NCBI RefSeq assembly: GCF_003992135.1
Contig: NZ_RQVN01000001.1
Span: forward strand, 62,001-126,000
Direction of reading: 5' to 3'
DNA from: Veillonella sp. VA142
Lineage (GTDB): Bacteria; Bacillota; Negativicutes; Veillonellales; Veillonellaceae
Length of the DNA: 64,000 nt
In this document: one piece after another, positions 1-64,000 of the stretch
Layout of the letters: every line of letters starts with the position of its first letter
How positions within the stretch are numbered: position 1 is the stretch's first letter
Position numbers and translations under genes: made by a program
Notes under the pieces: model-generated
The model's input: only the letters and a program-made list of their open reading frames with translations
Databases searched by the model: none
What the model was told of the DNA's origin: nothing

Positions 1-2329
1 GGCGTTGTGCCTCATAGGCACCTAATAAAGCAGATACGACTTTCCCCCAAGAAGTAGGGATATTGAGTTTTTCAAAATATTCCTGAAAACTTAAATAGGC
101 TTTAGAGGTATCTCCACCTAGAGAGGCTAATTTTGCTAGGCTAAGGAGCACCGCATATTGAGCGCCATGGTAGGGACTCCATTCCGATAAGTATGGATCG
201 AAGCCATGAGTCATGATGCTTGCAGTCGTGGTAGTTCCTCGGTGCACTGGAATTTTTGCCACCATCCCTTGGACAGGAGTTTTTTGATAGATTCCGCTGA
301 AAGGAAAGAGTACTGTATTCCCGCCGACAGTAGAGTCAAACATAGTGCGTAAACCTTCTTGAGAGGTGATATTTAAATCCTGTAAGGCTTGATGGAGCCG
401 TGTTTCTAAGGGAGCCTTGACTGTTGTAGAGCGGAAAGAGAGATTCGTAATAAACGAAGGAGAGCGGTTTGCTCTTGGAGAGACGATATGAGCAGTGGCA
501 TATTGTGTAGCACCGTTAGAATCTAGGAATTTACGATGTAGGTTGACGATAGTTTTTCCTTGAAAGTCCATCACTAATCGTCCAGTATTTGTGACTTCCC
601 CTACAATAGTGGCATCTAAGTTTTCCTCTGCACAATAGGACTGTAAGCGCTCCCAATGAATAAGGTCTATGATGCAAGCCATGCGCTCCTGAGATTCTGA
701 GATAGCGAGTTCCGTACCAGTGAGACCAGAATATTTTGTAGGAACAGCATCTAGGTGAATGTGAATACTATCTGCAAGCTCTCCAATAGCAACTGCTACA
801 CCACCTGCCCCAAAATCGTTACATTTTTTAATGCACCTTGTCACTTCTGGGATGCGGAACAGGCGTTGTAACTTTCGTTCTGTGACAGGGTTTCCTTTTT
901 GTACCTCCGCACCACATGTATAGAGGGAGTCTTTTGTATGCGTTTTAGAAGAGCCTGTAGCTCCACCACAACCATCACGGCCAGTTTTACCACCAAGTAA
1001 TATAATGAGGTCTCCTTGGACAGGACTTTCACGATGTACATGAGAACGTGGCACAGCACCGATGACGGCGCCTACTTCTAATCGTTTGGCTCGATAGGAG
1101 TCGTGGTAATATTCTCGAACTTCCCCTGTAGGAACACCTATTTGGTTACCGTAGGAAGAAAATCCTTTGGCAGCGGTTGTGGTGATATAGGATTGTGGCA
1201 ATTTACCTGGCAAGGTAGTTTCTTTGGTGTCAAGAGGGTTGCCAGATCCAGTTATACGCATGGCTTGGTACACATAGGCACGACCACTAAGAGGGTCACG
1301 AATACAACCGCCTAAACAAGTAGCAGCACCACCGAAAGGTTCGATTTCAGTAGGGTGATTATGTGTTTCGTTTTTGAATAATAATAGCCATTCTTCCTCT
1401 GTATCATCTACCTGTACTGGAACAATGATGGTGCAAGCATTGATTTCGTCCGATACGTCTAATTGCTGTAACTTTCCTTGTTGGAGAAGTTCTTGCATAG
1501 CCATTGTGGCCATATCCATTAATGTAGGCGCTGAATTAGGTACGGGTTGTAATTGTTCCCGTATTGTGAGGAAGGTATTGTATGTGTCTTGAATTGGTTT
1601 GGTAAGAGGAGAAGGTTCAAAGGTAATCTCTGTTAGCTCAGTGTTGAATGTAGTGTGGCGACAATGGTCTGACCAATAGGTATCTAGTACACGAATTTCG
1701 GTGATGGTTGGATTTCGATGTTCCTGTTGGAAATATTTTTGGATACATAATAAATCTTCTATAGTCATGGCCAGTTGCATGGATTGAAGGAGCTCTTCTA
1801 GTTCCATTTCCGACAGAGTGATGAACTCCTCTATGTACGAAGTTTCTGGAACAACAGGTGTTTCTAAGTCCAGCGTTGTAGGTAACTTCATGGAGCTTTC
1901 ACAGACATCGATAGATTGTAAAAGGTATTGCCGAGCTGTATCTAGATGTGTTTTGGAGAGCGGGCCAGTTAATACATACACTCGTGCAGTACGTACAGTA
2001 CTATGATTATGACCGGTGAGGATGGATAGACATTGCTCGGCTGAATCAGCTCGTTGATCATATTGCCCTGGCATGGGCGCCACAGCTATGGGGTGGTCTA
2101 GGTCAGACAGGATTAATGTGGTATAGGTCATCTCTAGGGGAGGTTCGGAAAAGATGAGAGTTTTGGCACGATTAAACTCGGATTCTGTAATCCCAGAGAT
2201 ATCGTACCGTTCGTAGATGGTGAGATTGGTGAGAGGAATCTGTAAGTCTTGTTGAAACATCTTAAGCAGTTGTTGTGATTCTTGAGATGTGTTTGTGCGA
2301 GGTGTAACAAATAGACGGAATATGTGCAT
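1..2329 (-). CDS. purL: Phosphoribosylformylglycinamidine synthase, long single-chain form (3' part outside window)
   Basis: ATP- and glutamine-dependent conversion of FGAR to FGAM, the fourth step of de novo purine synthesis. I translated the minus strand from the ATG at 2329, preceded by GGAGGCTAAGT; 776 codons are open to the window edge. Visible landmarks are YWSDHCRHTTF, the ATP/metal region ETHNHPTEIEPFGG followed by GGCIRDPLSGR, and NDFGAGGVAVAIGELADS. These belong to the PurL synthetase halves. Long single-chain versions of this family are about 1,250 residues with a C-terminal glutaminase, so roughly 470 residues, including the glutaminase, should lie left of the window. It is divergent from purF with overlapping promoter regions, which suggests joint control. 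Family call is very secure; the presence of the glutaminase is inferred. Confidence 0.95.
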   Translation of the reverse strand, partial: MHIFRLFVTPRTNTSQESQQLLKMFQQDLQIPLTNLTIYERYDISGITESEFNRAKTLIFSEPPLEMTYTTLILSDLDHPIAVAPMPGQYDQRADSAEQCLSILTGHNHSTVRTARVYVLTGPLSKTHLDTARQYLLQSIDVCESSMKLPTTLDLETPVVPETSYIEEFITLSEMELEELLQSMQLAMTIEDLLCIQKYFQQEHRNPTITEIRVLDTYWSDHCRHTTFNTELTEITFEPSPLTKPIQDTYNTFLTIREQLQPVPNSAPTLMDMATMAMQELLQQGKLQQLDVSDEINACTIIVPVQVDDTEEEWLLLFKNETHNHPTEIEPFGGAATCLGGCIRDPLSGRAYVYQAMRITGSGNPLDTKETTLPGKLPQSYITTTAAKGFSSYGNQIGVPTGEVREYYHDSYRAKRLEVGAVIGAVPRSHVHRESPVQGDLIILLGGKTGRDGCGGATGSSKTHTKDSLYTCGAEVQKGNPVTERKLQRLFRIPEVTRCIKKCNDFGAGGVAVAIGELADSIHIHLDAVPTKYSGLTGTELAISESQERMACIIDLIHWERLQSYCAEENLDATIVGEVTNTGRLVMDFQGKTIVNLHRKFLDSNGATQYATAHIVSPRANRSPSFITNLSFRSTTVKAPLETRLHQALQDLNITSQEGLRTMFDSTVGGNTVLFPFSGIYQKTPVQGMVAKIPVHRGTTTTASIMTHGFDPYLSEWSPYHGAQYAVLLSLAKLASLGGDTSKAYLSFQEYFEKLNIPTSWGKVVSALLGAYEAQR

Positions 2330-2425
2330 ACTTAGCCTCCTTTAGGTTGATAAGACGGTGGTGAGATTTTCCGTGCATCCTATAGTGCGTTTGTTAGCGT
2401 TCCATGGATAAGCTGTTGTATCTTA

Positions 2426-2434
2426 AGTATACCA
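2426..2434 (-). promoter_or_regulatory. Extended -10 promoter of purL
   Basis: On the minus strand the sequence reads TGGTATACT, an extended -10 element (TGn plus TATACT). No good -35 is visible (ACAGAA at the right distance). The predicted leader before the purL ATG is about 90 nt and contains a short ACGG/CCGT stem but no riboswitch I recognise. Confidence 0.5.
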
Positions 2435-2463
2435 CGTTTTTTTGCCGATTCTGTGAGTTTATA

Positions 2464-2492
2464 TTGAAGATAGGTGGGGAGCAAGTTATAAT
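2464..2492 (+). promoter_or_regulatory. Sigma-A promoter of purF-purM-purN-purD
   Basis: TTGAAG, 17 bp, TATAAT. Transcription would start near 2500, giving a leader of about 60 nt before purF. The promoter is only about 30 bp from the divergent purL promoter, so one bound regulator could act on both. Confidence 0.6.
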
Positions 2493-2561
2493 AGAGGTAG
2501 TTTAACATTTGATAATCGTCCACGTGCAACATACGAGTAGGGTAGGACTCTAGGGGGCATA

Positions 2562-3977
2562 ATGAAATATGATGGTCTATTAGATACATGGCATGAGGAA
2601 TGCGGAGTCTTTGGGCTCTACGATAGAACCTTGCCTATGGGAACAACGATATATAAAGGGCTTATGGCATTACAGCACAGAGGACAAGAGGGGGCAGGTA
2701 TTGCTGTTGTTCATGAATCACAGGTAGATGTAGTGAAAGGGTCTGGACTCGTGAAAGAAGTCTTACGGGATATTTCTACCTTAGAAGGTCATATAGGGAT
2801 TGGACATGTACGCTATTCTACGACAGGTATAAAAAGCCATTGTGATGTACAACCAATTGTAGGATCATCGCCGTGGGGTACATTTGCAGTAGCCCATAAT
2901 GGAAATATAACAAATGCTAAAATGTTACGTGGTGAATTGGAATCACAAGGATCTGTGTTTACAACGACTATGGATTCAGAAGTGATTGTCCATTTGATCT
3001 GTCAGTCCAATAAATCAAACATCCTAGAAGCTATTCAACAAGCTTGTGCACGATTGGAAGGGGCTTTTTCCTTAACTATCATAACAAATACAATGCTCAT
3101 AGGTGTACGAGATTCATATGGATATCGTCCTCTTTGCGTAGGTCGTACAACACATGGCTATGTGCTTGCTTCTGAAAGCTGCGCCATAGACGCTATAGAA
3201 GGAACTTTCATTCGTGATATAACCCCTGGGGAAATGATTACTATTGATGCCACAGGTTGTTGCAGTATACCGTATCATTTTAATGAAAGTACACAACATA
3301 CTTGTGTGTTTGAATATATTTATTTTGCGCACCCTACTAGTGTTATTGATGGGCAAGGTGTATTAGAAGCAAGAGACACTATGGGTCGGCAGTTGGCAAA
3401 AGAAACACGGTATGAAGCGGATATTGTTATGCCTATACCTAATTCGGGGACTTTGTCCGCTCAGGGATATGCCGCGGAATCTGGTATACCCTATAGGGAA
3501 GGATTAGTGCGTAACCCAAAGGTATTGCGGACTTTCATAGAGCCTAACCAAGTCAGTCGAGAAGAAGCGGTACGTAAGAAATTTAGCGTTATTCCTGAGG
3601 TAGTGCATGATAAGCGTATTGTTCTCATCGATGATTCCATTGTACGTGGCACCACAAGTCGACATATCGTTTCTATGTTGCGACAAGCGGGAGCTAAAGA
3701 AATATATTTATGCTTAACTTCTGAACCTGTGCGGTACCCTTGCTATTTTGGTATCGATACATCCGAAGCAGAATCGTTGCTGGCTCATCGATATTCCGTA
3801 GAAGAAATTCGCCAATACATCGGCGTTGATCGATTATATTATTTGACTCATGAAGGTTTGATGCAGTCTATGAAACAATTAAAATCACCACATTTGTGTG
3901 TGGCTTGTTTTAATGGACACTATCCAAGTCCTGTAGTGGATGAGTATACCAAGGGAGGTACTAATGTCTGTCGATAA
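2562..3977 (+). CDS. purF: Amidophosphoribosyltransferase
   Basis: First committed enzyme of purine synthesis: PRPP plus glutamine gives phosphoribosylamine. The 471 residues start with a short propeptide (MKYDGLLDTWHEE) before the catalytic Cys14 of the N-terminal glutaminase domain (ECGVFGLYD). The C-terminal phosphoribosyltransferase half carries the PRPP loop VLIDDSIVRGTT. Four cysteines, in HTCVFEY, RYPCYFG and the late CVAC pair, match the positions of the 4Fe-4S ligands known in the Bacillus-type enzyme, so an oxygen-sensitive cluster is likely. The start follows AGGGGGC. The 3' end overlaps purM by 14 bp, which implies translational coupling. Confidence 0.97.
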   Translation: MKYDGLLDTWHEECGVFGLYDRTLPMGTTIYKGLMALQHRGQEGAGIAVVHESQVDVVKGSGLVKEVLRDISTLEGHIGIGHVRYSTTGIKSHCDVQPIVGSSPWGTFAVAHNGNITNAKMLRGELESQGSVFTTTMDSEVIVHLICQSNKSNILEAIQQACARLEGAFSLTIITNTMLIGVRDSYGYRPLCVGRTTHGYVLASESCAIDAIEGTFIRDITPGEMITIDATGCCSIPYHFNESTQHTCVFEYIYFAHPTSVIDGQGVLEARDTMGRQLAKETRYEADIVMPIPNSGTLSAQGYAAESGIPYREGLVRNPKVLRTFIEPNQVSREEAVRKKFSVIPEVVHDKRIVLIDDSIVRGTTSRHIVSMLRQAGAKEIYLCLTSEPVRYPCYFGIDTSEAESLLAHRYSVEEIRQYIGVDRLYYLTHEGLMQSMKQLKSPHLCVACFNGHYPSPVVDEYTKGGTNVCR

Positions 3978-5025
3978 TACATCTGTAACTTATTTAGATG
4001 CTGGCGTGGATGTGGAAGCGGGAAACCAGCTTATTCAAAAGATTAAACACCGAGTAGAACGCACGTATACGCCGGGTGTATTAGGCTCCTTAGGCGGTTT
4101 TAGTGGACTCTATTCCTTAGCGGGACATAGCATGAAAGAACCTGTTCTAGTATCAAGCACGGACGGAGTGGGTACTAAAATCCGTTTTGCGGTCCTGATG
4201 AATGAGCATCGCCAAATTGGTCAGGATTGTGTGGCCATGAGTGTGAATGATGTAATAGCACAGGGAGCAACACCTTTATTTTTCCTAGATTATATTGCAG
4301 TGGGCAAATTGGAGCATGATCATATTGAAAGTATCATTGATGGTATTGGACAGGCCTGTGAAGCATGTGGTTGTGCCTTAATTGGAGGAGAAACATCGGA
4401 AATGTCTAGTTTTTACGGCGATGGCAATTATGATTTAGCTGGCTTTGCAGTGGGGATTGTCGATAAGGACCAATGCATTACAGGAGCCTCCATCGAAACA
4501 GGAGATATGGTTTTAGGGTTACCTTCATCAGGTTTACACTCTAATGGATTTTCTTTAGTGCGCCATATCATCTTAGACAAAAAACAAATGCCATTGGATA
4601 CCTATATAGACGAGTTGGGATGCACCATTGGAGAAGAGGTATTAACCCCAACGAAATTATATGTAAAACCTATTTTACCCCTATTGAAAGAGCGGTTAGT
4701 AAAAGGGATGGCTCATATAACAGGTGGCTCTTTCTACGATAATATTCCTCGTATTTTACCGAAAGGATTGTCTGTCATGATTCATAGTGATGCTTGGACA
4801 GTGCCACCTATTTTTAAGCTATTACAAGAATGGGGACATGTGGAACCAAAAGAAATGTATCATACTTTCAATATGGGGATAGGCATGGTACTTGTGGTAA
4901 AACCGGAACTCGTAGAACGCGTCGTTGAAGTGTTGCAAGAACAAGGCGAGGTAGTGTACTCCATTGGACTAGTTACAGAAGGGCAGGGAGATGTGGCGAT
5001 TCTTGGCGAGGCGTTCCATGCGTAA
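3964..5025 (+). CDS. purM: Phosphoribosylformylglycinamidine cyclo-ligase (AIR synthetase)
   Basis: Converts FGAM to AIR with ATP, the step after PurL. The product is 353 residues, the usual length for the family. Motifs include VSSTDGVGTKIRFA near the N-terminus, GGETSEM in the middle and GLPSSGLHSNGFSLVR. I chose the ATG behind AAGGGAGG with a short spacer rather than an in-frame ATG eight codons upstream, which lies inside purF and has no ribosome site. It sits between purF and purN with overlaps on both sides, so the three are made from one message. Confidence 0.96.
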   Translation: MSVDNTSVTYLDAGVDVEAGNQLIQKIKHRVERTYTPGVLGSLGGFSGLYSLAGHSMKEPVLVSSTDGVGTKIRFAVLMNEHRQIGQDCVAMSVNDVIAQGATPLFFLDYIAVGKLEHDHIESIIDGIGQACEACGCALIGGETSEMSSFYGDGNYDLAGFAVGIVDKDQCITGASIETGDMVLGLPSSGLHSNGFSLVRHIILDKKQMPLDTYIDELGCTIGEEVLTPTKLYVKPILPLLKERLVKGMAHITGGSFYDNIPRILPKGLSVMIHSDAWTVPPIFKLLQEWGHVEPKEMYHTFNMGIGMVLVVKPELVERVVEVLQEQGEVVYSIGLVTEGQGDVAILGEAFHA

Positions 5026-5641
5026 ACGTTTAGCCCTATTTGGCAGTGGCAGAGGGTCTAATGGAGAGGCCTTGTATAGAGCGATACAACATAATCGTAT
5101 ACAGGGGGACATTGTTTTAATCATAAGTGATATACCAAGCTCCGGTATTGTAGAGAAGGGATATTCATGGCAAATTCCTGTACACGTAGTAGATCCTACT
5201 AATTATGGTAACGAAGAAGTGTGGACACAAGCTATGTTAGATTTGTTAGAGGACTATAAGGTAGATGGTATCTTACTAGCTGGGTATATGCGTATGTTAC
5301 CTCCTACATTTGTGCAAGTCTACAGAGGAAAAATTTTGAATATCCATCCTTCCTTATTACCAGCTTTTGTAGGATTACAGGCGCAGAAACAAGCCTTAGT
5401 GAAAGGTGTAAAATATACGGGATGTACCGTTCATTTTGTAGATGAGGGCATGGATACGGGTCCAATCATTGCGCAAGCAGTGGTGCCTGTGTATGAAGAT
5501 GACACGGTAGACACGTTATCAACACGAATCTTGCATGAAGAACATCGCATCTATCCAGAGGCAGTGGGCTTATTTTGCGATGACGCGTTGGAGATAGTGG
5601 GAACTCGAGTTCTCACTGGGAAGCAAGCTGTTAGAAAATAG
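5018..5641 (+). CDS. purN: Phosphoribosylglycinamide formyltransferase (folate-dependent)
   Basis: Transfers the formyl group of 10-formyl-THF to GAR. The 207 residues show FGSGRGSN at the N-terminus (phosphate binding) and the catalytic Asn/His segment NIHPSLLP. Further on, GCTVHFVDEGMDTGPI contains the catalytic Asp. The start MRKRLALF overlaps the end of purM by 8 bp and follows GGCGAGG; an in-frame ATG nine codons upstream is less likely. In many Firmicutes purH sits between purN and purD; here purD follows directly. Confidence 0.95.
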   Translation: MRKRLALFGSGRGSNGEALYRAIQHNRIQGDIVLIISDIPSSGIVEKGYSWQIPVHVVDPTNYGNEEVWTQAMLDLLEDYKVDGILLAGYMRMLPPTFVQVYRGKILNIHPSLLPAFVGLQAQKQALVKGVKYTGCTVHFVDEGMDTGPIIAQAVVPVYEDDTVDTLSTRILHEEHRIYPEAVGLFCDDALEIVGTRVLTGKQAVRK

Positions 5642-5660
5642 TCTATCTTGAGAGGTATCT

Positions 5661-6950
5661 ATGAAAGTATGTATTATCGGCAATGGTGGTCGTGAACATG
5701 CATTAGCTTGGAAATTACATCATAGCCCATCTGTGACAGATGTCTATGTAGTGCCAGGCAATGCTGGAATGAGAACAGTGGCCACTATAGTTAAGTTGGA
5801 TTGGACAGAGAGAAGAACCTTGCTAGCATGGCTGTTAGAACAGGAGATTGATTTAGTTGTTATAGGACCTGAATTGCCTCTTGTAGAGGGACTCAGCGAT
5901 GCGATTCGGTCAGTAGGGATTCCTGTATTTGGACCATCCCAACAGGCATCACGATTAGAAGGCTCTAAGTCTTTTGCAAAAGAGTTAATGCGTCGCTACA
6001 AGGTTCCTACAGCAGAGTATGTGGTTTGCCAAGATGTAGATACAGGAAAACGCATCATCCATCAATGGGGCGTACCAATTGTGTTAAAGAAAGATGGCCT
6101 CAGCGGTGGTAAAGGTGTCACTATTTGTGAGACTTTCACAGAAGCAGAACAAGTGTTGGAAGAAATATTTAGTAGTTCGGAACAATGCGTTGTCATTGAG
6201 GAATATATGCAAGGTAAGGAGTTATCTTTCCTATCATTTGTGGACGGTACTCACGTATTACCTATGCTAGGGGCAAGAGATCATAAACGATTGTTAGACC
6301 GTGATGCAGGTCCTAACACGGGTGGCATGGGGGCTTATGCACCAGTGCCAGAATTGAATGACACTTTGGAACAGGACATTGTAGAGACTATCGTAAAACC
6401 TATTGTGAAAGCTATGGCAAAAGAAGGACATCCTTATGTGGGCTGCTTGTATACAGGTCTTATGCTTACCGACAAAGGACCTAAAGTAGTAGAGTTTAAT
6501 GCTCGCTTCGGAGATCCAGAAACACAAGTACTACTGCCGTTATTACATAGTGATCTAGGATTAATTATGTATGCTACGGCTACAGGACGATTAGAAGGGA
6601 TGGCTTTGGAGTGGTCTCCACAATATGCTTCCTGTGTTATCTTGGCATCCGAAGGATATCCGTATCAGCCATTGATAGGGCGAAATATCACGGGTGATAT
6701 ATATACTATGGATTCCGTATCGATGGTATTTCACTCTGGTACATCATATAAAGAGGAGCGGTTTGTAACACAAGGAGGACGTGTGCTAGGTGTTGTAGGA
6801 TTGGGAGATACTCTGGAAGAATCCTTGGACAATACCTATGCCAGAGTAAGAACTATTGGATTCGAGGGACAACAGTATCGTGCAGATATCGGTGCATCGA
6901 GTATTGGATTTTGTATACATGCTAAATATAGAAAAAACTCGATAGATTAA
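5661..6950 (+). CDS. purD: Phosphoribosylamine-glycine ligase (GAR synthetase)
   Basis: ATP-grasp ligase joining glycine to phosphoribosylamine, the second pathway step. The 429 residues begin MKVCIIGNGGREHALAWKL, the family's N-terminal signature. The ATP-grasp core contains KKDGLSGGKGV, the segment RDAGPNTGGMGAY and the metal site VEFNARFGDPE. The start follows GAGAGG 20 bp after purN. It is the last gene of the purF-M-N-D unit. The last ~10 residues are not conserved in my recollection of the family. Confidence 0.96.
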   Translation: MKVCIIGNGGREHALAWKLHHSPSVTDVYVVPGNAGMRTVATIVKLDWTERRTLLAWLLEQEIDLVVIGPELPLVEGLSDAIRSVGIPVFGPSQQASRLEGSKSFAKELMRRYKVPTAEYVVCQDVDTGKRIIHQWGVPIVLKKDGLSGGKGVTICETFTEAEQVLEEIFSSSEQCVVIEEYMQGKELSFLSFVDGTHVLPMLGARDHKRLLDRDAGPNTGGMGAYAPVPELNDTLEQDIVETIVKPIVKAMAKEGHPYVGCLYTGLMLTDKGPKVVEFNARFGDPETQVLLPLLHSDLGLIMYATATGRLEGMALEWSPQYASCVILASEGYPYQPLIGRNITGDIYTMDSVSMVFHSGTSYKEERFVTQGGRVLGVVGLGDTLEESLDNTYARVRTIGFEGQQYRADIGASSIGFCIHAKYRKNSID

Positions 6951-7030
6951 GAATATAATTAGTGATATAATAACAAAAGGCGTATTTTACTTATTCAATA
7001 ATATATATTACATAGTAGAGGGGTAATTAT

Positions 7031-8215
7031 ATGAATCGAATTGTATCTTTTTTTACATCGCCATCAGCAGGAGGGGTTCTGCTCTTTGTAGCTGCTTTGG
7101 TTGGTGTGTTATTGGCGAACTCTCCAGTAGAAAGTTTGTATCACTCTTTGCTTCAAGCTAAATTAGGACCATTGCCTATTGAATTATGGATTAATGACGT
7201 AGCCATGGCCGTTTTCTTTCTATTTGTTGGTCTTGAAGTAAAACGAGAAATGATTGCAGGGGAATTGAATACCAATGCAAAACGATTTTTGCCAGGTATT
7301 GCAGCATTCTTTGGGTTGTTAACGCCTGCTTTAATTTACTATTTTATTGTTGGATATCACCCAGAATTTATTCATGGTTGGGGGATTCCAACGGCAACAG
7401 ATATTGCTTTCGCTATTGGCATAGTATCGTTGCTAGGAAGTCGAGTTCCGATAGCGATGAAAGTGTTTTTAACAACACTTGCTGTTATGGATGACTTGAT
7501 GGCTATCGTTATTATAGCGTTTTTCTATACGGCTGAGCTGAATTTCTTCTATTTATTTGTGGCAGCTATTATCGTATTTATGTTACAGTATATCAACCGT
7601 ATGAATTATACAAGACCAATACCGTACTTAGTGTTAGGGATTGCGCTGTGGTTCTGCATATTTAAGTCAGGCTTACATGCTACCTTATCTGGAGTTATCT
7701 TGGCAGCCTTTATTCCATTCCACGGTGTTCGTGATGGTCGTCATGTATCTCCATTATCTGAATGGGAACATACATTAAGTAATTGGGTAACCTATTTGAT
7801 TATCCCAATCTTTGGCTTTGCCAATGCGGGAGTATCTTTCCACGGATTTACATTGGATAGTTTTACACATCCAGTCGTATTAGGTGTAGCTGTAGGGTTG
7901 GTATTGGGTAAACAAATAGGGGTCTTTGGAACGTTGTTCCTATTGGTTAAATCTAAACTAGTAGAAATGCCGGCTCAAACAAACTGGTCGCAGGTTTATG
8001 GAATTGCCCTTTGTTGTGGTATCGGATTTACCATGAGCTTGTTCGTATCCTTGTTAGCATTCCCACCAGGGGAAGCTCAAGAAATGGCTAAAGTAGGTAT
8101 TTTTGTTGGCTCTATCATATCTGGTATTTTGGGTTATACAGTGTTGCGTATGGTAGGAAAAAAACAACAAGTATCAGTATCTGAATATGATATGATTAAA
8201 GGACAAAATATTTAA
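7031..8215 (+). CDS. nhaA: Na+/H+ antiporter NhaA
   Basis: Inner-membrane antiporter that exchanges internal Na+ for external H+ and helps pH and salt balance. The 394-residue protein is hydrophobic throughout (about 12 predicted segments). It contains the ion-binding aspartates in GIPTATDIAFAIG and AVMDDLMAIVII, plus the family stretch FVGLEVKREM near the N-terminus. Length equals the family norm. The ATG follows AGAGGGG. It has its own terminator and is separated from purD by 80 bp that include possible -10 sequences, so it is probably transcribed alone. Confidence 0.96.
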   Translation: MNRIVSFFTSPSAGGVLLFVAALVGVLLANSPVESLYHSLLQAKLGPLPIELWINDVAMAVFFLFVGLEVKREMIAGELNTNAKRFLPGIAAFFGLLTPALIYYFIVGYHPEFIHGWGIPTATDIAFAIGIVSLLGSRVPIAMKVFLTTLAVMDDLMAIVIIAFFYTAELNFFYLFVAAIIVFMLQYINRMNYTRPIPYLVLGIALWFCIFKSGLHATLSGVILAAFIPFHGVRDGRHVSPLSEWEHTLSNWVTYLIIPIFGFANAGVSFHGFTLDSFTHPVVLGVAVGLVLGKQIGVFGTLFLLVKSKLVEMPAQTNWSQVYGIALCCGIGFTMSLFVSLLAFPPGEAQEMAKVGIFVGSIISGILGYTVLRMVGKKQQVSVSEYDMIKGQNI

Positions 8216-8249
8216 TTGCATATCTTATAGTGATGAGAAACTCTATATA

Positions 8250-8290
8250 AAAGCTGTAATGGAAGGAATCTTTCATTACAGCTTTTTATT
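8250..8290 (+). terminator. Rho-independent terminator of nhaA
   Basis: Perfect 12-bp stem AAAGCTGTAATG / CATTACAGCTTT with a 12-nt loop, followed by TTTTATT. Confidence 0.9.
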
Positions 8291-8470
8291 ATGCCAATTT
8301 AGTATAGCAACACCAGTTTTATGCATATTTACTATAGAAAATGAGGAAAACTAGTATTTTGGGTGTACATATGTAGTAGGTGTAATTTCCTGTAGGGAGA
8401 GATATATACTATATGTGGGAAAAATATGATAAAAATAGGCTTTAAGTGGTAAATGAGTGCTAAAAAATAC

Positions 8471-8507
8471 CCATTTTTTTGACGTATCTCCCAAAAAATG
8501 GTAAAAT
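8471..8507 (+). promoter_or_regulatory. Promoter with internal inverted repeat ahead of the 3D-domain gene
   Basis: TTGACG (8479-8484), 17 bp, TAAAAT (8502-8507) with an upstream TGG that makes an extended -10. A 9-bp inverted repeat, CCATTTTTT at 8471-8479 and AAAAAATGG at 8493-8501, brackets the -35 and spacer, so a repressor bound there would block polymerase. The remaining 180 bp upstream (8291-8470) show nothing I can name. Confidence 0.6.
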
Positions 8508-8537
8508 GTATAGGCATTTAGATATGAGGTGAACATC

Positions 8538-9362
8538 GTGAAAAAAATAACTCTCATAGCGATTCTCCTGCTAGTGTGTACCATGGTGACAGCTTTGGCA
8601 ACATCTGGACGCGGTGATCGCGGTAAAGAGGTAGAAGAGTTACAAGCGTTGTTAGTAGCCCAAGGCTATTTGCTTGATACAGCAGATGGAGTGTTTGGGA
8701 ATAATACAGAATACGCAGTGCTCGTCTTTCAGAAAGAACACGGGTTAACTCCAGATGGTAGAGTAGGCAAAGAAACTATGCGTGCTTTACTAGAGAATCA
8801 AAAACAATTTGAGGGGCAACAAGCGTCTCGAAATACCCGTACTGTCGAGGTATCACGATTTGGTGATCGGGGTCGACAAATAGAAGAATTACAAAGTAAA
8901 TTAGAAGATAGCGGATTTTCTCCAGGAATCATTGATGGTGTATTTGGTAATGGCACAAAAGAAGCCTTACTTCGCTTTCAACGGTACTATGGTTTAAGTG
9001 AAACTGGTATCTTGGATGCTAGTACATGGTCTAAGTTATCTAGCGTAAAACAAAGCACTTACAAAAAAGATCGCAAGCCATCATCCTATAAAAAAACGAT
9101 AGAGATGGAGGCTAGCGCCTATTCAAGTTATGAATCCGGGATGTACACAGCCCGGGGCCATGCATTGCGTCATGGTTATGTATCGGTAGACCCTAATGTG
9201 ATTCCTCTAGGCACAGAGGTTTATGTGGAAGGGTATGGCTATGCTGTGGCGGATGACACGGGTGGTGATATTGTGGGCAACCGCATTGATGTGGCTATGG
9301 ATAGCTATGATGAGGCTATACAGTTTGGTCGTCGTACGGTGAAAGTATATATTTTAAATTAG
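8538..9362 (+). CDS. Secreted peptidoglycan-binding 3D-domain protein
   Basis: Probable cell-wall hydrolase exported to the periplasm. The 274 residues start with a signal peptide (KKITLIAILLLVCTMVTALA). Two PG_binding_1 repeats follow (about residues 25-85 and 105-165), each with the G-D-R-G-x-x-[VI]-E-E-L-Q pattern. A C-terminal 3D domain (about 190-274) carries SVDPNVIPLGT and ADDTGGDIVGNRIDV, including the three Asp that name the domain. 3D domains resemble the catalytic core of MltA-type lytic transglycosylases, so muralytic activity is inferred. I chose the GTG behind TGAGGTG; another GTG three codons upstream overlaps that ribosome site. Confidence 0.88.
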   Translation: MKKITLIAILLLVCTMVTALATSGRGDRGKEVEELQALLVAQGYLLDTADGVFGNNTEYAVLVFQKEHGLTPDGRVGKETMRALLENQKQFEGQQASRNTRTVEVSRFGDRGRQIEELQSKLEDSGFSPGIIDGVFGNGTKEALLRFQRYYGLSETGILDASTWSKLSSVKQSTYKKDRKPSSYKKTIEMEASAYSSYESGMYTARGHALRHGYVSVDPNVIPLGTEVYVEGYGYAVADDTGGDIVGNRIDVAMDSYDEAIQFGRRTVKVYILN

Positions 9363-9471
9363 AGCAATCATTGATTTGTTGTGAAACAGAAAGAACATCT
9401 AATTGCAAATGTGTAGTTACACAAAACTAAATCATAAGAAGCTAGTAAGATATAGTTTCTAATACACGAAG

Positions 9472-9509
9472 AGGATAGTTGATACCAAAGGTCAACTATC
9501 CTTTGTTTT
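9472..9509 (+). terminator. Rho-independent terminator of the 3D-domain gene
   Basis: 11-bp stem AGGATAGTTGA / TCAACTATCCT with a 9-nt loop, then TTTGTTTT. It lies 110 bp after the stop codon. Confidence 0.85.
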
Positions 9510-9530
9510 ATAGGGGCCCTATGGTATAAT
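9503..9530 (+). promoter_or_regulatory. Promoter of the terC-family gene
   Basis: TTGTTT, 16 bp, TATAAT. The -35 lies inside the U-tract of the preceding terminator. The leader is too short (about 30 nt) for a manganese riboswitch of the kind found before some terC genes. Confidence 0.5.
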
Positions 9531-9566
9531 AAAATGTATTCTAAGTAGTATATATAGGAGGAAATG

Positions 9567-10226
9567 GTGGATATTACATCAACACAAGGGTTATTAGCAA
9601 TTCTACAAATTATTATTATTGATATATTATTGGCAGGGGACAATGCTATTGTTATCGGTATGGCAGCTAAAAACTTACCGGAACATTTGCGTAAACGCGC
9701 TATTTTCTGGGGGACAGCAGGTGCGATAGCTTTGCGTCTTGTGATGGCGATTTTGTTCATTGAAGCTTTAGATAATATTCCAGCATTGCGCATCGTTGGC
9801 GGTATTATGTTACTTTGGATTGGTTACTCTTTATTGAAAGATGGGGACAATGAGCATAACATTGAAGCGAAAGATAACATCTGGGGTGCTATTGTTACTA
9901 TCATCATTGCTGATGGTGTGATGGGTATCGATAATGTACTAGGTGTTGTAGCAGCAGCAGAAGGACATTTTGGTCTTGTTGTAGCAGGAATGTTAGTAAC
10001 AGTGCCTATCATCGTTTGGGGTAGCACCCTCTTTGTAAAATTGATTGATAAATTCCCTGTGATCCTATATGCAGGTGGTGGTATCTTAGGCTGGGTATCT
10101 GCTAGCATGATTCAGCATGACCCAATGGCAGCACCATACATCGAACCATATAGCTTACCATTCCATATTGGATGTGTCGTATTGGTGCTAGGCGCAGCGA
10201 TGATTCGCAATCGTTTGGTGAAATAA
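9567..10226 (+). CDS. TerC/YjbE-family integral membrane protein
   Basis: Multi-pass membrane protein of the TerC family, members of which have been linked to manganese export and tellurium resistance. The roughly 219 residues contain two similar halves, each with a charged motif inside the membrane: DILLAGDNAIVIGMA near the N-terminus and ADGVMGIDNVLGV in the middle. That pattern is typical of the family. The GTG at 9567 is 5 nt from AGGAGG; the ATG one codon upstream is only 2 nt away, so I prefer GTG. It appears monocistronic. The substrate cannot be read from the sequence. Confidence 0.88.
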   Translation: MDITSTQGLLAILQIIIIDILLAGDNAIVIGMAAKNLPEHLRKRAIFWGTAGAIALRLVMAILFIEALDNIPALRIVGGIMLLWIGYSLLKDGDNEHNIEAKDNIWGAIVTIIIADGVMGIDNVLGVVAAAEGHFGLVVAGMLVTVPIIVWGSTLFVKLIDKFPVILYAGGGILGWVSASMIQHDPMAAPYIEPYSLPFHIGCVVLVLGAAMIRNRLVK

Positions 10227-10608
10227 ACTGGAGATTGTAAAAGCATTCTCTATATGTCTTAGCATATATGAGGCACTAGTTCAGTAAATAAAGTTCTATA
10301 CTATATTTTGAGGGAATGTCAATTGGCAAACCTCAATAAATAGCTTTTATGTATAATATAGGCATATAGTTTTCATGATGTCGTACATCAATGAAGGCTA
10401 TATGCTTTTTGTTTGTATCGTAGTGATATTTTCAACAAATGGTAAATAGACATTTACTAAGGTACCTAGTTTAATGATATAAAAAGTGTGTATGAGTGGG
10501 AATCGTACTAGGTAGTAGGGATATATAGAGAAGTGTAAAGAACATATAAAAAATGATATAATAACAAAATAATGATAAATGCGATTACAGGGGTTAAAGG
10601 ATATATAG
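10227..10608. other. Intergenic region with terminator and weak promoter
   Basis: Between the terC-family gene and rlmD. It holds a small TATATG/CATATA hairpin near 10250, a TTGAGG/CCTCAA hairpin near 10307-10336 without a U-tract, the strong terminator at 10362-10410, and a TATAAT at 10557-10562 that may be the -10 for rlmD. No coding potential is seen. Confidence 0.5.
10362..10410 (+). terminator. Strong terminator between the terC-family gene and rlmD
   Basis: 15-bp stem starting GCATATAG and closing CTATATGC, with two G-T pairs, topped by a GATG/CATC extension. TTTTTGTTTG follows. Confidence 0.88.
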
Positions 10609-12000
10609 ATGAGCGAGAAGAAGAAACAGCAGAAAGCACCGGTGTGCGTTGGAAATACATATACCATAACTATTCACGGCACTGGCAGTAGTGGCGAAGG
10701 GATAGGCAGATACGAAGGCTTTACCGTATTTGTACCTTATGCGTTACCGAATGAAACAGTACAAGTGAAGATTACAGTAGTCAAAAAGAATTATGCCGTA
10801 GGGGATATTATAGAGGTGCTCACATCGTCTGCAGAGCGAGTGGACCCGCAATGCGAAGTGTATGGCAATTGTGGCGGGTGCCAATTACAACATGCATCCT
10901 ATACTGAGCAATTGCGACTAAAAACAGAATCTGTGAAAGCGGTAATAGAACGGATTGCGAAATGTGACCCTTCCTTGGTGTTGCCTTGTATAGGTCCAAA
11001 GGAACCTTGGCGGTATCGTAATAAAATGCAAATGCCTGTAGGTGGTAAACTAGATAACATACGTATGGGATTTTACCAAAAGGGATCTCATAGCATCATC
11101 AATCACGAGTATTGTCCGATACAAAATTCAGGGAATGATGAAATTCGTAAGGTTTGCTACGAGGCGATGCATGAACTAGGTATCGAACCTTATGATGAGC
11201 ATACGGAAAGAGGCGTTCTTCGTCACGTTGTAGGACGTATTGGGAAAGAAGAATGGATGGTTATACTCGTAAGTCGGACAGTAAATATTCCTCGTGAATC
11301 TGAACTGGTGGATCGGATCGTAACGGCATTGCCACAGGTGACATCCATCGTGGTGAATCACAATCCAAAACAAACGAATGTGATCTTAGGCCCTACAAAC
11401 CGTACACTTTATGGGAAAGACCAGATTACAGATTATATCAAAGATTTGTCCTTTCAATTGTCACCGCATTCCTTTTTTCAAGTGAATCCAGAACAAACCA
11501 CAGTGCTCTATGATACAGCTTTGGAATTTGCAGATTTGAAAGGTCATGAAACGGTGATTGATGCATATTGTGGAACAGGAACGATTTCCTTATTTTTGGC
11601 GCATAAAGCAAAATACGTCATCGGCATTGAAATTGTAGAGCCTGCCATCGAAGATGCAAAGAAAAATGCCATTCGGAATGGATATGACAATACAGAATTT
11701 ATCGTAGGCGACGCAGCCGTGGAGATGCCTAAACTGTATAAACAAGGCATCGAACCTGACGTCATTGTCTTTGACCCTATCCGCGCAGGCTGTAAAGAAG
11801 ATGTGCTACACGCAGCCATCGGTATGGCGCCACAGCGTATCGTCTACGTGTCGTGCAACCCATCATCCATGGCACGAGATATAGAAATACTGACAGAACA
11901 TGGCTATGAATTGGTGAAAGTCCAACCAGTAGATATGTTCCCGCAGACATACCATACTGAGGCCGTATCTTTGCTTACTAGGAGTGAAGCGACGCAGTAA
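10609..12000 (+). CDS. rlmD: 23S rRNA (uracil-C5)-methyltransferase, RlmD/RumA family
   Basis: SAM-dependent m5U methyltransferase acting on 23S rRNA. The 463 residues hold an N-terminal TRAM RNA-binding domain (about 12-70) and an Fe-S site CEVYGNCGGCQLQH. The Rossmann methylase follows with DAYCGTGTISL, FDPIRAGC (variant of the DPPR motif) and the catalytic VYVSCNPSSMARD. Whether it modifies U1939, U747 or both cannot be decided from sequence; many Firmicutes homologues act on both sites, and the RlmCD name may be more exact. The gene stands alone; a weak TTGGCC/GGCCAA hairpin follows at about 12009-12033. Confidence 0.92.
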   Translation: MSEKKKQQKAPVCVGNTYTITIHGTGSSGEGIGRYEGFTVFVPYALPNETVQVKITVVKKNYAVGDIIEVLTSSAERVDPQCEVYGNCGGCQLQHASYTEQLRLKTESVKAVIERIAKCDPSLVLPCIGPKEPWRYRNKMQMPVGGKLDNIRMGFYQKGSHSIINHEYCPIQNSGNDEIRKVCYEAMHELGIEPYDEHTERGVLRHVVGRIGKEEWMVILVSRTVNIPRESELVDRIVTALPQVTSIVVNHNPKQTNVILGPTNRTLYGKDQITDYIKDLSFQLSPHSFFQVNPEQTTVLYDTALEFADLKGHETVIDAYCGTGTISLFLAHKAKYVIGIEIVEPAIEDAKKNAIRNGYDNTEFIVGDAAVEMPKLYKQGIEPDVIVFDPIRAGCKEDVLHAAIGMAPQRIVYVSCNPSSMARDIEILTEHGYELVKVQPVDMFPQTYHTEAVSLLTRSEATQ

Positions 12001-12076
12001 GCATTAGATTGGCCCATGTCAGGGATGGCCAAGAGTTCGAGAAATGTATTTTATTATTACAGTATCAGGAGTATAT

Positions 12077-13249
12077 ATGAAGTTAAAACTAAATTTAGTT
12101 ATGGCAATTGCAACTCTTTCGTTAATGAACATATCTATTAGTAGTATCTCTCTGGCTGTAGGAGGACAGAATGATAATGAGGGGGTTGATCCAACACCTA
12201 ATGTAATTGGTAACAACAATAATATAATGTATTCAAATTTTTATAATATATCTGGAAATAATAATTTAGTGTATGGTGATTATCTAAATATTGTAGGAAA
12301 TAAAAATTGAGTAACTGGAGACCATTTAGTTGTTGTTGGAAATTATAATATTGCAGCTCCACAGATATATCCTGAGGATTTTAATAATTGGACAATTTCA
12401 TTAGGTAAAGCGCCTGGAGAAGCAGCGACAGTAGTAGGTGACTACGCGACGGTAGAATTTGGACATGGCACGGCCCTTGGATATGGAGCTAAAGCCTATG
12501 CCAAAAGTTCAGTTGCATTGGGCGCATTTAGTAAAGCTGTCACATTACATCCTGTAGAAGGCAAATATGCTGGCGTTAATAATGCTAGAGGCATAGTAAG
12601 TATTGGTGTAGTTGATGATGGTTTAGGATATTACTATTCTAATGATAATGGCTTTGTAAAACCTGAAAAATATAATACTTTTACTCGTCAAATGCAAGGT
12701 GTAGCCGCTGGTGAAATTTCTGAAACGTCTACAGATGCGATTAATGGTAGTCAATTACATGCTACGATCAGGGCTATAGAAAGCTTATCAGTTAATAATG
12801 GTACACTACTTAATACTAAAATTGATGCTATCAATAATAAAATTGATTCATTAGAAGCAGATGCCCAGTCAAGAGATACCATGAACGCTGCATTGTCAGC
12901 ATTAAAACCGCTTTCCTATGACCCTAGAGAACCACATCAATTTATGGCAGGTGTAGGTGCTTATAAAAATAAACGGGCAGTGGCATTAGGATATGGTCAT
13001 TATTTTAATGAATCTACATTGGTACATATAGGATTGGCTCATTCTAATGGTAATAGTGTTATGATTAATGGAGGCGTAAGTGTCAAGTTTGGAAGGGGTA
13101 CCAATTCTAACATATTACCACAATACGAAAAGGGACCTATATCTTCTATTTATGTGTTTCAAGAGGAAAACCAAGCACTTCGTCAACGAGTGGATGAACA
13201 AGAACAACGAATTGCGCGACTAGAAGTGTTGATGCTGAATAGAAAGTAA
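12077..13249 (+). pseudogene. YadA-like trimeric autotransporter adhesin interrupted by an in-frame TGA
   Basis: The reading frame is open from a signal peptide (MKLKLNLVMAIATLSLMNISISS, ATG behind CAGGAG) to the end except for one TGA at 12308-12310 (codon 78). The same frame continues on both sides without a shift. The product would be about 390 residues: a beta-roll head with GNxNxVxGD repeats, a short stalk with [12 protein letters not shown], and the YadA anchor ([14 protein letters not shown] through SVKFG). A roughly 40-residue coiled-coil tail ends MLNRK. The TGA falls in one of the head repeats, so it looks like a point nonsense mutation. No alternative start with a good ribosome site is obvious before the stalk. 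Read-through or sequencing error remain possible. Confidence 0.85.
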
Positions 13250-13349
13250 GGGTTATTTGGCGCCAGATAGGGAGTTCATTATAACACCATAACTAACTTT
13301 CATCTAAAATATATCCTATAGAAGCAGTTTATCACTGTTTTTAATGGAC

Positions 13350-13387
13350 CACTTGCCGTATAATAATTACGGCAAGTGTTTTTTTTA
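13350..13387 (+). terminator. Rho-independent terminator of the adhesin pseudogene
   Basis: 11-bp perfect stem CACTTGCCGTA / TACGGCAAGTG, 7-nt loop, then nine T. Confidence 0.93.
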
Positions 13388-13408
13388 TTAGAAAGGATTG
13401 AGTAATTC

Positions 13409-14755
13409 ATGATTATGTTATTCGGATTTATTTTATTGTTAGCTTGCTTAATCGTTGGTGTAAGACACGGTGGCTTAGGTTTAGCTGCTGTATCTGGTAT
13501 CGGTCTTGCTATTTACGTATTTGTAATTGGTCTTGTACCAGGGAAACCACCAATTGATGTCATGCTAACGATTATGGCAGTGGTGACTTGTTCTGGTTTC
13601 TTACAAGCTTCCAAAGGATTGGATGTGATGCTTGTATACGCAGAAAAATTTCTTCGTAGTAATCCAAAACAAATTACGATTTTAGCGCCTATTACAACAT
13701 GGTTCTTAACTGTCTTATGTGGAACAGGGCACGTAGTGTATACGATGTTCCCTATCATCTATGATATTTCTATTAAAGAAGGGATTCGACCAGAACGACC
13801 AATGGCGGTGGCATCTGTGGCGTCTCAAATGGGGATTTGTGCCTCTCCTGCATCGGTAGCGGTAGTATCTATGGTAGCTATGCTAGGAGCTGTTAGTTTC
13901 CCAGCGAGTGTGGTAACGATTTTATCTATTACCATTCCAGCTACTTTTGTAGGTGTCATCGTAGCCGGTGTGTGGAGCATGCGTCGTGGTAAAGAGTTGG
14001 CTAATGATCCAGACTTTCAAGCGCGCATTCAAGATCTAGAGCAACGTGCTTACATTTACGCAGAAAACAAGGATGCAAGCGTTGTAAAAGAATTGCCACG
14101 TACAGCCTACTGGGCTACTACAATTTTCTTGCTAGGGATTTTAGTTATCGCTTTATTCGGTAGTTTCCCAGAACAATTGTTACCATTAGTACCAAATGCT
14201 AAAGGTGCATGGAAACCATTATCCATGACCCCTACTATTCAAATTGCTATGCTTGTGATGGCATCCTTAATCCTTCTTCTATGTAAGGTGAAAGCCAGCG
14301 ATGTAACGAACGGTTCTGTATTTAAATCTGGTATGATTGCTGTAGTGTCTGTATACGGTGTAGCTTGGATGGCAGAAACCTATTTTGGTGCATACATTCC
14401 ACAATTTAAAACAACGTTATCTAGTATAGTAGTCGCGCATCCATGGACGTATGCAATTGTATTATTTATCATTTCTAAATTGGTTAACTCCCAAGCAGCA
14501 GCACTTGCTATCGTGGTTCCAATGGGCTTGAGCGTAGGTGTGGAACCATTGATTGTACTATCCTTTATCCCTGCATGTTATGCATACTTTGTATTACCAA
14601 CGTATCCATCTGATCTGGCATGTATTGGGTTTGACCGTTCTGGTACAACCCGAATTGGTAAATTTGTTATTAATCATAGTTTTATCATTCCAGGCTTAAT
14701 TGGAGTATTTACAAGTTGTGTGGTAGGGTACTTTATTGCCCATGCTATGTTCTAA
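13409..14755 (+). CDS. Anaerobic C4-dicarboxylate transporter, DcuA/DcuB family
   Basis: Inner-membrane carrier for fumarate, malate, succinate or aspartate exchange under anaerobic conditions. The 448 residues form about 11 hydrophobic segments. They match the Dcu pattern: MAVVTCSGFLQASKGLDVML, then RSNPKQITILAPITTWFLTV, then a GTGHVVYTMFPII segment and SQMGICASPASVAVVSM. Lactate- and malate-using Veillonella make succinate and propionate, which fits such a carrier. DcuA and DcuB cannot be told apart here. The ATG follows AAAGGATTGAG with a longish spacer. The preceding terminator shows it has its own promoter, probably within the terminator region. Confidence 0.9.
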   Translation: MIMLFGFILLLACLIVGVRHGGLGLAAVSGIGLAIYVFVIGLVPGKPPIDVMLTIMAVVTCSGFLQASKGLDVMLVYAEKFLRSNPKQITILAPITTWFLTVLCGTGHVVYTMFPIIYDISIKEGIRPERPMAVASVASQMGICASPASVAVVSMVAMLGAVSFPASVVTILSITIPATFVGVIVAGVWSMRRGKELANDPDFQARIQDLEQRAYIYAENKDASVVKELPRTAYWATTIFLLGILVIALFGSFPEQLLPLVPNAKGAWKPLSMTPTIQIAMLVMASLILLLCKVKASDVTNGSVFKSGMIAVVSVYGVAWMAETYFGAYIPQFKTTLSSIVVAHPWTYAIVLFIISKLVNSQAAALAIVVPMGLSVGVEPLIVLSFIPACYAYFVLPTYPSDLACIGFDRSGTTRIGKFVINHSFIIPGLIGVFTSCVVGYFIAHAMF

Positions 14756-14825
14756 TTGGATATAGGTTGAGGATAGCATCTGTTTAGTATTAGTTGAGCA
14801 TGCACAAGGGTATAAGGAGAGTACT

Positions 14826-15156
14826 ATATCAATTAACAAATTGGGCCTTTTAAGTATTATACTTTTAGGGGTCAACGCAATTATTGGGACTGGGATTTTT
14901 TTGCTTCCTGGTAAAGAGGCTGCATTAGTAGGCGTCAACAGCTTATGGGTTATTGTATTTGATGCTCTGTTAGTGATGTCTATTGCATTATGCTTTGCAG
15001 AAATGGGGCTCAGTGATTCCAGTGTTAGCGGCTGTAGTTAATATCTGGTTATTAACGCAATCTTCCTTGGAAAAAGTATTCTGGGGACTTGGTGGTTTAG
15101 TCGTAGGTGCTGTATTGTACTACATTATGAATCGTAGCGGAAAACAAACAGCTTAG
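14826..15156 (+). pseudogene. Amino-acid permease (APC family) remnant with large internal deletion
   Basis: The N-terminal piece SINKLGLLSIILLGVNAIIGTGIF continues as LLPGKEAALVG and CFAEMGL, the first two membrane segments of an APC-superfamily permease. At about 15008-15013 the sequence jumps, in another frame, to a C-terminal end reading VIPVLAAVVNIWLLTQ, ending YYIMNRSGKQTA with a TAG. About 300 central residues are missing. The ribosome site AAGGAG is followed after 6 nt by ATA at 14826 where ATG is expected, so the start codon also appears lost. Clearly non-functional. Confidence 0.85.
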
Positions 15157-15268
15157 GAAAACACCATAGTAAGTGTATAGGATAAATAGATCACTAACAC
15201 TATATGGCTGCAAGCATGTCATGAATATGTGAGTGGGATAATCTACATAACAAATATATAAAACGTAA

Positions 15269-15328
15269 AAAACATAAGCAGGTAATATCGTCAGTTTTAC
15301 TGGATACAGAAAGCCTGCTTATGTTTTT
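15269..15328 (+). terminator. Terminator after the permease remnant
   Basis: 14-bp perfect stem AAAACATAAGCAGG / CCTGCTTATGTTTT with a 31-nt loop that contains a small CAGT/ACTG hairpin, then TTG. Retained although the permease has decayed. Confidence 0.85.
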
Positions 15329-15371
15329 TGTATAATTTTCACTGATTTTTCATGTATGGACTGAGTAAATG

Positions 15372-15380
15372 TGGTATAAT
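15372..15380 (+). promoter_or_regulatory. Extended -10 promoter of the amidase operon
   Basis: TGGTATAAT is an extended -10 element; no convincing -35 at 17 bp. The start codon is 55 bp further on. Confidence 0.5.
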
Positions 15381-15435
15381 TAAGGTACTGTCTAAAGGAA
15401 AACTATCCAGTGCAACATAGATTGGAGTGAGATAT

Positions 15436-16692
15436 TTGCGTAAGTTATTTGCCCTATTGGGTATGTTAGTATTGGTGTTACCAGTCCTGTTTGGAGCTAC
15501 GAAGGCTGCAAATGTGACAGATCTTCATTGGGTAACGAGAAATGATGCACCAATCCCTTTTGTGAGAATGGTCTTTAGTTTATCTAGTCCTGTTCATGCG
15601 ACAGCCTCCATTAGTTCCAGTGGTACATCTACCACATTATTGTTGAAAAATGCTACTATAGCAGGGGCACCTACATCAATTGTGATGGATGATGGCATTG
15701 CGAAAAGTGCGACACTTTCACAGTCAGGACCAGATACGGTGGTAAAAATTGAAACACCGAGGGCTATTGATGTAGAAGATTTGAAAGTATTTACTTTGAA
15801 AAAAGATACAGTCAATAACAAACCATATCGTATGGTGGTGGATATCCAGAAAAAAGGAGTAACCCCACGAGATAATTATTATGGTAAAAAGCCAGCAGCC
15901 CCAGTGGCTGAAAAAGTACCAGCCAAGGCAGCTGAGGTGAAAGCTACACCTAAAGAAGTGTCAAAAGCTGAGACTAAACCAACACCTAAAACAGCTGAAA
16001 AAATAGTAGCAAAACCAGCTAAGCCAGCTCCAAAAACAGAATCCAAACAGCCAGTGGCATTACCAGTGGTTTCAGAAAAACCAATTCCGCAAGTAGTCAA
16101 TTATCGCACCACAGGCGGTATTAGCGGTAAAATTATTGTATTAGATCCAGGCCATGGTGGAAGTGACCCTGGTGCTATTGGACCAACGGGATTACAAGAA
16201 AAGCAAGTGACATTGCCCGTTGCTGAGTATTTAAAATCTATTTTAGAAGCAAAGGGTGCTAAAGTTATCTTGACCCGTACGACAGATGTAGATGTGTATG
16301 GACCACATGCGAGTGGTGTGGACGAATTGCAAGCCCGCGTCAATGTAGCAAATGGTAACCAAGCAGATGCTTTTATGAGTATTCATATTAATTCCTTCTC
16401 AAATCCCAATGTAGGTGGTATTGCAACTTACTATTTTGATGGATCTGATCAATCGAAAAAATTAGCATCTTCTGTACAAGGTCAGATTGCTGAACACAGT
16501 GGATTTAACGGTGACCGAGGTATCCAACCGGGGAACTTATACGTCCTACGTCATTCCTTGATGCCATCCATATTGGTAGAATTAGGGTTTATTTCTAATC
16601 CTACGGAAGAAGGTCATTTAAAAGAATCATCAACACAGAAAGATTTTGCCAATGAACTGGCAAAAGGCTTAGAATTATATTTTGGAGGTTAA
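15436..16692 (+). CDS. N-acetylmuramoyl-L-alanine amidase (AMIN + Amidase_3)
   Basis: Zinc amidase that cuts the bond between MurNAc and the stem peptide in the periplasm. After a signal peptide (ends near ATKAA) comes an AMIN domain (about 28-140). A Lys/Ala/Pro-rich linker follows (about 145-215), then Amidase_3 (about 228-418). Zinc ligands and catalytic residues are visible in LDPGHGGSDPGAIG, LQEKQVTL, MSIHINSF and LVELGFISNP. Resembles AmiC-type cell-separation amidases. I chose TTG at 15436, 6 nt after GGAGTGA; the GTG at 15427 lies within that ribosome site. Transcribed with the lipoprotein gene 3 bp downstream. Confidence 0.92.
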   Translation: MRKLFALLGMLVLVLPVLFGATKAANVTDLHWVTRNDAPIPFVRMVFSLSSPVHATASISSSGTSTTLLLKNATIAGAPTSIVMDDGIAKSATLSQSGPDTVVKIETPRAIDVEDLKVFTLKKDTVNNKPYRMVVDIQKKGVTPRDNYYGKKPAAPVAEKVPAKAAEVKATPKEVSKAETKPTPKTAEKIVAKPAKPAPKTESKQPVALPVVSEKPIPQVVNYRTTGGISGKIIVLDPGHGGSDPGAIGPTGLQEKQVTLPVAEYLKSILEAKGAKVILTRTTDVDVYGPHASGVDELQARVNVANGNQADAFMSIHINSFSNPNVGGIATYYFDGSDQSKKLASSVQGQIAEHSGFNGDRGIQPGNLYVLRHSLMPSILVELGFISNPTEEGHLKESSTQKDFANELAKGLELYFGG

Positions 16693-16695
16693 TTC

Positions 16696-17250
16696 ATGAA
16701 ACAATCATTACGCTATGGTCTAGTGGCTATGATGAGCGTATGTGTCATTGCGTTGGCAGGTTGTAATTCTCAAGATTTAAAAGTGGATTTGGGAAAACAA
16801 ACAACGGCCCAATCTTCTGCGTCGCAGGACCAGAAAACACTAGATAAAATGACAAAAATCGTGGTGTATGTACCACGGCAAGATGGAAAAGGAGTTATGC
16901 CACAACCGCTTACGATTGATAAAGACCGTAAAACGGTAAAAGATGCCATAAACCTAATGATTGAGCAAGATGGTCGGGCAGAGTATCCAGTTTTTGCAAA
17001 AGGTACAAAAGTAGTAGAAACATCAAAACATGATGATACAGTTACGGTCATTTTAAGTGATGACTTTTTGCAGGATGCTACTGGTTTAACAGCTACGTTA
17101 CGAATTGCCTCTATCGTTAATACAGCAGTAGAATTTGATGGTGTACATAAAGTGTATATCAAGGTAAAAGGAGTGACTTTACCTACCTATGGTGACATTG
17201 ACTTGACACATCCATTGAAAAAAATGAAAGATAAGATTGTAAAAGATTAA
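16696..17250 (+). CDS. GerMN-domain lipoprotein
   Basis: Membrane-anchored lipoprotein of 184 residues. The signal sequence ends in the lipobox LAGC with the modified Cys at about residue 23. A short flexible Gln/Ser-rich region is followed by a GerMN domain (about 50-170), recognisable from KIVVYVP, a TVKDAINLMIEQ helix, and LQDATGLTATLRIASIVNT. GerMN domains occur in spore germination proteins but also in non-sporulating bacteria next to wall amidases, as here, so a role in wall remodelling together with the amidase is inferred. ATG follows GGAGG. Exact partner unknown. Confidence 0.85.
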   Translation: MKQSLRYGLVAMMSVCVIALAGCNSQDLKVDLGKQTTAQSSASQDQKTLDKMTKIVVYVPRQDGKGVMPQPLTIDKDRKTVKDAINLMIEQDGRAEYPVFAKGTKVVETSKHDDTVTVILSDDFLQDATGLTATLRIASIVNTAVEFDGVHKVYIKVKGVTLPTYGDIDLTHPLKKMKDKIVKD

Positions 17251-17255
17251 GTAGT

Positions 17256-17296
17256 ATGTTGGGGGATTCTTAGCAGAGAGCTTCCAACATTTTTAT
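17256..17296 (+). terminator. Terminator of the amidase-lipoprotein operon
   Basis: 7-bp stem ATGTTGG / CCAACAT with a 21-nt loop, then TTTTTATA. Modest stem. Confidence 0.6.
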
Positions 17297-17358
17297 ACCT
17301 TAAATTCATGGTAAATTAGTATGATAAACAACAAAGATGTTGTAGAAAGGATGGTTTG

Positions 17359-18900
17359 ATGATACAGAATTTAGTGGAAGAGTTGAGTAAAAACGGGGTA
17401 TTTTATTTACATTTATTACTCGAGCACATAGGAATTAGCTTTACAGCCGTCATCATTGCTACAGTGCTGGGACTGGCTATGGGGATATTTATAGTGCGAA
17501 AACAGAAATTGGCGAATTCTGTTATTTCTGTAGTGAATATTGCGTATACCATACCGTCTATTGCTTTGTTGGGGTTTCTGATTTCTTTCACAGGTGTAGG
17601 GAATACGACGGCCATCATTGCTCTTACCATATACGCACTATTGCCTATCGTGCGTAGTACCTATGTGGGGATTACCACTATTGATCCAAAAATTATTGAG
17701 GCTAGCCGTGCTATGGGGAGTACAGATAGCCAAATTTTATGGAAGATACAGCTACCGTTAGCATTTCCTGTTATTTTTGCAGCTATCATGAACATGGTGA
17801 CCATGACCATTGCCTTAGCGGGGATTGCCTCCTTTGTAGGTGCAGGTGGTCTAGGTGTTGCCATTTATCGTGGAATAACCACTAATAACGAAATATTAAT
17901 TTGGATTGGTGGCATCCTAATCGCCCTCTTAGCCTTGATCATAGATGGCATCTTAGGTATCATCGGTAAGTTAGTAGAAGAACACAAGGTGCACAAGATT
18001 GTCAATCGAAAAGTAGGCTACGTCTTGAGCGTTCTCTTAGTGATTATTGTAGGTGCAGTAGGGGTACAACAGTATAATAAAAGTGATACTATTCACATCG
18101 CATCAAAACCGGTATCGGAAGGATATATTTTGGCAGATATCGTGGGAACCCTAATTGAGGCGGATACGAATCTGAAAGTTGAGTACACTCATGGTGTTGG
18201 AGGTGGTACTTCTAATATTCACCCTGGTATGGTACGAGGAGATTTCGATATGTATCCGGAGTATACGGGCACATCTTGGCAAATTGTGTTAAAACATAAG
18301 CAAGACTACAAGAACGATAAGTTTCCTATGTTGAGTGCAGAGTACAAGGACAAGTATCATTTCTTATGGAAAGGGATGTTTGGTTTTAATGATACTTATA
18401 GTATTGGCATTCGAGCAGATTTAGCAAAAGAATATGGCATTAAAACGTTTACAGACTTGGAGAAATATGCAGGACAATTAACATTTGGTGCAGAATATGA
18501 CTTCTTTGAACGAGAAGACGGATACAAAGCCTTAGCTAATGCCTATAACTATCACTTCAAAAAGGTAGTAGATATGGACAATGGATTAAAATATCAAGCC
18601 TTATTTGATAAAAAGATTGATGCTATGACTGTATTTACAACAGATGGTCAGTTATCTGATCCACGGGTTGTAGTATTAAAGGACGATCGCAACTTTTATC
18701 CAAGTTACATGGCGGGCATGGTTGTTCGTGAGGAAACCCTACAAAAACATCCTGAGCTAGAGGCGGTATTACATCGTTTGGATGGTATCCTAGATGAAAG
18801 TACCATGGCACAGTTGAATAAAAGGGTAGAAATTGATAAGGAAGATCCGAAACAAGTGGCGAAGGAATTTTTACAATCTAAAGGATTGGTGGTGAAATAG
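17359..18900 (+). CDS. Osmolyte ABC transporter permease fused to substrate-binding domain (OpuB/OpuC type)
   Basis: Importer subunit for a quaternary amine such as glycine betaine, carnitine or choline. The 513 residues have an N-terminal BPD_transp_1 permease (about 15-215; coupling loop EASRAMGSTDSQILWKIQLP). A further membrane segment follows (about 218-238), then an OpuAC-type binding domain (about 245-510) that begins IHIASKPVSEGYILADIVG and contains YPEYTGTSW. The fusion places the receptor on the outer face of its own permease. ATG chosen 7 nt after AAAGGA. The ATPase gene begins at the next base after the stop codon. Ligand not predictable from sequence alone. Confidence 0.9.
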   Translation: MIQNLVEELSKNGVFYLHLLLEHIGISFTAVIIATVLGLAMGIFIVRKQKLANSVISVVNIAYTIPSIALLGFLISFTGVGNTTAIIALTIYALLPIVRSTYVGITTIDPKIIEASRAMGSTDSQILWKIQLPLAFPVIFAAIMNMVTMTIALAGIASFVGAGGLGVAIYRGITTNNEILIWIGGILIALLALIIDGILGIIGKLVEEHKVHKIVNRKVGYVLSVLLVIIVGAVGVQQYNKSDTIHIASKPVSEGYILADIVGTLIEADTNLKVEYTHGVGGGTSNIHPGMVRGDFDMYPEYTGTSWQIVLKHKQDYKNDKFPMLSAEYKDKYHFLWKGMFGFNDTYSIGIRADLAKEYGIKTFTDLEKYAGQLTFGAEYDFFEREDGYKALANAYNYHFKKVVDMDNGLKYQALFDKKIDAMTVFTTDGQLSDPRVVVLKDDRNFYPSYMAGMVVREETLQKHPELEAVLHRLDGILDESTMAQLNKRVEIDKEDPKQVAKEFLQSKGLVVK

Positions 18901-19629
18901 ATGAATCAAATGATAGAATTTAAAAATATTGGAAAATCTTATCAAGGCAAATGGGTGGTGAGAGATTGCAATCTTACCATCAACGAAGGAGACTTTCTTT
19001 GCATTGTAGGTACATCTGGGTCAGGGAAGACGACACTGTTAAAAATGATTAATGGATTGATTGTACCAGATGAGGGAGATATTACTATTTTTGGGACTCG
19101 CGTCATCGATCAAGATATCATTTCTTTGCGCAGAAAGATTGGGTATGCCATCCAAGGAGATGGATTGTTTCCACATATGACGGTAGCAGACAATATAGGG
19201 TATGTGCCGAAACTAGATGGTGTACCGAAGGAAGAAGTGGATGCTATTGTAGAACGTATGCTTTCATTAGTGGGATTACCGCTAGATAGTAAAGGAAAGT
19301 ATCCTAAGGAGTTATCTGGAGGTCAACAGCAACGTGTTGGCATTGCCAGAGCCTATGCAAACTCGCCAAAGATATTACTTATGGACGAGCCATTCGGTGC
19401 TGTGGACTCCATTACGAGGTATCAACTGCAAGAAGACTTGAAGAAAATTCACAAACAAACTGACTGTACCATTGTGTTTATCACCCATGACATGCACGAA
19501 GCTTTTAAACTAGGAACACATATCCTTGTCATGCATGAAGGGAAAATACAACAATACGGGACTGCGGAGGAAGTAAAGAATCATCCGAGTAACGACTATG
19601 TGAAACAATTGATTGAGATGACGAGGTAG
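18901..19629 (+). CDS. Osmolyte ABC transporter ATP-binding protein (OpuBA/OpuCA type)
   Basis: ATPase partner of the fused permease. The 242 residues show Walker A GTSGSGKTTLL, signature LSGGQQQRVGIARA, Walker B ILLMDEPFGAVD and the switch His in FITHDMHEA. OpuA/OpuC ATPases often carry tandem CBS domains that sense ionic strength. This one ends soon after the ABC core, so osmotic control must work in another way if it exists. ATG abuts the permease TAG, and the ribosome site lies within the end of that gene. Confidence 0.92.
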   Translation: MNQMIEFKNIGKSYQGKWVVRDCNLTINEGDFLCIVGTSGSGKTTLLKMINGLIVPDEGDITIFGTRVIDQDIISLRRKIGYAIQGDGLFPHMTVADNIGYVPKLDGVPKEEVDAIVERMLSLVGLPLDSKGKYPKELSGGQQQRVGIARAYANSPKILLMDEPFGAVDSITRYQLQEDLKKIHKQTDCTIVFITHDMHEAFKLGTHILVMHEGKIQQYGTAEEVKNHPSNDYVKQLIEMTR

Positions 19630-19685
19630 TGATACTTACTTGGTGAAGTTGATGAGGTAAGGTACATACATTGTAACAACATATT

Positions 19686-19720
19686 AAAAGGGGGACTCTT
19701 ATAGGAGTCTCCTTATTATT
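19686..19720 (+). terminator. Terminator of the Opu operon
   Basis: 10-bp stem (one bulged G, one G-T) from AAGGGGGACTC to GAGTCTCCTT with a small loop, then TATTATTT. Confidence 0.75.
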
Positions 19721-19721
19721 T

Positions 19722-19762
19722 AGATAAATTTATCTTATCTTTACCTCCTAGTGTGGTACAAT
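19722..19762 (+). promoter_or_regulatory. Promoter region of thiL with a 14-bp palindrome
   Basis: AGATAAATTTATCT (19722-19735) is a perfect palindrome just upstream of an extended -10 TGGTACAAT (19754-19762). A leader of about 115 nt precedes thiL. I do not recognise a riboswitch in it. Confidence 0.4.
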
Positions 19763-19886
19763 AAGAACAACATGTATAGAGAAAGTGATATGCAAATCAA
19801 TAGTTAAATTAAAATAGTGTGGCGTTATTATCCATAACGGCATAGGTATGTTATTTTGTTATTATACAATGAAACGAGGTGGTACA

Positions 19887-20861
19887 ATGCATAAGGATCG
19901 GCTTGATGAATTTGCTCTTATTGACAAACTAACGCAATATAGTATTAACGATTCTACGTATGTAAAAGTAGGTGTTGGTGATGACTGTGCTGTGTATGAT
20001 ACACCTTATGATGTAGATCAATTGGTTAGTACGGACATGATGGTGGAAGGGATTCACTTTAGTGAACAAACGACATCACCCTTTGACGTGGGCTATCGTT
20101 TAGGAACAGCGAACATCAGTGATATAGCAGCGATGGGTGGTGCTCCACGACATATGGTGGTGTCCGTTGCAGTTCCCAAGGAGCGAGATACGTCCTATGT
20201 AGAAGAGGTTTATAGTGGTTTACGTACTATATGTGCAGACTACGATGTGAATATCATCGGCGGCGATACGGTATCAACGGAAGGTCCTTTTGTGGTTTCA
20301 GCCACAGTCTTTGGAGATGTTCCAAAACATCAATCTGTTTTACGTAGTGGAGCCAAAGATGGTGATGCGGTGTTCATTACAAATTATCTGGGATTATCGT
20401 ATGTGGGTTTGCACAGTTTGTTGGAAGGTAGCAAGGGCTATCCAGTGAGTCAATCCGTTCATCAACGGCCCCTTCCTCATGTGGAATGTGGTATAATAGC
20501 AAGAGATGTAGGGGCCACGTCTATGAATGATATCAGCGATGGCTTGTCCAGCGAGCTCAACGAGATTGCCAAAGCATCGCAGGTGACTATTTACATTGAT
20601 GAAAGTACTTTGCCAATTCATCCGGAGGTTCAAGCGTACTGTGAAAGCCACCAGATGAGTCCCTACATTCCTATGTGGACTGGAGGCGAAGACTTTCAGT
20701 TGGTGGGAACTATACCTGCTGAGAAAGCAGAGGAGTTGCCAGCTGAGACTTTCATGATTATTGGACATGTTAAAGCAGGCAGTGCACAGGTATTGGTAGA
20801 ACGTGACGGACAATGGATGAGAGTGGAATCTAAAGGATACAATCACTTATCGCATAACTAA
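19887..20861 (+). CDS. thiL: Thiamine-monophosphate kinase
   Basis: Phosphorylates thiamine monophosphate to the cofactor thiamine diphosphate. The 324 residues match the usual length. The PurM-like fold shows VGVGDDCAVYD, STDMMVEGIHF, NIIGGDTVST and the active-site stretch MNDISDGLSSEL. The start follows GAGGTGG; an in-frame ATG 13 codons upstream lacks a ribosome site. It precedes the tsaE-tsaB-rimI-tsaD cluster after a 107-bp gap. That pairing is common in Firmicutes without a known metabolic reason. Confidence 0.93.
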   Translation: MHKDRLDEFALIDKLTQYSINDSTYVKVGVGDDCAVYDTPYDVDQLVSTDMMVEGIHFSEQTTSPFDVGYRLGTANISDIAAMGGAPRHMVVSVAVPKERDTSYVEEVYSGLRTICADYDVNIIGGDTVSTEGPFVVSATVFGDVPKHQSVLRSGAKDGDAVFITNYLGLSYVGLHSLLEGSKGYPVSQSVHQRPLPHVECGIIARDVGATSMNDISDGLSSELNEIAKASQVTIYIDESTLPIHPEVQAYCESHQMSPYIPMWTGGEDFQLVGTIPAEKAEELPAETFMIIGHVKAGSAQVLVERDGQWMRVESKGYNHLSHN

Positions 20862-20968
20862 GGATTGAATGTATAGATAATCCTAGTCATATCTAATGAT
20901 AATAGACGGGGATAAGAGTATGTGTCGCCTACAGCATACTAATTAAAATACAATGATAAAGGAATACT

Positions 20969-21442
20969 ATGAATACTATACAATATACAACACATTCCGT
21001 AGAGGGAACGTTGGCTCTAGGTCACAGCCTAGGGAGATTTATGAAAGACTATGAAGGACCTATATGCATTGCCTTAGATGGTACACTAGGGGCGGGGAAA
21101 ACTCATTTTTCCCAAGGGATTGCGAAAGGCTTTGGGGTTACAGAAGAGGTGACAAGCCCTACGTTCGCGTTGATGAACACCTATGAAGTAGATGGCTCTA
21201 ACTTGTACCACTTTGATTTATATCGAATGGATTTGGTAGAAGAGTTGGAAACCATTGGATTTTACGAATATACCGAGGAAACGAAGTCTGTTGTAGAGTG
21301 GGCTAGTAAGTTTACTGACGAATTGCCAGATACGACGGTGTGGATTGAGATTTCTGTGACTGACGATGGATCTCGTCAGTTTACCGTTCATACAGATTTA
21401 CTTTCAGTAGAAGAATTACAATGCATAGGAGAGGACCTATGA
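20969..21442 (+). CDS. tsaE: tRNA t6A biosynthesis ATPase
   Basis: Small ATPase needed for threonylcarbamoyladenosine at position 37 of ANN-decoding tRNAs. It works with TsaB and TsaD, both encoded just downstream. The 157 residues carry Walker A GTLGAGKTHFSQGIA, then VTSPTFALMNTYE and LYHFDLYRM, all typical of TsaE. ATG follows AAAGGA. The stop codon overlaps the tsaB start (ATGA), which implies coupled translation. Confidence 0.94.
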   Translation: MNTIQYTTHSVEGTLALGHSLGRFMKDYEGPICIALDGTLGAGKTHFSQGIAKGFGVTEEVTSPTFALMNTYEVDGSNLYHFDLYRMDLVEELETIGFYEYTEETKSVVEWASKFTDELPDTTVWIEISVTDDGSRQFTVHTDLLSVEELQCIGEDL

Positions 21443-22227
21443 TTTTAGGCATTGAAACGAGTAGTGCCATTGCCAGTATAGCAGTGGGAAATGACAAAGA
21501 AATACGAAGTGAACTCATTGTACAGGCAGGCCTTACGCATTCTGAACAATTGGTGCCACATATCGAAACGGTGTTGACAACGGGGAAAGTAAAAAAATCT
21601 GATATTACCGGCATTGCCGTTACCATTGGACCTGGTTCGTTTACAGGTTTGCGTATTGGTTTGGGCACGGCAAAGGCCTTGGCTTACGCTTGGAATGTAC
21701 CAGTTGTAGGAGTGCTCACCACAGATGTATTGGCACAAGGGTGTATGTATTCTAATTACCGTGTGTGTACCGTTGTGGATGCACAGAAAAAGCAAGTCTA
21801 TGTCCGTCAATATGTATGGAATGGTACAACCATGGATGACTTGGATTCTGTAGGAGTCCACCAAGTGCCAGAATTATTGGAAGCCTTAGTAAAATTATGT
21901 GAGGAGCATCCAGTAGTGATTGTGGGAGATGGCCTAAAACGTCTGGAAAAAGAATATCATCTAGGTGTAGAAGAAGGTCGCATAGATCCACTACGTTTGG
22001 TGATCGGTCATGAATCGAAGCAACGACCACGTGCATCCCATGTCATCCAAGTGGCATTACCACAATTTGCTAGTGGTAACATACCTGATGTACAGTCTAT
22101 TGAGCCATTCTACATTCGTAAATCGGAAGCGGAAGTGGTCTGGGATGAGAAAAATAAAGACATACTAGCTACGGGTACCTACGAAGAACCTAAGGTAGTA
22201 GTCCGTGAAGCAGCAGGTGAACGATAA
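21439..22227 (+). CDS. tsaB: tRNA t6A biosynthesis protein TsaB
   Basis: Inactive ASKHA-fold partner that dimerises with TsaD to transfer the threonylcarbamoyl group. The 262 residues start MILGIETSSAIASIAVG and include the ligand-binding segment GPGSFTGLRIGLGTAKALA. TsaB proteins of about 230 residues are usual, so the C-terminus is slightly long. The ATG overlaps the tsaE stop and follows AGGAGAGG; an in-frame ATG six codons upstream lies within tsaE and is less likely. The last base of its stop is shared with the rimI start. Confidence 0.93.
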   Translation: MILGIETSSAIASIAVGNDKEIRSELIVQAGLTHSEQLVPHIETVLTTGKVKKSDITGIAVTIGPGSFTGLRIGLGTAKALAYAWNVPVVGVLTTDVLAQGCMYSNYRVCTVVDAQKKQVYVRQYVWNGTTMDDLDSVGVHQVPELLEALVKLCEEHPVVIVGDGLKRLEKEYHLGVEEGRIDPLRLVIGHESKQRPRASHVIQVALPQFASGNIPDVQSIEPFYIRKSEAEVVWDEKNKDILATGTYEEPKVVVREAAGER

Positions 22228-22679
22228 TGGTGACTTTACGAGAAGCCTTACGGAGTGATATTGAAGGTATCTACGAAATAGAGCAGGCCTGTTTTTCAAC
22301 CCCTTGGTCGAGGGAAGCTTTATTGGATGATTTAGAAGTAGAAGATAAGCTGTACCTTGTGGCAGAAGCAGAAGATGGTAAGATTTTTGGTTATGCAGGG
22401 TCTTGGCTTGTTTTGGATGAAGGTCAAATTACAAATATTGCTATTCATCCTGACTATCGTCGAGCAGGCTATGGGGCTAAGATGACTCGTAAGTTAACGC
22501 AAATGCTACGAAAACGAGGTATGAAACATATTTTTTTAGAAGTGCGTGTCTCCAATATTGCAGCTCAAGCTATGTATCGTAGATTGGGATTTACAGCGGT
22601 AGGAGTACGCAAACAATTTTATTCAGATCCAGTAGAAGATGGACTGATTATGTCGAAAGAAATGGAGGAACTGACATGA
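22227..22679 (+). CDS. rimI: Ribosomal protein S18-alanine N-acetyltransferase
   Basis: GNAT-family acetyltransferase. RimI proteins modify the N-terminal Ala of ribosomal protein S18 and possibly other substrates. The 150 residues include [18 protein letters not shown], the acetyl-CoA loop region [16 protein letters not shown], and [18 protein letters not shown]. It sits between tsaB and tsaD with overlaps of one and four bases, the standard Firmicutes arrangement. The substrate is inferred from context. Confidence 0.9.
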
Positions 22680-23716
22680 GTATCTATACACTAGCCATTG
22701 AAACTAGCTGTGACGAAACATCGGCAGCGGTGTTGCAAGATGGCAGAACAGTTATTTCCAATGTGATTTCCAGTCAAGTTCCCATTCATAGAAAATTTGG
22801 CGGTGTTGTGCCAGAAGTGGCATCTCGTCATCATATTGAGCAGATTATGCCTGTTATCGACCAAGCGTTGGCAGATGCAAATCTAACATTAGACGATATG
22901 GACCATATCGGTGTTACTTATGGGCCTGGTTTAGTAGGGGCTCTGTTGGTAGGTGTGTCAGCGGCGAAGGCTTTATCCTTTGCAAAAGATATCCCTTTGG
23001 TTGGAGTTCATCATATGGAAGGCCACATCTTTGCGAACTTCCTTTTGCACCCTGATTTAGAACCGCCTTTCTTGTGTTTAGTAGTGTCTGGGGGCCATAC
23101 CATGATCGTTCATGTGACAGATTATGAAAGCTTTCAGGTGCTGGGACAAACACGTGATGATGCGGCAGGGGAAGCGTTCGATAAAATTGCTCGTGTCTTA
23201 GGGTATCCGTATCCAGGTGGACCCCATATTGATGCGTTGGCGAAGCAAGGAAATCCGGAGGCCATCGATTTCCCACGACCTTTGCTAGAAAAAGGAAACT
23301 TTGACTTTAGTTTTAGTGGCTTGAAATCGGCGGTTTTGAACTATATCAATGGAAAGCAACAAAAAGGTGAATCCATCTGTCATGAAGATGTGGCAGCCTC
23401 CTTTCAAAAGGCTATTACTGACGTATTAGTGGAAAAAATGAAAGAAGCGGCTCATACACTAGGAGAAACGAAGATTGCCTTAGCTGGCGGTGTATCTGCG
23501 AATAGTGGATTACAACGAGATTTACAAGCCATGTGTGAAGCAGAAGGTTTGACCTATCTCACAGCGGGATCTATGTTGGCTACCGATAATGCGGCAATGA
23601 TTGGATGCCGAGCTTACTATATGGCTCAATCTGGCAAATTCAGCAATTACACATTGAATGCAAAACCATCTATTCCATTAGGTAGTGATTTGTGGAAAGG
23701 AAGCCAACATGGCTAG
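22676..23716 (+). CDS. tsaD: tRNA N6-adenosine threonylcarbamoyltransferase
   Basis: Catalytic subunit that transfers threonylcarbamoyl to A37 of tRNA. The 346 residues begin [15 protein letters not shown]. The metal site HHMEGH lies near residue 112, with VSGGHT and [19 protein letters not shown] following. Length is normal. It overlaps rimI by four bases and the downstream histidine kinase gene by eight, so the kinase/regulator pair appears to be in the same operon as the t6A genes. Confidence 0.96.
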
Positions 23717-25169
23717 TTGGAAAGAGATTCTAGACAAAGAAACAGATTTATATCCTACACAGCAAGCTTTACTATTACAATTCTCTCAGCGATTAAACTT
23801 TGGTAAAGTCATCAGTGAACAAGGGGTGTCCCTCTTAGTGCAAGCTAAGGATGGACACCTTTTACTTAGTGGAGCACTAGATAGCGGTCATACAGGTATG
23901 GTACAGAAATGCAAGGTGCCTACTAATCATCCTATCCAACAGATGTTGGTAACTGGCAAACCCTATGTAGGAATCATGGATTGGGAAGAATGTACGAATA
24001 GAACAACGACAATAGAAACCTATTATGCGTATGTCTATCCCATCGTAGATAATGGTGGTAAATGCATTGGTGCTTGTGCCTTTACTAATCCTGTATCGGA
24101 GGTGTACTCTAGTCGATATAATGAATTCATGTCTATTGTGTCACAGACAAGTTTTCAAGGGATGTTGGTACCACAGCTACAACAACCAGAATTATATGAA
24201 GGAATTTCTGTGTTAGACGGAATACTCTTTTTTGAACAAGATGGTACTATTCTTTATGCGAATCGAGCGGCGAAAAAACTAGGGGATATCTTTGGCATAG
24301 ATCGACGATTACAGGGAACCTCCATTTACAGTAGTACTTTGAAAGTAGGTCGTATCAAGAAGGCCTTAGAAGATAGAGTGGGTACCATTGATGAAGAATT
24401 GTATGGTGACATTGCTTTGCGTCAAGTAATGATTCCTGTTGTTTTAGGGGTCAAGTGGAAGCGTGGTATCTTGGTATTACAGGATAAAACGGAGTTGCGC
24501 AAGCGAGATCAAGAATTACTGGTAAAAAATTCCGTCATCAAAGAAGTGCACCATCGTGTAAAAAATAATTTGCAGTCTGTGGCAGGTTTATTACGTATGC
24601 AAAGTCGTCGCAGTGGGTCCGATGATGTGAAACAAGCCTTACAAGACAGTATTCATCGTATTGAAAGTATGGCTCTCGTTCATGAAATTGTATCAAACTT
24701 TGATGAAGATTATGTGGCATTGCGCAGTATTATTGAAGAATTATGGCGATTGTTGCGACAAGGATTAGGCTCTTCTGAGCAGCTGATTGACATGGAGTAT
24801 ATAGGAGAAGATATCATTATGTCATCTCACAAGGCCAGCTATGTGTCCTTAGTGCTGAATGAACTGTTTTCCAACCTCTTTAAACATGCTTTTAAAGACA
24901 AAACAGAAGGACATGTACAGGTAGAGGTGCGAGAGGTGATGGCTCAAGGAAACCGAGATATGTTGCATATTGTTATTCGAGATACTGGCTGTGGGTTGCC
25001 AGAGGATTTTGAAAGCACCAGACAACGTAGATTAGGATTACAAATTATCGATAATTTGGTGCAGAATGAATTAGATGGAAAAATTTCATGGACATCTCAA
25101 GGAATAGGTACTGTGGTAGATATTTGGATACATAAAGGAGAAGAGTATGCGCGTCTTAGTAGTAGATGA
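23709..25169 (+). CDS. Sensor histidine kinase, PdtaS/EutW-like (HisKA_2)
   Basis: Partner of the ANTAR regulator downstream. The 486 residues contain an N-terminal sensor of the H_kinase_N type (about 10-150). A PAS-like segment follows (about 165-275), then the HisKA_2 phosphorylation site [20 protein letters not shown] (His near residue 280). HATPase_c comes last ([35 protein letters not shown]). No transmembrane segment is seen, so it is a soluble sensor. ATG follows AAAGGA and overlaps tsaD. This kinase type phosphorylates response regulators that bind RNA rather than DNA. The signal is unknown. Confidence 0.9.
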
Positions 25170-25719
25170 TGAGTCACTGATTCGCATGGACTTGCGAGAT
25201 ATATTAGAAAGCCAAGGACATACCGTTGTAGGAGAAGGGGCCAATGGAGTGGAAGCAATCCAACTATGTCAAGATCTTGTGCCAGATATAGTGCTTATGG
25301 ACGTGAAGATGCCGGAACTAGATGGTATCGAGGCGGCGCGGCAAATCCGTCATAAACGATTAGCGCCGGTGGTGCTATTAACAGCGTATAGTCAAGACGA
25401 TTTAATCCAAAAAGCATCTCAATCTGGGGTATACGGCTATTTGACTAAACCTTTACGTGAACAGGACTTAGGTCCCACTCTGCAGATGGCTATGGGTCGC
25501 TTTCAAGAAGAACGAAATTTAGTAGAACAGGTGAAAGGATTGGAAAGTTCCTTAGAAGAAAGAAAATATGTAACGAAAGCGACGGGCATATTGATGGAGT
25601 TGCATGGATTTTCCGAGGAAAAGGCGTATGAAAAAATACGAGTTTTCAGCATGGATAAGCGGATTAGTCTGGTGGAAACATGTAAAAAAATTATCGCAGC
25701 CCATGAAGCGAAATCATAA
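25147..25719 (+). CDS. ANTAR-domain response regulator (transcription antiterminator)
   Basis: The 190 residues have a receiver domain (about 1-115: [11 protein letters not shown], phospho-acceptor Asp52 in LMDVKMP, Lys in YLTKPLRE). A coiled-coil linker follows, then an ANTAR domain (about 128-185: KATGILMELHGFSEEKAYEK). ANTAR proteins bind tandem hexaloop hairpins in nascent RNA and prevent termination. The gene overlaps the kinase by 23 bp, a strong sign of a two-component pair. Its targets are not evident in the window. Confidence 0.93.
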   Translation: MRVLVVDDESLIRMDLRDILESQGHTVVGEGANGVEAIQLCQDLVPDIVLMDVKMPELDGIEAARQIRHKRLAPVVLLTAYSQDDLIQKASQSGVYGYLTKPLREQDLGPTLQMAMGRFQEERNLVEQVKGLESSLEERKYVTKATGILMELHGFSEEKAYEKIRVFSMDKRISLVETCKKIIAAHEAKS

Positions 25720-25755
25720 AAGTAAAAAGTATTTAGTCAAAAAGTCAAAAAGGAC

Positions 25756-25783
25756 TTGCAAAAATTTAAAAATGATTTATAAT
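25756..25783 (+). promoter_or_regulatory. Sigma-A promoter of groES-groEL
   Basis: TTGCAA, 16 bp, TATAAT; the CIRCE operator begins 12 bp after the -10. Confidence 0.8.
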
Positions 25784-25794
25784 AATATTTGTAA

Positions 25795-25821
25795 TTAGCA
25801 CTCACCATTATTGAGTGCTAA
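25795..25821 (+). promoter_or_regulatory. CIRCE operator (HrcA-binding site)
   Basis: Perfect inverted repeat TTAGCACTC, 9-nt spacer, GAGTGCTAA, exactly the CIRCE consensus. It covers the expected transcription start, so HrcA would repress groES-groEL at normal temperature. hrcA is not in the window. Confidence 0.97.
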
Positions 25822-25858
25822 CATCAATATTATAGTGTATATGAGAAGAGGTATAACA

Positions 25859-26137
25859 ATGAAACCATTAGGCGATCGTGTCATTATTCGTGTATTAGAA
25901 GTAGAAACAAAAACGGAAAGTGGTATCTTTTTAGCATCTTCCACAAAGGAACGTCCATCTGAAGGTACAGTTATTGCTGTAGGTCCTGGTAAATTATGTG
26001 ACAATGGTGAGCGTGTAAAACCAGAAGTAGAAGTGGGCAATACAGTTATGTTCTCCAAATATGCTGGTACTGAGTTCAAAATTGATGGTGTTGACCATTT
26101 AATTATCAGTGAAAAAGATATTTTAGCAGTATTATAA
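25859..26137 (+). CDS. groES: Co-chaperonin GroES
   Basis: 10-kDa lid of the GroEL folding chamber in the cytoplasm. The 92 residues begin MKPLGDRVIIRVLEVETKTE, contain the mobile loop ESGIFLASSTKERPSEG, and end EKDILAVL. The start follows AGAGGTATAACA and lies after the CIRCE element; an in-frame ATG 16 codons upstream would be within the operator and is rejected. Co-transcribed with groEL 42 bp downstream. Confidence 0.97.
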   Translation: MKPLGDRVIIRVLEVETKTESGIFLASSTKERPSEGTVIAVGPGKLCDNGERVKPEVEVGNTVMFSKYAGTEFKIDGVDHLIISEKDILAVL

Positions 26138-27817
<1,680 letters not shown>

Positions 27818-27866
27818 TCTCAGATTGCATGTATTGGTCATAAGCACTACATAATTGAACAGTATG

Positions 27867-27912
27867 GGGACTATGAAAGAATAGGTAACTATTCTTTCGT
27901 AGTCTCTTTTTA
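27867..27912 (+). terminator. Terminator of groES-groEL
   Basis: About 17-bp stem (starting GACTATGAAAGAATAG, one G-T pair) with a GTAA tetraloop, then TCTTTTTATT. Confidence 0.92.
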
Positions 27913-27930
27913 TTATTCAACAGATTGATA

Positions 27931-27949
27931 ATGTTATAGTTTATAACAT
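27931..27949. promoter_or_regulatory. Inverted repeat upstream of the catalase promoter
   Basis: ATGTTATA, 3 nt, TATAACAT: a perfect 8-3-8 inverted repeat located about 33 bp upstream of the catalase -35. Possible regulator site; no family consensus recognised. Confidence 0.4.
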
Positions 27950-27981
27950 CAAAAATAAAAATAATTAATGGAAAATCATTA

Positions 27982-28010
27982 TTGACAATACAAGGAAATG
28001 GATTTATAAT
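27982..28010 (+). promoter_or_regulatory. Consensus sigma-A promoter of the catalase gene
   Basis: TTGACA, exactly 17 bp, TATAAT: full consensus at both hexamers. A promoter this strong is likely kept in check by a repressor; see the palindrome at 28024-28044. Confidence 0.9.
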
Positions 28011-28023
28011 AGGTTCATAAATT

Positions 28024-28044
28024 AACGGATAATAATTATCCGTT
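28024..28044. promoter_or_regulatory. Fur-family (PerR/Fur-like) operator overlapping the catalase transcription start
   Basis: A perfect 10-1-10 palindrome (AACGGATAAT, A, ATTATCCGTT). Its core GATAAT-A-ATTATC equals the inner part of the 7-1-7 Fur-family consensus TGATAATnATTATCA. It lies 13 bp after the -10, where a bound repressor would block initiation or early elongation. PerR control of a catalase is established in other Firmicutes; assignment here is inferred. Confidence 0.7.
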
Positions 28045-28095
28045 GTAAAAGATGGATGTAATTTTTTTATGTATAAGTTTACAAAGGAGAAAGTT

Positions 28096-29565
28096 ATGAA
28101 AGAAGAAAAATTGACAACAGCCTTTGGCGCTCCTGTCCCTGACAATAACAACAGTGCGACAGCTGGAAAACGTGGTCCTGTATTGATGCAAGATGTGTGG
28201 TTGATGGAAAAATTAGGCCACTTTGCTCGTGAAGTGATTCCTGAACGTCGTATGCATGCAAAAGGATCTGGTGCATTTGGTACTTTTACAGTAACAAATG
28301 ATATTACTAAATACACAAAAGCAAAAGTATTCTCTGAAGTAGGTAAAAAAACTGATTTATTTGTACGTTTTTCTACAGTAGCTGGTGAACGTGGTGCGGC
28401 TGATGCAGAACGTGATATTCGTGGCTTTGCTGTAAAAATGTATACTGAAGAAGGTAACTGGGATTTAGTTGGTAACAATACACCAGTATTCTTCATCCGC
28501 GATCCATTGCAATTCCCAGATTTGAATCGTGCAGTAAAACGTAATCCTGAAACTAACTTACGTGATGCTACTGCAAACTGGGATTTCTGGACTAGCTTGC
28601 CAGAAGCAATGCACCAAGTCACAATCGTTATGAGTGACCGTGGTATTCCAGATGGCTATCGCCATATGCACGGTTTCGGTTCCCATACATACAGCTTAAT
28701 CAATGCAAATGACGAACGCGTATGGGTTAAGTTCCACTGGGTATGCCAACAACCAATTAAAAATTTAACTGAAGATGAAGCAGCCGCTCTTATTGCGAAT
28801 GACCGTGAAAGTGCACAACGTGACTTATTCGATGCTATCGCTAAAGGTGATTTCCCACGTTGGAAATTATACATCCAAGTGATGACAGAAGAACAAGCCA
28901 ATGCTCTTCCATACAACCCATTTGACCTTACAAAAGTATGGTACAAAAAAGACTTCCCATTGATCGAAGTAGGGGTAATGGAATTGAACCGTAACCCAGA
29001 AAACTACTTCCAAGATGTAGAACAAGCTGCCTTTGCTCCATCTACAATCATTCCTGGTATTGGATTCAGCCCTGACCGCATGTTACAAGGTCGTTTGTTC
29101 TCCTATGCTGATGCGCAACGCTATCGTTTAGGTACAAACTACCATCAAATCCCTGTCAATGCACCTAAATGTCCATTCAACTCTTATCATCGTGATGGAC
29201 AAGGTCGTGTAGATGGCAACCATGGCTCTACTATTGGATATGCTCCAAATAGCTTTGGACAATGGGCTAACCAACCTCAATACAAAGATCCAGGATATGA
29301 CGTATCTGGTAAAGCATACCAATACGACTTCCGTGAAGATGACTCCGATTACTACACACAACCTGGTAAATTGTTCCGTCTTATGACTCCAGAACAACAA
29401 CAAGTATTATTCAACAATACAGCTCGTAATATGGCAGGAGTACCATTGTTCATCCAAGAACGTCATGCTAAACATTGCTATGCATGTGACCCTGCATATG
29501 GTGAAGGCGTAGCGAAAGCATTGGGCATTACAGTGGATTTCTCTACACCAGCTGACATCGGGTAA
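28096..29565 (+). CDS. Catalase (monofunctional, heme, small-subunit clade)
   Basis: Breaks hydrogen peroxide into water and oxygen. The 489 residues show the catalytic His in [16 protein letters not shown], the distal Asn region [12 protein letters not shown], and the proximal heme-ligand Tyr in [14 protein letters not shown]. The length suits clade 3 catalases without a C-terminal flavodoxin domain. The ATG follows AAAGGAGA; an ATG nine codons upstream is less favoured. The usual R-V-V/I-H-A-K-G active-site segment reads RRMHAKG here, a mild change. Veillonella are strict anaerobes with variable catalase reports, so presence of a full gene with a consensus promoter is notable. Confidence 0.95.
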
Positions 29566-29592
29566 CACTTGAAGCGCTATTTGTCTATGGCG
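29566..29592 (+). repeat. Short dispersed repeat directly after the catalase stop codon
   Basis: CACTTGAAGCGCTATTTGTC, then TATGGCG. Close relatives occur at 30545-30572 (directly after the doxX stop) and 30574-30602, so at least three copies flank the hairpin arrays. Confidence 0.6.
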
Positions 29593-29616
29593 TTCCTTTT
29601 GAGAATAGTATAATTG

Positions 29617-29763
29617 TAGGAGTGCGACACATTCCCTCACAAACGGTATTTCATAATGTTTGTTCGGGAACATGTCGCACTCCTTTTACATTGTCATGAT
29701 TAGAACAAAGGGTACACCATAGACTTCTACGCGCAACTGCGTTCAGAGAGAATAAATAGTGTG
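29617..29763 (+). repeat. 147-bp tandem repeat, copy 1 (hairpin unit)
   Basis: Starts with a 67-nt hairpin (29618-29684). The outer stem is AGGAGTGCGACA / TGTCGCACTCCT, with a second stem TTCCC..ACAAAC / GTTTGT..GGGAA, and TTTT follows. The remaining 80 bp include a small CGCGCAACTGCG structure. The hairpin plus U-tract may act as the catalase terminator. Copy 2 is identical. Confidence 0.92.
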
Positions 29764-29910
29764 TAGGAGTGCGACACATTCCCTCACAAACGGTATTTCA
29801 TAATGTTTGTTCGGGAACATGTCGCACTCCTTTTACATTGTCATGATTAGAACAAAGGGTACACCATAGACTTCTACGCGCAACTGCGTTCAGAGAGAAT
29901 AAATAGTGTG
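29764..29910 (+). repeat. 147-bp tandem repeat, copy 2
   Basis: Appears identical base for base to copy 1, which points to recent duplication or gene-conversion-like maintenance. Confidence 0.92.
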
Positions 29911-30037
29911 TAGGAGTGCGACACATTCCCTCACAAACGGTATTTCATAATGTTTGTTCGGGAACATGTCGCACTCCTTTTACATTGTCATGATTTGAGC
30001 AAAGGGTACACCATAGACTGCTACGCACAACTGCGTT
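29911..30037 (+). repeat. 147-bp tandem repeat, copy 3 (truncated, slightly diverged)
   Basis: The hairpin part is identical to copies 1 and 2. The tail differs at a few bases (GATTTGAGC for GATTAGAAC; CTGCTACGCAC for CTTCTACGCGC) and breaks off after CTGCGTT, shortly before the doxX promoter region. Confidence 0.9.
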
Positions 30038-30124
30038 GATGGGTAGATTTTTCGCGATAATGAAAGTATAATGAATGATATTAGATTTAAGTGTATGACA
30101 GTATTGGAATGAAAGGATAGTATT

Positions 30125-30544
30125 ATGGTTCATTTTTTGTTGCGTGGTAAACCGACTTATATCAATTTTGGTATATTAGTACTTCGATTAGGGGTAGGTA
30201 TTTCTATGATCTATCATGGATATTTGAAGTTTTTAAGTGGTGCAGCAGGTTTGTATAAAGTAGGAGCTATGTTAGCTCCCTTAGGAGTACCTGGATATTA
30301 TGAATTTTTTGGAGCTCTAGCAGCAATTTGTGAGTTTATTGGCGGTATTTTGGTTGTATTTGGACTATTTACTCGTTTTGGAGCATTGTTATTGGCTGGA
30401 GTTTTATGTACGGCTACGATTCTTCATTTGGAGGCAGGGTTCTTTTCGTGGGATTATCCATCGCAAATGGCATTTGCAGCATTGGCTATATTTTTCATGG
30501 GTGGTGGACGATATAGTGTAGATCACTCCCTATTTAGAAAGTAA
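30125..30544 (+). CDS. DoxX-family membrane protein
   Basis: Small integral membrane protein of 139 residues with about four hydrophobic helices. N-terminal LRLGVGISMIYHGYLKF and EFFGALAAICEFIGGILVVFGLFTRFGALLLA are typical of the DoxX/DoxD-like family (the second stretch is given in pieces: EFFGALAAIC, EFIGGILVVFGL, FTRFGALLLA). Family members are tied to thiol, quinone or sulfur redox chemistry, and the neighbour here is catalase, which suits an oxidative-stress role. The biochemical function is not established for this subgroup. ATG follows AAAGGATAG. Confidence 0.85.
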   Translation: MVHFLLRGKPTYINFGILVLRLGVGISMIYHGYLKFLSGAAGLYKVGAMLAPLGVPGYYEFFGALAAICEFIGGILVVFGLFTRFGALLLAGVLCTATILHLEAGFFSWDYPSQMAFAALAIFFMGGGRYSVDHSLFRK

Positions 30545-30625
30545 CTTGTTGTGCTATGTAGCCTGTGGGTCGTCACTTGTTCTGCTATTTAGTCTATGGC
30601 GGTCATATTTAATCGGGCAAAGGGG

Positions 30626-30690
30626 AACGAGCAACATATTCCTTCACAAACGGTATTTCTTAATGTTTGTTCAGGAACATGTTGCTCGTT
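30626..30690 (+). repeat. Diverged fourth copy of the hairpin unit with a changed outer stem
   Basis: Inner region (CCTTCACAAACGGTATTTC and AATGTTTGTTC) matches the 147-bp repeats closely, but the outer stem is AACGAGCAACA / TGTTGCTCGTT instead of AGGAGTGCGACA / TGTCGCACTCCT. Both sides have changed together, so pairing is retained. TTCTG follows. The tail continues to a CTACTACGCATAATTGCG stretch that parallels the tail of copies 1-3. Confidence 0.85.
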
Positions 30691-30701
30691 TCTGTATTGA
30701 G

Positions 30702-30827
30702 TGTATTTAGTTAGTAAAGAACTGCCACAAGGCTACTACGCATAATTGCGCTCCTCAGGTCGAGCTCGCTATAGGCTTCTCACGTTTGGGTGATTTAGTC
30801 AGTAAGGGACGCCACAAGGCTATTACG
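30702..30827 (+). repeat. Pair of ~38-bp direct repeats
   Basis: Copies at 30702-30740 and 30791-30827 share TTTAGT[TC]AGTAA and GCCACAAGGCTA[CT]TACG, 89 bp apart. They resemble the tail segment of the 147-bp unit. Confidence 0.7.
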
Positions 30828-30842
30828 TTTAACAGTTTTTTA

Positions 30843-30885
30843 ATTCTATAGAATCTTTACAGCTCTATAGAATTTGTGTTACAAT
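30843..30885 (+). promoter_or_regulatory. lysA promoter with two TCTATAGA palindromes
   Basis: TTTACA (30856-30861), 18 bp, TACAAT (30880-30885) with a TGT extension. ATTCTATAGAAT (30843-30854) abuts the -35, and CTCTATAGAATT (30863-30874) lies in the spacer; centres are 19 bp apart, about two helical turns. This is a good operator layout for a dimeric repressor of unknown family. Confidence 0.6.
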
Positions 30886-31092
30886 ACGTTACGGTATTCA
30901 TATACTATCAGTATTTGATGGCGTACGATTATTCCTGTTTTTCATAGTGGGGGAAATCGTGCTGGGGATTTAGTCTAATATATGTGAGACTTGCCTGAGA
31001 TACTAAATATAGAATGCCTATTGTTTTACAGATTGCTAGGTTGCAGAAAGAGGCTGCATCGTAGTACATAACAGATAGATAGAGGAGTTATC

Positions 31093-32346
31093 ATGAACGT
31101 AAAAACAACACCATTTACTAAGGAACAATTAGAAGCGATCATTGCTAAATATCCAACGCCATTCCATATTTATGATGCGAAGGGTATTATGGATAACATG
31201 CGCGCATTTTTAGATGCTTTTAGTTGGGCACCAGGATTCAAACAATATTTTGCTGTAAAAGCAACGCCGAACCCATACATTATGAAAATGATGAAAGAAA
31301 TTGGTATTGGGGCAGACTGCTCTTCCATGGCGGAGCTGATTTTGAGCGAAAAGGTAGGTATAACAGGGGATAACATCATGTTCTCTTCCAATGATACGCC
31401 GTATGAAGAATACAAAAAAGCCATGGAATTAGGAGCCATCATCAATTTGGATGATATTACGCATATTGCTTACTTAGAACAACATGGTACGCTGCCAAAT
31501 CGTTTTTGTTTTCGTTACAACCCAGGCTCTTTAAAAGAGGGCGGTAATACAATTATCGGTTTACCAGAAGAAGCAAAATATGGTATGACAGAAGAACAAA
31601 TTGTGGAAGCTATTACCTATTTAAAAGGAAAAGGCATTACTAACTTCGGTTTACATACGATGGTAGTATCTAATGAATTAGATATCGATGGTTTAGTAGG
31701 CACAGCAGAGTTAATGTTTAATTTAGCATTACGTGTGAAAGAACAAACTGGTGTCGAGGTATCTTTCATTGACCTTGGTGGTGGCATCGGTGTAGCGTAT
31801 AAGCCAGAACAAACTCCTGTGGATTACAAAGTGTTGAGTGCTGGAGTAAAAGAAGCGTATGACCGTTTAATTCTTGGAACTGGTCATAGTCCAATTCACT
31901 TGGCCTATGAATGTGGTCGTATGGTAACTGGACCTTATGGATATTTGGTGGCTACAGCGATTCACAAAAAAGATATTTACAAACATTACATTGGTTTAGA
32001 TGCGTGTATGGCTAATTTAATGCGTCCAGCTTTGTATGGTTCTTATCATCATATTACAGTGATGGGTAAAGAAAACGAGCCGGCTACTATGACCTATGAT
32101 GTGACTGGGTCTTTATGTGAAAATAATGATAAATTTGCTATCGATCGTCAATTACCAAAAATTGATATGGGCGACCGCATTGTGATTCATGATGCCGGTG
32201 CACATGGACATGCTATGGGCTTTAACTACAATGGTAAATTACGTTCTGCTGAATTGTTATTGAATGAAGATGGTAGCGTCACACAAATTCGCCGAGCAGA
32301 AACATTGGATGATTATTTTGCCACATTGGATTTCTCTAATTTGTAA
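31093..32346 (+). CDS. lysA: Diaminopimelate decarboxylase family enzyme
   Basis: PLP enzyme of the alanine-racemase-fold group that decarboxylates meso-diaminopimelate to lysine. The 417 residues contain the PLP lysine in YFAVKATPNPYIM, GADCSSMAEL, FIDLGGGIGV, the ECGRMVTGPYGYL segment, and the substrate Cys region GSLCENNDKFA. DapDC is the best match. Lysine/ornithine decarboxylases of the same fold exist in Negativicutes, where cadaverine decorates the peptidoglycan, so a related diamine role is a weaker alternative. ATG follows GAGGAG. Transcribed alone. Confidence 0.85.
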   Translation: MNVKTTPFTKEQLEAIIAKYPTPFHIYDAKGIMDNMRAFLDAFSWAPGFKQYFAVKATPNPYIMKMMKEIGIGADCSSMAELILSEKVGITGDNIMFSSNDTPYEEYKKAMELGAIINLDDITHIAYLEQHGTLPNRFCFRYNPGSLKEGGNTIIGLPEEAKYGMTEEQIVEAITYLKGKGITNFGLHTMVVSNELDIDGLVGTAELMFNLALRVKEQTGVEVSFIDLGGGIGVAYKPEQTPVDYKVLSAGVKEAYDRLILGTGHSPIHLAYECGRMVTGPYGYLVATAIHKKDIYKHYIGLDACMANLMRPALYGSYHHITVMGKENEPATMTYDVTGSLCENNDKFAIDRQLPKIDMGDRIVIHDAGAHGHAMGFNYNGKLRSAELLLNEDGSVTQIRRAETLDDYFATLDFSNL

Positions 32347-32716
32347 TTTGAGCATATTGTAAAATTAGTAATATAAAAAATAGACATATATTTTGTTCAT
32401 GTGTACAAAGTATATGTCTATTTCTATATGTATCTATGTCTTATAAACTACATACCTGAGTAGTCTACCGTCTATAGTACAAGAAAAAGGGAGTACTCAT
32501 TAATATTGTAAAAATATGAAGAAAAATATAAAAAAATATACTGTTTTATATATCCCTAAAAAAATATAGGAATAGCATTTACAATATTGATAAAATTCAG
32601 TATAATAGACATTGTTGAATCTCTTGGTAGAGAATATAAATTTCAATATGCTATAAATGAATAGGTGATATATAAATATATCATCAAAATCATAGTGAAA
32701 TAGTAGAAATTAGCTT
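32347..32716. other. AT-rich non-coding region upstream of suf
   Basis: Contains the lysA terminator, a promoter-like pair TTTACA-17-TATAAT (32578-32606), and small hairpins TCTCT/AGAGA near 32619 and TGATATAT/ATATATCA near 32667. No open reading frame with a ribosome site is visible; an unannotated short transcript from 32612 is possible. Confidence 0.4.
32378..32425 (+). terminator. Terminator of lysA
   Basis: 13-bp perfect stem AAATAGACATATA / TATATGTCTATTT, extended by TTTGT/ACAAA in the loop. The T-rich arm serves as the U-tract. Nearly symmetric, so it may work in both directions. Confidence 0.8.
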
Positions 32717-32743
32717 GCGGTCTGCGTCTATACACGGTATAAT
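32715..32743 (+). promoter_or_regulatory. Sigma-A promoter of the suf leader
   Basis: TTGCGG, 17 bp, TATAAT. Transcription would begin near 32750. Confidence 0.65.
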
Positions 32744-32749
32744 ATATCT

Positions 32750-32840
32750 GGTATATTTACTATTTTAGATGTAAGCCAAAGTGGCGTTCTCATGCTATGA
32801 ATATGACAGCGGATTACACTTTGGTGGAATCCGTTTTTTT
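32750..32840 (+). ncRNA. Candidate regulatory leader (or ~90-nt small RNA) upstream of sufC
   Basis: CCAAAGTG (32776-32783) is perfectly complementary to CACTTTGG (32817-32824). The second segment is exactly the loop of a terminator hairpin, CGGATT (32810-32815) / AATCCG (32828-32833), followed by seven T. The two pairings compete or form a pseudoknot, the layout of a transcription attenuator. Alternatively the promoter-to-terminator interval is a free-standing 90-nt RNA. No known riboswitch consensus was recognised. Confidence 0.5.
32810..32840 (+). terminator. Terminator between the suf leader and sufC
   Basis: 6-bp stem CGGATT / AATCCG, 12-nt loop, TTTTTTT. It stands ahead of the suf operon with no gene before it. 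Confidence 0.7.
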
Positions 32841-32916
32841 ACGGTATTCGACGCATTCTAAGACCTAACTAGTCTTCTTTTGTATATAGTAGCTTATTTG
32901 ATAAGGAGTGACATAC

Positions 32917-33660
32917 GTGGCAGAATTACTTCGCGTGGACAATGTGCGTGCCTCTATTGAAGAAAAAGAAATCTTAAAGGGCATCAATTTAACAATTAAT
33001 AAAGGTGAAATCCATGTAGTAATGGGCACAAATGGTGCTGGTAAATCTACATTGGCAAATGTAATCATGGGCAACCCTGCTTATGAAGTAACAGAAGGTT
33101 CCATCGTGTTCGACGGTGAGAATATTACAGAAGAAGCTGTAAATGATCGTGCTAAAAAAGGCATTTTCATGTCTTTCCAAACACCTATATCTGTACCTGG
33201 TATTACAGTAGAAAACTTTATTCGTACGGCTAAAAATACTATTACTGGTGAAAATGTACGTGCCTTGGCTTTCAAGAAAGAATTGAAATCTAAAATGGAA
33301 GAGTTATCCTTTGATACATCTTATGCTAATCGTTATGTGAATGAAGGTTTCTCTGGCGGTGAAAGAAAGAAAAATGAGATCCTTCAAATGTCTATCTTGA
33401 ACCCTAAATTGGCCATCCTTGATGAAACTGACTCCGGTCTTGACGTAGATGCGGTGCGTATTGTATCTGAAGGTGTGAACCGTTTCCATAATGAGGAAAA
33501 TGCGGTGTTAATCATCACTCACCATAATCAAATTCTACAAAAATTAAAACCAAATTTTGTACACATCTTAATCGATGGTCGTATTGTAAAAACTGGTGGT
33601 CCTGAACTCGTTCGTGAAATCGAAGAAAAAGGCTACGACGCATACAAAAATTTAGCATAG
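32917..33660 (+). CDS. sufC: Fe-S cluster assembly ATPase SufC
   Basis: ABC-type ATPase of the SufBC2D scaffold complex for iron-sulfur cluster assembly in the cytosol. The 247 residues show Walker A GTNGAGKSTLANVI, the Suf-specific signature EGFSGGERKKNEI, and Walker B LAILDETDSGLDVDAV. I chose the GTG six nt after AAGGAGTG; an earlier in-frame GTG overlaps that ribosome site. It heads the sufC-B-D-S-U operon. Confidence 0.96.
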   Translation: MAELLRVDNVRASIEEKEILKGINLTINKGEIHVVMGTNGAGKSTLANVIMGNPAYEVTEGSIVFDGENITEEAVNDRAKKGIFMSFQTPISVPGITVENFIRTAKNTITGENVRALAFKKELKSKMEELSFDTSYANRYVNEGFSGGERKKNEILQMSILNPKLAILDETDSGLDVDAVRIVSEGVNRFHNEENAVLIITHHNQILQKLKPNFVHILIDGRIVKTGGPELVREIEEKGYDAYKNLA

Positions 33661-33669
33661 GAGGATCTC

Positions 33670-35079
33670 ATGGAAGCGAGAAAGAAAACTCAAATTGAGG
33701 AGATGGATCGCGGCGTCTATGACATTCGTAATGAATTTGAATTCTCCTATAAATCAGAAGCTGGTTTAACAGAAGACATCATTCGTGAAATGTGGGCTAA
33801 CAAAAATGAACCACAATGGATGCTAGATTTCCGTTTAAAATCCCTTGAAATTTACAATCAATTAGACATTCCTAATTGGGTACCTGATATTAGCGCTTTA
33901 AATATGGCGGATATTGTTACCTATGTAAAACCTAAAATTGATATGAAAGAAGACTGGAACGAAGTTCCAGATGATATTAAAGATACATTTGACCGCCTTG
34001 GTATCCAAGAAGCTGAAAAAACTTCTTTGGCTGGTGTAGGCGCTCAATATGACTCTGAAGTTGTATATCATAGTATTCAAGAAGACTTGATTCGTCAAGG
34101 CGTTGTGTACACAGATATGCAAACAGCATTACATGAGCATGAAGATATTGTAAAACAATACTTTATGACATTGGTGCCACCTACGGATCATAAATTTGCA
34201 GCCTTACATGGTGCCGTATGGTCTGGTGGTTCCTTCGTATATGTGCCAAAAGGGGTAACTGTAGATATTCCATTGCAGTCTTACTTCCGTTTGAATGCAC
34301 CAGGAGCTGGTCAGTTTGAACATACATTGATTATCGTAGAAGAAGGGGCAAAAGCTCACTTTATCGAAGGCTGTTCTGCTCCAAAATACAATGTAGCTAA
34401 CTTACATGCTGGTTGCGTTGAATTATTTGTAAAAGATAATGCTACTTTGCGTTATTCCACTATCGAAAACTGGTCTAAAAATATGTACAACTTGAATACG
34501 AAACGTAGTCGAGTTGGTAAAAATGGTACTATCGAGTGGGTATCTGGATCCTTTGGTTCCGCTGTATCTTGCTTGTATCCAATGAGTATTTTGGCTGGTG
34601 AAGGGGCACACTGTGAATTTACAGGTGTCACATTTGCTGGTGAAGGTCAATACTTAGACACAGGAGCAAAAGTTATCCATGCGGCTCCACATACAACAAG
34701 TAATGTGAACTCTAAGTCCATTTCTAAGAGTGGTGGTACAGCCATTTATCGTGGCGTCTTAAACATCGGTAAAAATGCAGACTATTCCAAAGCAACTGTG
34801 TCCTGCGAATCTTTGATGTTGGATCAAGAATCTCAATCCGATACAATTCCATCGATTACTATTGAAAATGACAATGTCGATTTAGGACATGAAGCAAAAA
34901 TCGGCCGTATTTCCGATGAAGCTATTTTCTACTTAATGACTCGTGGTATTAGTGAAGAAGAAGCGAGAGCTATGCTTGTTCGTGGTTTCGTAGAACCAAT
35001 TTCTAAAGAATTACCATTAGAATATGCAGTAGAAATGAATAATTTAATTACCTTAGAACTTGAAGGTTCTATCGGTTAG
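33670..35079 (+). CDS. sufB: Fe-S cluster assembly scaffold SufB
   Basis: Beta-helical scaffold protein on which clusters are built with SufC and SufD. The 469 residues have the SufB pattern. There is an acidic N-terminus, then SYFRLNAPGAGQFEHTLIIV, CSAPKYNVANLHAGCVELF, and the C-terminal ARAMLVRGFVEP. The conserved Cys in VSCESLMLD is a candidate cluster ligand. ATG follows AGGAGG nine bp after sufC. Confidence 0.96.
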   Translation: MEARKKTQIEEMDRGVYDIRNEFEFSYKSEAGLTEDIIREMWANKNEPQWMLDFRLKSLEIYNQLDIPNWVPDISALNMADIVTYVKPKIDMKEDWNEVPDDIKDTFDRLGIQEAEKTSLAGVGAQYDSEVVYHSIQEDLIRQGVVYTDMQTALHEHEDIVKQYFMTLVPPTDHKFAALHGAVWSGGSFVYVPKGVTVDIPLQSYFRLNAPGAGQFEHTLIIVEEGAKAHFIEGCSAPKYNVANLHAGCVELFVKDNATLRYSTIENWSKNMYNLNTKRSRVGKNGTIEWVSGSFGSAVSCLYPMSILAGEGAHCEFTGVTFAGEGQYLDTGAKVIHAAPHTTSNVNSKSISKSGGTAIYRGVLNIGKNADYSKATVSCESLMLDQESQSDTIPSITIENDNVDLGHEAKIGRISDEAIFYLMTRGISEEEARAMLVRGFVEPISKELPLEYAVEMNNLITLELEGSIG

Positions 35080-35088
35080 GAGGTTAGG

Positions 35089-36138
35089 ATGAGCAACACA
35101 TTACATTTTAATGAATTGCCTAGACCGACTTTCCGTTGGTTAAAGGTAAATCACACAGAAGGTAACGTATGGGCTGGTACAGAACGTGCAACGGTGACTG
35201 TGGAGGGATCCAAGCATATTGTAGCAGACATTACAAATAAAGAATTATTAGAGTCTTCGTACAAAGGTGTTCACGCTGGTGCATTGCGTGATGCATCACA
35301 TCATTTTACACATGGTTATCACATTCAAGTACCAGCGGGTGCTAAGGAAGCATTGACCATTGTGTTAGATGTGCAAGGCGCTGTGAGTGAAAGAACGCGC
35401 TTACAAATTGAAGCTGAAAAAGACTCTACATTAGAGTTAACACTATGCTTGAAAGGTGAGGCAACTGATGGTCATGTAGGAGTACTTTCAGAAATCGTAT
35501 CCCATACAGGTGCTTCTGTAGTGTTTAAGAAAGTACAATTGTTAACTGGTAAGGTACAACAATTTGAACATCGTTATACACGAGTAGAAGAGTCTGGTCA
35601 TGTAGAGTTTATCAATGTTGAATTGGGTGGTTCTGAAAACTTCTTAAATTATCAAGAAGATTTAGTAGGTGACTACGCAGAAGTTGAACATGATTTAGGC
35701 TACTGTGGTCATGATACACAAGTATTTGATGTCGCTATGTTGATGAAACATATCGGTAGAAAAACAATCAGTAATATTAATAACTTAGGTGCATTGAATG
35801 GTTCTTCTAAAAAATCATTCCGTGGTACCTTAGATTTCTTGCGTGGTAGTATTGCATCAGAAGGTGCAGAAGAAGATACATGCTTATTATTAACTCCACA
35901 AGTTAAATCTATCTCTTTACCATTGTTATTATGTAAAGAAGATAATGTATCTGGTAATCACGCATCTAGTGCTGGTCAATTAGATCAAGCTAAATTATTC
36001 TATTTAATGAGTCGTGGTTTCAACGAAGACGAAGCAAAACACATCATTGTAGAATCTATGTTACGACCATTGATTGATCGTATTGGCAATGAAGAACTGG
36101 AAGAAGCTGCCTTAGCAGTACTACGACAAAAAATATAA
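35089..36138 (+). CDS. sufD: Fe-S cluster assembly protein SufD
   Basis: Paralogue of SufB that completes the SufBC2D scaffold. The 349 residues are a little short for the family but keep the core: FRGTLDFLRG, the HASSAGQLDQAKLFYLMSRG segment and EDEAKHIIVESML at the C-terminus. The N-terminal half is divergent. ATG follows AGGAGG, nine bp after sufB. Confidence 0.93.
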   Translation: MSNTLHFNELPRPTFRWLKVNHTEGNVWAGTERATVTVEGSKHIVADITNKELLESSYKGVHAGALRDASHHFTHGYHIQVPAGAKEALTIVLDVQGAVSERTRLQIEAEKDSTLELTLCLKGEATDGHVGVLSEIVSHTGASVVFKKVQLLTGKVQQFEHRYTRVEESGHVEFINVELGGSENFLNYQEDLVGDYAEVEHDLGYCGHDTQVFDVAMLMKHIGRKTISNINNLGALNGSSKKSFRGTLDFLRGSIASEGAEEDTCLLLTPQVKSISLPLLLCKEDNVSGNHASSAGQLDQAKLFYLMSRGFNEDEAKHIIVESMLRPLIDRIGNEELEEAALAVLRQKI

Positions 36139-36152
36139 TTGAGAGGGATAGT

Positions 36153-37382
36153 ATGAAACCAATAGCAGAGGCATATAAAGATTTTCCAATTTTAACAAGA
36201 ACGCATCGGGGCAAACGCATCGCTTACTTAGATAGTGGTGCAACTACACAAATTCCAGTTCCTGTAATGAAAGCTTTAGAAACACATATGGCAAATCACA
36301 ATGGAAATCCCCATCGTGGGGCCCATGTGCTTGCTATGGAAGCGTCCGAAGCATACGAAGGTACTCGTGACGTGGTGCAACGATTTATCAATGCTCGAAA
36401 ACGAGAAGAAATTATTTTTACTCGAAATACGACAGAAAGCTTGAACTTAATTGCTCACTCCTATGGATTAAAGCATGTGAAAGCAGGAGATAAAATCGTC
36501 ATCACTGTAGCGGAGCATCATGCGAATCTTGTGACTTGGCAATATGTATGCCGGGTGACAGGGGCTACTTTGGAATATTTGTACCTAGATGAGACGGGTC
36601 ACATCAAAGACGGCGAAATGGATAAAATTGACGAGTCTACGAAGATTGTATCCTTTGCCCACGTGAGCAATGTACTAGGTATGGAATTTCCTGTGAAAGA
36701 ATTGGTAGAACGTGCTCATGCTGTTGGTGCTATCGCTATCCTAGACGGAGCGCAATCGGCTCCTCATCAAGCTATTGATGTGCAAGCCTTAGATTGTGAT
36801 TTCTTCGTTTTCTCAGGACATAAAATGTGTGCCTCTCAAGGTATTGGTGTTGTGTATGGCAAATATCATTTATTAGAAGACATGGATCCATTCTTATTTG
36901 GCGGTGACATGATTGAATATGTGAAAGAACAAACTACCACATTCAACGAAGTACCTTATAAATTTGAGGCAGGTACACCAAATGCACACGGGGCGATCAC
37001 ATTGAAAGCTGCCATTGAGTATTTGGAACAGTTTGGTATGGATGCCATCCATGAATATGAACAAGAATTAGTTCGCTATGTATTACCGAAGCTAGTAGCT
37101 ATACCACATATTCATGTATTAGGTAGCCCTAATCCAGAAGAAAAGCATGGAGTGATTGCATTTACAGTGGATGATGTACATCCTCATGATGTAGCAACCA
37201 TTATGGATAGTCACGGAGTATGCTTGCGATCTGGTCATCATTGTGCGCAACCACTAGGAGCTTACTATGGAGTACCAGCATCCAACCGTATCAGTATGTA
37301 CATCTATACTAGAAAAGAAGATTTAGATCAATTTTTAGAAGCCCTGAAAACAGTTCGACCAACCATGGGCTTATCAGAGTAA
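36153..37382 (+). CDS. sufS: Cysteine desulfurase SufS
   Basis: PLP enzyme that takes sulfur from cysteine and passes a persulfide to SufU. The 409 residues include TRNTTESLNLIA, EHHANLVTWQ, the PLP lysine in VFSGHKMCASQGIGVVYG, and the persulfide Cys in LRSGHHCAQPLGAYYG. This is the class II (SufS) motif. ATG follows GAGAGGG, 14 bp after sufD. Confidence 0.96.
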   Translation: MKPIAEAYKDFPILTRTHRGKRIAYLDSGATTQIPVPVMKALETHMANHNGNPHRGAHVLAMEASEAYEGTRDVVQRFINARKREEIIFTRNTTESLNLIAHSYGLKHVKAGDKIVITVAEHHANLVTWQYVCRVTGATLEYLYLDETGHIKDGEMDKIDESTKIVSFAHVSNVLGMEFPVKELVERAHAVGAIAILDGAQSAPHQAIDVQALDCDFFVFSGHKMCASQGIGVVYGKYHLLEDMDPFLFGGDMIEYVKEQTTTFNEVPYKFEAGTPNAHGAITLKAAIEYLEQFGMDAIHEYEQELVRYVLPKLVAIPHIHVLGSPNPEEKHGVIAFTVDDVHPHDVATIMDSHGVCLRSGHHCAQPLGAYYGVPASNRISMYIYTRKEDLDQFLEALKTVRPTMGLSE

Positions 37383-37392
37383 GGAGAATACC

Positions 37393-37818
37393 ATGGAAAT
37401 GGATCAAGTGTATACGGAACTGATTTTGGAGCATAACCAAGACAAGCGTAATAAACGTTTATTAGATGTGTTTACCGCTAGTGAGCATGGTCATAACCCA
37501 AGTTGTGGGGATGATTTGACATTACAAGTGAATGTGGTAGATGGCATTGTAAAAGATGCTGCTTATACGGGTTCCGGCTGTGCTATCAGCCAAGCATCGG
37601 CATCTATGATGATTGATGTCATTACTGGGAAATCCTTAGAAGAAGCGTTTCAATTAGTAGACCTTTTCTTAGGAATGATTAAAAAAGAAGTGACAGATGA
37701 AGAGGAATTAGAAGCCTTAGAAGATGCGATTGCTTTACAAAATATTTCCAACATGCCTGCCCGTGTGAAATGTGCAGTGCTTGCTTGGCATACATTACGT
37801 GAAGCATTGAAGAAATAA
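37393..37818 (+). CDS. sufU: Zinc-dependent sulfurtransferase SufU
   Basis: Small protein that accepts sulfur from SufS and delivers it to the scaffold. The 141 residues carry the three conserved Cys in NPSCGDD, GSGCAISQASASMM and ARVKCAVLAW, plus the Asp after the first Cys that completes the zinc site. ATG follows AAGGAG. Last gene of the suf operon, closed by a strong terminator. Confidence 0.95.
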   Translation: MEMDQVYTELILEHNQDKRNKRLLDVFTASEHGHNPSCGDDLTLQVNVVDGIVKDAAYTGSGCAISQASASMMIDVITGKSLEEAFQLVDLFLGMIKKEVTDEEELEALEDAIALQNISNMPARVKCAVLAWHTLREALKK

Positions 37819-37822
37819 ATAG

Positions 37823-37866
37823 AAGGCTGCTACAGAATGGTGTACATTCTTGAGCAGCCTTTTTTG
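37823..37866 (+). terminator. Terminator of the suf operon
   Basis: AAGGCTGCT / AGCAGCCTT stem, extended by AGAATG / CATTCT around a GTGTA loop, then TTTTTTG. Confidence 0.93.
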
Positions 37867-37924
37867 TGTATATAAAAAAGATAGGCGATTATATCACCTA
37901 TCTTATGGTTCTTACGTTGGTAGA

Positions 37925-38149
37925 TTACCATTGCCCTTCTTGGTGTTCTTTTAATAGTTTTACCACTCTTGGGCCACAGCCTTTGCCACCGCATGCACCG
38001 GTACCAGCACTAGTGCGCTCTCTAACTTTAGGAAATGTATCACAACCATCTAAGATGGCTTCCTTAATTGCTTTTCTTGTAATACTACGGCAAGTACAAA
38101 CTTTTGTTAATTTATCTAAAATGGCCGTAGGAATTTGATTATCTTCCAT
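37925..38149 (-). CDS. BFD-like [2Fe-2S]-binding protein
   Basis: A 74-residue protein with the Fer2_BFD cysteine pattern: a CTC pair in KVCTCRSITRKAIKEAI and later CGGKGC in GACGGKGCGPRVVKLL. BFD domains bind a [2Fe-2S] cluster, as free bacterioferritin-associated ferredoxins or as parts of redox enzymes. The ATG follows AGGAGAA on the minus strand. It is convergent with the suf operon and has its own promoter with a long inverted repeat. A role in iron release or electron transfer near Fe-S assembly is plausible but inferred. Confidence 0.85.
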   Translation of the reverse strand: MEDNQIPTAILDKLTKVCTCRSITRKAIKEAILDGCDTFPKVRERTSAGTGACGGKGCGPRVVKLLKEHQEGQW

Positions 38150-38158
38150 ACTGTTCTC

Positions 38159-38186
38159 CTATATATAGAAACTTTTCTATATATAG
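38159..38186. promoter_or_regulatory. 13-2-13 inverted repeat in the bfd-like promoter
   Basis: CTATATATAGAAA, 2 nt, TTTCTATATATAG: a perfect inverted repeat between the -10 and the ribosome site of the BFD-like gene, overlapping the -10 by two bases. It could be an operator or form a 5' UTR hairpin. Confidence 0.6.
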
Positions 38187-38213
38187 TATACTCTGCAATT
38201 CTTGTATTGTAAA
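38185..38213 (-). promoter_or_regulatory. Sigma-A promoter of the BFD-like gene
   Basis: On the minus strand TTTACA, 17 bp, TATACT. Confidence 0.7.
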
Positions 38214-38428
38214 GGATGTTCATAAAGCTTTTATAGTATATAAGGTGGATGATTCTGTGTTTTGTGGTTTGCATAGAATATTTTTGGGAGATGGATTAGA
38301 ATTGGAAAGAGCATATACGAGTTTAGATACTATCATAAGTAATGATATAGTTGAGTTGATGGTAAACTAGGTAATAGTGTGTATATGCACATACAAAATG
38401 ATATGTTAGATACTATATAGGAGTTAAT

Positions 38429-39100
38429 ATGATTTGTGTTATTTTTGATTTAGATGGAACATTAACAGATTCCCATGAAGGAATTTTAAAATCCATACGT
38501 CATGCCTTAACGAGTATGAACCATCCCATACCAGATGAGGATACCTTACAACTGTTTATTGGACCACCGTTGGCAGATTCTTTCAAAGAACATTGCCATA
38601 TGACGGATGAAGAGGTGGAGCAGGCGTATAACTTTTTCAAAGAACGCTATGATTCCGTAGGGAAATATGAAAATGCAGTGTATCCTCAAATTGAAGAAAT
38701 ATTGAAAGCACTACGTAAGACAGGAGCTTATGTGGGGATTGCGACGGCAAAGCCAGAAGAACAAGCAAAGGATATCATTAAGCATTTTAAACTAGACCCT
38801 TATTTTGAGGTGATTCGTGGGGCCAATCGAGAAATTGGATTAGTACATAAAAAAGATATCTTGCAAGAAGCCTTACAAGATATGAATAAGGTGACGGAAC
38901 TAAAATATAAAATCTCTCGCTGGTATATGGTGGGAGATCGTAAATACGATATGGAAGCTGCGAAAGAATTGAATTGTGTGGCTATGGGGGTATCCTATGG
39001 CTATGGTTCAGTAGAAGAGCTAGAAACTGCTGGTGCTGATTACATCTGTGAAAGCCCATCAGATATAATAGTGAATATTGCTGTGGATACATTGTTATAA
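38429..39100 (+). CDS. HAD-superfamily hydrolase (phosphoglycolate phosphatase-like)
   Basis: Cytosolic phosphatase of 223 residues. HAD motif I is FDLDGTLTDS, motif II lies in GIATAKPEE, the Lys is probably in LVHKKDILQ, and motif IV is MVGDRKYDMEAAKELN. The helical cap (about 15-80) is of the Gph/PGP type. The physiological substrate cannot be assigned; related proteins act on phosphoglycolate, pyrophosphate or nucleotides. ATG follows AGGAG. Confidence 0.85.
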   Translation: MICVIFDLDGTLTDSHEGILKSIRHALTSMNHPIPDEDTLQLFIGPPLADSFKEHCHMTDEEVEQAYNFFKERYDSVGKYENAVYPQIEEILKALRKTGAYVGIATAKPEEQAKDIIKHFKLDPYFEVIRGANREIGLVHKKDILQEALQDMNKVTELKYKISRWYMVGDRKYDMEAAKELNCVAMGVSYGYGSVEELETAGADYICESPSDIIVNIAVDTLL

Positions 39101-39182
39101 GCTCTACACATTAATTTACTATGAGATAATCATAAAGACGTTAGTTGATACTAGATACGTACATATGAAACTTAGGCAAACA

Positions 39183-39222
39183 AAAAGAGGCGCATTGCTG
39201 TGATGCAATGTACCTCTTTTTT
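39183..39222. terminator. Bidirectional terminator between the HAD and aminopeptidase genes
   Basis: AAAAGAGG / CCTCTTTT with inner GCATTGC / GCAATGT, flanked by A-rich and T-rich tracts, so it can stop both converging transcripts. Confidence 0.88.
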
Positions 39223-39317
39223 ATATTACTATATGTTAGTCCTTACAGACTCCAATAAGTGGGGAAGTTCTGATGATTGCAAGGGAAACAGTATAGTATT
39301 ATGTAAATAGAGTTTTC

Positions 39318-40544
39318 CTATACCTGCAATCTTCCTTCAATCATAATAGGAACTGTTTTCCCATCTTTTGTAGTGCCCATGATGTTCATGTTTTCATGAC
39401 CAATCATAAAGTCCGTATGAGCTAAGGATGTATTCAGTCCACGAGCATGGAGTTCTTCTTGAGATAATCCATCGCTATTTTCTAAACAAGTTGGATAAGC
39501 AGCACCTAAGGCCAAGTGACAAGATGCATTTTCATCGTACAAGGTTTCAAAGAAAATCATATTGGATTGGCTAATAGGAGAGTAATGGTCTACGAGAGCT
39601 ACCTCTCCTAGGTAGCAAGAATTTTCATCTGTCTCAATGAGGTTTGTTAGATATTCGCGACCTTGTTTCGCATCATAGTCAACGACTTTTCCGTCTTTGA
39701 ATGTGATGTGGAAGTCTTCGATACGGTTTCCATCATAGATTAATGGTTTTGTAGAGTACACGATACCGTTGGCGCCCGCATAGTGAGGTGCGGAAAATAC
39801 TTCTTCTGTTGGAATATTGGCATCAAAGATGATGCCTTTCTTAGAGGCTTCTTTGCCACCTAACCATAAGTGACCTTCTGGCATTTGTAAGGTTAAATCT
39901 GTACCATTGGGACATGTGTAATGTAGGGACACTAGTTGTAAATCGTTTAGCGTTTTAGTACGTTTCGCTAAGCGATCTAAATGGTTAGCAAAGGATTCTT
40001 CTTCTGGTACATGTTTCATACGACATAAGGTGAAGATAGTATTCCATAAACGATTGATTTTTTCTTCTTCTGTGCCTTCATAACCCAGCAAATCAGCCCA
40101 TGTGAGCGTCGCTACAGATGCCACACACCAAGTAAGGGTGGAGTCCATGATGGCCTCGTGATAAAATTTAGTTAACTTACCCATACTACGAGAAGCGAGA
40201 GCAATTTTTTCAGATGGCACACCTTCATAAGCAAATGGATTAGCACTGATTAAGGATAAAATACAGGCATTGGAATCAAGGATGTGATGATACATATCTT
40301 GGATCCAAGGAGCAGGGTTAGATAAGACTTCATCTTTTACATTGGATAGACGAGATTTAGCCGTGATAGTGCTACGCCAGTTAATATGTACATCTTTGGC
40401 GCCAAGTGCATAGGCTTCGTCCACAACGATATATATAAAATCTTTATTTTCAACATCTCCGTTGATAACCAACAGTTGGTCTTGTTGTAAATTGACACCT
40501 TCTTGTAGTAAAAGACGGGCATATTGTTGTAAATCTTTTTTCAT
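39318..40544 (-). CDS. M29-family aminopeptidase
   Basis: Metal-dependent aminopeptidase of the AmpS/PepS/AmpII family that trims N-terminal residues from peptides in the cytosol. The 408 residues have the family's metal region: NIPTEEVFSAPHYAGANG (first Glu ligands), then GEVALVDHYSPIS, FETLYDENASCHLALG (Glu and His) and the C-terminal HTDFMIG. Length is standard. Start follows GGAGG on the minus strand. Confidence 0.9.
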   Translation of the reverse strand: MKKDLQQYARLLLQEGVNLQQDQLLVINGDVENKDFIYIVVDEAYALGAKDVHINWRSTITAKSRLSNVKDEVLSNPAPWIQDMYHHILDSNACILSLISANPFAYEGVPSEKIALASRSMGKLTKFYHEAIMDSTLTWCVASVATLTWADLLGYEGTEEEKINRLWNTIFTLCRMKHVPEEESFANHLDRLAKRTKTLNDLQLVSLHYTCPNGTDLTLQMPEGHLWLGGKEASKKGIIFDANIPTEEVFSAPHYAGANGIVYSTKPLIYDGNRIEDFHITFKDGKVVDYDAKQGREYLTNLIETDENSCYLGEVALVDHYSPISQSNMIFFETLYDENASCHLALGAAYPTCLENSDGLSQEELHARGLNTSLAHTDFMIGHENMNIMGTTKDGKTVPIMIEGRLQV

Positions 40545-40629
40545 AATACCTCCGAATATATACTGGTAGTGAATTTTAAAGGATATGACTCATCTATGAC
40601 GAACCTTTTGCTTGAAAGGATGTGATAGA

Positions 40630-41226
40630 ATGAAAGTAACAAATCAAAAACGGAATGGCATCATCCTATGCCTATTCCTACTGTGTGTATGTGGATACTA
40701 TCTTATTATAGCAGATACACCCATGAAAGGCGATGAATTACCATCAGGTACTCCAAAGATTGTGAGACAGTCAGAAAAAGAGGACCGAGGGGGTCCAGTG
40801 GAAAAGGAAACAAAAGCGAATACAGTTTTGGTGTATGTTACAGGAGCTGTAGAAGAGCCGGGGTTGTATGAGCTACAAAGTCCTGTGACAGTGAAAGCGG
40901 CTATTGAGGCGAGTAAAGGACTATTGCCTTACGCAGATGTCAATCATCTACAGCTACAGGATACCTTAGAAGAAAGTACACATATTCATGTAGACTTTAA
41001 TTTTCACGGTAGCCCAGAAGAATTATTACGAAAACAAAATATATCCATTAATGATGGTTCGGAAGCAGAGTTACAAAAAGTATCTGGTATAGGGCCTAAG
41101 ATGGCGAAGAAGATTGTGGACTATCGCCAAGAACATGGTCCTTTTAAAACGTTGGAAGAATTACGACATGTGAAGGGCATAGGCCCGGCATTGTATAAAA
41201 AAATTGTGGAGAAAGTACGATTATGA
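40630..41226 (+). CDS. comEA: Competence DNA receptor ComEA
   Basis: Membrane-anchored double-stranded DNA receptor for natural transformation. The 198 residues have an N-terminal membrane segment (about 8-28), a polar linker, and a SLBB-like domain (about 65-120: VLVYVTGAVEEPGLYEL). Tandem helix-hairpin-helix motifs end the protein (about 135-198: VSGIGPKMAKKIVDYRQEHG and HVKGIGPALYKKIVEKVRL). ATG follows AAAGGATGTGA. The stop overlaps the comEC start (ATGA). Confidence 0.93.
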   Translation: MKVTNQKRNGIILCLFLLCVCGYYLIIADTPMKGDELPSGTPKIVRQSEKEDRGGPVEKETKANTVLVYVTGAVEEPGLYELQSPVTVKAAIEASKGLLPYADVNHLQLQDTLEESTHIHVDFNFHGSPEELLRKQNISINDGSEAELQKVSGIGPKMAKKIVDYRQEHGPFKTLEELRHVKGIGPALYKKIVEKVRL

Positions 41227-43433
41227 AATGGTTACCAAAGCCAATAGACTTAGGTATTACTAGCATATTGGGAATACTGTTAGGCATTTGTATTGGATTA
41301 TATCAAAATGAATTACATACCTACCTCATGCATTGGTTAAGTATTATTACTATATTTGGTATCTTTGGGATAGTAGGATTACGTGGGTATGAACAACGAA
41401 ATAAACCTACCTATACATCGTTACGATATGTAGTAGCCATGGTAGGCGTCATGTGTACGTTTGCAAGCATAGGATATATACATACAGATCGAGTCATTAC
41501 ACACTATTTTGAAGATAGACCTTTCTATTATGGTGCCGATGGTGCTTATTATGTACAGTTCACTAGCAATCCACAGTCTACTGTGACATTAGATGGGGTT
41601 ATGACCATGGTAGATGCTACTGTGGAAGGAATGGATGTCGATAAAAATGGCACTACAGAGCATGTTCCAGCAAAGGGCAGTATTCGAGTGTATGTACCAG
41701 GAGAGCCAACAATTCATATGGGAGACCGCTACATCATTCGTGGTACCGTGAAAGGCTTTACGTATTATGAGCAAAGTGGTGCGTTGTCTATGAAAACGAG
41801 ACATATCAATGATGGACTACAAGGTAATTTGTACCAAGGAACCATAGAAGGTACCTATACAGTGGAGAAAACCCTAAGTATACAGCTAGTTGATGCTTGG
41901 TATACTATCGGTGCTTACCTAGATAAGGTCCACCATTGGGTGGCACAACAATTTGAAGAGAATTTAGATCCATCCATTGCTACCTTGGGTTCCTCCTTGG
42001 TACTAGGTGGTCAATACGCGATGTTGCCAGAAACGATGGTAAAGTTATTCAGTGAAACAGGGCTTATCCATATTTTGTCGGTGTCAGGGTCTCATATTGC
42101 CTTGTTATTTCTCATTATTTCGACCTTGCTACAACGGTTGCAGTTACGTAAAGGCATAGAATTTTCCATCACCTGCGCTTTGATTTTACTGTACTGTACG
42201 ATTGTGGGCTGGAGCCCGCCCGTATTACGCTCTGCCATGATGGGATTATTAAGTGGGTATGTGGTTATGCATGGAGGTACCTACCGTGCCTTACATGCGC
42301 TCCTATTATCTGCCTTATGTTTACTGGTATGGAAACCATTGTTTGCAGTAGACATCAGTTTTGTCTTGTCCTTTGGATCTACCTTAGGTATCATTGGACT
42401 GTATCCCTATGTGTATCGACTCTTTCCGCCGAACCCTATTTCTAAAGGTGTGGCATTATGTATCTCTGCACAAGTTCTCATATTTCCCATAGAATTATAT
42501 TATTTTCATATCCTTAGCTTTCTTAGTATTTTGTCCAACCTAGTTGTAGGTCCCTTGCTAGATATAGCCATCATTGGAGGACTGTGTTTATCTTTACTCA
42601 ATGTGGTATTTACTTTTACACTAGGTTGGTCCCTCTTAGGTTTCATTCTGAAAGCCAGCATGTCCCTTTTATTTGCCATTCGTAACCTAGGGTTATTGTG
42701 GTCACCTCCTATGCCTTTGTGGCTAGTAGGAGCATGGTATCTGGGAGTGGCGTATGTATATTGGTTATTAGCTCTGAAAGAACCTATTCAGGTAGCATGG
42801 AATAGAATCGCTAGCATGGCACTTTTGATAGTAGGGTTGTTGCCTTTAGGACTATCTTATGTAAAACCAATAGTACAAGTAGTTCCTATTGCTGTATCCA
42901 CAGGTCCCGCCTTTATGGTGTGTAAGACAGGCTTTAACAGAGAGGCGTACTTGTATATAGATGCTAAGAATGGAGATGTTTCGCCAAGGACAGTCAAGCA
43001 ATGTGTAGATGCCTTACATCATCAAGGGTTTAGCCAGTGGAATGGTGTCTTTGTGGAGGGATATCAGAAAGGGTATACGCATGTAGATACCTTAGAGCAT
43101 CTTTATAGCAAAGGACAAGCTGGTAAAGAGATAGAGCTAGATTGGCTATCTGTACAACATCACCAGAAAGCAGGTTATGAAATTGTTGTGAAAGGACAGA
43201 AGAAGTTTCACTTTCACCCTGGAAAAGAAGAAGAAAAACTTCAAGAAATAGTGTATAATACTAAGAGAGAAACGAATACAATATATGGCCTTACAGCTAG
43301 TAATCAATTGTTGTACTATCAAGAGCAGGGAGCGACACAATTTATCGTGTGGAACACCTTGCATAGTCAATTTGATGTGGAGGAAGGCGTGTATATTGTA
43401 GGCAGTGATGAAGACAATATAGTAACATTATAA
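41223..43433 (+). CDS. comEC: Competence DNA channel ComEC, with apparently degenerate C-terminal beta-lactamase-like domain
   Basis: Channel that passes one DNA strand across the inner membrane. The 736 residues have an N-terminal DUF4131-like region with an OB-like segment (about 110-210). The Competence domain follows (about 260-540) with ETGLIHILSVSGSHIALLF and PVLRSAMMGLLSGYV. The last about 175 residues sit where ComEC proteins carry a metallo-beta-lactamase domain, but no H-x-H-x-D-H motif is present; the equivalent place reads FVEGYQKGYTHVDTLEHL. That part looks like a metal-free remnant. Coupled to comEA and followed by holA 10 bp downstream. Confidence 0.9.
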   Translation: MKWLPKPIDLGITSILGILLGICIGLYQNELHTYLMHWLSIITIFGIFGIVGLRGYEQRNKPTYTSLRYVVAMVGVMCTFASIGYIHTDRVITHYFEDRPFYYGADGAYYVQFTSNPQSTVTLDGVMTMVDATVEGMDVDKNGTTEHVPAKGSIRVYVPGEPTIHMGDRYIIRGTVKGFTYYEQSGALSMKTRHINDGLQGNLYQGTIEGTYTVEKTLSIQLVDAWYTIGAYLDKVHHWVAQQFEENLDPSIATLGSSLVLGGQYAMLPETMVKLFSETGLIHILSVSGSHIALLFLIISTLLQRLQLRKGIEFSITCALILLYCTIVGWSPPVLRSAMMGLLSGYVVMHGGTYRALHALLLSALCLLVWKPLFAVDISFVLSFGSTLGIIGLYPYVYRLFPPNPISKGVALCISAQVLIFPIELYYFHILSFLSILSNLVVGPLLDIAIIGGLCLSLLNVVFTFTLGWSLLGFILKASMSLLFAIRNLGLLWSPPMPLWLVGAWYLGVAYVYWLLALKEPIQVAWNRIASMALLIVGLLPLGLSYVKPIVQVVPIAVSTGPAFMVCKTGFNREAYLYIDAKNGDVSPRTVKQCVDALHHQGFSQWNGVFVEGYQKGYTHVDTLEHLYSKGQAGKEIELDWLSVQHHQKAGYEIVVKGQKKFHFHPGKEEEKLQEIVYNTKRETNTIYGLTASNQLLYYQEQGATQFIVWNTLHSQFDVEEGVYIVGSDEDNIVTL

Positions 43434-43443
43434 GAGGTGATAG

Positions 43444-44412
43444 ATGGTTACATTACTCTATGGAGATGAACCACAATTATTAGAAGAAAAAAAACGGAAT
43501 CTCTTACATCAATATACAGATCGGACCTTGCTTACCTTGCGTGAGGAGCAAGGTCCCGGTTCTATTTTAGGACAATTACAAGAAGTATCCCTCTTTGGTG
43601 AGCCACGAGTATTTTTGCTTGTCCATTTGCCCATCTTTGATAAACCGAAGAAAAAGATGGATCCAGAATGGCAAGCTTTGCGGGACTATTTACAAAGCTA
43701 TCGAGGAGAAGACCCGATTATCCTAGTATACCCAGAAACAATCGACGGGCGTTTGCAAGGAAATAAAGCCTTTTTGGGGACCGTAGAATCCATTAAGTTT
43801 GAAAAAGTAGAGGGAGAAGCTCTCTTTCAGTGGATACAACAACATTGTAAGGAGCATAAGCAAAAGATAGACCCTGATGGCATGGCTTACTTACGAGACT
43901 TGGTCGATTTGTGGAAAGATGTGCCGTTAGCATTTTTGCGCACAGAATTTGATCGATTGTTCCTACTACTACATAAAGGGGAATCGATGACTGCGTCATT
44001 TTTAAAAGAACATATGACAGACTTCGGAGAAAAAAATATTTTTCGTTTTAAAGATGCTTTATTAGCGAAAGATGCACGAACATTACTAGATTTATTCCCA
44101 TCTATGCTTAAGAATAAAAGTATAGATATGGCGATGGCTTACGTGCATAATCAAATGCATTTGCAACTCATGGTCAGTGAATGTGCCTATTATGGAATGA
44201 CATTACCTGAGATTCAAAGCTTATTTAAGGAAAAAGGGATGAAAGCTAATCCTTATACAATCAAATTAGCCTTTGAAGCGCGTCGAAAAATTCAAATCCC
44301 CGCAGTGGCAATGTTGATAAGCCAACTGTATCATTTAATATTGCAAAGCCGTCAGGGGATAGCAGATATGAGTCAATTTCAAGATATATGTTTAGCCTAT
44401 TGTGCAAACTAG
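43444..44412 (+). CDS. holA: DNA polymerase III delta subunit
   Basis: Clamp-loader subunit that opens the sliding clamp. The 322 residues match HolA: N-terminal MVTLLYGDEPQLLEEKK, EVSLFGEPRVFLL, a middle lid, and a C-terminal alpha-helical collar (NPYTIKLAFEARR, LYHLILQSRQGIADM). It follows comEC in the usual Firmicutes order. ATG follows GAGGTGA. Confidence 0.9.
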   Translation: MVTLLYGDEPQLLEEKKRNLLHQYTDRTLLTLREEQGPGSILGQLQEVSLFGEPRVFLLVHLPIFDKPKKKMDPEWQALRDYLQSYRGEDPIILVYPETIDGRLQGNKAFLGTVESIKFEKVEGEALFQWIQQHCKEHKQKIDPDGMAYLRDLVDLWKDVPLAFLRTEFDRLFLLLHKGESMTASFLKEHMTDFGEKNIFRFKDALLAKDARTLLDLFPSMLKNKSIDMAMAYVHNQMHLQLMVSECAYYGMTLPEIQSLFKEKGMKANPYTIKLAFEARRKIQIPAVAMLISQLYHLILQSRQGIADMSQFQDICLAYCAN

Positions 44413-44419
44413 GAGAAGT

Positions 44420-45772
44420 ATGAAAGGAAAGTATATTGCCACTGTGGCAGCCTTCGTAGCTGTCGTGGGAGGAGCTGCAACAGGGCTTGCATGGCCTACA
44501 GGAAAGACTATTTATGGATTAACTATAGACGGTCATAGTCTATCCCATCAAAGCATGGATGAAGTAGATAGCTACTTACAAGAGCGGAATACACAATCAC
44601 AATCGATTCGTATAGTTGATCCCAAGGGAAAAGAAACAACTATTCATCTAGCGGATTTAGGAATTACCATAGATAGAATAGGAACTGTCACTGATGTAAT
44701 GGATTATGGCTATGAAAGTGATGTCATGACTTATGTCATGCACCGAGTGGATGCGTTGCTCCATGGAAAGGAGATGAACATTCGCTATAAAGTAGATGGA
44801 CCTATGGCTGAGTCGTATTTTTTGAATTATGCAAAAGCTATGGGACAAGTAGGAACTAATGCAACCATTATTCTTGAGGGTAATAAAGTTGTGCATAAGC
44901 CTGCTAAGGTAGGGCGTAAGTTAGATGTGACAGCTACTATGAAACGATTGCAAGAACAACTGGAAGAAGGTAAGGTAGAGACCTTAGAACTTGTTATTAA
45001 TGAGTCTGCACAGCCTACGATTACAGATAAAGATTTAGTGTCTATCACTTCCATATTAGGATCTTTTACGACGTATTTTAATGGATCTAATACAAGTCGA
45101 GCTCATAATATTCATTTAGCATCTCAAAAAATTCATCAAACCTTTATTCCTGCAGGTGGTATTTTCTCCTTCAATCAAGTGGTAGGAGAACGTACTCCTG
45201 AAGCGGGCTATGATGATGCGCCTGTATTTATGGGCGGGCGATTAGTGCCAGGTATTGGTGGCGGTATCTGCCAAGTAAGTTCTACCTTGTTCAATACGGC
45301 ATTATTATCTGGTATGGATATTGTAGAACGTGATACGCATTTTGCACCAGTGTCCTATATTCCAGTTGGGTTAGATGCTACTGTGGCGTGGGGATATATT
45401 GACTTTCAGTTTAAAAATCCTTATTCCCATCCTATCTATGTGATTGCCGAAGAAGGTGCTGGTTACGTGACCATTATCATATTAGGAGCTAAAGAGGATG
45501 TACCACAGTCTGTAACGATTACGAAGGGGAAAGAGCAGAAAATTCCTAATAAAAAGATAGAAAAGATCGATGGTGCTGTGAAAGAAGAAACTATCGAAGA
45601 AACTGGTCATGAGGGAATTTCCGTAGATACGACAAGAACTATTGTGTATGGTGATGGTCGAGCTTCTACGTATACATTTAATTCTTATTATGAGCCAGTG
45701 GATCGTGTCGTTGTCACAGGACCTAATGTAGTGAAAAAAGTTAACGCTGAATCGGTGAAGTCAAATCCGTAA
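44420..45772 (+). CDS. VanW-family protein with N-terminal signal/anchor
   Basis: Exported or membrane-anchored wall-associated protein of unknown exact role. The 450 residues have a signal or anchor segment (about 5-27) and a PG_binding_4-like repeat region (about 30-210). The VanW domain follows (about 230-360: NIHLASQKIHQTFIPAGGIF, GGGICQVSSTLFNTAL). A C-terminal G5-like segment ends the protein (about 375-440). VanW was named from vancomycin-resistance clusters but is widespread in sensitive strains. ATG follows AGGAG; an in-frame start six codons upstream lies within holA. Confidence 0.87.
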   Translation: MKGKYIATVAAFVAVVGGAATGLAWPTGKTIYGLTIDGHSLSHQSMDEVDSYLQERNTQSQSIRIVDPKGKETTIHLADLGITIDRIGTVTDVMDYGYESDVMTYVMHRVDALLHGKEMNIRYKVDGPMAESYFLNYAKAMGQVGTNATIILEGNKVVHKPAKVGRKLDVTATMKRLQEQLEEGKVETLELVINESAQPTITDKDLVSITSILGSFTTYFNGSNTSRAHNIHLASQKIHQTFIPAGGIFSFNQVVGERTPEAGYDDAPVFMGGRLVPGIGGGICQVSSTLFNTALLSGMDIVERDTHFAPVSYIPVGLDATVAWGYIDFQFKNPYSHPIYVIAEEGAGYVTIIILGAKEDVPQSVTITKGKEQKIPNKKIEKIDGAVKEETIEETGHEGISVDTTRTIVYGDGRASTYTFNSYYEPVDRVVVTGPNVVKKVNAESVKSNP

Positions 45773-45784
45773 GGGAGACGTACT

Positions 45785-48700
45785 ATGAAATGTTATCATA
45801 TGGTACTAAAGGGAGAGTCTAAAGTAGACTTTCACTTTTACTTAAAAAACGGAAAATTGTATATATTTGGTTCTCAGTCGATAGGAACATTAGATAAGGC
45901 AGTACAAGCACGTATTGAAGAAATCTGTCACAATATTGGTTGCACTTATGAGCTTGTAGATACAGAGGATTTTAGAAACCAAATTGTTCTTACTCGTATA
46001 CCTAATGCAACAGAAGAGACTCCTTTTGTGTCTAATTTAGATAATAAAGGGCTAGAAGATACAGAGTATCTTTTTTTACAACAGGCGAATGAAGTAGCAG
46101 ATTACGATATCTATTGGGATATGGATGAAGAAAATCGATTTGATGAAATGGAACTCTATGTAAGTCGTGATGGTACGATCAAAACTTCATCGGATTATGA
46201 TGATTTGTACGATGCACCGGTAGTCATAGATCGACCTAATACGCCAACTCCAACGGCAATGGGGAGTTCCCCTTATCCTATGAGAAGACGGAAGTTAACT
46301 ACGGAAGATGGTATGCTTTTAGGTCCTGCTTTTGATGAATTAGATACGCATCGGACAGATGATTTCTTTGTGAGGACAGGAGAAAATGTTATTATCTCCG
46401 GGTACTTTCACAGTTTAGATATACGAGAAATTCGCCCTAAGGAAGATAGCAAGGCTGTACAAAAAGCTCGTGAAAAAGGTGAGGAGCCCAAAAAACGGTA
46501 TATTATTACAGGTCATCTAGTGGATGATCATAATAGTTTGGCTATTAAACGATTTACCAGCCCTTCTGAAGATGGCCCCAAGCTATTAAAAATTTTAAAA
46601 TCTGTTGGGAAGGTGCAGATCAAAGGGGAAGTCATCTATGATGAGCAATTTGTACGTGACTATGTGTTAAATATGGATTCCATCCGTCCTGTGGAAGATA
46701 CGGATAATGCAAAACGCACGGATACCCATGAGGAAACAAGGGTAGAACTTCATTTGCACACGAAAATGTCCGAGAAAAATGCCTTAGTGGCGGTGAAAGA
46801 CATTGTAAATCGTGTGAAAGAGTGGGGACATCCAGCGGTAGCGATTACCGACCATGGGGTAGTACAAGCATTTCCAGAAGCTCAGGCCTATTCTTTGGAA
46901 AAAGGTGTGAAGATTCTCTATGGCGTAGAGGCTTATTTGATTGAAAAAGAGGACCAAGCCGTACCACATCATATCATTATATTTGCAAAAAATATGGTAG
47001 GTTTGCGGAATCTGTATAAGATGATTTCCATAAGTCATTTAAATTATTTTGATGAGTATCCAAGATTGCCAAGAGCTGTCATTGAAGACCATCGTGAAGG
47101 GATTCTTATAGGAACATCTTGTAAATCTGGAGAGTTGATTCAAGCGATAGCTCACGGTGCCAGCGATAAAGAATTGCAAGAGATTGTTAAGTTTTATGAT
47201 TACTTAGAAATTCAACCACATGATAACTACAAATGTTTTATTAAAGAAGGCTTGTTAAAAAACGAGGAAGATTTAAAAGAGATTAATCGCCGTATCGTTG
47301 CTTTAGGTGATACTGTACAAATGCCAGTGGTAGCTACAGGAAATGTGCATTATATGGACCCTAAAGACAAAATGTACCGTGAAATTATGCTTACCGCCAG
47401 CGGAGTCAAAGATCCAAAAGACAAAGCAAATCAGCATATGCGTACCACTGATGAAATGCTGGAAGAGTTTGCGTACTTAGGAGAAGACGTTGCCTACAAA
47501 GTGGTGGTGACCAATACAAGAGCCATAGAGCAAAGTATAGATTACATTATACCTATCCCTAATGGCACCTATTCTCCCAAAATTGAAGGGGCTGATAAAG
47601 CCTTGGAAGATATGTGCTATGCAAAGGCGAAGTCTATCTATGGAGATCCATTACCAAAAACAGTACAGGACCGCTTGGATTACGAGCTAAAAAGCATTAT
47701 CGGTAATGGTTTCGGCGTGTTGTACTATATCGCCCATAAACTAGTAAAAAAATCTTTAGATGATGGATACTTAGTAGGTTCTCGTGGTTCTGTAGGATCC
47801 TCCTTTGTAGCCACCATGGCGGATATTACAGAAGTAAATCCTTTGGAACCGCATTATGTGTGTCCACAGTGTAAATGGAATGAGTTCTATTTAAAAGGGG
47901 AATATGCAGGGGGCTTTGATTTACCACGTCGTAATTGTCCTGAGTGTGGTGCGCCACTTATCGCGAATGGTCATGATATTCCTTTTGCTATTTTTATGGG
48001 ATTCCATGGGGATAAGGTGCCAGATATCGACTTGAACTTCTCTGGAGATTACCAAGGCCGTGCCCATAAATATACAGAAGAATTGTTCGGACGAGACAAT
48101 GTATTTAGAGCGGGAACAATCGGCACCATTGCGGATAAAACAGCTATTGGCTACGCCTACAAATATGCGGATGTCAATGACTTACAAAAACGACGAGGTT
48201 TTATAGAAAAGTTATCCACAGGTTTTACGAAAGTAAAGAATACTACTGGTCAGCATCCGGGAGGCATTATGGTTTGCCCTCGAGATATGGATGTGCATCA
48301 TTTTACGCCAGTCCAATATCCTGCGAATAAAAAAGAAAGTGGTATTATTACTACGCACTTTGACTATCACTCGATTGAAGGTCGTATGACCAAGCTAGAT
48401 ATACTGGGCCATGATGATCCTACCATCATTCGTATGTTGGAAGATATGACAGGTGTTCCGTCTACGAGTATTCCTTTTGATGATCCTGCTACATTAAGCC
48501 TATTCTCATCAACGAAAGCATTAGGCCTGACACCAGCTCAATTGCAAGGAGATAAAGTGGCGACCTTGGCAGTACCTGAATCAGGTACTGGGTTCGTACG
48601 GGCTATGTTGGAAGATTCAAAACCACAAACCTTTTCGGACTTAGTGCGGATTTCTGGGTTCTCCCATGGTACCAATGTATGGGTAGATAATGCTCAGACC

Positions 48701-49483
48701 TTGATTAAAACAGGGACATGTAAATTGAATGAAGCTATCTCTACCCGTGACGATATTATGAACTTTTTGCGCAACCATGGGGTGGCAGATAATGTAGCCT
48801 TTTCTGTGATGGAAAATGTGCGTAAAGGGAAAGGTATCGAAAAGCGTAATAAAGAGGGGATTGCTCAAACAGATTATGAAGACCAAATGCGAGCAGCCCA
48901 AGTACCAGAGTGGTTTATCGCTTCTTGTAAAAAGATTTCTTATTTATTCCCACGGGCCCATGCCGTAGCTTATGTTATGATGGCATTTCGCATTGCTTGG
49001 TACAAGATTAATTATCCATTAGCATTCTATGCATCGTATTTTTCTATTCGGGCAAAAGCCTTTGACTTGAAAATTATGATGGGTTCCTTAGAAGAGCAGC
49101 AACAAGAATTTAAACGGTTGAAAGCCTTAGCTGCGAAGTATGAAGCATCACCAAAGGAAAAAGATTTAATGTCTGCCTTAGAGGTATCCTTGGAAATGAA
49201 ACAGCGAGGGTACTCCTTCGGCAATGTAGAATTATATAAATCACAAGCTAGACGGTTTATGATTAAAGATGAAACCTCTTTATTACCGCCATTTGTAGCT
49301 GTTACTAGTTTAGGCGAAAAGGTAGCAGATGCCATCGTAGAAGAACGAGAGCAAGCAGAGTTCTTATCGATTAAAGATTTGCGGAGACGTACAAAAATGT
49401 CTCAAACCATTGCTAACCGAATGGTTGAGTTAGGTTGTTTAGGCGACTTACCAGAAGATGAGCAAATGAGTTTATTTGGATGA
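45785..49483 (+). CDS. polC: DNA polymerase III alpha subunit, PolC type, apparently lacking the 3'-5' exonuclease insert
   Basis: Replicative polymerase of Firmicutes. Visible parts are an N-terminal region with an OB-fold (about 190-300: VIISGYFHSLDIREI) and PHP (from about 320: VELHLHTKMSEKNA, AITDHGVVQAFPEAQ). A Zn finger follows (CPQCKW ... CPECGA), then palm active-site Asp in VPDIDLNFSGDYQ (about 745) and a C-terminal duplex-binding and clamp-binding end (DEQMSLFG). Usual PolC is about 1,430 residues with a DEDD exonuclease inside PHP. Here PHP passes directly from GVEAYLIEKED to HHIIIFAKNMVGLRNLYKM with no D-x-E-T-T-G motif, and the total is about 200 residues shorter. Confidence 0.95.
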   Translation: MKCYHMVLKGESKVDFHFYLKNGKLYIFGSQSIGTLDKAVQARIEEICHNIGCTYELVDTEDFRNQIVLTRIPNATEETPFVSNLDNKGLEDTEYLFLQQANEVADYDIYWDMDEENRFDEMELYVSRDGTIKTSSDYDDLYDAPVVIDRPNTPTPTAMGSSPYPMRRRKLTTEDGMLLGPAFDELDTHRTDDFFVRTGENVIISGYFHSLDIREIRPKEDSKAVQKAREKGEEPKKRYIITGHLVDDHNSLAIKRFTSPSEDGPKLLKILKSVGKVQIKGEVIYDEQFVRDYVLNMDSIRPVEDTDNAKRTDTHEETRVELHLHTKMSEKNALVAVKDIVNRVKEWGHPAVAITDHGVVQAFPEAQAYSLEKGVKILYGVEAYLIEKEDQAVPHHIIIFAKNMVGLRNLYKMISISHLNYFDEYPRLPRAVIEDHREGILIGTSCKSGELIQAIAHGASDKELQEIVKFYDYLEIQPHDNYKCFIKEGLLKNEEDLKEINRRIVALGDTVQMPVVATGNVHYMDPKDKMYREIMLTASGVKDPKDKANQHMRTTDEMLEEFAYLGEDVAYKVVVTNTRAIEQSIDYIIPIPNGTYSPKIEGADKALEDMCYAKAKSIYGDPLPKTVQDRLDYELKSIIGNGFGVLYYIAHKLVKKSLDDGYLVGSRGSVGSSFVATMADITEVNPLEPHYVCPQCKWNEFYLKGEYAGGFDLPRRNCPECGAPLIANGHDIPFAIFMGFHGDKVPDIDLNFSGDYQGRAHKYTEELFGRDNVFRAGTIGTIADKTAIGYAYKYADVNDLQKRRGFIEKLSTGFTKVKNTTGQHPGGIMVCPRDMDVHHFTPVQYPANKKESGIITTHFDYHSIEGRMTKLDILGHDDPTIIRMLEDMTGVPSTSIPFDDPATLSLFSSTKALGLTPAQLQGDKVATLAVPESGTGFVRAMLEDSKPQTFSDLVRISGFSHGTNVWVDNAQTLIKTGTCKLNEAISTRDDIMNFLRNHGVADNVAFSVMENVRKGKGIEKRNKEGIAQTDYEDQMRAAQVPEWFIASCKKISYLFPRAHAVAYVMMAFRIAWYKINYPLAFYASYFSIRAKAFDLKIMMGSLEEQQQEFKRLKALAAKYEASPKEKDLMSALEVSLEMKQRGYSFGNVELYKSQARRFMIKDETSLLPPFVAVTSLGEKVADAIVEEREQAEFLSIKDLRRRTKMSQTIANRMVELGCLGDLPEDEQMSLFG

Positions 49484-49495
49484 TAGGAGGTATAT

Positions 49496-51049
49496 ATGTC
49501 AGAAGTTAGAGAAGCAGTATGGATAGGCGTTGATGTGGGAACCACAGGCGTACGTGCTATGGCATATACAGCACAAGGTAAATCTGTAGCTGTACGAGAT
49601 GCTTTTTATCCATTAGAAACACCTCAATATGATCGAGCAGAGCAGAATCCTCAACAAATATATGATGCTGCAGAAGAAGTCATTGCGGGAGTTGTAAAAG
49701 ATTTACAATATAAACTAGTCACTATATCCGGGATTGCTTTAAGCTCAGTGATGCATAGTTTTATTCCTCAAGATGAACATTTTGATTTATTAGGCAATAT
49801 GATTACTTGGGCAGATAGCAGAAGTTCCAATATTGTACACCGTATGGAACAAGACGAAGCGTGCAAACAATTCTACTTTAGAACAGGCTGCCCTTTACAT
49901 GCATCTTATCCATTGGCTAAAATCATATGGGTCAAAGAAAATCAACCTGAAATCTTTGCTCGTATGGCACACATTGGGTCTATTAAAGATTATATGTTCC
50001 GGTTGATGACAGGAGAATGGGTAACAGACAAATCTGTGGCCTCTAGTTCTGCTTTATTTAATGCCTTTACAGAAACTTGGGACTCTGAGATTTTAGACTA
50101 TGTAGGGATTCAAGAAAAACAACTGCCTAAGGTTGTATCTACTACATATAGTGGTAAGTTAGTAGCTAATGTAGCAGAGCGTTTAGGTTTACCTGTGAAT
50201 ACACCGGTTGTCATCGGTGCTACTGATGGAGTACTGGTGAATGTTGGTGTTGGCGCTGTATCTAAAGGGCAGTTAAGTGCTACTATAGGTACATCTGGTG
50301 CTATACGCATGCTCACAGAAAAGCCTCAAATGGATCCTAAAGGTCGCACCTGGTGCTATAATTTAACAGATACGATGTGGGTAGCTGGTGGAGCTATCAA
50401 CAATGGGGGTATGATTTTGCGTTGGATGCGAGATCGTATCCTGCATTATCATGGCTCCCAAATGGAACAATTATCGGTGGATCCTTATGATTTAATGACC
50501 ATGAAAGCAAGACATGTACCGGCTGGATCTGGTGGCTTGTTATTAATGCCATACTTTACTGGTGAACGAGCTCCCTATTGGAACTCTGATCTGCGTGGAG
50601 CTTTCGTAGGTTTATCTTTAAATCATAGTCGCTCTTACATGATTCGCGCCACAATGGAAGGGATTTGTTATAGCTTACGTTTTGTTCTTGATGCATTACG
50701 TGAGTTTGAAGATGTGAAGGATATCCGTATCAGTGGTTCTTTCACTAAATCTGAATTGTGGGTACAAATTATGAGTGATATATTCGGTGAACATATTACC
50801 TTACCAAATAATAGTGAAGGCGCCTCCTTTGGTGCCGCTGTATTAGGGTTTATTTCTGATGGAACTTTATCAGATATTAAAGATACAGCTGAGTTAGTGC
50901 AGCCTGAATGTATCTATCACCCTAAGGAACAGAATCAAGCGGTATATGACGAACTTTTCTCTATTTATGAAAGTTTGTATATTCATATGAAAGACGATTT
51001 GGCACGTCTTGTTCAGTTCCAAAAGGAACATCCGTTTAGTCGTTTATAA
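49496..51049 (+). CDS. gntK: Gluconokinase-like FGGY carbohydrate kinase
   Basis: ATP-dependent sugar-acid kinase, most likely making 6-phosphogluconate. The 517 residues show the FGGY N-terminal GVDVGTTGVRAMAYTAQGK, ITWADSRSS, the ATP-lobe IGATDGVLVNVGVGAVSKG and GTSGAIR, then the signature MPYFTGERAPYWNSDLRGAF. Gluconate is assigned because a GntP-type permease gene follows 17 bp later and the enzyme resembles the B. subtilis-type GntK rather than the small P-loop GntK. ATG follows AGGAGG. Confidence 0.87.
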   Translation: MSEVREAVWIGVDVGTTGVRAMAYTAQGKSVAVRDAFYPLETPQYDRAEQNPQQIYDAAEEVIAGVVKDLQYKLVTISGIALSSVMHSFIPQDEHFDLLGNMITWADSRSSNIVHRMEQDEACKQFYFRTGCPLHASYPLAKIIWVKENQPEIFARMAHIGSIKDYMFRLMTGEWVTDKSVASSSALFNAFTETWDSEILDYVGIQEKQLPKVVSTTYSGKLVANVAERLGLPVNTPVVIGATDGVLVNVGVGAVSKGQLSATIGTSGAIRMLTEKPQMDPKGRTWCYNLTDTMWVAGGAINNGGMILRWMRDRILHYHGSQMEQLSVDPYDLMTMKARHVPAGSGGLLLMPYFTGERAPYWNSDLRGAFVGLSLNHSRSYMIRATMEGICYSLRFVLDALREFEDVKDIRISGSFTKSELWVQIMSDIFGEHITLPNNSEGASFGAAVLGFISDGTLSDIKDTAELVQPECIYHPKEQNQAVYDELFSIYESLYIHMKDDLARLVQFQKEHPFSRL

Positions 51050-51066
51050 TTAGAAAGGAGACTTAC

Positions 51067-52386
51067 ATGCCATTAATTATTCTCGCATTAGGAATTATTT
51101 TACTATTTTTCCTAATTGTAAAAGTAAAGATGAATAGCTTTTTATCATTGCTATTAGTCTGTGTATTATTAGCTTTTGGAGAGGGATTACCTATCGATAA
51201 GATTTTCCCAACTATTCAAAAAGGTTTAGGAGCTACCTTAGGGGGCTTAACCATCGTAGTAGGTTTTGGCGCTATTTTAGGTAAATTGATGGCTGATAGC
51301 GGTGGAGCGCAACGTATTGCGACTACATTGATTAATATGTTTGGCCGTAACAATGTAAGATGGGCTGTATGTTTAACTGGATTCATTGTAGGGATTGCTT
51401 TATTCTATGAAATCGGCTTCGTCTTATTGATTCCTTTAATCTTTACCATTGCTAAATCCGCGGATATTCCATTGTTAGAGGTTGGTATGCCAATGGTTGC
51501 AGCTTTATCTGTAACGCATGGTTTCTTGCCACCACATCCAGGTCCTACAGCGATTTCTGTATTATTCAATGCAGACATTGGATTAACTTTGGTATATGGT
51601 ATCTTAATCGGTATTCCAACAGTTATTTTGGCAGGTCCATTATTGTACAATACGGTGAAAGATATTAAAACAGATATCCCAGAAGGTCTTCACAATGATA
51701 AAGACTTTACAGAAGAGGAAATGCCATCCTTTGGAGTATCTATTTTTACTGCCTTAGTACCAGTTATCTTAATGGCAGCTACAGCTATCGGTAAAATGAT
51801 GAATTTGCCAAAAGCGTCTCCAGTAATGGTGATTCTTAACTTCATTGGTGATCCATCTGTGGCATTAACAATTTCCCTAATCATTGCCTTCTATACATTT
51901 GGCTTCGCTCGTGGCAAATCTATGAAAGAGATTATGGCTACTTCTGAAAAAGCAATTTTAACTGTGGCCATGATTTTATTCGTTGTAGGTGCTGGTGGAG
52001 CTTTGAAACAAGTATTAATCGATAGTGGTGTAGGTACCTACATAGGTGAACTTGTGATGCAAGTGAATGTATCTCCATTAGTACTAGCTTGGTTAATTGC
52101 TGTGGTGATTCGTATTGCTGTAGGTTCTGCGACAGTGGCAGCTATGACAGCTGGTGGTATCGTAGCCCCATTGATTCCATTAACAGGTGTAAGCCCTGAA
52201 TTGATGGTAATCGCTGTAGGTGCGGGTTCTGTATTCTTCAGCCCACCAAATGACCCAGGATTCTGGTTATTCAAAGAGTTCTTCGGATTGTCTGTAAAAC
52301 AAACATTACGCTCTTGGTGTATGGTGGAAACAGTGATTGCCGTATGTGGATTAATTGGTGTAGAAATCATTAATTTATTCTTATAA
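51067..52386 (+). CDS. gntP: Gluconate:H+ symporter, GntP family
   Basis: Inner-membrane uptake carrier for gluconate or a similar sugar acid. The 439 hydrophobic residues contain GNT-family stretches: GLGATLGGLTIVVGFGAILG, FYEIGFVLLIPLIF, GFLPPHPGPTA and the C-terminal FSPPNDPGFWLFKEFFG. Forms an uptake-and-phosphorylation pair with the kinase gene. ATG follows GAAAGGAG. Closed by a bidirectional terminator shared with gltS. Confidence 0.93.
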   Translation: MPLIILALGIILLFFLIVKVKMNSFLSLLLVCVLLAFGEGLPIDKIFPTIQKGLGATLGGLTIVVGFGAILGKLMADSGGAQRIATTLINMFGRNNVRWAVCLTGFIVGIALFYEIGFVLLIPLIFTIAKSADIPLLEVGMPMVAALSVTHGFLPPHPGPTAISVLFNADIGLTLVYGILIGIPTVILAGPLLYNTVKDIKTDIPEGLHNDKDFTEEEMPSFGVSIFTALVPVILMAATAIGKMMNLPKASPVMVILNFIGDPSVALTISLIIAFYTFGFARGKSMKEIMATSEKAILTVAMILFVVGAGGALKQVLIDSGVGTYIGELVMQVNVSPLVLAWLIAVVIRIAVGSATVAAMTAGGIVAPLIPLTGVSPELMVIAVGAGSVFFSPPNDPGFWLFKEFFGLSVKQTLRSWCMVETVIAVCGLIGVEIINLFL

Positions 52387-52392
52387 TAAAAC

Positions 52393-52424
52393 ATCCCCAG
52401 TCCAGTATATGGATTGGGGATTTT
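52393..52424. terminator. Bidirectional terminator between gntP and gltS
   Basis: 12-bp stem ATCCCCAGTCCA / TGGATTGGGGAT (one G-T pair), 5-nt loop, T-rich on the right and A-rich on the left. Confidence 0.88.
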
Positions 52425-52435
52425 GTTATATGCGT

Positions 52436-53617
52436 TTACCAATAGAACTGCATGATCCAATGCAAGATAGGAATACCGAACACATTGATTAATACGGTAG
52501 CAGTAATTGGGACTACAAGGAACGCTTTCACAGATTTTCTGTATCGACCACCAAGGGTAGCAATGGTGGCTACTGTGTTTGGTGTGATGCCTAAGCCGTG
52601 ACCAAGCAATGCAGCACCAATGACAACGCCGTCGTAATCTTTACAAAGTACAGGGAATACGATGAACCGTGTAAACAGAATAATCGCAATCACTTGTACA
52701 ATTAAAATCACAAGCATTGGTCCTGTCAGAGATCGTAATGCGATTACAGGTATGCTCATGAATACAGTGGTTAAAAAGATAGTAATGCTAATTTGGCTGA
52801 ATAAGGCAATAGCTTTGGAATTGATGAAAGTTTGCCTCATTGCATCGCCACCGTTACGGATAGCAATGGCCAATAACATGGATACAATAAAGGTTGGGAT
52901 ATGTAATCCGAGTGTATCTAATAAGTAGTGGGAACCGCCGATGCCGACGCTCACACAGATAAGGACCAATAATAAGTTGACGATAATCCCAATCGGTGTG
53001 GGTGCTGGTGAATCTGGTGGTGGAGGGGCAGTTTCATAGCGATTAAACTTTTCGATTAAATATTGTCCCATAGGACCGCCGATGAAAACACCTACGATAG
53101 TGGTGAATGCAATAATCCCATGTGCTACGGTTTCACCATCTAAGGCATTGCCTAAATCATGACCTAAGGCAGAGACAAAGTTGTAACTGCTTTCAAGAGA
53201 AAGGGAGCCTAATAAAATGGCATAGTGTTTATCTAATCCGAATAAATTCGCTAGTCCTAAGCCAATGCTAATTTGCATAATCACAAGTAGAGTACTCATA
53301 CCCCAGTAGCGAGGGATGGCTTTCAGAGAAGATGTACAAATTTGTACCGGTGCTACTAGACCCATGGTAGCGAAGAATGCCACCATAGCGGGAACAAGAA
53401 CAGCCTTGTCCAACGTGATGAGAATAAGACCAGAAATTTGTAATAGAAATACAATCAGAGCTACGGTTAAACCGCCAATAGCTGGAACTGGGATAGCCCA
53501 ACGATGCAAGATGTTGATATGCTTGTGCATGAAGGTACCCAGTAAAAAGGAAAATAGTGAGAGTATGACCGTTTCTACGGCGCCAAGGTGTAATTGTAGC
53601 ATGTACGACGATGCCAT
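52436..53617 (-). CDS. gltS: Sodium/glutamate symporter
   Basis: Na+-coupled glutamate uptake in the inner membrane. The 393 residues show the GltS/ESS family pattern of two inverted halves: VPAIGGLTVALIVFLLQ and FATMGLVAPVQ in the first. The pore loops are GSLSLESSYNFVSALG and GAALLGHGLGITPNTVATI. ATG follows GGAGG on the minus strand. It appears monocistronic. Confidence 0.92.
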   Translation of the reverse strand: MASSYMLQLHLGAVETVILSLFSFLLGTFMHKHINILHRWAIPVPAIGGLTVALIVFLLQISGLILITLDKAVLVPAMVAFFATMGLVAPVQICTSSLKAIPRYWGMSTLLVIMQISIGLGLANLFGLDKHYAILLGSLSLESSYNFVSALGHDLGNALDGETVAHGIIAFTTIVGVFIGGPMGQYLIEKFNRYETAPPPPDSPAPTPIGIIVNLLLVLICVSVGIGGSHYLLDTLGLHIPTFIVSMLLAIAIRNGGDAMRQTFINSKAIALFSQISITIFLTTVFMSIPVIALRSLTGPMLVILIVQVIAIILFTRFIVFPVLCKDYDGVVIGAALLGHGLGITPNTVATIATLGGRYRKSVKAFLVVPITATVLINVFGIPILHWIMQFYW

Positions 53618-53793
53618 GAAATGCCTCCTAACTTTAGATACAATAAACTATGACGGTGCAATGGTACACATAGGATTCACTTGAACCATAAATCATAGTG
53701 TTACAGTCTGAAATAATACCTTCCCATTATACAACGATTCATGTAATATGTAAAAGTTATCCATAAGAAATAAATATTAATATATGAACAAGA

Positions 53794-53828
53794 AAAAGCG
53801 CACCGTCCACGAGGGATAGTGCGCTTTT
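53794..53828. terminator. Terminator of the pfl cluster
   Basis: 10-bp stem AAAAGCGCAC / GTGCGCTTTT. On the minus strand it ends the pfl-pflA transcript with a U-rich arm. Confidence 0.88.
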
Positions 53829-53858
53829 AGGAAAGATCAGGAAAGTATTGTTATGAGT

Positions 53859-54629
53859 TTAACTTTCAGGTGTTTTAAGAGGACACCATAAACCTCGGCG
53901 GTAGTCGCGTATTCCAGAAAGGACAACGCGGAGTGCACGCTGTGCGTCAGCTTTTGAGAGGGGCGGGATTCCATCTAATCGATAGGAAATGCCAAGACTT
54001 TCATATTTATTAACCCCCATGACGTGGTAAGGTAAGCAATCTACGGCTTTCAAATGTTTGAATGCACCTAGAAAGAAACCAAGCCGATACCAGCGATCGC
54101 GATTATCTGTGATGGTTGGGACTACCACGTGGCGTACCCAAAAGTCGGTGCCATGCTCATCTACAAATTTAGCGAATGCAAGGACCGCATCATTAGGCTT
54201 GCCGGTTAGTGTTTCGTGTATAGAGGAATCGATCTCTTTCACATCAAGAATGACTAAATCCGTTACATCAAGAAGCAGTTTGTACTCTCTAGCCTGTTCT
54301 TGTGTGTAGCAAATCCCGCTTGTATCTAAACAAGTATGAATTCCCTTTCCATGAAAGAAAGTAAAGAGTTCGATAATAAAAGGGAGTTGCAACAATGCTT
54401 CGCCACCAGTGACAGTAATGCCTCCAGTGATATAAAAGTCACGATTCCTTTCAAATTGTGTCCACACATCTGCCACAGTCATCTCTTGGGCATACGTAGA
54501 GGGATCCCAAGTGTCTGGATTATGGCAATAGGCACATCGCAATGGGCAACCTTGGAGGAACAAGACAAATCGCATGCCTGGGCCATCGACAGTACCCATG
54601 GTCTCAATGGAATGAATGCGACCTACCAT
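53859..54629 (-). CDS. pflA: Pyruvate formate-lyase-activating enzyme
   Basis: Radical-SAM enzyme that forms the glycyl radical on PFL. The 256 residues carry the cluster motif CPLRCAYCHNPDTW (CxxxCxxC), then ITVTGGEALLQLPFI and LDVKEIDSSIHETLTG. The C-terminus is a few residues longer than the classic enzyme. It lies six bp after the separate glycyl-radical domain gene, so the activase and its direct substrate are translated together. Confidence 0.94.
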   Translation of the reverse strand: MVGRIHSIETMGTVDGPGMRFVLFLQGCPLRCAYCHNPDTWDPSTYAQEMTVADVWTQFERNRDFYITGGITVTGGEALLQLPFIIELFTFFHGKGIHTCLDTSGICYTQEQAREYKLLLDVTDLVILDVKEIDSSIHETLTGKPNDAVLAFAKFVDEHGTDFWVRHVVVPTITDNRDRWYRLGFFLGAFKHLKAVDCLPYHVMGVNKYESLGISYRLDGIPPLSKADAQRALRVVLSGIRDYRRGLWCPLKTPES

Positions 54630-54635
54630 AGTGCA

Positions 54636-54875
54636 TTACATGGATTGATGGAATGTACGGGAGATCACTTCGTCTTGTTGAGCTTTTGTCAACTTGTTGA
54701 AATGAACAGCGTAACCAGAAACACGGATAGTCAATTGTGGATACAATTCAGGATGTTTTTGAGCATCTAATAATGTTTCACGATTGAATACGTTTACGTT
54801 TAAATGGTGACCGCCTTTTTTGCTGTACCCATCTAACAATTGTACTAAATTATCTACTTGTTGTTCGTTAGTCAT
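54636..54875 (-). CDS. Stand-alone glycyl-radical domain of pyruvate formate-lyase
   Basis: A 79-residue protein equal to the C-terminal end of Pfl[35 protein letters not shown] (radical Gly54) and [10 protein letters not shown]. The main PFL gene just upstream stops before this domain. A proper ribosome site, AAAAGGAG, is followed by the upstream gene's TAA and then ATG, so it is designed to be translated separately, like GrcA/YfiD, which restores damaged PFL in E. coli. Here it must supply the radical for the main subunit, because that subunit has no Gly-radical segment. Confidence 0.9.
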
Positions 54876-54877
54876 AT

Positions 54878-57013
54878 TTACTCCTTTTCTTCAGGGAAAG
54901 TAACATTTGGCTCACGGCAAGCTAGATTTTCACAACCATCGGCTAAGGCATGTTCAATATTGCCTAGGTCTAAGTCTAAATCTAAATCTAAGTCGCCTAG
55001 TGTCACCATAGACTCTCCGGATTTACCTAGAGAATCTGGAATAATAGAGAATGTATTAGAAATACCATCGCAACAATCACGCCATGGCATTTTAGCAACA
55101 GATGCTAGGGAAGAGATGGCACCGTGTTCGTCACGACCATGCATAGGGTTGGCTCCTGGAGCAAATGGAATACCTGCTTTACGACCGTCAGGGGTAGCAC
55201 CAGTAGCGTTACCATATACCACATTCGATGTAATCGTCAATAGTGACATCGTTGGTACGGATTGACGGTAGGTTGGATGTTTACGAATTTTGTTCATAAA
55301 TCCAGATACCACCATAGCCGCCAAATTATCTACGCGATCATCATCATTGCCATATTTAGGGAATTCGCCTTCGATCTCAAAATCAATAGCAATGCCATTT
55401 TCATCACGGATTGGTTTTACTTTCGCATATTTAATAGCAGAGAGGGAGTCAGCTACTACAGAAAGTCCAGCAATCCCTGTGGCAAACCAACGTGTTACCT
55501 TACGGTCATGCAATGCCATTTCTAATTTTTCATAGGCATATTTGTCATGCATGTAATGAATGATATTTAACGCATTTACATACACACCTGCGAGCCATTC
55601 CGTCATATCTTCAAAACGTTCCATCACTTCGTCGAAGTCAAGGTATTCGGAAGTAATAGGACGGAATTTTGGACCTACTTGTTTTTTCAACTTTTCATCT
55701 ACGCCACCATTGATTGCGTACAGTAATGCTTTTGCCAAGTTGCAGCGAGCACCAAAGAATTGCATTTCTTTACCAATACGCATTGGGGAAACGCAGCAAG
55801 CGATAGCGTAATCATCACCGGAGTTAGGGCGCATGATTTCGTCGTTCTCATATTGAATGGAAGATGTTGCAATAGAGAGTTTCGCACAGAACTTTTTGAA
55901 TCCTTCAGGAAGGGAAGGAGACCAAAGCACTGTTAAGTTTGGTTCAGGAGCAGGACCAAGGTTTTGCAATGTATGTAGGACACGGAATGCCGTTTTAGAC
56001 ACTAATGTACGTCCGTCAGTGCCCATACCACCGATAGACTCAGTTGTCCATACAGGATCACCAGTAAATAAATTGTTGTATTCATGGATACGTGCAAAAC
56101 GAACCATGCGCAATTTCATAATGAAATGATCCACCATTTCTTGGATTTGTTCCTCTGTATATTTACCAGATTTCAAATCACGTTCTGCATAGATGTCTAA
56201 GAAAGTGGAGTTACGTCCGATGGACATAGCTGCCCCATTTTGTTCTTTGATAGCACCCAAATAGCCAAAGTATAACCATTGGATAGCTTCTTTCACATCG
56301 GTAGCAGGTTTGGAGATGTCAAATCCGTAGGACGCAGCCATTTCTTTTAATTCTTTTAAAGAACGGATTTGATCTCGAATTTCTTCGCGGTCACGAATGA
56401 CATCTGGCATCATATCGCCCATGGTGATGTTAAATTGATCTTCTTTGTCTTTGATCAAATAATCGACACCATATAAGGCTACACGGCGATAATCACCGAT
56501 AATTCGGCCGCGACTATACGCGTCAGGTAGGCCCGTAATAATGTGAGCAGAGCGTGCAGCTCTCATCTCAGGTGTATATACATCAAATACACCATCATTG
56601 TGTGTCTTACGATGAGTTTTAAAGAAGCTTTCTAGAGTTGGATCCATCTTGTAACCATACTCTTCGATAGCACTTTTAGCAGTTCGTAAACCACCATAAG
56701 GGAACATGGCACGTTTCAAAGGATAATCAGTTTGAAGACCAACGATTTGTTCATCTTCTTTAATAATATATCCTGGGGCATGTGCTGTAATATGAGTGGC
56801 TACATCAGTGTCTGCATCGATGACAGAACCTTTTTGTCGTTCTTCCTCATATAAATCTAATACCCGTTGCCAAAGTCTAGTAGTTCGTTCAGTAGGACCT
56901 ACTAGAAAAGAATCATCGCCTACATAAGGCACATAATTTCGTTGGATGAAATCGCGTACGTCCACGGATTTATCCCATACACCTGTATTGAAGTCTTTCC
57001 ATGCTTGTTGCAT
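54878..57013 (-). CDS. pflB: Pyruvate formate-lyase, large part without the glycyl-radical domain
   Basis: Non-oxidative cleavage of pyruvate with CoA to acetyl-CoA and formate. The 711 residues match PflB from [19 protein letters not shown] to [10 protein letters not shown] and include the active Cys pair in IACCVSPM (about residue 405). Ordinary PflB is about 760 and ends with the Gly loop. Here the protein instead ends in an Asp/Leu repeat ([10 protein letters not shown]) and a Cys-containing tail. Start set by TTGGAGGTATATT before ATG; further in-frame ATGs upstream have no ribosome site. The three genes pflB, radical domain and pflA are one unit. Confidence 0.93.
54968..54991 (-). repeat. 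Hexanucleotide repeat in the tail of pflB
   Basis: Four RTCTAA units in a row on the plus strand, encoding Leu-Asp repeats on the minus strand. Slippage would change the tail length in steps of two residues without a frame shift. Confidence 0.8.
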
Positions 57014-57062
57014 AATATACCTCCAAATACACATTAAAACGTAACCCATAGGGTTAACTTTA

Positions 57063-57090
57063 TTGTAATCTATAATAATTATCATTACAA
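57063..57090. promoter_or_regulatory. Inverted repeat with Fur-like core upstream of pflB
   Basis: TTGTAAT and ATTACAA, 14 bp apart, enclose 57070-57084, which on the minus strand reads TGATAATTATTATAG. That matches the 7-1-7 Fur-family consensus except near the right end. It could alternatively be a CRP/FNR-type site; the sequence does not decide. Confidence 0.45.
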
Positions 57091-57243
57091 TCATTATTTT
57101 TGCATAGGTTATATTATTTTTGAAAGTGGTGTATGAGTAAATGGTCAAACATTTGAAAGTAGTATATATCTAAAGGATTAAACATAGTGTAAATGCCATG
57201 ATGGAAGTATGCAATATCAGCATAAGCTATGAGCATTATCCTA

Positions 57244-57272
57244 TTGATTTACTAGTATAGATTGGGTAAAAT
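57244..57272 (+). promoter_or_regulatory. Sigma-A promoter of the collagen-like adhesin
   Basis: TTGATT, 17 bp, TAAAAT. Transcription near 57280 gives a leader of about 63 nt and rules out the in-frame ATGs upstream of it. Confidence 0.6.
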
Positions 57273-57342
57273 TATGAGTATATTTTACATAAAAACAATT
57301 GAGTATATGATGCGTATGACAATGAAGGAAAAAGGAAGAGTT

Positions 57343-60300
57343 ATGCAACACAAACGATCGACAGTATTGACAGCTTTAGTATTGGCAAGTATTTCTACAA
57401 TGGGATTGGCTAATGATACAGATAATTTAGCAGTTGGGGGTTCTCAAACGCAAGGCGGGAATAATACCAATAATCTTACAGTAGGGGATGGTGTTAATTT
57501 TTATCCTAATGCGAAGAACAATATTATGAATACGACGGGGCAACCACATTTTGGTGCGTCCTATAGTTTGGTCTTAGGAGCGAGTGCTGGAAATGATGCA
57601 GGCAATGGAAATGGTACTGCTAAATATCTCATGTTAGTTGGTGACTCTGCAGGAGATAGCTTGTGGGGGAATAGTGCCTATAAATTTATCTTCGGTAGAT
57701 TAGCAGGCTGGAATGCTGGCGGCACATATGCTTTTATGTTCGGCGATAGTGCAGCACGCCGAGCAGCTGGTGATTACAACTTTAGCTTTGGACAAGATGC
57801 GTATTCACAAGATGCTACTAGTTATGGGTCCTATAATTTCAGCTTTGGCCATGGTGCCGGATACAACAACAAAGGAAATCAAAATGTAAGTATCGGATAC
57901 AAAGCTGGCCAAGGAATGACAGGAGATGGTAACTTTGCCTTAGGCCCTACTGCAGGTAACGCAGTTACAGGGAGCCATAACTTTATCTATGGTCAAGATG
58001 CTGGTGCCAACATGTCTGGTAGCCGCAACATCGCCATTGGACAAAACTCTGGGGTTAATGTAAAAGGTGTGTATAACATTGCCTTAGGCTTGGGTGCAGG
58101 TCAAGATGTAGATGGACACGTTTTGAATGCAGCAGCTACTACAGCGGCCGATCGATACGGTCAATCCCAAGGATCCAATAATATGGCATTTGGTAAATAT
58201 GCAGGTTCTCATGTAGCTGGTAATTTTAACATTGCTTTTGCGGAAAATGCTGGTAACCATGTAGGCCATAGCTGGACGAATACGTATGATGCAAATGGAA
58301 ATATAACAGGTACCACGGATACAGGTACAGTAGACGGTGCGGAGCACAACATTGCATTAGGGTTTAGTGCAGGTCAATGGATAGCAGGACAAGATAACTT
58401 TGCAGCAGGCGTCAATGCAGGTAGCTGGGTAAAGGGTGAAAGCAACGTTGTGCTAGGTAAAGAATCTGGTAAAGAAATAACAGGTAATCATAATACAGCT
58501 CTAGGCCATGATAGTGGGAATAAAGTTTCTGGTCATAATAACTTTGTAGCAGGTGCAGAAGCGGGTACTAAAGTAACAGGTAGTAATAACTATGCAGCGG
58601 GCTATAAAGCAGGTAATTCGATTACTGGTAGTGATAATATTACTATGGGTCATGAAGCAGGCAACTCGATTACTGGTAGTGATAATATTGCTATTGGTAA
58701 ACAAGCTAATACTGTTGATAGTGGGTTAACAGCAACTGAAACGATTGCCATTGGTAAAAGTACGAAAGCGCTGAAAAGGAATGCCGCTGCCTTTGGTAAT
58801 GAAAGTGAAGCACAAGAAGAATCTAGTCTTGCCTTGGGCTATAAAGCCATCTCCAATGTGGCAAAAAGCGTGGCTCTCGGTAGTGAAGCAGAGACGGTAG
58901 CAACAGCTGGCGACAGTACAAAAGGTACTGATAATGCCTATACGTCTGAAACATTGAATCTAGGTACAGGAACATCTGCTAAGACATATACATTGAACTT
59001 TGCTGGTGGTAATACCGTAACAGGTGTAATCAGCGTTGGTAAATCCGACCAAACACGCCGTATCCAACATGTTGCACCAGGTTTAATTAGTGCTACCAGT
59101 ACAGATGCAATCAATGGTAGCCAATTATATAGCGTAGCAAGTGAAATCAACAATAAATTGGCTAATATCACTGGCGGAAATAGCTGGAATATCTACACAG
59201 GCGGTTCTGGGGAAACAAACGCATTTACACCAGGAAGTAAAGTAAATACAGGAGCCATTGAAGGATTAGATTTTAAATCTGGCGACTTCAAAGTTGTAGA
59301 GAAAACAACAGCAGATAATAAAAAATACGTTACCATCGAATTGAACCGTGAGGCTTTAAAGAACGATCCAGACTTTAAAGGACCGAAAGGTGACAAAGGA
59401 GAGACTGGTGATCAAGGTGTAGCGGGTCCAGCAGGTCCACAAGGAGCAACAGGAGCCCAAGGTGAAAAAGGCGAAAAAGGTGACCCAGGAGTAGCGGGCC
59501 CAGCAGGTCCACAAGGAGCAACAGGAGCCCAAGGTGAAAAAGGCGAAAAAGGTGACCCAGGAGTAGCGGGTCCAGCAGGCCCACAAGGTCCGCAAGGTTT
59601 ACAAGGTGAAAAAGGCCAAGACGGAGCACAAGGTGCCCCAGGAGCTAAAGGTGAAAAAGGTGAAAAAGGTGACCCAGGTGAACGAGGTGAAAAAGGTGAC
59701 CCAGGAGTAGCAGGACCAAAAGGAGAGCAAGGTCCAAAAGGTCCTCAAGGCGAAAAAGGAGATAAAGGTGAACCAGGTGAAGCCGGCCCAGTAGGTCCAC
59801 AAGGCCCTAAAGGCGGTGTAGACGAAGCATTAGTAAAAGAAGTTCATACACGTATGAACTCTGTAGAAACTAGGTTAGATCAACTAGGCCACAGAATAAA
59901 CACATCTGGTGCTTTAAACGCTGCTCTATCTGCCTTGAAACCATTATCCTTTGATGCAGATGACAAATTCCAAATCATGGCTGGTGTAGGTCATTTCAAA
60001 GGTTCCACAGGTACAGCACTTGGTCTTGGATATTATCCAAATGAAGATATATTACTTCATGGCGGTATGGCAGTAGGGGACTCCGAAAAAATGTACAACC
60101 TTGGTGTGAGCCTCAAAGTTGGATCTCGTTCCAAATCTGATGCATACCAATCTACTTTGTACAACCAAGACACAGATACATTCAATGTGAATGTGGATAC
60201 ACTTTCAGAGAAAGAACAAAAAGAGTTGAAATATACACATTATGGACCAATTTCTATCGTGCCAGTGATGAAAACTGAAATCAAAGCATTAGTACAAGAA

Positions 60301-60411
60301 AACGGTGCGTTGAAAGACCAAGTACACGTATTGGCTGAGCAAGTGAAAGCGCAAAATGAACAAATTCAAGCATTGCAACAAATCACAGCACAGTTGTTGA
60401 ACCGTAAATAA
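57343..60411 (+). CDS. Trimeric autotransporter adhesin (YadA-like) with collagen-like stalk
   Basis: Surface adhesin, 1,022 residues, start after AAGGAAGAG. Signal peptide: [20 protein letters not shown]. Head: about 30-560, many 14- to 16-residue repeats of the NxAxGxxAG type forming a beta-roll. YadA stalk/neck: near 570-620, with [14 protein letters not shown]. Collagen-like run: 48 uninterrupted G-x-y triplets (about 680-823). Anchor barrel: about 855-925, [14 protein letters not shown] to [10 protein letters not shown] further about 95-residue tail follows, with a YGPIS motif and a coiled coil ending LLNRK. A trimer would supply the three chains of a collagen triple helix. Likely binds host or co-aggregating partner surfaces; the ligand is unknown. 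Confidence 0.92.
59416..59559 (+). repeat. Two 72-bp near-identical repeats in the collagen-like region
   Basis: Each unit encodes 24 residues starting [19 protein letters not shown]. The second differs by silent changes in the first bases, and a third partial unit follows. This invites repeat-number change by recombination, always in steps of eight G-x-y triplets. Confidence 0.9.
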
Positions 60412-60519
60412 TTGTATATCTATCGATAAGTAAGAATAGCTGTATAACTTAGAATTGCGGAATAAAGTAATTCTTATGGATATCATCTTATAGCATGTAA
60501 AATTCTTACTTCGATACAC

Positions 60520-60572
60520 AAAAGAGCTATCTACCGATGAGGAACATCATCGGATAGATAGCTCTTTTGCAT
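60520..60572. terminator. Bidirectional terminator between the adhesin and nadE
   Basis: 14-bp stem AAAAGAGCTATCTA / TAGATAGCTCTTTT with an inner CGATG / CATCG hairpin; A-rich left and T-rich right. Confidence 0.92.
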
Positions 60573-60579
60573 TTGTATA

Positions 60580-62556
60580 TTATTGTTTCTGTAACAATCG
60601 AGATTTACACTCCTCATATCCGCGTGAAAAATACGGTTTTAATTGACTTTCACTTAGGTCAGCCCCAAAGGCACGCTCGCTGATGAGTAACAGCGGCGGA
60701 GACTGGATACGTTTTGCCACCGCTAAGCCGTTGAAAGATTTCCACCAGCGTTCGAGGTCGTTGATAAATTGTTCTGTAGATGTGAAATAGTGAGATATAG
60801 GGTTTGGCAATCCTAATAAGTGTTCTAATGTACCGTTCTCGTAGGCCCGCAAGATATCCTCAGGGGTCAAACGTTGATGAGGCAGTGTATGTGGTGTACC
60901 CTCAACGAAGGCACGGAATAAGCAGTCATGGTATTCGTACTGTAACGGATCGCCTAGGCCTTGAGTTACATCCTGTGCATCAGATAACTCGGCGCTCGGC
61001 ACTACATCAATAGAACCTCGCGGAATGACCTCACGTTGAAAGATGCTTTCATTCATATAGCGAGCCAGAGCATAGACATCTGTTTTCCACACATCCCCCG
61101 TTACGGCAAGGAAACCGGCTAAATCGCCATACATGGTAGCATAGCCAACAGTGAACTCTGTTTTATTCCCATTGCATGTGAAAGCTCCATTTACAGCGGA
61201 TGCAATACCAGCTAAAATGCGAGACGAACGATCACGAGCTTGGATGTTTTCTTTACCTAACGTAGACAACTGCAAGAATGATGTAGTGTTGGAGTCACCA
61301 TGTAATTCTGGGATGACAGGGGTGTTATACTTTGTAAAGTTAGTATTCTCTAATTGCTCAATGGTGGCATTGACACCTTCTTCAATGGGAAATACCCCGT
61401 AATGGCAACCAATATTTCGTGCTAATTGGTAAGCCAAATCTTTCGTCATATCCGAGTTATAACGGCTTGGCATATTGACTAAGTATAAGTTCTCTGGCGG
61501 CAATACAGTGCTGTATAAAGCAGCATTAAGGGCAGAGTCGATACCGCCTGATGCACCAATGACGATGTTCTTAATACCAGTTTGAGCTAAAAATTGACGA
61601 ATGCCGTATTGCAAGGCTTTGAATAGAGTAGGGATGTAAGTAGGAGTGCTTTTTGGTTGCAGTGAGACAGTAGGCTGTGGTTGCCATACTGTATCTTTCA
61701 ACAAGGTAGGTCGTACAGTGTTTTCAAAAGCAGGTACTTCTTCCACAATAGAACCGTTCACGTCATATAGCGTGGAGCAACCGTCATAGATGCAGATATT
61801 TTTACCGTTGTTTTGAATGCCCACATGGTTTGTATAGGCAATAGGAGTATGGTATTGTTTGGCTTGTGCGCTAAATAGGGCGTGGCGCTGTTCTTGCTTA
61901 TGAATTGTGAAAGGGGATGAGGAACAATTCACAATCAGATCAATGTGCTGACCTTTCGCTTTTGCAGATTCTACCATAAGACTTGTGGGACAATCTGAGT
62001 AATACGTATCCCAGCTGTCTTCACAAATAACAGGAGCAATAGTGAAAGCTCCGTGACGCGTGAAAATCGTGAGAGGCTGATTGATATCCGACAAGGATAG
62101 ATTACGCTCTTTCGCCACTACATTGGCACTAGTGAAATACCGAGGTTCATTAAAGTACCGATAACAGGGCAACAAAGTTTTAATGGTAAATGGATAAGGC
62201 TGAGATGGATTAGATACCAGCTGTCCTTTGGATGCTACATATAGGGCATTATATTTGCGAAGACTGCCGTCTAGATTACGGAGACTTTCATCCACACCGA
62301 CATTACCAAAGATAATAGTGAGGTTTGTGTTAGTGGTAGCTTTCACAATTTCGTCACCATAGTAGAGACAATCGTTTATAAAAGGCACTTGGTCCCACAT
62401 ATCACCTACCATGTATCCGCTGAGACACAATTCGGGGAAGATCAGGATGTCCGTACTCACTGCCTTCGCATAGTCGATGGCTTGTATCATAGATTGAAAG
62501 TTTGTAGCAGGCTCACCAGGGTGGACCTGAATTTGACCAAAAGCAATACGAATCAT
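60580..62556 (-). CDS. nadE: Glutamine-dependent NAD+ synthetase
   Basis: Last step of NAD+ synthesis, amidating nicotinic acid adenine dinucleotide with ammonia from glutamine. The 658 residues contain an N-terminal nitrilase-type glutaminase (about 1-285: Glu in FPELCLSGY, Cys in PVICEDSWDTYY). A C-terminal NAD synthase domain follows with the ATP loop IGASGGIDSALNAAL and GYATMYGDLAGFLAVTGDVW. Start follows AAAGGAG on the minus strand. Length is typical for the two-domain form. Confidence 0.95.
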   Translation of the reverse strand: MIRIAFGQIQVHPGEPATNFQSMIQAIDYAKAVSTDILIFPELCLSGYMVGDMWDQVPFINDCLYYGDEIVKATTNTNLTIIFGNVGVDESLRNLDGSLRKYNALYVASKGQLVSNPSQPYPFTIKTLLPCYRYFNEPRYFTSANVVAKERNLSLSDINQPLTIFTRHGAFTIAPVICEDSWDTYYSDCPTSLMVESAKAKGQHIDLIVNCSSSPFTIHKQEQRHALFSAQAKQYHTPIAYTNHVGIQNNGKNICIYDGCSTLYDVNGSIVEEVPAFENTVRPTLLKDTVWQPQPTVSLQPKSTPTYIPTLFKALQYGIRQFLAQTGIKNIVIGASGGIDSALNAALYSTVLPPENLYLVNMPSRYNSDMTKDLAYQLARNIGCHYGVFPIEEGVNATIEQLENTNFTKYNTPVIPELHGDSNTTSFLQLSTLGKENIQARDRSSRILAGIASAVNGAFTCNGNKTEFTVGYATMYGDLAGFLAVTGDVWKTDVYALARYMNESIFQREVIPRGSIDVVPSAELSDAQDVTQGLGDPLQYEYHDCLFRAFVEGTPHTLPHQRLTPEDILRAYENGTLEHLLGLPNPISHYFTSTEQFINDLERWWKSFNGLAVAKRIQSPPLLLISERAFGADLSESQLKPYFSRGYEECKSRLLQKQ

Positions 62557-62827
62557 GGGGAACTCCTTTATTGTATAGATTACAGTGTTGATAGTTATTG
62601 AGTATATTATAGCATTTTATGAGGGACTTGTAGTGGGGAGCGGAAAATAAAGAAAAATTGGAGTATCTCATGTGTGAGGCCTTGTTATTGAGGAGATGGT
62701 GTGTATAAGCTGTATTTGAATGAAAGATTGTGTACTGGCATGACGTAAAAATATGAGATGCATACTAGTTTTTAATTGAAAGATTAAGTATAATGAACTC
62801 ATATAGTTTTTGCTTGAGAGAGGACGT

Positions 62828-63439
62828 ATGTATATGAATAAATTAATAAAAGCGACAATATGCGTAGGGTTAGGCGTAGCTTTTCTAGGGGGATTTTCTT
62901 CTGAAGCAAAGTTTAGCAATGTGGATTCAGCAACAATTGATTTTAAAAACTATGATAACGATTATAAGATATGGTTTAATAACGATGCAGATGAAGTGTA
63001 TATGTACCCAAATGATGGTAAGCTTGAATTGCGAGCTAAAGGAAAGAAAACACAGGTACCAACAACATTAGGGGAAGATACATTTCGGATTAGATCCTAT
63101 TATGATGTTAATCGTGATATTACTTTATATGTGATTGATGCAGGCATAAAAAATGGTAATAGAGGTACATCGACCCGTACTTTTATATATAGATATAATC
63201 GACAAGCAAAGATATGGGAGAAATTAGTAGACTCTGCTAACTATTATAGTCCGTATACAGTGCAAAATATCTATACAAGATTCGCTGAAGATTTAGGGTT
63301 TAAACACGCTGACTTTATGTTAATATTCTCGGATATGGAACATCATAAAGAAGAGTTTTGGTATCCATTAGATTGGAACAATAGTACAGGAAAAATAGAA
63401 TATCAAGCACCTCGTCAAGTTATGATTGATTATGAATAA
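62828..63439 (+). CDS. Secreted protein of unknown function
   Basis: About 203 residues with a signal peptide (NKLIKATICVGLGVAFLGGF, cleavage after about SSEA), so likely periplasmic. The mature part is rich in Asp, Asn, Tyr and aromatic residues (FKNYDNDYKIWFNNDADEVY) and seems mostly beta. I recognise no domain. Start is the ATG at 62828 or the one two codons later; AGAGAGG lies 4 and 10 nt away. A -10 like sequence (TATAAT at 62789-62794) precedes it. It stands alone between nadE and the Abi_2 unit. Confidence 0.7.
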   Translation: MYMNKLIKATICVGLGVAFLGGFSSEAKFSNVDSATIDFKNYDNDYKIWFNNDADEVYMYPNDGKLELRAKGKKTQVPTTLGEDTFRIRSYYDVNRDITLYVIDAGIKNGNRGTSTRTFIYRYNRQAKIWEKLVDSANYYSPYTVQNIYTRFAEDLGFKHADFMLIFSDMEHHKEEFWYPLDWNNSTGKIEYQAPRQVMIDYE

Positions 63440-63454
63440 AAGATAGAACAAGTA

Positions 63455-63483
63455 TTGACAATTTGTGAAAATAGGATTATTCT
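63455..63483 (+). promoter_or_regulatory. Promoter of the small RNA upstream of the Abi_2 gene
   Basis: TTGACA, 17 bp, TATTCT. Transcription would begin near 63490, just before the structured segment. Confidence 0.65.
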
Positions 63484-63489
63484 ATAGGT

Positions 63490-63546
63490 GAGACAAACCC
63501 CCCACATCCGCAAGGACAGATATATTCTGACGTGGGGCTTTTTTTA
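63490..63546 (+). ncRNA. Small structured RNA, candidate abiF-type antitoxin RNA
   Basis: The roughly 55-nt transcript folds cleanly into a three-way junction. P1 pairs CCCCAC (63500-63505) with GTGGGG (63532-63537). P2 is TCC-GCAA-GGA (63507-63516), a GNRA tetraloop hairpin. P3 is CAGA-TATAT-TCTG (63517-63529). Seven U follow, so P1 also ends transcription. A 5' GAGACAAAC stretch could pair elsewhere. The gene directly downstream encodes an Abi_2 protein; a conserved abiF RNA motif upstream of such genes is known. I cannot compare it with that model here, so the family name is inference, while promoter, fold and terminator are seen. Confidence 0.65.
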
Positions 63547-63563
63547 TACTGAGAGGAAATGCT

Positions 63564-64000
63564 ATGAAAGAACCTAGATCGTTATCTTATGATGAATTGC
63601 TAGAGTTATTTTCCAAGCGTGGTATGAGTATTTCTGGAGTAAATAATTCTATTATTCAACACATAAACTATTATAAATTAAAAGACTTTGCAACGCCATT
63701 TGCTAATTATGATGATAATGGAGAATTACATTATAAAAATTTAATCTTTTCTGATATACTAAAACGGTATTATCAGGATAAAAATTTAAGATATTTTATT
63801 ATGCATGCTATTGAACTTATTGAAGTGTCTATTAAAGCAAACTTCTCACATATTTTAGGCGAAAGGTATGGTGCATTTGGTTATTTAGATTTTAACAAAT
63901 GGTATAATAGGCGAAAAATGACTCGATACACAGTTGAAAGATTACAATATCGAGTGAAGGAAGAATTGCAAAAGTCTATAAGGCGACTTGAGCATAAAGA
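63564..64000 (+). CDS. Abi_2-family (AbiD/AbiF-like) protein, 3' part outside window
   Basis: The 145 codons in view match the N-terminal half of Abi_2 proteins: SLSYDELLELFSKRGMSIS, INYYKLKDFATPF, then DILKRYYQDKNLRYFIMHAIE and EVSIKANFSHILGERYG. The last part resembles the first R-x4-6-H type motif region of this HEPN-like family. Abi_2 proteins are linked to abortive phage infection in lactococci and act as RNA-regulated toxins in abiF systems. ATG follows GAGAGG. The gene sits 18 bp after the terminator of a small RNA, so its translation message must come by read-through or another promoter. Function inferred from family. Confidence 0.85.
   Translation, partial: MKEPRSLSYDELLELFSKRGMSISGVNNSIIQHINYYKLKDFATPFANYDDNGELHYKNLIFSDILKRYYQDKNLRYFIMHAIELIEVSIKANFSHILGERYGAFGYLDFNKWYNRRKMTRYTVERLQYRVKEELQKSIRRLEHK

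Follow-up and report, generated by a model that had tools for sequence, protein, structure and literature searches.

The palindromic units behind katA and doxX in Veillonella sp. VA142 belong to a large family of dispersed elements, confined to one genus, which start at stop codons and often carry different hairpins at the same sites in different species. We favor, with a probability of roughly 0.6, the reading that these are REP/MITE-like, non-autonomous palindromic repeats whose whole hairpins are exchanged by recombination at the DNA level. According to this model, in an ancestor shared by six related Veillonella species, a nested palindrome of ~190 bp would have spread to numerous gene 3' ends, with each element beginning at the stop codon or a few bases from it and comprising a left arm, a ~65-nt central hairpin and a complementary right arm. 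Units would later have been duplicated in tandem, inserted into one another's loops and exchanged time and again between copies. A single site may therefore present one whole hairpin (stem and loop) in one species and another in the next, with its ends unmoved. Exchange probably takes the form of homologous recombination or gene conversion, with the conserved loop and arms as the shared sequence; the arms would remain complementary because whole hairpins move, because one arm serves as DNA template for the other, or both; and the original spread may have required an enzyme acting in trans on hairpin DNA. A start at the stop codon (including the last codons and stop of tyrS) combined with turnover of whole hairpins makes this a tractable case for how structured repeats move and stay perfect, and the six genomes permit a direct test of RNA- versus DNA-level maintenance of a covarying hairpin.

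Elements behind katA and doxX

The window, the 64,000-nucleotide stretch of VA142 DNA that was analysed, contains four hairpins, at 29618–29684, 29765–29831, 29912–29978 and 30626–30690, all on the plus strand. The initial annotation had described three tandem 147-bp units and a diverged fourth copy past doxX, with the first two copies identical, the third nearly so and the fourth stem altered on both arms, and each of these points holds. Both element groups start directly at a stop codon. The first begins at the stop (29563–29565) of katA (catalase; ORF 28069–29565) with a left module at 29566–29614, identified by alignment to the left modules of other copies. Unit 1 (29615–29761) comprises the first hairpin, with a class A loop core at 29641–29661, and a right module. 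Unit 2 (29762–29908) is 100% identical to it, and unit 3 (29909–30055) has an overall identity of 88%, with an identical hairpin and a diverged right module. The second element begins at the stop codon (30542–30544) of doxX (ORF 30125–30544) and consists of a partly duplicated left module (30545–30620), the fourth hairpin, whose core at 30631–30685 has 89% identity, and a right module (30700–30761), followed by a degenerate, partial further unit lacking most of the hairpin (30762–30850).

Each hairpin is flanked by a pair of outer arms. In the katA group, GTCTATGG at 29583–29590 pairs with CCATAGAC at 29717–29724, and CCATAGAC recurs in unit 3 at 30011–30018. In the doxX element, GTAGCCTGTGG at 30558–30568 pairs with GCCACAAGGCTAC at 30724–30736, with a second left arm, GTCTATGG, at 30592–30599 and, in the degenerate unit, a second right arm at 30811–30828. 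The outer arms, the start at stop codons and the further partial unit are additions to the initial annotation. The stem pair is AGGAGTGCGACA/TGTCGCACTCCT in the tandem copies and AACGAGCAACA/TGTTGCTCGTT in the fourth hairpin, a change compensated on both arms. Unit 1 folds at −36.9 kcal/mol compared with −16.0 kcal/mol for shuffled sequences (z −7.2).

Element architecture and covariation

Alignment of genomic copies, for which 148 distinct full-length copies were gathered, revealed that the hairpin is the center of a longer nested palindrome of ~190 bp. A left module with GCTATGTAGCCTGTGGCG is followed by AAGGG and the ~65-nt hairpin and then by a right module, which carries CGCCACAAGGCTACTACGC and, further on, AACTGCGTTCCTCAGG and has an arm complementary to that on the left. 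RNAalifold recovers both the central hairpin and the outer arms. Terminal inverted repeats are present, with TGTGGCGTT pairing with the complementary right arm in 79–100% of copies and likewise in the fold of the window element. Several loop classes are built on this one architecture: A (GGTATTTCATAAT), B1 (TGATCCTACGGTAG), B2 (TGATACAGTGGTTAG) and rarer ones. A diverged element type at five gyrA ends has other outer arms, CTTTCTTGCC with GGCAAGAAAG, so the outer arms as well as the stems differ between loci in a compensated fashion.

The covariation test called for by the initial annotation gave a strong result. Across 29 hairpins aligned as representatives, 95.4% of cells are paired and 17 of 21 stem pairs show double-sided changes; the covariation score was reached by none of 500 shuffles, and slid controls were 33–46% paired. 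Conserved unpaired positions comprise two As opposite a C in the lower internal loop, a pyrimidine internal loop and an apical R.A mismatch, of which A17, A19 and the apical mismatch are conserved across loop classes.

Distribution

A covariance model detected at least 110–135 hairpins per genome in all six Veillonella genomes of one GTDB genus and gave no hits in 21 further genomes from the same family. A single weak hit, in a different genus, differs in its loop and appears to be an unrelated chance match. The earlier proposal, that the copies form a dispersed family in which the hairpin is preserved, is thereby borne out, on a far larger scale than had been guessed. The exact class A core occurs in the genome-contig collection only in Veillonella sp. 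3310, 3891, VA137, VA139 and CHU740, and has no match in viral contigs; a plasmid or phage origin was discarded after a consensus search matched no plasmid or phage record. Loop classes are unevenly distributed among species, B1 being abundant in CHU740 and B2 in VA139. Many contigs of the VA142 assembly (six were noted) break off no more than a few hundred bases from an element, which probably means that copies are undercounted. Searches of the available literature found no published Veillonella repeat of like kind, and the family is apparently new to the literature.

Placement behind stop codons

With mechanical ORF calls, 106 elements were scored for gene context and 10 elements overlapped a called ORF; the nearest upstream ORF lies on the same strand in 95 of the 106, a count that takes orthologous copies separately, and the median distance from stop codon to aligned element start is 16 bp. 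The left junction is sharp: a TAA or TAG stop, two bases, then CGTCACTTG. This exact spacing is found in 41 of 57 gene-adjacent left ends, representing ~15 independent genes. At the gyrA stop, the standard left end is present in VA139 and a different one in the other five species.

In every species the same sites lie next to housekeeping genes (tyrS and gyrA, and also pta and hcp), and nearly all sites read in detail hold an element in each genus member. Sister genera lack the element behind these genes. TyrS ends in KFIKIKFN* in the sister genera and in KFIKIVSC* in all six genus members, where the repeat encodes the last three residues and the stop codon. This difference indicates that the elements were acquired on the stem lineage of the genus. 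Among the sites read in detail, there was no clean case of a recent insertion separating species, no clear target-site duplication was evident at nested joins or right ends, and no clean empty site was found within the genus. Plain transposition leaves the exact stop-codon junction unexplained.

Hairpins with conserved unpaired bases, lying after stop codons in one orientation and combining a variable stem with conserved mismatches, also recall the attC sites of a chromosomal integron. No integron integrase (IntI) scored above the TIGR02249 cut-off in any of the six genomes, and the housekeeping neighbors, constant in all species, do not form a cassette array. The integron reading is largely refuted and, in our view, extremely improbable.

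Turnover of hairpins at fixed sites

Turnover was compared at seven chosen orthologous gene ends, as an all-against-all comparison of flanks was swamped by tandem copies. Across species, loop class differs in 59 of 85 orthologous pairs, in which the arms are ~87% identical and the coding ends ~90% identical. At tyrS, the hairpin has the GAGCACCACATAT stem in VA139 and CHU740 and a CCCATGG stem with loop A in VA142, and behind the element both VA142 and CHU740 keep a remnant resembling the GAGCACCACATAT stem; the pattern reads as hairpin replacement in place. Tandem copy number also varies between orthologous sites, and 5 of 203 hairpins are chimeric, one arm coming from each of two stem types with the switch at the loop. 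At about seven loci nested joins of the form CATAATG|TATCGTC were found, with the second element always beginning at the same position of the first hairpin's loop.

These findings qualify the earlier claim that pairing itself is selected: both arms do co-vary strongly, but much of the joint change reflects the swapping, at one and the same site, of whole hairpins that represent old stem types. Template switching that copies one arm onto the other could likewise change both arms with no functional selection. The family cautions against taking covariation as proof of a structured RNA.

RNA-level or DNA-level maintenance

The main competing explanation at the RNA level holds that the elements are functional 3'-UTR structures, in which the hairpin terminates or shields transcripts, or delays ribosomes at the stop codon, and is selected at each gene. 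Several observations are consistent with this: the elements adjoin the stop codon on the strand of the upstream gene, the RNA fold is very stable, the six species have retained elements at almost every site tested, and sister genera carry ordinary terminator-like hairpins at these gene ends. Moreover, E. coli REPs lying 15 nt or less from a stop codon are reported to stall ribosomes (PMC12306157).

Mismatches within the stems point the other way. G.T and A.C mismatches number 15 and 17 among 74 distinct stems, and 13 and 22 among 184 hairpin copies; in a control set of tRNAs from the fetched loci, the corresponding numbers are 25 and 0 (Fisher p 4.5e-6). With A.C as common as G.T, RNA-level selection on single copies is not visible on either strand, a test that bears on decay and selection at single copies and not on selection of the active ancestors, since young copies that are turning over would show symmetrical recent mismatches whatever selected those ancestors. 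An intrinsic terminator was also considered and rejected: the stable stem is present, but the tails behind it are no richer in T than the other strand (means of 4.1 and 4.0 T in 8), and four consecutive Ts occur in only 28 of 238 tails. Rfam yielded no match at the gathering threshold, only weak chance hits. Different hairpins at orthologous sites, the equal frequency of A.C and G.T and the lack of U-tracts together argue against a structured RNA or terminator selected at each copy, making this explanation possible but somewhat unlikely. The structured-RNA option of the initial annotation is accordingly disfavored in spite of the strong covariation, and some copies could still have a secondary role in transcripts.

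At the opposite extreme, there may be no selection at all, the palindromes being perfect only through replication slippage that copies one arm to the other (quasipalindrome correction) and spreading by duplication. The pairs are almost only Watson–Crick, with no preference for wobble, in keeping with this account, and homogenisation of arms by template switching is documented (PMC8604942). Correction of this kind would, however, erase the unpaired A17 and A19 and the apical R.A mismatch, which are conserved across loop classes, and we consider the account quite improbable.

Search for mobilising machinery

A RAYT or a parent insertion sequence is associated with most of the palindromic repeats that have been studied well; for the Veillonella family, at more than 100 copies, neither was found. 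The RAYT-type transposase that had been suggested as the mobilising enzyme is refuted for this genus, with Y1_Tnp (PF01797) detected in none of the six genomes while the controls were positive. Mobilisation by reverse transcriptase was set aside, as a single RVT_1 hit occurs in one of the six genomes. Rpn/PDDEXK_2 nucleases seemed linked to the elements in two clusters but were rejected, as there are only four in the genome. IS1182-type transposases (DDE_Tnp_1_6) are encoded in only three of the six genomes, and the ends of the intact element, GGGGCTGTAACAAAAT, are unrelated to the hairpins, which speaks against it as parent. No larger relative sharing the element ends turned up, the insertion sequence compared being this IS1182-like element.

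The IS1182 family offers a precedent for the turnover described above. IS1272, a member of that family, inserts at inverted repeats located behind genes, taking their place with no target duplication (PMC5678879). By analogy, an enzyme may recognise stem-loops near gene ends and swap them as IS1272 does, the Veillonella elements being its passive substrates. This would account for hairpins that differ at fixed sites without visible duplication and for elements joined exactly within hairpin loops; the patchy occurrence of DDE_Tnp_1_6 and the unrelated ends of its intact element weigh against it, and we judge it unlikely. A more speculative proposal, in which we place equally little confidence, is that gene 3' ends act as fixed docking sites in a hairpin-exchange system, where a structure-recognising recombinase of the genus would swap whole DNA hairpins by reading the conserved mismatches and loop class rather than the stem sequence. 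Tyrosine recombinases, which did turn up in the scan for integron integrases, would be the first candidates for such an enzyme. Loop classes might then be replaced genome-wide within a species, as with B1 in CHU740 and B2 in VA139.

Comparison with known systems

The REP/MITE-like reading that we prefer rests on likenesses to several systems, none of them complete. As in REP/BIME/REPIN–RAYT systems, more than 100 extragenic palindromes per genome form mismatched hairpins, mostly behind genes, and are clustered and lineage-specific. Unlike those repeats, the Veillonella element is ~190 bp long, combines a 65-nt hairpin with outer arms, forms direct tandem units instead of inverted doublets, and has neither the short GTAG-tagged palindrome nor a Y1 transposase in the genus. 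Membership of the REP–RAYT group fails on the defining feature that was tested, as there is no RAYT.

BOX repeats consist of modular tandem parts. MITE, BOX and ERIC elements resemble the Veillonella family in being <200 bp and intergenic, with imperfect terminal inverted repeats and a modular tandem organization. The Veillonella elements differ in their strong orientation bias, their stop-codon junction and their different hairpins at orthologous sites, and for them no target duplication was seen and no parent insertion sequence with matching ends was found; they count as candidate MITEs.

The nearest published behavior is that of IS1272 inverted-repeat replacement (PMC5678879) and of CGTC-tagged REPs (PMC3733652). 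With IS1272 the family has in common stem-loops behind genes, replacement of one inverted repeat by another and no evident target duplication. IS1272, however, is an autonomous insertion sequence, whereas the Veillonella elements are non-coding and have no ends in common with the IS1182-like element of VA142. CGTC-tagged REPs are 20–40 bp palindromes with 4–5 bp loops, tagged directly by CGTC, for which no dedicated transposase is known, and the text describing them does not mention Veillonella or Firmicutes (PMC3733652). Common to both are CGTC near one end, a place behind genes and the lack of a known dedicated transposase; in the Veillonella elements, CGTC opens a long left module.

Neighboring features

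Short hydrophobic ORFs of ~26 aa with a common leader adjoin several elements, lying behind them at four loci. Two such ORFs match Hol_Tox (putative holin-like toxin) above the cut-off, suggesting that putative type I toxin–antitoxin modules adjoin element arrays. A CptIN-family type III toxin–antitoxin toxin (NCBIfam; locus L123, 5521–6003, minus strand) lies inside an element cluster, which itself sits behind a large ORF (~1,400 aa) with the look of a trimeric adhesin. Close to elements at three loci there is also another dispersed hairpin motif, CCTAACG../..CGTTAGG, with GGCTCTTCTT after it.

Follow-up and report, generated by a model that had tools for sequence, protein, structure and literature searches.

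A conserved leader with an intrinsic terminator precedes the suf operon in Veillonellaceae and is a candidate transcription attenuator

Background

Control of suf and isc operons is known at the level of transcription initiation by IscR, SufR and Fur, complemented by trans-acting small RNAs; IscR/Rrf2 proteins act on these operons at the DNA level. In Veillonella sp. VA142, the suf operon is preceded by a promoter that is followed by a terminator instead of a gene. The sequence-only reading had offered two explanations: the leader switches between a terminator and an antiterminator to control sufC-B-D-S-U, or the terminator ends a free RNA of about 90 nt. Both were followed up in the 64,000-nt stretch of DNA containing the locus, referred to here as the window, and in the genomes of related bacteria.

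Results and discussion

Organization of the suf leader

The arrangement described previously, a promoter, a pair of complementary sequences, a terminator with seven T residues and the suf genes downstream, was confirmed as a whole (Table 1). The promoter was present as proposed, no plus-strand open reading frame of at least 60 amino acids starts between promoter and terminator, and the positions of CCAAAGTG and of its exact complement CACTTTGG in the terminator loop were verified. One correction had to be made: CCAAAGTG is not free, but constitutes the 5' arm and the loop of a hairpin of its own, designated P1. The terminator hairpin, P2, has a calculated fold energy of -12.4 kcal/mol. The gene order sufC-B-D-S-U was corroborated by protein family matches, although the match of SufD stayed below its curated cut-off.

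Table 1. Features of the suf leader region in the window
Feature	Position	Strand	Basis or remark
AT-rich conserved block CATAGTGAAATAGTAGAAATTAGC adjoining the -35 box	32691-32714	+	28-genome alignment
Sigma-70 type promoter TTGCGG-17-TATAAT	32715-32743	+	sequence (-35 TTGCGG 32715-32720, 17-bp spacer, -10 TATAAT 32738-32743); TTGC-17-TATAAT in 28/28 relatives (Veillonellaceae)
Leader RNA, ~91 nt	32750-32840	+	start inferred 7 nt past the -10 box; end of the U-tract
P1 hairpin GCCAAAGTGGC, includes CCAAAGTG	32775-32785	+	covariation; RNAalifold; 0/12 variable columns in the window's genus
CCAAAGTG, 5' arm and loop of P1	32776-32783		sequence
P2, intrinsic terminator hairpin with CAC-TTTG-GTG apex	32809-32840	+	fold; near-invariant apex; arms GCGGATT 32809-32815 and AATCCGT 32828-32834, seven T 32834-32840
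CACTTTGG, strand of the P2 apex that complements the 5' arm and loop of P1	32817-32824	+	
sufC SD region AAGGAGTGA	32903-32911	+	kept in 28/28
sufC, GTG start at 32917	32917-33660	+	TIGR01978, 341 bits (cut-off 212.8)
sufB	33670-35079	+	TIGR01980, above cut-off
sufD	35089-36138	+	best match TIGR01981, below its cut-off
sufS	36153-37382	+	TIGR01979, above cut-off
sufU	37393-37818	+	TIGR01994, above cut-off

A simple promoter and terminator scan of the window listed neither the suf promoter, the -35 box of which matches in three of six positions, nor the leader terminator, the loop of which exceeds the limit of the scan; the sequence-only reading had recognized both. A second, stronger promoter-like site (TTTACA-17-TATAAT, 11 of 12 positions) is located upstream of the suf promoter at 32578-32606; judged by eye, it is conserved in the genus of the window only. 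Transcripts from this site would also cross P2.

Conservation of the leader in Veillonellaceae

sufC was detected in all 28 Veillonellaceae genomes examined, which fall into four genera, g1 (the genus of the window, six genomes), g2 (seven), g3 (one) and g4 (14). Among the named records matched by the sufC query are Veillonella sp. VA137 and VA139, V. denticariosi, V. caviae, V. infantium, V. agrestimuris, and V. ratti. In each of the 28 genomes, promoter, P1 and P2 are found in constant order directly upstream of sufC. Among the six genomes of the window's genus, P1 is invariant (0 of 12 columns variable), as is P2 including its U-tract (0 of 32). Flanking regions do vary: 8 of 31 columns differ in the 5' leader, 11 of 59 in the stretch behind the terminator and 15 of 66 in that preceding the -35 box. 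Between genera, the 5' part of the leader and the linker between P1 and P2 are divergent.

A covariance model was built from 19 leaders; in one alignment step 19 of the 28 leaders were used, the other nine being identical in that segment to rows already included. With this model, each of the 28 genomes yielded a single strong match, scoring 51.4 bits or more, and the next best match within the family reached 30.8 bits. A search of 250 genomes of the class recovered the 28 family members, and none of the 222 others scored above 34.6 bits. The leader of V. agrestimuris (L107), which had not contributed to the model, was matched at 56.1 bits in a set of 35 loci consisting of the 28 family leaders and L104-L110, with L102 and L103 left out. 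In 53 of the loci that lie outside the family, no match did better than an E-value of 0.66. Further copies of the element in these genomes were considered and rejected, as the next-best matches examined, L098 and L100, are plain terminators lacking P1.

In the sufC leaders of two sister families, terminators were predicted in one of 16 cases (f4) and none of 11 (f2), and the single f4 match is not a true terminator but a hairpin that spans the promoter. For this comparison, the truncated locus L065 was dropped, and L063 consists partly of N. Applied to Veillonellaceae, the scan detects 27 of the 28 leaders. The suf promoters of the sister families are of the TTGAC type and are not followed by a terminator. 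Those of f4 (L042-L057), situated 80-120 nt before sufC, have TTGACTTTAT...TGGAGTA in common. We take this sequence to resemble an Rrf2/IscR operator, and it may be one.

The sequence-only reading had tied its proposal to conservation of the helices in relatives, and P1 and P2 are both conserved. Conservation, and not the statistics of a single genome, decides in favor of the leader. As judged from these comparisons, it is a real conserved element of Veillonellaceae and a genuine candidate for a family-wide cis-regulatory leader of suf.

P1 and the terminator

RNAalifold recovered both P1 and P2 without an input structure. For the three core pairs of P1, 57 of 57 cells are paired, and GC/AU and CG/UG/UA variants occur. 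Neither any of 500 shuffles nor any slid register attained the covariation score of this core; the longer P1 helix behaved like the core pairs. From the sufC tree, the independent paired changes are few, two or three, because the whole of g2 has AU as its outer core pair. The exact inverted repeat formed by CCAAAGTG and CACTTTGG in the window might also be regarded as a protein-binding operator in the DNA. This interpretation is extremely improbable, since the distance separating the two arms is not constant across genera but varies by over 10 nt, P1 covaries internally, and the arms are located within the transcribed region, one of them surrounded by the terminator stem.

The CAC/GUG apex of P2 is nearly invariant (98% of cells paired). 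The pair counts for P2 are lowered by a one-column misplacement of its 3' arm that affects the window's genus in alignments A1 and A2. An invariant apex is not required of an ordinary intrinsic terminator. Pairing of the apex sequence UCACUUU with the sufC SD sequence GGAGUGA was considered as an explanation and dismissed, because f4 leaders without P2 retain much the same SD.

Other structures were also looked for. No conserved leader peptide was seen on inspection of the 28 leaders, and a start-stop or leader peptide was rejected, ATGTAA being present in some genomes only. Apart from P1, nothing large enough to be a ligand-binding aptamer can be seen, and there is no conserved core of aptamer size. 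In Veillonella sensu stricto (L020-L040, L107), a 5' strand GCACAUA can pair with UAUGUGU immediately after the U-tract, and a longer, altered form of this pairing is present in G026. For this helix, P0, none of 500 shuffles was as strong in g4, but swaps between species were nearly equal (43 of 500), and P0 is kept only as a lead.

Complementarity between P1 and the P2 apex

Pairing of P1 (columns 7-15) with the apex (columns 50-58), the proposed antiterminator, was possible in 90.6% of cells compared with 31-51% in slid registers. Covariation was obtained for the P1 hairpin but not for the CCAAAGTG/CACTTTGG helix, the score of which was reached in 276 of 500 shuffles; none is visible because the columns involved vary too little. 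For the window itself, one of 1000 apex shuffles gave a duplex as strong. Among 165 other terminator-like hairpins, 3.6% have an upstream complement of at least this strength, and the complement in one genome alone is therefore merely suggestive. Across genomes, the mean energy of the P1-apex duplex was reached in none of 2000 apex shuffles, and 32 of 5000 swaps between genomes were as good as the genomes' own combinations.

The strength of the duplex depends on the lineage. It ranges from -9.3 to -17.0 kcal/mol in g1, g2, g3 and two members of g4, G023 and G026. Core Veillonella, comprising 12 of the 14 g4 genomes and V. agrestimuris, has a weak duplex with energies between -1.2 and -8.1 kcal/mol. 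Ranked against the 165 terminator-like hairpins, the complementarity belongs to the top 1.2-5.5% in g1 and g2, 14% in g3, 7% in G023 and G026, and 12-39% in the other g4 genomes. In core Veillonella, the leaders are consequently no more complementary than ordinary terminators, and a separate candidate for an antiterminator in this group, UAUGCACA with UGUGCGUA, is no stronger than the pairing found upstream of such terminators and is kept only as a lead. The antiterminator put forward in the sequence-only reading is accordingly a strong pairing in the former lineages and a weak one in the latter. The sufC tree places G023 and G026 either at an early fork of g4 or beyond its remaining members, although some of its forks are open and the branch leading to G026 is long. 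Since pairing is strong in these two, it is probably ancestral and was weakened later, as far as such trees can suggest. In G026, it is retained with U-A in place of the C-G of g2.

Minimum free energy folds of the growing RNA were calculated for 15 representatives. The P1-apex helix appeared before P2 in ten of them and was never the most stable state in five, and in 14 of 15 P2 replaced the earlier fold once its 3' arm existed. Competition between P1 and the apex is plausible.

The pattern could also be accounted for by a fixed, partial terminator, P2 allowing constant read-through, P1 aiding folding or pausing, and regulation taking place at the promoter, for example by an Rrf2/IscR-type repressor. 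The weak antiterminator of core Veillonella would fit, as would the two to five Rrf2 genes per genome, one of them IscR-like in the genome of the window, and the conserved block next to the -35 box, a possible repressor site. We nevertheless regard it as unlikely, because the P1 loop and the P2 apex are conserved beyond the needs of a plain terminator, and sister families with TTGAC promoters manage without one. The block CATAGTGAAATAGTAGAAATTAGC itself, kept in three genera and changed in Veillonella sensu stricto, is a possible operator or UP-like element. It was rejected as a regulon-wide DNA operator: a genome scan detected a single exact copy, and the remaining matches were on a par with the backwards control.

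Transcription of suf by read-through

A separate promoter between the terminator and sufC (32841-32917), which could have supplied all suf transcription, had been considered in the sequence-only reading. None conserved among the 28 genomes was found. The distance from terminator to SD ranges from 46 to 114 nt. Promoter-like sites matching at least nine of 12 positions occur there in ten of 28 genomes, at scattered positions and always outside the window's genus, in which none of the six genomes has such a site. With a terminator-containing leader in 28 of 28 genomes and no conserved second promoter, control of suf by read-through is the natural reading. Transcription of suf through P2 would be the most economical interpretation of the sequences, and attenuation based on P2 appears likely.

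The other proposal, a stable trans-acting RNA of about 90 nt with suf transcribed from its own promoter or by leakage, draws on a promoter and a terminator that enclose no gene. It is very unlikely in view of the single copy per genome, placed always immediately before sufC, the divergence of the 5' part and of the P1-P2 linker between genera, and the lack of a conserved second suf promoter. Moreover, it cannot replace read-through unless an unseen suf promoter exists. What stands of the proposed leader switch are the conserved promoter, hairpin and terminator without a second promoter; the antiterminator helix is not supported by covariation.

A model for attenuation

With somewhat better than even odds, we regard the element as an attenuator that acts in cis on the transcription of suf, P1 competing with the P2 apex. 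According to this model, RNA polymerase would start near position 32750 and synthesize P1 first and then the terminator. If P2 forms, transcription would stop with an RNA of about 91 nt, and suf mRNA would be produced only by polymerases that read through. Before the 3' arm of P2 exists, the 5' arm and loop of P1 could pair with the apex (9 bp in the window's genus), which would delay or block P2 and favor read-through. If P1 is folded on itself, the apex would be free and P2 would terminate. Control would thus be exerted at P1, which a factor tied to Fe-S, iron or redox demand would keep folded or open. Termination in vivo, the competition between P1 and P2, and the signal with its direction are what we infer from these data. 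More specifically, the leader might sense Fe-S, iron, cysteine or redox state, alone or via a bound factor, and set suf expression by termination in a manner specific to Veillonellaceae, a proposal that must be called doubtful.

A terminator conserved throughout the family between the only conserved promoter and sufC would place Fe-S assembly under transcription attenuation. If true, an RNA-level attenuator for Fe-S assembly would operate in a family whose sister families have suf leaders devoid of terminators. As the leader of about 90 nt occurs in cultured Veillonella species, testing in vitro is directly feasible.

Comparison with known systems

The leader would be a switch of a well-known type in an unaccustomed position. 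With terminator/antiterminator riboswitches and with attenuators controlled by ribosomes or proteins, it would share mutually exclusive helices around an intrinsic terminator, but it differs from them by having no Rfam match, no aptamer-sized core and no conserved leader peptide. At the gathering score, Rfam gave no match in the whole window, and loose E-values on the leader yielded chance-level hits only. With the IscR/Rrf2 system, the target operon is shared, while the conserved feature lies here in the transcribed leader.

As in the ANTAR-responsive leaders, the substrates of EutV, NasR and AmiR (PMC3369931), the intrinsic terminator of the suf leader is preceded by a small hairpin. According to the same source, however, ANTAR substrates need two hexaloop hairpins with A at position 1 and G at position 4. 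Two such hairpins are present in none of the 28 leaders and one in a single leader; the suf leader was therefore rejected as an ANTAR substrate. A strict scan for the dual hairpins within the window was likewise negative. A HisKA_2 histidine kinase and an ANTAR response regulator (25147-25719) are encoded at 23685-25719, 7 kb upstream of the leader. All of 60 relatives, 32 of them members of the order outside the family, were found to carry ANTAR genes, in most cases a single one; as two families without a suf terminator are among them, their presence is not discriminating.

Another possible reading makes P1, alone or together with the P2 apex, the target of an RNA-binding protein that controls termination, the complementarity of P1 and P2 being secondary. 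The P1 hairpin and much of its loop are indeed kept in 28 of 28 leaders, even where complementarity to P2 has decayed. Such a site is distinctly unlikely, given that the ANTAR dual hexaloops are missing from all 28 leaders, CAT_RBD antiterminators of the LicT/SacY type are encoded in none of the six genomes of the window's genus, and no candidate protein was found.

Neither an attenuator in a suf leader nor a suf RNA of Veillonella was reported in search listings of the open-access literature. The ilvD, potE and gltD RNA motifs of Veillonella are described as clade-restricted candidate cis-regulatory RNAs, some with terminators (PMC8632094). The suf leader is also clade-restricted, but precedes different genes, and the main text of PMC8632094 does not mention sufC or Fe-S. 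Two further genes of the window may be recorded. A small BFD-like [2Fe-2S] protein is encoded on the minus strand at 37925-38149, its gene and the suf operon converging at their 3' ends, and a catalase gene is located at 28069-29565 in this Veillonella genome.
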